Source of the DNA: an uncultured Bacteroidales bacterium
GTDB taxonomy: Bacteria > Bacteroidota > Bacteroidia > Bacteroidales > Paludibacteraceae
DNA length: 25,158 nt
Assembly: GCA_902799875.1 (NCBI GenBank)
Contig: CADCCH010000038.1
Location: 1-25,158, forward strand
Direction of reading: 5' to 3'
The position numbers were made by a program, and so were the translations under genes. Under the pieces are notes generated by a model. That model was not told the origin of the DNA. It worked only from the letters and a program-made list of their open reading frames with translations, and did not search any database. Positions 1-25,158 of the stretch are shown in pieces; the first letter of the stretch is position 1, and every line of letters starts with the position of its first letter.

Positions 1-99
1 ACGGCGAAAAGTTTTGAAGATCATGTCTTTGCCGTAGGGGCTTTTTGATTTTAATTTTCCGGACATACTTGCGATGCCGGGCATAAGATCTACTTTCAT
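1..99 (-). CDS. Partial small protein running off the left edge (phage-type, unknown)
   Basis: An open frame starts with ATG (complement of 97-99) and stays open for 33 codons to the window edge. It begins MKVDLMPGIASMSGKLKS and continues with basic residues and a segment IFKTFRR. It lies 25 bp downstream of the replication-initiator-like gene on the same strand, so it fits the same leftward transcription unit. The short start followed by a G-K-rich stretch resembles small phage proteins of Bacteroidota in style, but I do not recognise a family. The start lacks a clear ribosome-binding sequence, though an A/T-rich leader is normal for this group. The rest of the gene is outside the window. 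Confidence 0.5.
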   Translation of the reverse strand, partial: MKVDLMPGIASMSGKLKSKSPYGKDMIFKTFRR

Positions 100-124
100 A
101 AGGATTATAAATTTTTTAAAGGGT

Positions 125-832
125 TTACCAATCGCGGACCCATTCGAGTCCGAAGCGGTTCATCGTGTCACGGTAGCAGAGTTTGTAGGCTCCGTTGTAC
201 TTGACTTGGACGATGTCGCCGCCTTCGTCGCCGCGAAGGAAGGTTGGTTGCGGTTCGGGGAAGTCCACTACAAAGAAGTAGGGATTTGAGTTGTCTCCAT
301 GGTGTCCGGGTGCGCCCTCTTGCGCGGCCTCCACCATCGCCTTTTGTGCGACCTCGGAACGTTGCTCGAAGGCAATTTTTGTAGCGCCTTTCCGGTTGTG
401 ATATTCCGTAGGCATAGTCATAGAGAAATATTCCCAAAATTTTTCAAATAAATCAGTCTGCATGTCTGCTTGCTTTTTATTATTTATATTATTATATAGG
501 GGGGTATGGGGGGAGCGGACTGAATCCGCATTTTCGCGGACTGATTCCGCATTTTCGCGGACTGATTCCGCACTACTACTGCGGACTGAATCCGCACTAC
601 GCCATAAACCATCGGTACAAAGAATAAGGTTCTTTTCCATAAGCGTATTCAATATATTTCTAACGCTCTTTTCGTTTAATCCGAGTAGTTCGGCAAGGTG
701 TCGCTTTGAACCATCGTAGCCCCCTTTAGCCCCATGAGTTAAGCCGTGAATATAAGCAAAGATGCGACATTCTGCGAGAGTTAATTGCAGGTCGTTCCAC
801 ATCCATTCATATTCTTTCACGTAGAGAGTCAT
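125..832 (-). CDS. Winged-helix phage replication initiator-like protein (lambda O-like layout)
   Basis: A 235-residue protein. Residues about 15-75 form a winged-helix DNA-binding domain: LTLAECRIFAYIHG, then a segment with LAELLGLNEKSVRNIL followed by LMEKNLI, as in N-terminal domains of phage replication proteins and replisome organisers. Residues about 78-107 are a low-complexity linker with four copies of A-[DE]-S-V-R. The remainder (from about residue 125) has FWEYF and a helix-rich tail like the C-terminal part of phage initiator or helicase-loader proteins. The linker DNA carries four palindromic repeats and a flanking A/T-rich tract (separate entries). The start codon at 832 sits 3 bp after the stop of the upstream small gene, so translation is probably coupled. 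The alternative is a plasmid or ICE-type helix-turn-helix protein. The wHTH call is fairly secure; the replication role is inference. Confidence 0.6.
   Translation of the reverse strand: MTLYVKEYEWMWNDLQLTLAECRIFAYIHGLTHGAKGGYDGSKRHLAELLGLNEKSVRNILNTLMEKNLILCTDGLWRSADSVRSSSAESVRENAESVRENADSVRSPHTPLYNNINNKKQADMQTDLFEKFWEYFSMTMPTEYHNRKGATKIAFEQRSEVAQKAMVEAAQEGAPGHHGDNSNPYFFVVDFPEPQPTFLRGDEGGDIVQVKYNGAYKLCYRDTMNRFGLEWVRDW
473..595. other. Candidate phage replication origin (iterons plus A/T-rich tract)
   Basis: Next to the four palindromic repeats (515-595), and downstream of them in the direction of the gene, is a tract at 473-498 that is almost entirely A/T (runs of TTTTTATTATTTA and TATATTATTATATA type), separated by a G-rich block at 499-514. 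Known precedent: in phage lambda the origin lies inside gene O, with four dyad-symmetric iterons followed by an A/T-rich unwinding region further along O. The same order is seen here relative to the transcription direction. That this is a working origin is inference from layout only. Confidence 0.5.
515..595. repeat. Four iteron-like 15-bp hyphenated palindromes inside the initiator-like gene
   Basis: Copies lie at 515-529, 536-550, 557-571 and 581-595, each GCGGACTGAWTCCGC. The outer five bases of each copy are exact inverted repeats (GCGGA/TCCGC). Start-to-start spacing is 21, 21 and 24 bp, so copies sit on about the same helix face. Copies 1 and 2 are followed by ATTTTC, copies 3 and 4 by ACTAC. 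In the reading frame of the minus-strand gene they encode A-[DE]-S-V-R. Copy number, dyad symmetry and position in the linker of a DNA-binding protein gene match initiator-binding iterons. A purely protein-level repeat is the competing explanation. Confidence 0.7.
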
Positions 833-835
833 ATC

Positions 836-1006
836 CTATTTCTTTTCGGGAAATGGAATTTTCCTATAGTGCTGCTCAAGATAATAGTCCTTACGGGCAA
901 TCTCAAAAACATAACCATTTAACTCAAAACCGGTGCATAAGCAGCCTCTGCACTTTAGAGTTAGTGTTATGCGCAACAACTCATCTCGATTTTCTTCTAT
1001 TAGCAT
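836..1006 (-). CDS. Small 56-residue Cys-containing protein, unknown function
   Basis: A short open frame from ATG (complement of 1004-1006) to TAG (complement of 836-838). The product begins MLIEENRDELLRITLTLK, contains CRGCLC around residues 24-29, and ends in a basic tail PFPEKK. The start is preceded by AAAGGACGAG, a good purine-rich ribosome-binding site, which is unusual for this group and supports real translation. The stop lies 3 bp before the start of the initiator-like gene, consistent with a coupled phage operon. The closely spaced cysteines might bind a metal, but no known zinc-binding family is evident. Confidence 0.55.
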   Translation of the reverse strand: MLIEENRDELLRITLTLKCRGCLCTGFELNGYVFEIARKDYYLEQHYRKIPFPEKK

Positions 1007-1040
1007 ATCTCGTCCTTTCTTTTAGCCGAAATTACCATAC

Positions 1041-1209
1041 TTACGAGAGTTTACGGACACGTTCGTAGGACCAGATGGTGTCGATACGCATGGAGCGCCA
1101 GGCTTTGCGGTCGATGTCGTAAAAGGCGACTATGGTGCGATCGTAAGCCTCTTGTTGTTCGGGGGACGATACCTTCGTTGAGGGCTTTACGTAAATCGGG
1201 GATATTCAT
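1041..1209 (-). pseudogene. Small phage-type ORF split by a +1 shift in a C5 run
   Basis: From ATG (complement of 1207-1209) the first frame reads MNIPDLRKALNEGIVP and then degenerates into an Arg/His-rich out-of-frame tail ending at 1051. If one C is removed from the five-C run (G run at 1161-1165 on the plus strand), the frame continues as IVPEQQEAYDRTIVAFYDID and then KAWRSMRID to a TAA at 1041, giving a sensible 55-residue protein. The start is 15 bp after the HNH gene stop. The shift may be a sequencing error in a homopolymer, a real mutation, or recoding; the sequence alone cannot decide. No family recognised. Confidence 0.5.
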
Positions 1210-1224
1210 AAATTTGTAGATGTT

Positions 1225-1860
1225 TTAAAGTTCGGGAAAGTCATCGACGATGCCGGGTCGGACGATGGTGAATTGAGGACCGACGAGAAGGCGCATAAGA
1301 TCCTCGCGAGTGAGTTTCTCGTACTCCCACGGCGTATGGGTTTCTTTGAAGACCGCCATACGTTCGTAGTACCCGAGTAGCGCACCGGAGAAGAGCTCCG
1401 GACGAATACCTTTGTTGCGCAGCTTACGCATAAAACCGCCGTCACGAAAGTTGATAGCAACCGGTACGGCACGGAGATTATGGATGTCATTGTTTAGTGG
1501 GTTTCCGTCGATATGGTCGATGGTGTAGCCTTCGGGGATCTCGCCTTTGAAGGTAAGGTACTTAAGACGGGCGAGGTATAAATCGCCGAATCCTCGCGGA
1601 AGTTTTAGATACCGTGTGGTGTTCTTTTTGAACTTTTCTTTCGGCCTTAACAATAGCATCACTTTTTGTCCGTACTGATTGAGCACGTCGTTGGTGACGG
1701 GATGCAGCCAGAGGGTGTAACCGTTGGTGTAGTCCGGATTTGCTTGTTTGTAGTCGCGGGATAGGAACCAGATGCGGCTGAGAGGTTCGCGTTTGGGGGT
1801 GGATCGATTAATAGACCCTTTTTTGTGACCCACTTCTGTGGGTAATTTTGTTATTGCCAT
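1225..1860 (-). CDS. HNH endonuclease family protein, phage-type
   Basis: A 211-residue protein. The diagnostic segment is IDHIDGNPLNNDIHNLRAV near residues 114-132: the H of IDHIDG, the central N and the H of IHNLR form the HNH catalytic ββα-metal motif. Free-standing HNH nucleases of this size are common between phage genes, where many are homing endonucleases. The N-terminus is basic (KLPTEVGHKKGSINRSTPKR), fitting DNA binding, and residues about 30-100 contain aromatic-rich β-type sequence like the DNA-recognition part of such enzymes. It lies in the leftward phage-type gene string, behind its own promoter-like element and hairpin (1874-1947). No intron ends are evident, so it looks free-standing. 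The target site is unknown. Confidence 0.75.
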   Translation of the reverse strand: MAITKLPTEVGHKKGSINRSTPKREPLSRIWFLSRDYKQANPDYTNGYTLWLHPVTNDVLNQYGQKVMLLLRPKEKFKKNTTRYLKLPRGFGDLYLARLKYLTFKGEIPEGYTIDHIDGNPLNNDIHNLRAVPVAINFRDGGFMRKLRNKGIRPELFSGALLGYYERMAVFKETHTPWEYEKLTREDLMRLLVGPQFTIVRPGIVDDFPEL

Positions 1861-1873
1861 ATTACACCGGATC

Positions 1874-1947
1874 TCGGAGGGATGTTATCTCCGAAAAGCG
1901 ATGCAAAATTACAGGAAATTAAATTGGGAAGCGTAACAAAATGTTAC
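1874..1947 (-). promoter_or_regulatory. Possible promoter, leader hairpin and operator-like dyad before the HNH gene
   Basis: On the minus strand TAATTTTG (complement of 1904-1911) fits the Bacteroidota -7 element. A perfect dyad GTAACA-AAA-TGTTAC at 1933-1947 lies just upstream, overlapping the stop codon of the 84-residue gene, and supplies a TTG, but at 25 bp rather than 20 bp from the -7. Downstream, TCGGAG/CTCCGA arms (1874-1879, 1889-1894) would form a hairpin in the leader. The dyad might be a repressor operator. The non-ideal spacing keeps confidence low. Confidence 0.35.
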
Positions 1948-2198
1948 AAAGCGACTTCATCCTTCATTTTTGTCGCTCGCCATATAGTTTGGCGATTTTC
2001 TCCAAGCCTTTCAGCCGCTGCTTTGTAGTGGTCTTTTAGCTTTAACCGAGTCGCGGTATCATCCATATCGATACGCACTAATTGGTTAAAATCCGACATG
2101 TAGAAATAGAACTGACGAAAAGACTCTTCGTCATGTACATACTTGTTCTTAATGCTTAGAAAAGCATCGAACATTTCAGCCGTTACAACGTGATTCAT
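1944..2198 (-). CDS. 84-residue phage-type protein with possible C-terminal helix-turn-helix
   Basis: First gene after the phage-type promoter and structured leader. The N-terminal half is acidic and aromatic (MNHVVTAEMFDAFLSIKNKY, then EESFRQFYFYMSDF). The C-terminal part has AAERLGENRQTIWRATK near residues 62-78, which looks like a recognition-helix motif (A-x-R-L-G-x-x-R-x-T-I) and so may bind DNA. A small first-gene DNA-binding protein would suit a regulator or excision-type protein of a phage, but no family is recognised. The ATG overlaps the foot of a GCGCAA/TTGCGC hairpin in the mRNA, which could control its translation. Confidence 0.6.
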   Translation of the reverse strand: MNHVVTAEMFDAFLSIKNKYVHDEESFRQFYFYMSDFNQLVRIDMDDTATRLKLKDHYKAAAERLGENRQTIWRATKMKDEVAL

Positions 2199-2199
2199 T

Positions 2200-2303
2200 G
2201 CGCAATTTATTTGCGCGTCAATGGCTTTCGGGCTATAAAGAGAGGCGGCAATCCGTCCACTCCTCAGGCCCTAGGAAAGCCTATAACATAGACAGATGCC
2301 GCC
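2200..2303 (-). ncRNA. Candidate structured 5' leader RNA with pseudoknot
   Basis: Read on the minus strand from the predicted transcription start (near 2303), the RNA opens with GGCGGCAUCUGUCU (2303-2290), which pairs with GGACGGA and UGCCGCC (2258-2244) in a 14-bp stem with one bulged U. The loop contains GGCUUUC (complement of 2275-2281), exactly complementary to GAAAGCC downstream (complement of 2223-2229), allowing an H-type pseudoknot or an alternative fold. A second perfect hairpin, GCGCAA/UUGCGC (2216-2200), abuts the AUG at 2198. The layout suggests a cis-regulatory leader. I could not match it to a known riboswitch or ribozyme. Confidence 0.45.
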
Positions 2304-2306
2304 CCG

Positions 2307-2337
2307 CAAAGGTACAACTTTTATTTGATATATGCAA
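2307..2337 (-). promoter_or_regulatory. Bacteroidota-type promoter for the leftward phage-type operon
   Basis: On the minus strand TTG (complement of 2335-2337), 20 bp, then TACCTTTG (complement of 2307-2314) match the -33/-7 consensus TTG...TANNTTTG. The expected start site falls close to 2303, exactly where the long leader stem begins. Confidence 0.65.
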
Positions 2338-2399
2338 GTTTTTTTAATTAAATTGTAGAAAAATTGAAGAAAAATGGCATACACTATTGTGTCTGTCAA

Positions 2400-2456
2400 T
2401 TTTTTTTTTTTTTTTTTACGCCGATTTATGTGCGCGAGTACGCAAACGCGCGTGTA
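2400..2456 (+). promoter_or_regulatory. gyrB upstream region: T18 tract and 10-bp leader hairpin
   Basis: A run of 18 T at 2400-2417 is followed by a stem with arms TATGTGCGCG (2427-2436) and CGCGCGTGTA (2447-2456) around a 10-nt loop; three of the ten RNA pairs are G-U, so it is stable only in the plus-strand transcript. It lies 38 bp before the gyrB start. No convincing TANNTTTG promoter is visible here. From 2457 to 2494 the leader is A-rich, normal for translation starts in this group. Confidence 0.4.
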
Positions 2457-2476
2457 CATACATAAAATAGGAATAA

Positions 2477-4480
<2,004 letters not shown>

Positions 4481-4483
4481 GAT

Positions 4484-5023
4484 ATGAGAATAGCAGTTTA
4501 TTGTTCGGCGAAAGATGCGATACCGGAGGAGTATTTGCAACTCGGTGACGCATTGGGCAGGTGGCTCGGCGAAAACGGTCACACGCTGATCTACGGCGGT
4601 GCTACGGGTGGTCTGATGAGCCGCACGAGTGACGCGGCGAAGCAAGCCGGAGCCCATGTGATCGGTGTCATCCCTCCGCGGATCAAGGCGGCAGGACGGT
4701 TAGCCACCAACTGCGATTACCTCATCGAGGTGAACAATATGTCCGAACGCAAACAGCGGATGCGTGACGAAGCGGATAGCATCGTTTGTCTGCCGGGAAG
4801 TTACGGCACGCTGGATGAGATGATGGACGCCACAAGTTCGGCCATCGTAGGGGAACATAAAAAGCCGGTGTTCGTGCTGAACTACAAAGGCTTCTATGAA
4901 CCCCTCAAACAGCAGATCGAACTCATGAAGAGCCTGCAATTCATCCCGCAAGACGAACATTACAGACCGATATTTGTTGATACATTAGAAGAATTATATA
5001 CTTTAATAAATAGTCAATTATGA
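4484..5023 (+). CDS. LOG family nucleotide 5'-monophosphate phosphoribohydrolase-like protein
   Basis: A 179-residue Rossmann-fold protein of the 'Lonely Guy' (TIGR00730) family; members cleave the N-glycosidic bond of nucleoside monophosphates, including cytokinin and AMP-type substrates. Family features are YGGATGGLM (37-45), SERKQRM (87-93) with the conserved R and K, and PGSYGTLDE (104-112). The last corresponds to the PGGxGTxxE signature with the second glycine replaced by Ser106 while the catalytic-loop Glu112 is kept. The start lies 3 bp after gyrB, and its stop overlaps the next start (ATGA), so all three are likely co-translated. The physiological substrate in Bacteroidota is not established. 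Confidence 0.9.
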   Translation: MRIAVYCSAKDAIPEEYLQLGDALGRWLGENGHTLIYGGATGGLMSRTSDAAKQAGAHVIGVIPPRIKAAGRLATNCDYLIEVNNMSERKQRMRDEADSIVCLPGSYGTLDEMMDATSSAIVGEHKKPVFVLNYKGFYEPLKQQIELMKSLQFIPQDEHYRPIFVDTLEELYTLINSQL

Positions 5024-6333
5024 ATTTATTCACAGCCAGATTAACCGGTAAGATGCTCTCGACAGAGGCATTCGAGAAAGCCATTCATGACATGCAAGAG
5101 CGTGTTAAACGCTGGCGCGCCATTGAGAAATCGCCTGAACTGGCAGAGTATAAAGAGCTTAAGAAGATCGTAGAAAGCAGCGACTTCCAGGAAGCGAAGA
5201 ACGAACTTATCAACCGTAAGTACAAAGATACGCAGGAAGGACGTAAGATGATGGAATACGAGGCATTGAGCAACTCGTCCAGCATTCGTCGTTACCGTCG
5301 CGCCCTCAAGGATGAGGAGTTCCAGGCCTTCCTGGCTTTCCGTGAGACGGAGGATTTTGCGAAGATCAAGAGCGTCAAGCAAGTGCTGACAGACCCGATG
5401 ATCCGCAAGTACAACCTGCTCTATTACTCTTCGTATTACAAGAACTATCTCAAGGTGCTTAACTCACCGGACCTCAAACGTCTGGCGGAGTTGGAGGAAG
5501 AGGTACACAAGGAGGATTTCCAGAAGCGTCATGCCCTTTGGGCAGACACCAAACGCTGGCAGCACTCCGACCAGTACAAGACTTTCGCACGCTATCAGGA
5601 ACTGGCGAACAGCGACGATATCAAGTTCTTCTTTGAGTCCCGCGAAGAGAAGATCGATTGGGCTGAGCTCTTCCGTCCGACCTTCGACGACGATATGACT
5701 TCGTCCAAGAACTGGAAAGCCGGTTTCGGTTATGCTAACCCGGCGATGAAAGACGGCCACTCCCGTACCTCCGAGCGTCAGGCTTATAACGGCGGTAAGA
5801 ACACTTTCTTTGTCGAAGGTCGTATGGACCTCGAGACCCGCGAAGAGAGCAAGAAAGCCATCGCGTGGGACGAGAAGAAAGGTTTCACCGAGCATGTGTT
5901 CGAGTATACCTCCGATGTGATGAACACGAAGGATATCTTCATGCAGGAGTCCGGTATGTTCATGGCGAAAGTGCGTTCGCAGGGCGCTGGACACCATTTC
6001 TTCGGTCTGGGTACCGGTAAACTGAACAACCCGATGATTGCCCTCTACCACTATAACGGTAAGAACCATCAGATGGGTCTGGTCAACGGCTCGAAGACCG
6101 AGATGGCGGACCTGACCGGTATGCTCCGTTCGATGTACTACGTCTATACCTTCCGTTGGACGAAGAACGAGCTGATCTGGTATGTGAACAACATGGAGAT
6201 CCTTCGTTTGCCGAATCGTCTTCCCAAAGAGGCGATGTTCTTCTATGCCCAGAGCTGGCTGCCGAAGGCAGAGAAGGGTGGAGAAGGTAAACTGAAGATC
6301 CAATGGGCACGTGCATACAAAGCTGTTGACTAA
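5020..6333 (+). CDS. Helical-repeat protein with glucanase/lectin-like C-terminal domain, unknown function
   Basis: A 437-residue protein not recognised as a named family. No signal peptide: it starts MNLFTARLTGKMLSTEAF. Residues about 20-205 consist of irregular tandem helical units with the pattern [SD]-x-x-[FYI]-x-x-[YF]-x-x-L (for example SPELAEYKELKK, SSIRRYRRALKD, EEFQAFLAFRET, DQYKTFARYQEL). From about residue 212 the sequence becomes β-rich. It resembles the concanavalin-A-like (GH16/laminin-G) fold, with GMFMAKVR near 312, TFRWTKNELIWYVNNMEILR, and LKIQWARAYK at the end, matching the last strand of GH16 proteins. The acidic GH16 catalytic motif (ExDxxE) is not seen at its expected place, where ALYHYNG stands instead, so enzymatic activity is doubtful. 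It overlaps the LOG gene by 4 bp and lies 12 bp before kdsA. Confidence 0.75.
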   Translation: MNLFTARLTGKMLSTEAFEKAIHDMQERVKRWRAIEKSPELAEYKELKKIVESSDFQEAKNELINRKYKDTQEGRKMMEYEALSNSSSIRRYRRALKDEEFQAFLAFRETEDFAKIKSVKQVLTDPMIRKYNLLYYSSYYKNYLKVLNSPDLKRLAELEEEVHKEDFQKRHALWADTKRWQHSDQYKTFARYQELANSDDIKFFFESREEKIDWAELFRPTFDDDMTSSKNWKAGFGYANPAMKDGHSRTSERQAYNGGKNTFFVEGRMDLETREESKKAIAWDEKKGFTEHVFEYTSDVMNTKDIFMQESGMFMAKVRSQGAGHHFFGLGTGKLNNPMIALYHYNGKNHQMGLVNGSKTEMADLTGMLRSMYYVYTFRWTKNELIWYVNNMEILRLPNRLPKEAMFFYAQSWLPKAEKGGEGKLKIQWARAYKAVD

Positions 6334-6345
6334 AAACTGAACACT

Positions 6346-7128
6346 ATGTTCCTTATTGCCGGGCCGTGTGCTATCGAAAACAGAGACATCGTCATGACGA
6401 CGGCGGAGACGCTCAGACGTCTCTGTTATGACTTGGGTATCACCCTCTATTTCAAGTCCTCGTTCGACAAAGCTAACCGTACCTCCGCTTCGGCGCGCGG
6501 TATCGGTATCGATGAAGGACTGCGTATCCTCGAGGAAGTGAAACGGGATTTCAGCCTGCCTATCGTGACCGATGTGCATGAGAGTTGGCAGTGCGACCCT
6601 GTGTCGGCAGTAGCCGATGTGATCCAGATACCCGCTTTCCTCTCGCGTCAGACCGATCTGCTGCAGGCTGCGGCAGCTACCGGACGTATCGTGAACGTCA
6701 AGAAAGGACAGTTCATGGCTCCTTGGGACATGAAAGGGGCGATAGAGAAGATCGAACAGGTACAAGCCAATGCCGCACGGGACGGTAAGATCTGGTTGAC
6801 CGAACGCGGTTCATCTTTCGGCTACGGACGTCTCGTGGTGGACATGACTTCGCTCGTGGAGATGCGTCGTTTCGGTTGTCCGGTCGTCTTCGATGCTACG
6901 CACTCCGTGCAACAACCTTCATCGCAAGCAGGTATAACCGGAGGTAACCGGGCAATGGTTCCGTATCTCATGCGCGCCGCACTGGCTGTCGGCGTGGACG
7001 GACTCTTCATCGAGACCCATCCCGATCCGGACCAAGCTATCTCGGATGCCGCTAACCAAGTGCGACTATCCGATATGAAGAATCTACTCACGCAGGCATT
7101 GGAAATAAACCAACTCGTAAAACAATAA
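6346..7128 (+). CDS. kdsA: 3-deoxy-D-manno-octulosonate-8-phosphate synthase, metal-dependent type
   Basis: Condenses phosphoenolpyruvate with arabinose 5-phosphate to Kdo-8-phosphate for the inner core of lipopolysaccharide, in the cytoplasm. The 260 residues cover the full TIM barrel: AGPCAIE at the N-terminus, FKSSFDKANRTS, ITDVHE-type strand (IVTDVHESWQ), AFLSRQTDLL, NVKKGQF, TERGSSFGYGRLVVDM and DATHSVQQP. Cys8, His186, Glu223 (ETHPDPD) and Asp234 (SDAANQ) align with the four metal ligands known in the Aquifex aeolicus enzyme, where the metal-free E. coli type has Asn instead of Cys. The start is chosen at MFLIAGPC, close to the first strand; it is compact but complete. The next gene begins 3 bp after the stop. 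Confidence 0.95.
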   Translation: MFLIAGPCAIENRDIVMTTAETLRRLCYDLGITLYFKSSFDKANRTSASARGIGIDEGLRILEEVKRDFSLPIVTDVHESWQCDPVSAVADVIQIPAFLSRQTDLLQAAAATGRIVNVKKGQFMAPWDMKGAIEKIEQVQANAARDGKIWLTERGSSFGYGRLVVDMTSLVEMRRFGCPVVFDATHSVQQPSSQAGITGGNRAMVPYLMRAALAVGVDGLFIETHPDPDQAISDAANQVRLSDMKNLLTQALEINQLVKQ

Positions 7129-7131
7129 GTT

Positions 7132-8826
7132 ATGGAAAAGACCATTACCATCTATTGTAAGAACACACACACCTATCATGAGGTGCCGCGTGGTATTTCG
7201 TTGATTCAACTCAAAGACCTCATCGGTTTTCAGATGAAGTACCCGATCATTGCGGCGCACGTGAACTACAAAGTGGAGAACCTGGACTTCTTGCTCTACA
7301 AGCCCAAAGATGTGGAGTTCCTGGACGCCAGCACTCCTTCCGGAATGCGTGTGTACGTTCGTACCCTCAGTATGGTCTTGTGTGCCGCTGTGAACGAGTT
7401 GTACCCCGAGATGGACTTGCGTGTGGAGCACCCGATCAGTAAAGGTTATTACTGCACCCTTCAATGGCACGAAGATAAGACGACCGAACTGGGCGAAGAG
7501 AAAGAACCGCCGGTACTGACGTACGAAATGGTCAAAGCCATAAAGGAACGAATGCTGCAGATCATCGCCGAAAACAGACCGATCATCGAAGAGGAGAAAC
7601 AGACCAAAGAGGTGATAAAGATGTTTGCCGAGCGATACAACAACGAGTCATCCATCTTCGAGGCGCTCGGTAACCCTTACTGCCGTTACTTCCGCATGGG
7701 TGAGTATATCGATTATTATACGAATGTCCTTCTGCCCAGCTCCGGATACATCAATGTTTTTGATATCCAGACTTTCCAGGACGGTCTGCTCGTTCGGATT
7801 CCGAACCGAAACAACCCGACCGTACTGGAGGATGTCGTTTCGCAGGATAAGATGTACTCGATCTTCCAGGAATATAACCGTTGGAACAAACTGCTGCATA
7901 TCCGGAACGTAAGTGATTTCAACGTAGCCTGCAAGCAGAACAAGTCCTTTGGACTTATCAAGTTAGCGGAGGCACTGCACGAGAAGAAAATCGCCCAGAT
8001 AGCCGATGCCATCGCCGAGAAACGACCTAAGATCGTCTTCATCTCCGGTGCTTCGTCTTCCGGTAAGACCACTTTCTCCAAACGTTTGCAGATTCAACTT
8101 TTGGTAGACGGTATCCGTCCTGAAGTGCTCTCTATGGATGATTACTTTGTCAACCGTGTGGATACACCTAAGGATGCGAACGGGGAGTACGATTTTGAGC
8201 ATGTCAATGCCGTCGATCTGCCTTTCTTCCGCGAGCAGATACATGATCTGCTGGACGGCAAAGAGGTGAACCTGCCGACCTATGACTTTACCAAAGGTGA
8301 ACGTGTCTTCCGTGGTAACAAGCTCAAACTGCAGAAAGACTCCGTGCTGGTCATCGAAGGTCTGCATGCCCTCAACCCGATCATCTTACCCGATGTGGAT
8401 AAGAACCTGACCTATAAGATTTACGTCTCTGCCCTTACGACCATCAATATCGATAACCACAACTGGATCCCGACGACCGATATCCGTCTGCTCCGCCGCG
8501 TGGTACGCGACTATAAGTACCGCGGTTTCTCGGCTCGTGAGACGATTGCTCGCTGTCCGTCTGTGGTACGTGGTGAGACCAAATGGGTCTATCCCTTCCA
8601 GGAAGAAGCCGATGTGATGTTTAACTCCGCTCTTATCTTTGAGTTCGCGGTACTCAAACGTCACGCCGAGCCTATTTTGTCCGAAGTACCTAAGTTCTGC
8701 GAGGAATATACGGAAGCACATAGATTGCTGAAGTTCCTGCAGTACTTCATTCCGATTCCCGAGAAAGAAATTCCGCCTACGTCGTTCTTGCGTGAGTTCG
8801 TCGGTGGTTCGTCCTTTAGATATTAA
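7132..8826 (+). CDS. TGS-domain nucleoside (uridine-type) kinase
   Basis: A 564-residue cytoplasmic protein typical of Bacteroidota nucleoside kinases. Residues 1-65 are a TGS-like β-grasp domain (ITIYCKNTHTYHEVPRGISL). Residues about 75-230 resemble the second domain of threonyl-tRNA synthetase (AAVNELYPEMDLRVEHPISKG), but the HxxxH metal motif is replaced by MVLCA, so editing activity is probably lost. The C-terminal half is a uridine-kinase-like P-loop domain with GASSSGKTT (306-314), the SMDDYFVNR segment, a DLPFF/DLLDGKEVNLPTYDF region and VIEGLHALNP, which supports phosphorylation of a nucleoside by NTP. It is embedded 3 bp after kdsA and 5 bp before the SPOR gene. The exact substrate is not readable from sequence. 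Confidence 0.88.
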   Translation: MEKTITIYCKNTHTYHEVPRGISLIQLKDLIGFQMKYPIIAAHVNYKVENLDFLLYKPKDVEFLDASTPSGMRVYVRTLSMVLCAAVNELYPEMDLRVEHPISKGYYCTLQWHEDKTTELGEEKEPPVLTYEMVKAIKERMLQIIAENRPIIEEEKQTKEVIKMFAERYNNESSIFEALGNPYCRYFRMGEYIDYYTNVLLPSSGYINVFDIQTFQDGLLVRIPNRNNPTVLEDVVSQDKMYSIFQEYNRWNKLLHIRNVSDFNVACKQNKSFGLIKLAEALHEKKIAQIADAIAEKRPKIVFISGASSSGKTTFSKRLQIQLLVDGIRPEVLSMDDYFVNRVDTPKDANGEYDFEHVNAVDLPFFREQIHDLLDGKEVNLPTYDFTKGERVFRGNKLKLQKDSVLVIEGLHALNPIILPDVDKNLTYKIYVSALTTINIDNHNWIPTTDIRLLRRVVRDYKYRGFSARETIARCPSVVRGETKWVYPFQEEADVMFNSALIFEFAVLKRHAEPILSEVPKFCEEYTEAHRLLKFLQYFIPIPEKEIPPTSFLREFVGGSSFRY

Positions 8827-8831
8827 ACGCC

Positions 8832-9221
8832 ATGCATGTACTGTTAGTCATATTATTATCGATCTTCGACTCCCTTCCGGGCGTGCAGATCATCCAGGAC
8901 TCCACTGTCGCCGTGCTGTTGGACGAGGCTGTCACCGGTAAGCATGAGCTGGTGGAAATGGATGGATACCGCGTGCAGATATACTCGTCTAATCAGCAGC
9001 AGATGGCCAAAACCGAGGCGCTGGATCTGGAGCAAAAACTGCGCGATGCTGTGAACCAGACCATCTACGTCCAGTACCTGCCGCCGTTCTGGAAAGTGCG
9101 TATCGGTGACTTCCGAACCTACGAAGAGGCGAAAGAATATAAAAAAGAGTTCGTTACACAATTCCCTGCTTTGATGGGAGATACGTATATTGTGCGCGAT
9201 AAAATACAAGTAATGCAATAA
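8832..9221 (+). CDS. SPOR-domain periplasmic protein
   Basis: A 129-residue protein. The first 19 residues ([19 protein letters not shown]) form a hydrophobic export signal, although it lacks the usual basic start. Residues about 44-127 form a SPOR fold: [20 protein letters not shown], then [22 protein letters not shown] and a final YIVRDKIQV strand. SPOR domains bind glycan strands of peptidoglycan lacking stem peptides, often at division sites. Its stop TAA shares one base with the folE start (taATG), so the two are probably co-translated. A role in cell-wall metabolism is inferred from the domain; no other domain is present. Confidence 0.85.
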
Positions 9222-9805
9222 TGGATTTGCAAGAGTTTCATAGTAATCCCGAGGTAACGGCCGCGATAGAGAAAGCAGTCGAAGCCACGCTCATACAGAT
9301 CGGTGAAGACCCGCAACGCGAAGGTCTCAAGAAGACCCCGCACCGCGTAGGCAATGCCATCCAGTTCCTCACCAAAGGCTATAAAGAGGATCCTGAAGCC
9401 ATTCTTCGTTCCGCCCTCTTTGAGGAAGACTATCGTCAGATGGTAGTGGTCAAAGATATCGATTTCTACTCCCTCTGCGAACACCACATGCTGCCTTTCT
9501 TCGGTAAGGTGCATGTCGCGTATATCCCCAACGGACGGATCACCGGACTCAGTAAGATTGCCCGTGTGGTGGATGTCTTTGCCCGTCGTTTGCAAGTTCA
9601 GGAACGTCTCACGACCCAGATCAAGGATTGTATCCAAAACACCCTCGATCCGCTCGGTGTCATGGTGGTTATAGAAGCGGAACACCTCTGCATGCAGATG
9701 CGAGGTGTTCAGAAACAGCACGCCATGACCGTCACGTCCGATTTTACCGGCGTCTTCAATCAAGCCAAGACCCGCGAAGAGTTCATGAAACTCATTAAGG
9801 GTTAA
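9221..9805 (+). CDS. folE: GTP cyclohydrolase I
   Basis: Converts GTP to 7,8-dihydroneopterin triphosphate, the first step of folate (and related pterin) synthesis. The 194 residues hold the complete family core: [16 protein letters not shown] (28-43), [20 protein letters not shown] with zinc ligands Cys86 and His89, [20 protein letters not shown] (109-128) and [12 protein letters not shown] with the third zinc ligand Cys157, then SDFTGVF near the end. It is the last gene of the gyrB operon. Its TAA stop at 9803-9805 overlaps the stop codon of the convergent gene, leaving no room for an intergenic terminator. Confidence 0.96.
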
Positions 9806-11319
9806 CGGAAAATATTCATCTCTTCTGTCTCTCCCTCGGCTTCTATACCTGCTGCAGAAAGCAACGAGTAGAACAGGTAATCCGTGCGGTATCGTTTGTC
9901 TTTATTGGCATGCAATGCCGCTATTTTCTCCGGATAGCGTGCGGCATAGCGCTCGGAGTACCAAACCACGCACGCCGGATTTTGTACGCACGGTATCTCA
10001 TGCCCATGTAGGTAGTACCCCTCTTCCCCTAAGGCCTCTCCGTGATCCGATTGAAAGACCACTAAGGCACACTCATCCTCTACGCTGCGAATAACCGCGT
10101 CTAAAAAATAATCGATATACAACACCGTGTTGTCATAGGAGTTAATGAGTCGCTCTATACTGTTGTTGGTAACCACTCGGTTTGTGGTCGTGGGTTGAAA
10201 GCGTTGTAGCCTTTCCGGACAATGTGCGTTGTAGTACCAGTGACTGCCTATGGTATGTAGTACATAGAAAGTTCGCGCCGGACGAGGCATATATACGCTA
10301 TCCAAAGCACCTAATAAGGCTTCATCCAACCACTCGGAATATACATAGACGGACTTACCTACATTCACAAATTGCATTGTGTCGGATTCCGAAATAAAAG
10401 AAGCATATACTTCGCACTTGTCCTGACTGGATAACCAGGCAGTAGCGAAACCTGTCTCACCCAAGATACGAATGAACGAACATTCGTTATATTGGTATTC
10501 CCTATGTGCGCTATCTGCCCGTGACAGCATATACGGTAGGCAAATGTCCGTGTAGGTCTGTTCGCTGAAGATATGCGGGAAAGAGACCACATTCGCACGC
10601 GCTGCCAAAAGTGGTGTCGTAGCACGCTCGTAGCCGTTGAGCTGTAGGTGATCGGCACGAGTAGATTCGCCTAAAACAAACACCACCGTGAGCGAATCGG
10701 CCTTGTCCTTAACCTCGTAATTAGGTACAATACGTATCTCGCTCTCGCATTGAAAACTGAGCAAATAGCTATAGGTGTGATAGCCGATGTTACATGGGAA
10801 ACGCTGGTTGAGAACGATACTAGTCAAGGAGTGCTTTGCGTTCACATAACCGGTGAAGAGGAGAAGACCAATAAGTATATGGGCCCAAGAGCGGTGTACG
10901 TCAATTTTCGTCCAGCGCCACCAAATCAGCACGCCGCAAATCAACAGATGCAGTACCACCCAAGCGATTAACTGCCATGAGATAACGCCCATGGCTTCCT
11001 CCGGGTTCGTGTGCAAAGTGACGTCGATAATCATCGGCGTGAAGGCGATATGGTATCCTACACGGTAGAAAGCAAGGGCCGAACCTAATAGAGCCCATAC
11101 CGGCAACAGAACAACTGTCACGTAACGGTTGGCTCCGATGACATAAAGCAGTAATAAGGCCGCTATACTGCAGGCCCCGATAAAACCGAGCACCGTACAG
11201 AGAGAACGCAGACTCTCTATAGGGTTGTCAATAAAATCCGGCGCAATAAAACAAACGGCCGTCCATATAGTCGCAACGACTACCCAGAGTGCATATTTCC
11301 ACCAATTCTTTTTTTGCAT
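9802..11319 (-). CDS. Phosphoethanolamine transferase-like inner-membrane protein (sulfatase superfamily)
   Basis: A 505-residue protein. The N-terminal ~170 residues contain about five membrane helices (for example [67 protein letters not shown]). The periplasmic part is an alkaline-phosphatase/sulfatase-type catalytic domain: [16 protein letters not shown] with metal ligand Glu218 and nucleophile Thr220, [12 protein letters not shown] (353-363), [18 protein letters not shown] with Asp425, His426 and His438. This matches EptA/CptA-type enzymes that move phosphoethanolamine from phosphatidylethanolamine to lipid A or LPS core. It is 6 bp behind the PorZ-like gene and is the last gene of that operon. 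The exact acceptor is unknown; the family call is strong. Confidence 0.9.
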
Positions 11320-11325
11320 ATGCGT

Positions 11326-14300
11326 CTATCGTATCACTAGTATCTTCACTGCTACGTGCCCTCCAATGGCGTTGCAGAGTGCTGTATAAACACCTGCTGT
11401 AGCTCGACGGCCATCCGGTAGCTTACCGTCCCATACGGCAGTACCTCCTTGACTCCGGGTCTTGCATACCAGGTTTCCTCCCGAGTCGATAATATTCACT
11501 TCCGTGTTATCCATCAGTCCGACTATGCTGATATAGCCGTCGTAGTCAGGTCGTACCGGATTGGGGAAGGCGTAGTTACCGTCCATATCCTCGTGCGGTT
11601 CACTCGCATCGCTCATATACGAAGCAATACCTTTATCCGTCCCGACAAACACTTCTCCCGTCTTCGGCAGAATAGCCACTGATTGAATACTATTCGACGG
11701 TAACAGGCTGTTCGTTTCTGTAAAATGAGCTACTGTAATGGTGTCGTCTTGAATGAGATATAAACCGGAGTTGGCGGTGCCTATCCACATTCGGTTTCCT
11801 CCGTCTACCGCCAAACAGTTAATCTTCTCATCTCCTAACAGATAGTCGCCCAGACCCGTGCCGTCATTGCGTGGAATGATAATTCGCTGGCAGGCATTGG
11901 AGGTAAAGAAATCAACCTCTGCCGGGATAACCAAAAGTCCCTGATCCGTACCTATCCAGATACGGTTCTTGCGGTCTTGGGCAAAGCATAGGAAATTAGT
12001 AGGAGTAAGAATGTTTCCGTTTTGGTCCACAAAAGTGCTTCGCGCGATACAGCGGTCGTCACCGCTTATAGTCGGTGTACCACCGTCGTTCAACAATATA
12101 AGACAAGTCTCACCTCGTTGATCCATCATCCATTTCCATTGACTATTGCGTCGATCCGTCCATATACCCGTAGGTGTGGTGAAATTGATACTCTTACCTC
12201 CGTTTCGCAACGGTAATCCTTTCCACTGGCCATAAGGTGTCCGGATATGTAACGGATAACCTATGGACGTGCAGTTCAGTACGTATAGGTTTCCTTCCTT
12301 ATCCAACATCGCTCCTTCGGTACGCGTGTAACCATCCCTCCGGGCTCCTGGACTAGTAGTGCGTAGGGTGCTGTTCACACTGTCGTAATGCTGAACCGCT
12401 TTGTAGTCGTCGAACTCAAACACACCGGTGCCGTAGGTGGCTACGAAGAAATGACCGGCCTTCGTCGAGTCAACGGCATAACTGACAGCATCTAGCATAT
12501 AGTGTCCCGTAAGACTGTTGGTATGCCATGCCGGAATATGTATCCAGTGAAAACCTACGTAAACACTCAAATTGCCGGCACGATTGAACTGAGTTGCCCA
12601 ACGTCCTCCCGGAGCCACATAGATCTGATTATGTGCGGCAAATAAACGGTAGCTGTCGTTGCTTCTCGGACCTTCTGGCATGAATGAACTGAAGGCCCCG
12701 TCTGCCAACCGTACCAAACCGCTACCCTTACCTCCGAACCAATATTGGTTGTTGCAATAAATGGCATCCTGAACGGTATGGAGCGTGTCGATGATTTGCA
12801 ATTTGTTGGCGTCCGTTAAAAGAGATAACTGATTCCCTTTCTCCCTGTAGGTCAAGAAACGTCCCTCACTCACATGGATCCAATTGAGCGAGTCCGGTAA
12901 GACTTGCGTCCACTGAACACCGTCACGACGGTAGAGTAGTGAATCTGCAAAAAGCGCATAGATATGTCCCTGATAGACAGCGGCGTGTCGTACCTCCTCG
13001 GTGGGAATAGTATCGTATTTCCAGTACGTATAATCTACCAGGTTATCTTTTAGAGCCGCTTTGTATAAGCGGTCGAATGAGAAGGCATACAGCGAGTCTC
13101 CTTGTTCTATAATATGCTGAATGGCGATAGAGGCAGCGTCGTTGCCTATGTAATAGGTGTCACTTACTTCTGCTTTCTTGGTGTTGATGGCCAATATGCC
13201 AAATTCCATTGCCAGATACGAGTAGCGACTACCCACGCATATTGCATTGATATCAACAGGCATAGAGCCGGCCTTCATGGATATATCGGGCATAGGCGTT
13301 ACTTTGCCGTTGTCACTCAATAAATCAATCTGACCGTTTTCGTACGCAATAATCAATTGACCCGAATGCGGGTCATACGCAATATGCGCTACCGAGGAAC
13401 CGCTTAAACCCGTGGATTTATTCCAATATTCAATATGTTCGTCTTCTCGGTCCACGCAGAATAAGCTACCGTCTGCTTTCGCATAAACAGCGTGCTTGGT
13501 GGCGGCTACTTCTTGCAGGTCATAATAGGAGGGATGCAGCGTCCATTGCATAACATGACCTTTGTCCAAATCCTCCTCGTCATCCCTATAGGAGTCATCG
13601 GAGATACCTCCCTCCGTTCCGTTGGGATCGTACTCTACCAATCCATCTGCGGTACCTATGAAGGTTCGGTCTGTCAATACGTCGTGGGCCAAAGACAATA
13701 TACCATTGGACGGCATGGCTGTGTTTTCGGTGGTGTAATGCATTACAATCTCATCCGCTGCTTCGTTGAGAATATATACACCAATACTCTGCGAGCCTAT
13801 CCAAATCTGACCATCTTGATCTTGACAAATAGCATTGATCTGTTGCCCACTCAAAACAGACTCTCCATTCTCTTGGATATCCGGTTGGACAATAGCATCG
13901 GAGAGGAAGAAATCGGTTTTGGCGTCGATATAAGCCACACCTTGCTCTGTTCCTACCCAGATACGTCCCAAGCGGTCCTGAACCATCGTATAGATAAACT
14001 CCGGTCGGAAAGACTGACCGTATTGATTCGTCCACTCCTGGCGCACAATCACCCGGTCGTCGGCTGCATCGTAAGTGCCTTTGTCATCCACCAGACATAC
14101 GCAGGCGCTGGCGCGTGCACAAGCAATCCATTTATGATGGCTCTCTCGCCAATCGATCAGAAACGCACCGGGGGTCGTTATCTCGAAAGCTTCATTCCCT
14201 ACCGTGATTGGAATAGCGTGCCATTCACCCCGTTGGTCGATACAGTGTAAACGGCCGATATCTCCCGATTGTACTAACCATACGCGACCGTCTTGGTCGT

Positions 14301-15405
14301 ACACACTGCAATCAACACGTGTGTAACTGGCAGGATTAGTCGAGGTCGGGAAGAGACTGTTGTTCTCTCCTCCGGCAATGAAATAATTGAGTTGCGTGTT
14401 GTTGCGGAACTCATATAAACCGGTACCGTAGGCCGTTACATAACAATGGTAGCGGTCATCCGGATCAACTGCGACGTTCATGAAATCGGTAGCCGCCTTA
14501 CCTGTAGTCGTGTGGATGTTGCTTTGAGGAATGTTCATCCAGGCATGGCCGTCATAACGCATTAGACAGCCCGGACGATAATACTGCACAGCCCAACGCC
14601 CACCCGGAACAACATATAAGATACCGTTAGAGGCGGTCATCCGATACGGTGTATTCACCAGCGGACCTTGCGGTTTATAGGTCAAACGACCTGCAGGCGT
14701 TACACGAATAATACCCTCCGACTTACCGGCATACCATTCATCGCTCCCGTCTTTGTAATGCACCCCTTTGTCGATATCCCGCGTTATGCGACCCAAGGGT
14801 TCGGAACGCCAGTAATGATAGTCCGACAACGGATCACGTAATGACGCACAGTACACCAGATCGTCTGTAAACGCGTATATGCTGTCGTTCGTCAGTTTTA
14901 CATCTTTCACCGGTGTCTCCAATCCGCCCGGTTGTAACCAGTAACTGTCCACCAGTTTGTTCTCCCGCAAGTCCAAGGTCTGAACCCCGTAATGCGTAGA
15001 TAAGTAGGCCGTCCGACCATTCAACGTCACGTTGTAGATCGTCTTGCGTTGCGTCATATCCTTGTTGTACAACTCACTGAGGTACGTCACTCCATTCGAC
15101 TTTAAGATATCTATCTTACCGTTTCCGTACGCAATAAGCAACTGCTTTCCGGTCTTGTCGTAATAGATACACGTGATTCCGGTCTCGTGCAGCCCCGACA
15201 GACGGTTATACACCTCTATCCTCTCGCTCTGTTTCTCGACACTGTACAAACTGCCGTCCGAAACAGCAAACACTTTGTCTGAACCTAACGCAATCTGCGT
15301 CACGTTGTTGTACGCAAAATGTGTCCGCCATGCCTCTGCCTTGCCCGATATGTGGAATAACGAACAAAGAACCAAGACTACTATAATCCGTAACCTATAA
15401 CCCAT
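11326..15405 (-). CDS. Double-length PorZ-like β-propeller protein with T9SS-type C-terminal domain
   Basis: A 1359-residue secreted protein with a signal peptide (about 1-25, RLRIIVVLVLCSLFHISGKAEA). Residues about 25-610 form one PorZ-like module (WRTHFAYNNVTQIAL, LLIAYGNGKIDIL, YGTGLYEF, RIWVGTEQGVAYID). Residues about 619-1270 repeat the same order (WTLHPSYYDLQEVAA, LIIAYENGQIDLL, YGTGVFEF, RIWIGTDQGLLVIP). The last ~80 residues (YAFPNPVRPDYDG to VKILVIR) are a type IX secretion C-terminal-type domain. Known PorZ, part of the sortase/attachment complex that delivers anionic LPS to cargo, is about 780 residues with two propellers plus this domain. Here the propeller unit is duplicated. The start is the second of two ATGs in a heptamer repeat, since the first reads into TAG after five codons. 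It sits 12 bp after rdgB and shares its operon with a likely LPS-modifying transferase. Confidence 0.8.
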   Translation of the reverse strand: MGYRLRIIVVLVLCSLFHISGKAEAWRTHFAYNNVTQIALGSDKVFAVSDGSLYSVEKQSERIEVYNRLSGLHETGITCIYYDKTGKQLLIAYGNGKIDILKSNGVTYLSELYNKDMTQRKTIYNVTLNGRTAYLSTHYGVQTLDLRENKLVDSYWLQPGGLETPVKDVKLTNDSIYAFTDDLVYCASLRDPLSDYHYWRSEPLGRITRDIDKGVHYKDGSDEWYAGKSEGIIRVTPAGRLTYKPQGPLVNTPYRMTASNGILYVVPGGRWAVQYYRPGCLMRYDGHAWMNIPQSNIHTTTGKAATDFMNVAVDPDDRYHCYVTAYGTGLYEFRNNTQLNYFIAGGENNSLFPTSTNPASYTRVDCSVYDQDGRVWLVQSGDIGRLHCIDQRGEWHAIPITVGNEAFEITTPGAFLIDWRESHHKWIACARASACVCLVDDKGTYDAADDRVIVRQEWTNQYGQSFRPEFIYTMVQDRLGRIWVGTEQGVAYIDAKTDFFLSDAIVQPDIQENGESVLSGQQINAICQDQDGQIWIGSQSIGVYILNEAADEIVMHYTTENTAMPSNGILSLAHDVLTDRTFIGTADGLVEYDPNGTEGGISDDSYRDDEEDLDKGHVMQWTLHPSYYDLQEVAATKHAVYAKADGSLFCVDREDEHIEYWNKSTGLSGSSVAHIAYDPHSGQLIIAYENGQIDLLSDNGKVTPMPDISMKAGSMPVDINAICVGSRYSYLAMEFGILAINTKKAEVSDTYYIGNDAASIAIQHIIEQGDSLYAFSFDRLYKAALKDNLVDYTYWKYDTIPTEEVRHAAVYQGHIYALFADSLLYRRDGVQWTQVLPDSLNWIHVSEGRFLTYREKGNQLSLLTDANKLQIIDTLHTVQDAIYCNNQYWFGGKGSGLVRLADGAFSSFMPEGPRSNDSYRLFAAHNQIYVAPGGRWATQFNRAGNLSVYVGFHWIHIPAWHTNSLTGHYMLDAVSYAVDSTKAGHFFVATYGTGVFEFDDYKAVQHYDSVNSTLRTTSPGARRDGYTRTEGAMLDKEGNLYVLNCTSIGYPLHIRTPYGQWKGLPLRNGGKSINFTTPTGIWTDRRNSQWKWMMDQRGETCLILLNDGGTPTISGDDRCIARSTFVDQNGNILTPTNFLCFAQDRKNRIWIGTDQGLLVIPAEVDFFTSNACQRIIIPRNDGTGLGDYLLGDEKINCLAVDGGNRMWIGTANSGLYLIQDDTITVAHFTETNSLLPSNSIQSVAILPKTGEVFVGTDKGIASYMSDASEPHEDMDGNYAFPNPVRPDYDGYISIVGLMDNTEVNIIDSGGNLVCKTRSQGGTAVWDGKLPDGRRATAGVYTALCNAIGGHVAVKILVIR

Positions 15406-15430
15406 AACCCATAACCTTTAACCTATCACC
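15391..15430. repeat. Heptamer repeat across the rdgB/PorZ-like gene junction
   Basis: The plus strand reads about six 7-bp units ending in AACC or CACC: TATAACC (15396-15402), CATAACC (15403-15409), CATAACC (15410-15416), then TTTAACC and TATCACC, with a half unit on the left. The array covers the last codons and stop of rdgB and the first codons of the PorZ-like gene, and supplies both ATG candidates for the latter. Confidence 0.6.
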
Positions 15431-16074
15431 TTTACCAGCGCTTGCAAAGCGCGTGCTCTGTGACTAATGCTGTTTTTTATCTCTGCCGGCAACTCCCCAA
15501 AGGTCTTGTCGTACCCTTCCGGAATAAACACCGGATCGTATCCGAATCCGCCTTCCCCGTATTCCTCCGTCGCGATCCGTCCCCGCACAACACCTTCTAC
15601 TTGCAAGGTATTGTGCCCTTCGGTCGCATTTTTGCGACCGCCGATCAACGTTATAACGGTCCTAAACTGCGCTCCCCGGTCTTCTTGGCCTTCCAGTTCC
15701 CGTAATGCTTTAGCTCGGTTTGCTGCGAAGATCTCCCTTTCTCCTTTCATTTTTAATCTTTCATTTTCCAAATACCACCTTGCCGTATATACACCCGGCT
15801 TTCCACCCAAAGCGTCTATCTCCAAACCCGTATCATCCGCAAACACTCCATCCACACCATTTAGCGCCGCGTCACCATTCATCAATCTATCATTGATAAA
15901 AGCGGCCACGGTGGACGCCTTTATCAAACTGTTCTCCTCCAGTGTCGTACCTGTCTCTTCGATATCCGCTTCGAAACCGATATCGCTCAGGCTCAGCACC
16001 TCGATGCCTTCCGGCATGATACGCCTCACTTCCTCTAACTTATGCGCATTATTGCTTGCAAAAACCAATCTCAT
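15418..16074 (-). CDS. rdgB: XTP/dITP diphosphatase (RdgB/HAM1 family)
   Basis: Hydrolyses non-canonical purine nucleotides (dITP, XTP) to the monophosphate, keeping them out of DNA and RNA. Family motifs are all present: FASNNAHKLEEV (5-16), EETGTTLEENSLIKA (39-53), FADDTGLEIDALGGKPGVYTARW (78-100) with Asp80/Asp81, GGFGYDPVFIP (175-185) and IKNSISHRARAL near the end with the SHR signature. At 218 residues it is about 20 longer than usual; the extra residues sit around NDRLMNGDAALNGVD (61-75) and in the charged stretch after the TARW motif (about 101-115). Its ATG overlaps the DUF2147 stop (ATGA), so the pair is translationally coupled. Confidence 0.95.
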   Translation of the reverse strand: MRLVFASNNAHKLEEVRRIMPEGIEVLSLSDIGFEADIEETGTTLEENSLIKASTVAAFINDRLMNGDAALNGVDGVFADDTGLEIDALGGKPGVYTARWYLENERLKMKGEREIFAANRAKALRELEGQEDRGAQFRTVITLIGGRKNATEGHNTLQVEGVVRGRIATEEYGEGGFGYDPVFIPEGYDKTFGELPAEIKNSISHRARALQALVKVIG

Positions 16075-16496
16075 CGCTCCCAGGTTTGATTACGTCCTAA
16101 AAATCCTCGTTTGTCCAGCGAACCGCGTAGCACTAACTTACCGTTCTTGAGGTATATCTTGCCGTAGTAGAACTTACCGCTCTCCGGATCCAGTACCTTT
16201 CCACCGACTAACTCACCGTCCTCTGCGTGCATACCGCGGATGATTACCAAACCCACAATCGGCGCGTTATGGTCCTTGTCCTTACATTGGTCGCACTTCA
16301 TATCCAGGTCCGTGTACATCAGCATCTTGCTGATCTTACCGTAATAGAGCCCGTCCGTACCTTTGTAGATAGTCACAACCGAGCGACGTTCACCGGTTTT
16401 GTCATCCACCGTCTTCCAGTCGCCCAAGATGCTGCTGATCTGTGCGTTCACACTCAGCGTCGCCAATAAAAGCACTATGATCCCGATTTTCCGCAT
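16071..16496 (-). CDS. Secreted DUF2147 family protein
   Basis: A 141-residue protein with a clear signal peptide (MRKIGIIVLLLATLSVNA). The mature part shows the DUF2147 pattern: ILGDWKTVDDKTGERRSVVTIYK, GLYYGKISKM, a DQCKDKDHN segment with two cysteines, IIRGMHAEDGELVGGKVLDPESGKFYYGKI and LVLRGSLDKRGFLGRNQTWER. Such proteins are small β-barrel-like exported proteins of unknown function, common in Bacteroidota. It is the first gene behind a good promoter (16516-16546) and overlaps rdgB by 4 bp. The two nearby cysteines could form a disulfide in the periplasm. Confidence 0.85.
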   Translation of the reverse strand: MRKIGIIVLLLATLSVNAQISSILGDWKTVDDKTGERRSVVTIYKGTDGLYYGKISKMLMYTDLDMKCDQCKDKDHNAPIVGLVIIRGMHAEDGELVGGKVLDPESGKFYYGKIYLKNGKLVLRGSLDKRGFLGRNQTWER

Positions 16497-16515
16497 GTTT
16501 ACTCAATTTAGGGTG

Positions 16516-16546
16516 CAAAGATACGGAATTTTTTCCACATATTCAA
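16516..16546 (-). promoter_or_regulatory. Promoter of the DUF2147-rdgB-PorZ-like-transferase operon
   Basis: On the minus strand TTG (complement of 16544-16546), 20 bp, TATCTTTG (complement of 16516-16523): a full match to the Bacteroidota consensus. The start site is expected near 16510, about 15 bp before the ATG at 16496. Confidence 0.75.
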
Positions 16547-16553
16547 GGAAAAT

Positions 16554-16575
16554 GCATTTTTTTTGCATTTTTTTT
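16554..16575. repeat. Two tandem GCA-T8 units between divergent promoters
   Basis: GCATTTTTTTT occurs twice in tandem (16554-16564, 16565-16575), followed by C and seven A. These phased T/A tracts lie between the divergent promoters at 16516-16546 and 16585-16615 and probably bend the DNA or act as upstream elements. Confidence 0.55.
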
Positions 16576-16584
16576 CAAAAAAAT

Positions 16585-16615
16585 TTGGTCAATTCAAAAA
16601 AAAGCAGTACTTTTG
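16585..16615 (+). promoter_or_regulatory. Promoter of the tRNA cluster
   Basis: TTG (16585-16587), 20 bp, TACTTTTG (16608-16615) match the Bacteroidota consensus exactly in form and spacing. The expected start near 16622 leaves a leader of about 50 nt before tRNA-Gly. Confidence 0.75.
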
Positions 16616-16670
16616 CACCCGCTTTCGGTTAAAGAGGGCATTGATCTAACTTTTAGAGTCAAAAAAGATT

Positions 16671-16743
<73 letters not shown>

Positions 16744-16769
16744 CTTTTTTTTTGCCGTTAGGCAAAAGA

Positions 16770-16851
16770 GCCCAGATGGCGGAATTGGTAGACGCGTGCG
16801 TTTCAGGTGCGCATGCCGCGAGGTGTGCAGGTTCGAGTCCTGTTCTGGGCA
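16770..16851 (+). tRNA. tRNA-Leu (anticodon CAG)
   Basis: An 82-nt class II tRNA with acceptor arms GCCCAGA/TCTGGGC, D-arm GGCGGAATTGGTAGACGC, anticodon stem TGCGT/GCGCA around TTCAGGT (anticodon 16804-16806), a variable arm typical of leucine tRNAs, and T-loop TTCGAGT. Discriminator A is the leucine identity base. CCA is not encoded. Confidence 0.93.
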
Positions 16852-16854
16852 CAA

Positions 16855-16954
16855 GCACAAAGTGTTGTGCCCCTATTATTAGGGCTCCCGAAAATTTTAA
16901 TTTTTGGGAAGAGCGGAGCGCCCGAGTACTTCCTTTGGGAACGAGGTTTCCAAA
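16855..16954 (+). other. Four consecutive hairpins in the spacer between the two leucine tRNAs
   Basis: In 100 bp there are four stems: GCACAA/TTGTGC (16855-16870), CCCTA/TAGGG (16871-16884), CCCGAAAA/TTTTTGGG (16887-16908) and TTTGGGAAC/GTTTCCAAA (16934-16942, 16946-16954; loop GAG). None is followed by a T run, so they are not simple terminators. They may direct processing of the tRNA precursor or represent a small RNA or a relic element. Confidence 0.5.
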
Positions 16955-16978
16955 CATGTACGAGGGATGCGAACGCGA

Positions 16979-17062
16979 GCGCAGGTGGTGAAATTGGTAT
17001 ACACGCTACTTTGAGGGGGTAGTGGTCGCAAGATCGTGTGAGTTCGAGTCTCATCCTGCGCA
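16979..17062 (+). tRNA. tRNA-Leu (anticodon GAG)
   Basis: An 84-nt class II tRNA with acceptor arms GCGCAGG/CCTGCGC, D-arm GGTGAAATTGGTATACACG, anticodon stem CTACT/GGTAG around TTGAGGG (anticodon 17013-17015), a long variable arm (TGGTCGCAAGATCG region), T-loop TTCGAGT and discriminator A. CCA is not encoded. Confidence 0.93.
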
Positions 17063-17073
17063 CAGCGTAGCAC

Positions 17074-17122
17074 AGAACGTAGGCGTAACCGAGCGATGTA
17101 ATCGCGAGTCACGCGAAGTTCT
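17074..17122 (+). other. Nested hairpin after the last tRNA
   Basis: Three nested pairings are visible: AGAAC/GTTCT (17074-17078, 17118-17122), GCGT/ACGC inside it, and GCGAT/ATCGC around a GTA loop in the centre. No T run follows directly, so it is a weak terminator or a processing structure. Beyond it, 17130-17188 is a GC-alternating stretch then A/T-rich DNA with nothing else recognisable. Confidence 0.4.
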
Positions 17123-17188
17123 AGTGTAAGCGCGCGCGTGCGTATTCCTTATAATATAATATTTCATTAAAATTTTTCGTTTTTTTTC

Positions 17189-17219
17189 TTGCATATGTCA
17201 GAAAAATGTAGTAATTTTG
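17189..17219 (+). promoter_or_regulatory. Promoter of the AraC-type regulator gene
   Basis: TTG (17189-17191), 20 bp, TAATTTTG (17212-17219) match the Bacteroidota consensus. The predicted start near 17226 lies just before a short upstream reading frame at 17231. Confidence 0.75.
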
Positions 17220-17230
17220 CGTTCAGTTTC

Positions 17231-17341
17231 ATGAAGAAGGCAATTATGAATGATGTAAAGCGCTTAAAATCAGCGAATTACAAACGGGGGGGGGTAAAAT
17301 GTCTGTTCGCGAGTTTTATTACGAATACCGCTCAGAGCTGA
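17231..17341 (+). other. 36-codon upstream reading frame overlapping the AraC gene start, containing a G9 tract
   Basis: ATG at 17231 opens a frame (MKKAIMNDVKRLKSANYKR then GGVKC) that passes through the nine-G run at 17286-17294 and ends at TGA 17339-17341, overlapping the regulator start at 17299 in another frame. With ten or seven G the two frames would join and give the regulator a basic 23- or 22-residue N-terminal extension. With nine G the run sits 4 bp before the regulator ATG. It could be a leader peptide, a phase-variable switch, or a true N-terminus obscured by a homopolymer error. Confidence 0.45.
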
Positions 17342-18480
17342 TATTCGGCTTTTTGTTAACGACTTTGGTAGTGGCGAGTTATATGCTCTCGCCGTTGATT
17401 CCCTTGGAGGTATATCGGAAGATCATATCTCCAACGTTGAATTGTGCCATTTTGTTATGTTGCGCTATGAGCGCGTGGGCTCTTTTCCGTCATCATCAGG
17501 GCATACGTGTGCGTAAAATGAGTGCCTATGTGATGACGGCTTGGGTGGTGGTTCTGTCTATCGGCATGTGGATGAAGCTGAGTAGGCATAATTCGCTCAC
17601 CGCTGCTGATGGTATGCTGAGTATGGACGGTTGGGAGTTTGTGCTGGGCAGCATTCTCGGATGGCTGTTGCTTGTTTATCCGACCGAGCTGCTCCGTCCG
17701 GGATGGCTCAATGGCAAACGCGCGATGATCGATCTTATGCCCGTTGCGCTTATCGGAGTCCTTGACGCAGTGCTGGACACGGATATGCGATGGCTCTTGG
17801 CTGCTTATCCTTTTGTCTTGTTGGCTTTTATCGTTGTCAACATCCGTGCTTACCGTGCTTATTGCGAGAATAACTATTCTTCCATGGAAGATATTGATGT
17901 ACAGTGGGTGGTACGGTATATCATAATGCTTGTTATCTTGGGAGCATCCTATTGTTTTCTCTCTTTTGCCCGTTTCCCGACCAGACTTTTTACCCAGCAA
18001 TGGTTGCTGTTCTTTCTCCTTTTTTATAGTAATGAACAGATCCTTTTCCGTCCAGACCCATGGGGAGGGCGTGTGAGAGAGAGGAAAGAAGATGAACTCG
18101 AAGGAGATGATAACGGTTCTTCTTTGACAGGAAACGAAACGCACTATCGTGCGGCGTTAGAGCAATGGATGGTGACGGAGAAACCCTATCTGAACAAAGA
18201 TTTCCGCCTGACCGATCTCCGGCAAGTATTACCGCTGAACAGGACCTATCTCTCGCAGTTCATCAATACCGAATACGGGTGCTCTTTCTACCAATATGTG
18301 ACCAACTACCGCATAGACGAGGCAAAGCGTCTGATGAGCGAGAACCCGCAGATGAAAGTTCAGGAAATCTCGGACAGGTGCGGCTTCTCTTCGTCCACAG
18401 TCTTCGGACGCGTTTTCGCGCGAGAGACAGGAATGACCCCGAAGGAGTGGATTGCAGAAAACGACAATACGTCAAAATAA
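17299..18480 (+). CDS. Membrane-embedded AraC-family transcription regulator
   Basis: A 393-residue protein. Residues 1-245 hold about seven hydrophobic helices (for example LIFGFLLTTLVVASYMLSPL, AYVMTAWVVVLSIGMWM, FVLGSILGWLLLVYP, YIIMLVILGASYCFLSFA, WLLFFLLFYSN). A charged linker (RVRERKEDELEGDD) leads to a C-terminal AraC DNA-binding domain (about 285-388) with two helix-turn-helix units: LTDLRQVLPLNRTYLSQFIN and VQEISDRCGFSSSTVFGRVF, then GMTPKEW. This layout occurs in Bacteroidota, where the membrane part probably senses an envelope or extracellular signal. The gene lies just upstream of the giant secreted protein gene on the same strand with its own terminator between, so that gene is a likely target. 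The start is the first ATG after a G9 run; a longer N-terminus is possible. Confidence 0.88.
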   Translation: MSVREFYYEYRSELIFGFLLTTLVVASYMLSPLIPLEVYRKIISPTLNCAILLCCAMSAWALFRHHQGIRVRKMSAYVMTAWVVVLSIGMWMKLSRHNSLTAADGMLSMDGWEFVLGSILGWLLLVYPTELLRPGWLNGKRAMIDLMPVALIGVLDAVLDTDMRWLLAAYPFVLLAFIVVNIRAYRAYCENNYSSMEDIDVQWVVRYIIMLVILGASYCFLSFARFPTRLFTQQWLLFFLLFYSNEQILFRPDPWGGRVRERKEDELEGDDNGSSLTGNETHYRAALEQWMVTEKPYLNKDFRLTDLRQVLPLNRTYLSQFINTEYGCSFYQYVTNYRIDEAKRLMSENPQMKVQEISDRCGFSSSTVFGRVFARETGMTPKEWIAENDNTSK

Positions 18481-18514
18481 AGATACTTTTTGTCGACTTT
18501 AAAACAATAAGTGA

Positions 18515-18545
18515 ACAGGGTACTTGTATATGTGCTCTGTTTTTT
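18515..18545 (+). terminator. Rho-independent terminator of the AraC gene
   Basis: Arms ACAGGGTAC (18515-18523) and GTGCTCTGT (18532-18540) form a 9-bp RNA stem (two G-U pairs) with an 8-nt loop, followed directly by a T run to 18545. It lies 34 bp after the stop codon. The loop contains the TTG of the next promoter. Confidence 0.7.
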
Positions 18546-18554
18546 GTAACTTTG
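18524..18554 (+). promoter_or_regulatory. Promoter of the giant surface protein gene, overlapping the terminator
   Basis: TTG (18524-18526), 20 bp, TAACTTTG (18547-18554) match the consensus; the start is expected near 18561, 28 bp before the ATG. The -33 element lies in the terminator loop and the spacer covers its 3' arm and T run. Two further TAATTTTG-like boxes follow at 18571-18578 and 18580-18587 but lack a TTG at 20 bp. Confidence 0.65.
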
Positions 18555-18588
18555 CAGTCATTTTTAACGTTAATTTTGTAATTTTGTT

Positions 18589-21500
18589 ATGAATATAGTC
18601 TGTAAAAAAGAATTAAGGGTACGATTTCTGTTGTTGATTTCGGTATTATTTGTCTCAGCCGGGATGTGGGGTGCTGATGATGGTTTCACGCCGACCGATG
18701 GTGGTCTGGTGGTGAATCTCAAGCGCGGTCAGCGTATCTTGATCTCCACGATGGTGGACCACGATAATGATCCGGCTACTCCGGATCGTGAGTACTTCGT
18801 CGAGAACTATACCCGTTATTCCGGTGATGATTACTTCACGTATGATAACAAGTATAGCGAAGGTCACCACCTAAAGTTGGTCATGCAGGAGGAAGGAGCT
18901 ACAGAGCCTGCCGGGACCTCTATCTGGACGGTGGACACCGCGTTGAGTCGTATAGACGTGAAAAATGTCGTAAAAGGTGGAGCTAACAAAGATTATGCGT
19001 TAGGTGGTATCTCCTATACGATCTGGAATGATAACCGAACATTAAGCACTACTAATACCAATAATAGGTGGCAGTTTTGGGGAGATCTGGTTGAAGGTAC
19101 GACCAGTGACAAGCTGTGCGATGTGGTTTTTGTAGTGCCGACGGATTATGACCATGTAACCTCTTTCGACCCGAAACGCACGATTACGAATTTGGCGGAT
19201 GTTAAAATGAGCGATAAGCCGACGCAGGATTCCCAAGGCCGCTTCAACGGCAGAACCGGCATAGGATTTATGGGAATGGCGTATCGTGAGGTGTATTGGC
19301 TGGAAATCCCGCTTTTTCACACACCTGTGTCTTATAATAATTCCGCTCTGGTGGTGTTTAATACGACTGCTGCGGTTAAAACGACGTGGGGAGCCGGAAG
19401 TATTAAGCCGGGCTGCGCCGGATATGCCTATAACAATAAAACCCACCCCAAGACGCCTCGTACTATCTTCCGTCTGTATATCCTCGACGAGCCGTTCCAT
19501 AGCTGTCCTGGTACGTATTCTTTTGCGTTCGATGAGCAATATACGACCAAATATCGTCAATCGAATACGATGGATGATAGTACGGGTGTGAAGAACGTCT
19601 ATACGGTCGATCTCTCAGAGTGCATGACCCGTATTCCTGGAACCGAGTACTACCAGACGGATTTGATGCACGTACCGGAACCGGATGACAGTTATTATTA
19701 TGTGGGTTGGAACGACGATTACCGAATGGGTCGCGGTGCTTCTCCCTCTGAGCCCTTGGGTTCTTCTACGGCGAAGTCGGAGTTTGCCCCGATGAGCGAC
19801 TTACCGCTCCAATATATGCCTTCTACCCTCAAAGCGCCAAAAGGAGCTTTGGGACACATGATCGTCGATACGACCTCTGCGGCAGACAACCTCGGCGTGG
19901 TCTTCCGTCCTGCGGGCGTGTTCCTCAAAGTGGATGCAGGAGAAGGCAGGTATCGTAACGTGGAGTTGCATCCCGAGGAGGGAGATACCTCGTGGATCTG
20001 TAATGAGATGTGGACCATCACCGACGCTTATACTACGCTCACTATCAAAGCTACCTTATATACACAACCGAATTACAGCGATTCCGATCCGGGTCAGGAT
20101 ATAGAGGGATGGAGCGAGTATGTTGTGGGTAACACGATACCTTTGGCCGGTGACCCTGAACATAAGGTTACCGGCGGCATGACCGGTTGGGCGCGTGTCT
20201 ATGTCAATAAGAGTTCTAAGAACGGCGGTCTGGAGTTCGTACAGGCGGAGCCCTACAAGTATATCCGCTACGATAACAACGGGCATTTCGGCGCCGATAT
20301 TCCGGCAACACACGCGGTAGCCGGTGAAGATACAGCAGTGATACAGGATCATCTTCTGATTAACGGTTATAATTTCCGCGGATGGTACACCAAGGCGGAT
20401 ACGACCGACGGAGACGGTACGTGGTATCAACCCGGCGTTGTGTTCAGGTTTACCGATTCGGACAGAGATGGCAAGGACTCGCTGATCCTCTATGCGCAAG
20501 CCAAATACGAAGGAGGTATCAACGTGGCGATCTCGTTCATGAAGGACGGCGAACGCTATTTCATGACTCATCCGGGTGCACAAGCGCCGCGTTATGCCCG
20601 TGCCCGGCATTTTGAGGATTATACCGATACGTACCAAGGAATGGCGAACGCCGATAACATCGATCCGCATTACCTGACTACCTATCTCTTGGTGGGCAAA
20701 AACACCATTTGCGCCGAGTGTAACCCCGACGAATATGTGTTCGACCCGAAGCATGAGATGGTCAAAGGTGGTGTCGATTCGCTGATGTTCTACGAGAAAT
20801 TTGTGCCGGACGCAGAGGAGTATCCGGGATTGTATTTTACGGCTCCGAATGTGATTCTGGCGAATGATACCTGGGCGGGTCTGTTCAGGTCCTCCGCAAA
20901 ATGGCCGACGCCCGGTGATCCTTGTATCGAATCTACCAAACTCTCTTCTACCCACTATCTGTCCGGTTTCCCCGACGCTATTGAAAGAGTGGCACGTGGC
21001 AATAATGATAAAGGCTCGAATATCGTCTATAATGAAACATTGAATCAGTTTGATGCCACGCTTTCGGAAGGAACCGATTTCATGATCTCCGGTGTCGGCG
21101 TGGTAGATGAGCATTATATCGTCCTGCCGGATACGCTGGACGATAAGGCGGTCTGGAATGATACCATCGAGTTTGGTTTGCATTCGGGTGCGTCCTCTAA
21201 TCGGCAGGTATGGTCCAAACTGATCGGTAAACAACTCATGCTGCAGATGACGATGGGTGACAAGATCGTGTATTTCCACCCCAATGATGCCAAGACCGTG
21301 ACGACGGCGACCGACTTGCGTGTCACGAACGCGTACGGTCTTGCGCAAACCTTTGAGTATATCCGCGACGCGCGTGTGGAGTCGCTCGGAACGGTGGATG
21401 AGGAGGACAAGCCGCAGATGAGCACATTGAAGGACGATTTCAGCCGACTTGTCACCTCCGGTCTCAGTAGTCCGAAGAACGTGGAGTATGAGAGCAAGTA

Positions 21501-23946
21501 TATCGACATCATCGATACCATTCGTATCGCCTTGCGTCCGACGCCGAGATCGAAGATCAAGGCGTATTACGGTCGGTGGAAGGATGGCGCTGTGGGCTTG
21601 AAGAAATCGGCTACCGGCACGCGTTACCGCGACGTCATCGTCCGTACAAAAACTTACCATTATGGCGATCCGAGAACCGTCTTGGAACTCGTGCCGGAGC
21701 ACGAGGTCTATTCCTTCAACCCCTTGGCGGGAAACGAACGAACGGTCAACTTCAACCTGATGCGAACGACCTATCGTACGCTGCTGGACGTGAACAATAA
21801 GGTAGTGGGCGAGGAAGCCGTCTCGCATGATACCATCAATCCCAGCCTGATGCTCGCGCCGAGTTACTGTAGATTTACCTCCGGAGGAACTTATTTCGAG
21901 GTACCAACCGCAGCCAGTCAAACCGCTACCGTTCGTGCGAAAACGCAGAATAAGAGCACCGACGTCAAGGATACGATGATCGTTTCGGTAAATGTCATCA
22001 TCGATGCCGTCACGTATCCCGTCACGGCACGCGTACCCATGACGCAGATGTCCCTCGAGGGAGATGAACTCGTCTGGTCGGTGGAGAGCGGCGGTAAACG
22101 CTATTATATCATGGCAGGTTCCGAAGGACTCATCTTCCGTCAATTCCAGAACAAAAATGGTATACTCTATAAAAACGAGGATGCTAAGACCGCCTTGGTG
22201 AGAGGCTCTGCCAATGCGGCGAATAGCGATACCAAATATATCACGCCGTGGCACTTTAGCTATAATCCCGCGGATCCTACCTTTACGCAGATAGCGCTGA
22301 AGACCAAATATTACGTGGATCGCTATTTCAAGATTCCTGCGGACGAGGTGGGCTCCGTAGCTACGGTGCATGCCACGGACTCTTCGCACCTCACCTTCCA
22401 TTACGTCCATGTTTATACGAACGATAACGCCAATGAGGAGGAGCAGGTGAAACTGCAATACGGCTCAGATAAATGGCTGCAGTTTACCGTCACCGGCGGT
22501 AGCGGACCGCAACTCAAGCTCGTGGCGAGCGAAGAAGAGGCGTCTGTCTTCTCTTGGAGCTATCTGCAGCGGGAGTATAGCCTTCTCAATAATGGTACTT
22601 ACCCCAGCCGCGACTCCGTGGTCTTCGGGTATAACACCGATATGACAGTCGCTATCCAGACCCGCTATAAAGCCTATAAGGAGTACTCGATGCTCGTGGG
22701 CAATAAGGTCGTTTATTGCTGCCGCGAGGACGAGAACGACATCTTATACCTGACTGACGATGAGCAGGAATGGCGGACGAACTATGCTATTACCTATATC
22801 CCCGATGCACGTGATTTCGATGGAGAGGATCCCGTTAGCAGCGGATTGAGCCATTCCCTCAATACCACCACCCTCACTACGACGGTCTCTACCTCCGGCG
22901 CTACCACCTCTCCGATGGGGATTACGATAGACGGCAAGAACGTCAATATAGTGGATACGCTGCATGTGACCCTGACGCTCGATAAAGAAGCGCCGGCGTA
23001 CCGGTTCAAGGACAAATGGAGCAACTTCAAATCCATTAGCGATGCCGAACTCAAAATACCCTTGATCCGTAAGGTCTATCATGTCGAGGCATTCGACTCG
23101 CTCAAGGCTTTCATCGAGAACGATGAGTATAACTACATCTTCCCCAACGCGATTGATGATACCGTTTCGCATGAGTTTGTGCTCGGTACGGAGAGACGTA
23201 TCGGTAACCATGTCCATGATGTAAATGAAACGAGTATAGCCGTTATTGACGTAGATATCAAAGATGTAACGGACTCCATGAAACTCAATGATATATACAA
23301 AGCGCAGGTACGACTCATTGACGAAACGGGTAAAAAACCGACGTGGTGTCGTATCAGCGCCAAGAGTGACCATACCATCACCATCGAGTGTACCGAGAGT
23401 GGTATCCGTACACCGCGTACCGCCTATGTCTATGTGGCCTATCTCATTCAGTTCAAAGGGGAAGCTCAACCGCGATTTGAGAACTTCCGTTTCACCGTTT
23501 CGCAGCCCAGTTTGTATGAGTACGCCAATAACCAAGTGCTTGTCCATAACTCCGGCGCCTCAGGCGATCCGCTGGACGAAAAGGGAATGCAGCAGGTACA
23601 CCAGAACAAACGTATCCTCTACTATTATCCTGAGCAGAATGTGGAACTGCCGATTCGCGATTCCCACTTCTTCGGATGGTGGAGATGGTTCCGCGAGGGA
23701 GAAGGAGAGATAGGTGACTCCGATATACCGCAGGAGGTATGGCGTCAAGCGCCGGTGAATACCGGTACGTGGAATATCCCGTTCCGTATTATCGGTGACT
23801 CCGTTTGGGTGGATGAGAAGGATCACTCGAAAGGCAAGAAACTCGTGACCATGGGACGATATACCGTCTTCCATTATCGTTCCAGCCAGTATGCGGATGT
23901 CCGGAATAATCCGCCTTGTAAGACCGCCGGTAACAACCTACGGTGA
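18589..23946 (+). CDS. Giant secreted surface protein, first 1785 codons before a frameshift
   Basis: Signal peptide at about 5-30 (KKELRVRFLLLISVLFVSAG, then MWGADDG). The rest is β-rich, acidic and aromatic with no catalytic motif I recognise. Around residues 557-640 there is an InlB B-repeat/Listeria-Bacteroides-type unit (YIRYDNNGHFGAD, YNFRGWYTKAD, LILYAQAKYEGG). A large module is present twice, about 480 residues apart: FEYIRDARVES near 920 with DIIDTIRIALR near 972, and ITYIPDARDF near 1400 with NIVDTLHVTLTL near 1451. The units around GERYFMTH (about 650) and GKRYYIMAG (about 1170) also look related. This points to a modular adhesin-like surface protein. The frame ends at TGA 23944-23946, but clearly related sequence continues in other frames to the window end, so the stop is probably not the natural one. 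Regulation by the upstream AraC protein is inferred. Confidence 0.8.
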   Translation: MNIVCKKELRVRFLLLISVLFVSAGMWGADDGFTPTDGGLVVNLKRGQRILISTMVDHDNDPATPDREYFVENYTRYSGDDYFTYDNKYSEGHHLKLVMQEEGATEPAGTSIWTVDTALSRIDVKNVVKGGANKDYALGGISYTIWNDNRTLSTTNTNNRWQFWGDLVEGTTSDKLCDVVFVVPTDYDHVTSFDPKRTITNLADVKMSDKPTQDSQGRFNGRTGIGFMGMAYREVYWLEIPLFHTPVSYNNSALVVFNTTAAVKTTWGAGSIKPGCAGYAYNNKTHPKTPRTIFRLYILDEPFHSCPGTYSFAFDEQYTTKYRQSNTMDDSTGVKNVYTVDLSECMTRIPGTEYYQTDLMHVPEPDDSYYYVGWNDDYRMGRGASPSEPLGSSTAKSEFAPMSDLPLQYMPSTLKAPKGALGHMIVDTTSAADNLGVVFRPAGVFLKVDAGEGRYRNVELHPEEGDTSWICNEMWTITDAYTTLTIKATLYTQPNYSDSDPGQDIEGWSEYVVGNTIPLAGDPEHKVTGGMTGWARVYVNKSSKNGGLEFVQAEPYKYIRYDNNGHFGADIPATHAVAGEDTAVIQDHLLINGYNFRGWYTKADTTDGDGTWYQPGVVFRFTDSDRDGKDSLILYAQAKYEGGINVAISFMKDGERYFMTHPGAQAPRYARARHFEDYTDTYQGMANADNIDPHYLTTYLLVGKNTICAECNPDEYVFDPKHEMVKGGVDSLMFYEKFVPDAEEYPGLYFTAPNVILANDTWAGLFRSSAKWPTPGDPCIESTKLSSTHYLSGFPDAIERVARGNNDKGSNIVYNETLNQFDATLSEGTDFMISGVGVVDEHYIVLPDTLDDKAVWNDTIEFGLHSGASSNRQVWSKLIGKQLMLQMTMGDKIVYFHPNDAKTVTTATDLRVTNAYGLAQTFEYIRDARVESLGTVDEEDKPQMSTLKDDFSRLVTSGLSSPKNVEYESKYIDIIDTIRIALRPTPRSKIKAYYGRWKDGAVGLKKSATGTRYRDVIVRTKTYHYGDPRTVLELVPEHEVYSFNPLAGNERTVNFNLMRTTYRTLLDVNNKVVGEEAVSHDTINPSLMLAPSYCRFTSGGTYFEVPTAASQTATVRAKTQNKSTDVKDTMIVSVNVIIDAVTYPVTARVPMTQMSLEGDELVWSVESGGKRYYIMAGSEGLIFRQFQNKNGILYKNEDAKTALVRGSANAANSDTKYITPWHFSYNPADPTFTQIALKTKYYVDRYFKIPADEVGSVATVHATDSSHLTFHYVHVYTNDNANEEEQVKLQYGSDKWLQFTVTGGSGPQLKLVASEEEASVFSWSYLQREYSLLNNGTYPSRDSVVFGYNTDMTVAIQTRYKAYKEYSMLVGNKVVYCCREDENDILYLTDDEQEWRTNYAITYIPDARDFDGEDPVSSGLSHSLNTTTLTTTVSTSGATTSPMGITIDGKNVNIVDTLHVTLTLDKEAPAYRFKDKWSNFKSISDAELKIPLIRKVYHVEAFDSLKAFIENDEYNYIFPNAIDDTVSHEFVLGTERRIGNHVHDVNETSIAVIDVDIKDVTDSMKLNDIYKAQVRLIDETGKKPTWCRISAKSDHTITIECTESGIRTPRTAYVYVAYLIQFKGEAQPRFENFRFTVSQPSLYEYANNQVLVHNSGASGDPLDEKGMQQVHQNKRILYYYPEQNVELPIRDSHFFGWWRWFREGEGEIGDSDIPQEVWRQAPVNTGTWNIPFRIIGDSVWVDEKDHSKGKKLVTMGRYTVFHYRSSQYADVRNNPPCKTAGNNLR

Positions 23947-24495
23947 AGCTATCAAACCGACCGTCACTTATGCTGTCGATATCAGTAACTATTACGATAA
24001 ACTGCCGATGTCCGTTTCGGATAAGAACCAGGTTGATCGCGCGAGACTGGATACCATGCAGCGAATTCCCGAACCGACACTCTCGCTGCGCGAGGTGTTT
24101 GAGTTGCACCCATGGACAGAGATGGCAGAGCGTTTGGATGGCTATAAGAGCACGAGAACCGCAAACGATGCCGGCGAATATGAGTTGGCAAGTGAGAGTT
24201 ATATGGAGGACCATGTGATGATGGCGCCCTTAGGAAACCAGTTGCTCCTCAAGACCGAGCAACGCTATAACTATGCGAACTTGGAGAAGGGTAAACACTC
24301 CGAGTCCCTGCTCGGCTACTATATGCGTGACGACCACTGGTTGGACGGCGAATGGGATGACGCCCGTAAGGACACGATGATCTGGTGTGGTGGCTGGGAT
24401 GCCGACTGCCTTTGGTACACCTATAACCCCAAAACCAAGAAATATACGCCCTCTGACTATAAGATCACGGAGAGCGACGACTACCTCATCGTGCC
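23912..24495 (+). pseudogene. Giant surface protein, continuation in a shifted frame
   Basis: After about 23911-23920 the coherent sequence moves by +1: PPVTTYGEAIKPTVTYAVDI follows naturally on the preceding NNPP. It continues through LREVFELHPWTEMAERLDGY, a segment with LGNQLLLKTEQRYNYANLE, and WCGGWDADCLWYTYNPKTKK to DDYLIVP near 24495. Removing one base (for example one T in CCGCCTTGTAAG) would restore a single frame. Beyond 24495 this frame turns into Arg/Cys-rich out-of-frame sequence. It is part of the same gene, not an independent one. Confidence 0.75.
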
Positions 24496-25158
24496 GGACA
24501 GGAGTTCGATACGGTGTATTACTGCCTGCGTGCGCGCAGTTGGTCCACTACGGGAGATCCGGCATTACCACCTGGAACCACCGGTGCTGAGAAAACCGAC
24601 TCCGGTGCATATATGTTCAATATCTGCCGCTATATGATCATTTATCATAACCCGGCGCAGTATGGTCCGTTGAAGGAGTCGAAGCAGGGTGGGGTGGACA
24701 AAGCTATCATTACCAACGATGAGATAGAGCAGCGCTATGAGGTGCTCGAGCGGTTGGATTTTGACTACAATAAGCCCGGTAGCTCCTATACCATCTATCC
24801 ACACCCGCTGCCTTGGGCAGATGCCTCCTATGGATATACCTATCCCGAGACGTCCACCCTGCCGCATAACCGATTGCACACCCAGTCTGACCTGCCGAAC
24901 TTCGGTGAGTACGGTCTGGTCAACCGTATTCATTATACGGATTATTGGTACGATATGCAGCAGCACGGCGGAGCCGAGAATGGCTATATGATCTACTGCG
25001 ACGGTATGGCTTCTTCCGGACAGGTGGCAGCGCTCTCGCTGGAGACCCATCTGTGCGCCGGACAGAAGATGTTCTTCTCCGGATATGTCGGGAATCCCGG
25101 TACTCAAAAAGATAAGGCTTGTCCGAACTTTATTATAACGGTGCAGGGTTCGGTCAAC
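24493..25158 (+). pseudogene. Giant surface protein, third segment, back in the original frame, runs off the window
   Basis: From about 24493 the frame of the first segment is open again to the edge without a stop: AGQEFDTVYYCLRARSWSTT, MFNICRYMIIYHNPAQYG, TYPETSTLPHNRLH, YWYDMQQHGGAENGYMIYCD and LCAGQKMFFSGYVGNPG. Adding one G in GCCGGACAGG near 24496 would join it as IVPGQEFDTVYY. The ASSGQVAALSLETHLCAGQK region resembles galactose-binding-like carbohydrate-binding domains of large Bacteroidota adhesins, by pattern only. The true gene is therefore over 2180 codons. Confidence 0.75.

Follow-up and report, generated by a model that had tools for sequence, protein, structure and literature searches.

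The gene at the left end of the DNA examined here is probably a replication initiator gene with its origin nested in the part that codes for its own linker. The protein of this gut-type bacterial gene very probably binds repeated sites in the gene itself to start replication. A few model systems have an origin that lies within the initiator gene. Lambda O, pSK41 with pPR9, and the PLE of Vibrio cholerae provide precedents, so this kind of system is already known. New, in our view, are the number of classes, a coupling that reaches down to the recognition helix, the paired C-tract and the host group. The window, meaning the whole stretch of 25,158 nucleotides analysed, is a chromosomal contig with the host gyrB at 2495-4480.

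The gene and its dyad array

The initiator-like gene lies on the minus strand at 125-832. The translation and an AlphaFold2 model (mean pLDDT 69.5) divide its 235-residue product into a winged helix, a linker and a C-terminal domain. The predicted winged helix, which also has fold neighbours, comprises residues 1-81 (590-832, minus strand). Its recognition helix (residues 54-66; 635-673, minus strand) is helical in the model and covaries with the repeats of the linker. The linker (residues 82-125; 458-589, minus strand) has pLDDT below 50, and its coding DNA houses the proposed origin. The modelled C-terminal domain comprises residues 127-235 (128-454, minus strand).

The array consists of four copies of GCGGACTGAWTCCGC, read on the plus strand, with start-to-start spacing of 21, 21 and 24 bp (positions 515-595). 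The copies are GCGGACTGAATCCGC at 515-529, GCGGACTGATTCCGC at 536-550 and again at 557-571, and GCGGACTGAATCCGC at 581-595, and as dyads they are given no strand. Each has 5-nt arms, GCGGA and TCCGC, around a non-symmetric 5-nt centre. They translate to A-[ED]-S-V-R within the predicted disordered linker. The alternation of D and E maps to the non-symmetric centre, and the arms are invariant in the window. With up to three mismatches allowed, the dyad matches the window eight times, and these are the four copies, each on both strands. The same search in 100 shuffles of the window found a mean of 1.2 matches and a maximum of 4. As a null model, linkers were recoded by synonymous codons at the codon usage of neighbouring genes. 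The window linker has 4 palindromes, compared to 0.396 expected from this model (p = 0.001, the floor for 1000 draws). The repeat search, the shuffles and the synonymous null agree, confirming the four 15-bp dyads that the earlier note described in the linker of a winged-helix gene.

In the direction of transcription, the dyads are followed within the linker-coding DNA by a paired C-tract and then by an A/T tract. The paired C-tract (499-513, minus strand) is composed of two C6 runs on the coding strand, at 508-513 and 499-504, which read as G on the plus strand. It is absent from the earlier note. The A/T tract beyond the dyads, which that note did describe, is present at 474-498 (no strand assigned). 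It is A/T at all 25 of its 25 positions and is a putative strand-opening site. A slightly wider stretch, 470-497, is A/T at 26 of 28 positions. The feature was originally drawn at 473-832, a span that takes in both the array and the A/T tract as well as the part for the winged helix, but stops short of the full gene.

Members of the family

A first protein search found 752 proteins at E <= 1e-3, including the query, and a second search, with a distant alignment as the query, found 188 homologues; 120 matches were listed from each. Among the 120 of 752 listed from the first search, inspection by eye showed linkers with short peptides repeated in tandem, and these vary with the helix. Linker repeats were seen by eye again among the listed matches of the second search, which have 53 distinct helix segments. 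A period-7 score was passed by 206 of the 240 listed proteins and by 0 of 240 shuffled ones. The shortened proteins P0081 and P0082 retain a single linker unit.

The closest relatives with a stated source are from uncultured Bacteroidales (RUG14494). Profile matches, many of them partial, are found in 94 of 358 genomes from the taxonomic family of genome G001. They are found in 6 of 393 genomes drawn from the order, and two of these (G001 and G077) belong to that same family. One genome, G154, has four initiator copies, each on a separate contig and each with a half-site of its own.

The DNA sample started from 65 genes with an N-terminal part in the fetched loci, 52 of which had a usable linker. 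Short proteins with only a winged helix, proteins of less than 150 residues, and short or masked linkers were left out. Genes cut by a contig end or with a frame broken after the linker (for example, those of L013, L027, L037 and L042) were included up to the linker. Two kinds of shorter gene were also seen. Five loci (L021, L024, L025, L026 and L031) have genes for the C-terminal domain only (107-156 residues), with no winged helix or iterons, in similar modules. Loci L094-L102, with the exception of L099, and L104 encode a short winged-helix protein of about 114-185 residues with the motif QSWML; none came from L103. This protein is related to the N-terminal part and by eye has no linker repeats.

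Elements after the array

The order of elements in the window is also found in the family. The A/T-richest 25-mer downstream of the array exceeds the one upstream in 50 of the 52 genes (means 0.868 and 0.688). Two runs of at least four C occur within 45 nt after the array in 44 of the 52 genes, compared to 4.2 by synonymous recoding. The C-runs begin in varied codon phases across genes, and the peptides that encode them differ by clade, for example SPHTPL and LPPNNPP, indicating that the paired C-tract is a DNA element. It points to a step of initiation that is not known from lambda.

Profile comparisons show weak similarity to replication initiators and to loaders of the DnaD type. The top PHROG match is phrog_6969, of unknown function (1.4e-7), and others are to a replication initiator (6e-5) and a DnaD-like protein (1.4e-4). 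The model of the N-terminal domain resembles the N-terminal domains of solved initiators, tied with other winged helices, so that the predicted fold matches are not specific. PDB searches with the C-terminal domain gave no match, and no known relative of it appeared in the searches made. HTH_36 (PF13730) is the most common Pfam match; at E <= 1 it is found for 20 of 34 members, with a best value of 1.3e-5. Its cut-off is 25 bits, and P0001, the window protein, scores 17.6 while P0152 scores 25.6. Neither Phage_rep_O (PF04492) nor the RepA_N domain (PF06970) is among the seven families matched by P0001 at E <= 1. P0145 matches Phage_rep_O at 0.068, which is under the cut-off. For DnaD_N (PF21984), P0152 scores 25.9 bits, under the cut-off of 27, and P0001 has no entry.

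The main alternative to an initiator is an autoregulator, a protein that binds the dyads to block or tune its own transcription, with the array as its operator. The evidence that points to binding suits an operator equally well, the closest PDB sequence matches are transcriptional regulators (best E 0.023), and there are weak Pfam matches of the MarR or Crp type. We nevertheless consider an autoregulator unlikely. An operator does not need an array inside the gene together with a conserved A/T tract and a pair of C-tracts, the PHROG matches point to replication proteins, and the C-terminal domain is large and varies independently. The idea of a wider regulon was also considered and rejected. 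Exact dyads of each class number 84 within the genes they belong to, and none lies in the 490,164 flanking bases of the loci of the 52 genes, where 0.45 are expected, so that no distant operators are seen there.

Recognition helix and half-sites

The recognition helix and the linker repeats change together. Helix and linker were compared in 119 of 120 proteins (P0103, in which the helix anchor is missing, was dropped). With the N- and C-terminal distances held fixed, linker distance tracks helix distance at 0.745 in clade I (85 proteins) and 0.713 in clade II (34 proteins). Partial Mantel tests with a nine-residue helix, in which the wing was also held fixed, gave 0.762 in clade I (85) and 0.591 in clade II (34), values reached by 0 of 1000 permutations. 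Among 35 pairs of clade I proteins with near-identical flanks, 15 have different helices and a linker distance of 0.95, while 12 have the same helix and a linker distance of 0.09. Clade II has nine pairs with near-identical flanks, none of which differ in the helix.

The same trend is seen in the DNA. The partial correlation between half-site and helix is modest: 0.264 for 20 genes, a value reached by 3 of 2000 permutations, and 0.350 for 32 genes, reached by 0 of 2000. To compare single positions, 32 rows were reduced to 22 unique clade II pairs, which share descent. Helix position 4 and half-site base -5 have the highest mutual information in these pairs (p = 0.001, the floor of 1000 permutations, with 32 tests). 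In leave-one-out prediction, position 4 gives the right base at -5 in 18 of the 22 pairs, compared to a permuted mean of 6.2 and maximum of 15. With residue groups set post hoc, Met, Glu or Asp goes with C (8/9), Lys or His with G (5/5), and Pro, Val, Gln, Thr or Ser with T (8/8). This pattern agrees with classical contact chemistry. Position 3 has mutual information p values of 0.011-0.012 before correction for the 32 tests, and as a single-base predictor it fails leave-one-out (16/22; permuted mean 14.6). Position 7 fails as well (12/22; permuted mean 9.8).

Helix and linker could correlate from linkage alone, by travelling together in recombining genes, about 60 bp apart, with no functional coupling. 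The family is indeed mosaic, as the 15 clade I pairs with shared flanks and a different helix and linker demonstrate. Between helix and linker lies the wing, and it too correlates with the linker (partial correlation 0.149 in clade I and 0.444 in clade II, both above all 1000 permutations). This persistence shows that linkage adds to the signal, mostly in clade II. As the whole explanation, linkage is very unlikely: the wing accounts for much less than the helix does in clade I, the association at position 4 and base -5 goes down to single residues and bases, though in groups chosen post hoc, and the dyads themselves are left unexplained.

Copies in one genome might be expected to differ in half-site if they were incompatible. 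The same half-site is found in 1 of 15 co-resident pairs and in 48 of 1311 pairs between genomes, so there is no sign of avoidance in this small sample.

Conservation of the dyads

The dyads are kept at the DNA level across the family. The earlier note asked whether palindromes are retained at silent positions in homologues, and they are: the 52 linkers contain 119 palindromes, compared to 18.4 and 18.8 expected in two runs of synonymous recoding, although 9 of the 52 genes lack an exact palindrome in the linker. Homologues with freely varying codons, which that note held would speak against an origin, were looked for, and instead the dyads lie far above the synonymous null. At least one linker palindrome is found in 43 of the 52 genes, compared to 16.0 expected; counting genes rather than copies guards against tandem duplication. 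The excess has p < 0.05 in 31 of the 52 genes. Control stretches do not have a palindrome excess of the linker kind. There are 18 palindromes in 52 N-terminal parts (13.8 expected), 8 in 47 C-terminal parts (11.6 expected), and 69 in 200 pieces of neighbouring genes (57.2 expected).

The sites themselves are diverse. The 52 genes have 27 distinct five-base half-sites. Units in which both arms match the consensus of the gene are present at least once in 35 of the 52 genes, and 17 have none. Of 159 steps from one unit to the next, 152 measure 21 bp, in a chain search limited to steps of 18, 21, 24 and 27. A step of 21 bp preserves both the reading frame and the helical face. The codon register of the dyad mostly differs between the two clades defined by half-site, with 116 of 129 units in phase 0 and 70 of 82 in phase 1. 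Overall, the dyads, their spacing, the C-tract and the A/T tract are kept in DNA, and the dyads and C-tract go beyond what the protein needs.

Selection on the linker peptide as protein, with the dyads as a by-product, would fit the widespread period-7 repeats, but it is highly improbable, since synonymous recoding gives so few of the palindromes, the peptide varies freely between classes while the plan of the dyad is constant, the codon register differs between the clades, and the linker is predicted to be disordered.

Proposed mechanism

As an initiator, the protein would bind the four dyads through the recognition helix of its N-terminal winged helix, probably as dimers. The dyads are 21 or 24 bp apart, which is 7 or 8 codons and about two helical turns. 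The complex of protein and array may then open the nearby A/T tract on the 3' side of the array, beside the paired C-tract. Replication proteins would be recruited by the C-terminal domain, whose variation does not follow that of the sites. Because the gene contains both the reader and its sites, a new specificity would travel as a unit, and this can account for the splitting of the family into many specificity classes.

Comparison with known replication systems

The gene resembles several known initiators in its organization. In lambda, the origin lies in the middle of the initiator gene and has four iterons and an adjoining A/T-rich tract (PMC7466680). The window gene has its dyads and A/T tract in the same order, with the iterons inside the gene and the A/T tract next on the 3' side. 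The lambda-like layout proposed in the earlier note thus stands, and it is spread through the family. In Stx phages, gaining or losing iteron units alters the linker by whole residues (PMC7466680), and here too the number of units changes the linker by whole residues. Unlike lambda, the window gene has a paired C-tract between its array and A/T tract, P0001 has no Phage_rep_O match, the family was not found in phage or viral records, and Pfam and PHROG comparisons of the downstream genes c4, c8 and c7 led to no recognised partner P gene.

In the RepA_N initiator of pSK41, the Rep boxes lie in the gene, the origin encodes the linker, and the C-terminal domain is host-specific (PMC5703833). Initiators of this type are also characterised by a DnaD-like C-terminal domain of five helices that binds primase. 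The window gene is similar in layout alone: sites inside the gene and a linker encoded by the putative origin. It differs in that P0001 lacks the RepA_N domain. In pPR9, an N-terminal domain of pfam13730 has been exchanged along with the origin, and the C-terminal domain is more than 97% identical (PMC5703833). The same independence is seen here, where the N-terminal part and array move separately from the C-terminal part in the clade I swap pairs and the partial correlations, and the pPR9 domain is also the most frequent Pfam match among members. In contrast to pPR9, P0001 is under the HTH_36 cut-off, and the exchange is finer, involving chiefly the helix and array, with tens of classes.

In the RepA of the PLE of Vibrio cholerae, the RepA_N domain covaries with the origin and the C-terminal part is shared; cognate pairs of RepA and origin are required, and swapping has occurred at least twice (PMC8263062). 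The DNA-binding part likewise covaries with the sites in the window family. The PLE origin is intergenic and the PLE has two modules, whereas here the sites are intragenic and the half-sites far more numerous. A phage nuclease that mimics the PLE initiator has also been described (PMC8263062). By analogy, the best reading is that the family may work like lambda O and its origin, pSK41 RepA_N and PLE RepA, while by sequence it does not belong with them. A literature search that covered few subscription journals found no paper on an origin nested in an initiator gene from Bacteroidota.

Implications

The family may be useful for the study of winged-helix specificity. Because the helix and its sites are in one sequence and there are hundreds of genes, base-by-base change of target can be read from alignments, and the natural variants allow such change to be tested. 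The initiators would also supply orthogonal pairs of initiator and origin for Bacteroidales, and they would offer a first way into the study of a small, undescribed element often found beside restriction-modification genes.

A broader reading is tentative, and we lean slightly against it: that one bacterial family carries many small replicons inserted in the chromosome, with initiators that have diverged into tens of specificities, forming a self-labelled recognition code for the winged helix. If true, the code would include, for example, Asp, Glu or Met at helix position 4 for C, Lys or His for G, and a small residue or Pro for T at base -5. Such splitting may be driven by incompatibility among elements that share a genome, or by the evasion of nucleases that target the origin, as with PLE and ICP1. 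On this reading, the paired C-tract would count as a novel component of an origin, and the module, with its restriction-modification genes, as a new type of element.

Genomic context

The carrier of the gene was previously taken to be a phage, and this is not borne out. Searches with tblastn found 0 matches in 50,697 phage records and 0 in 72,556 plasmid records, and scans of IMG/VR found no encoded relative. The modules are chromosomal in Bacteroidales, and in the window the host gyrB is nearby. The pattern of the C-tract led to two overlapping IMG/VR contigs (L117 and L118) as candidates for a viral origin, but their matches are non-coding and have no iterons, and they were judged to be unrelated.

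The initiator is part of a common module whose composition differs among loci. Its genes are c2, HNH (c1), WYL_2 (c3) or c14, c15, the initiator, c4, c8, c7, c6, DUF5675 (c9), c10 and c5. By eye, c6 is membrane-like and c10 lipoprotein-like; c15 is zinc-ribbon-like, under the cut-off. Representatives of the downstream genes c4, c8 and c7 have zero Pfam or PHROG matches. The small proteins of c4, c5 and c8 (L054, L056, L058 and L059) have a similar start, I-x-SLSGSLG-like, and no Pfam match. In the window, the HNH endonuclease gene is at 1225-1860 on the minus strand (PF13392, HNH_3, 2.8e-12), and its cluster c1 is found in 27 of the 36 loci compared. The other open module genes there are a 56-residue frame at 836-1006 and an 84-residue frame at 1944-2198. 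Positions 1041-1209 (minus strand) contain a remnant of WYL_2 (c3), with the start and the C-terminal half readable in different frames.

We interpret the module as an element that is mobile or once was. Matches to structural proteins, terminases and integrases are absent among the module proteins scanned, and a satellite or cryptic phage is possible. In eight loci (L036, L049, L055, L059, L061, L066, L067 and L073), restriction-modification genes lie upstream of the module and differ from locus to locus. Eight upstream proteins from eight loci, chosen by appearance, all match restriction-modification models (8/8), of types I, II, IIG and III.

The boundaries of the element were examined in several loci. 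A gene flanking the L054 module is present in 17 of 31 genomes. An empty site was not found in 11 loci from relatives, where the gene from the other side of the module never adjoins it (in two cases the locus stops about 100 bp or less from the gene). By eye, the flanks after c5 and before c11 have no shared element end. Only L054 has a 20-nt inverted match in these flanks, and this is perhaps a common genomic repeat.

Among the first nine profile matches listed, seven have the 3' end of the gene less than 700 bp from a contig end, and one is cut at the 5' end. Contigs break less than 700 bp past the 3' end of the initiator in the window, L003, L004, L007-L010 and L034, which suggests repeated or multi-copy sequence there. 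Upstream of the c11 gene in L035, L059 and L068, runs of C8 or C9 are found just inside a possible true start of c11, and these runs could make c11 phase-variable.
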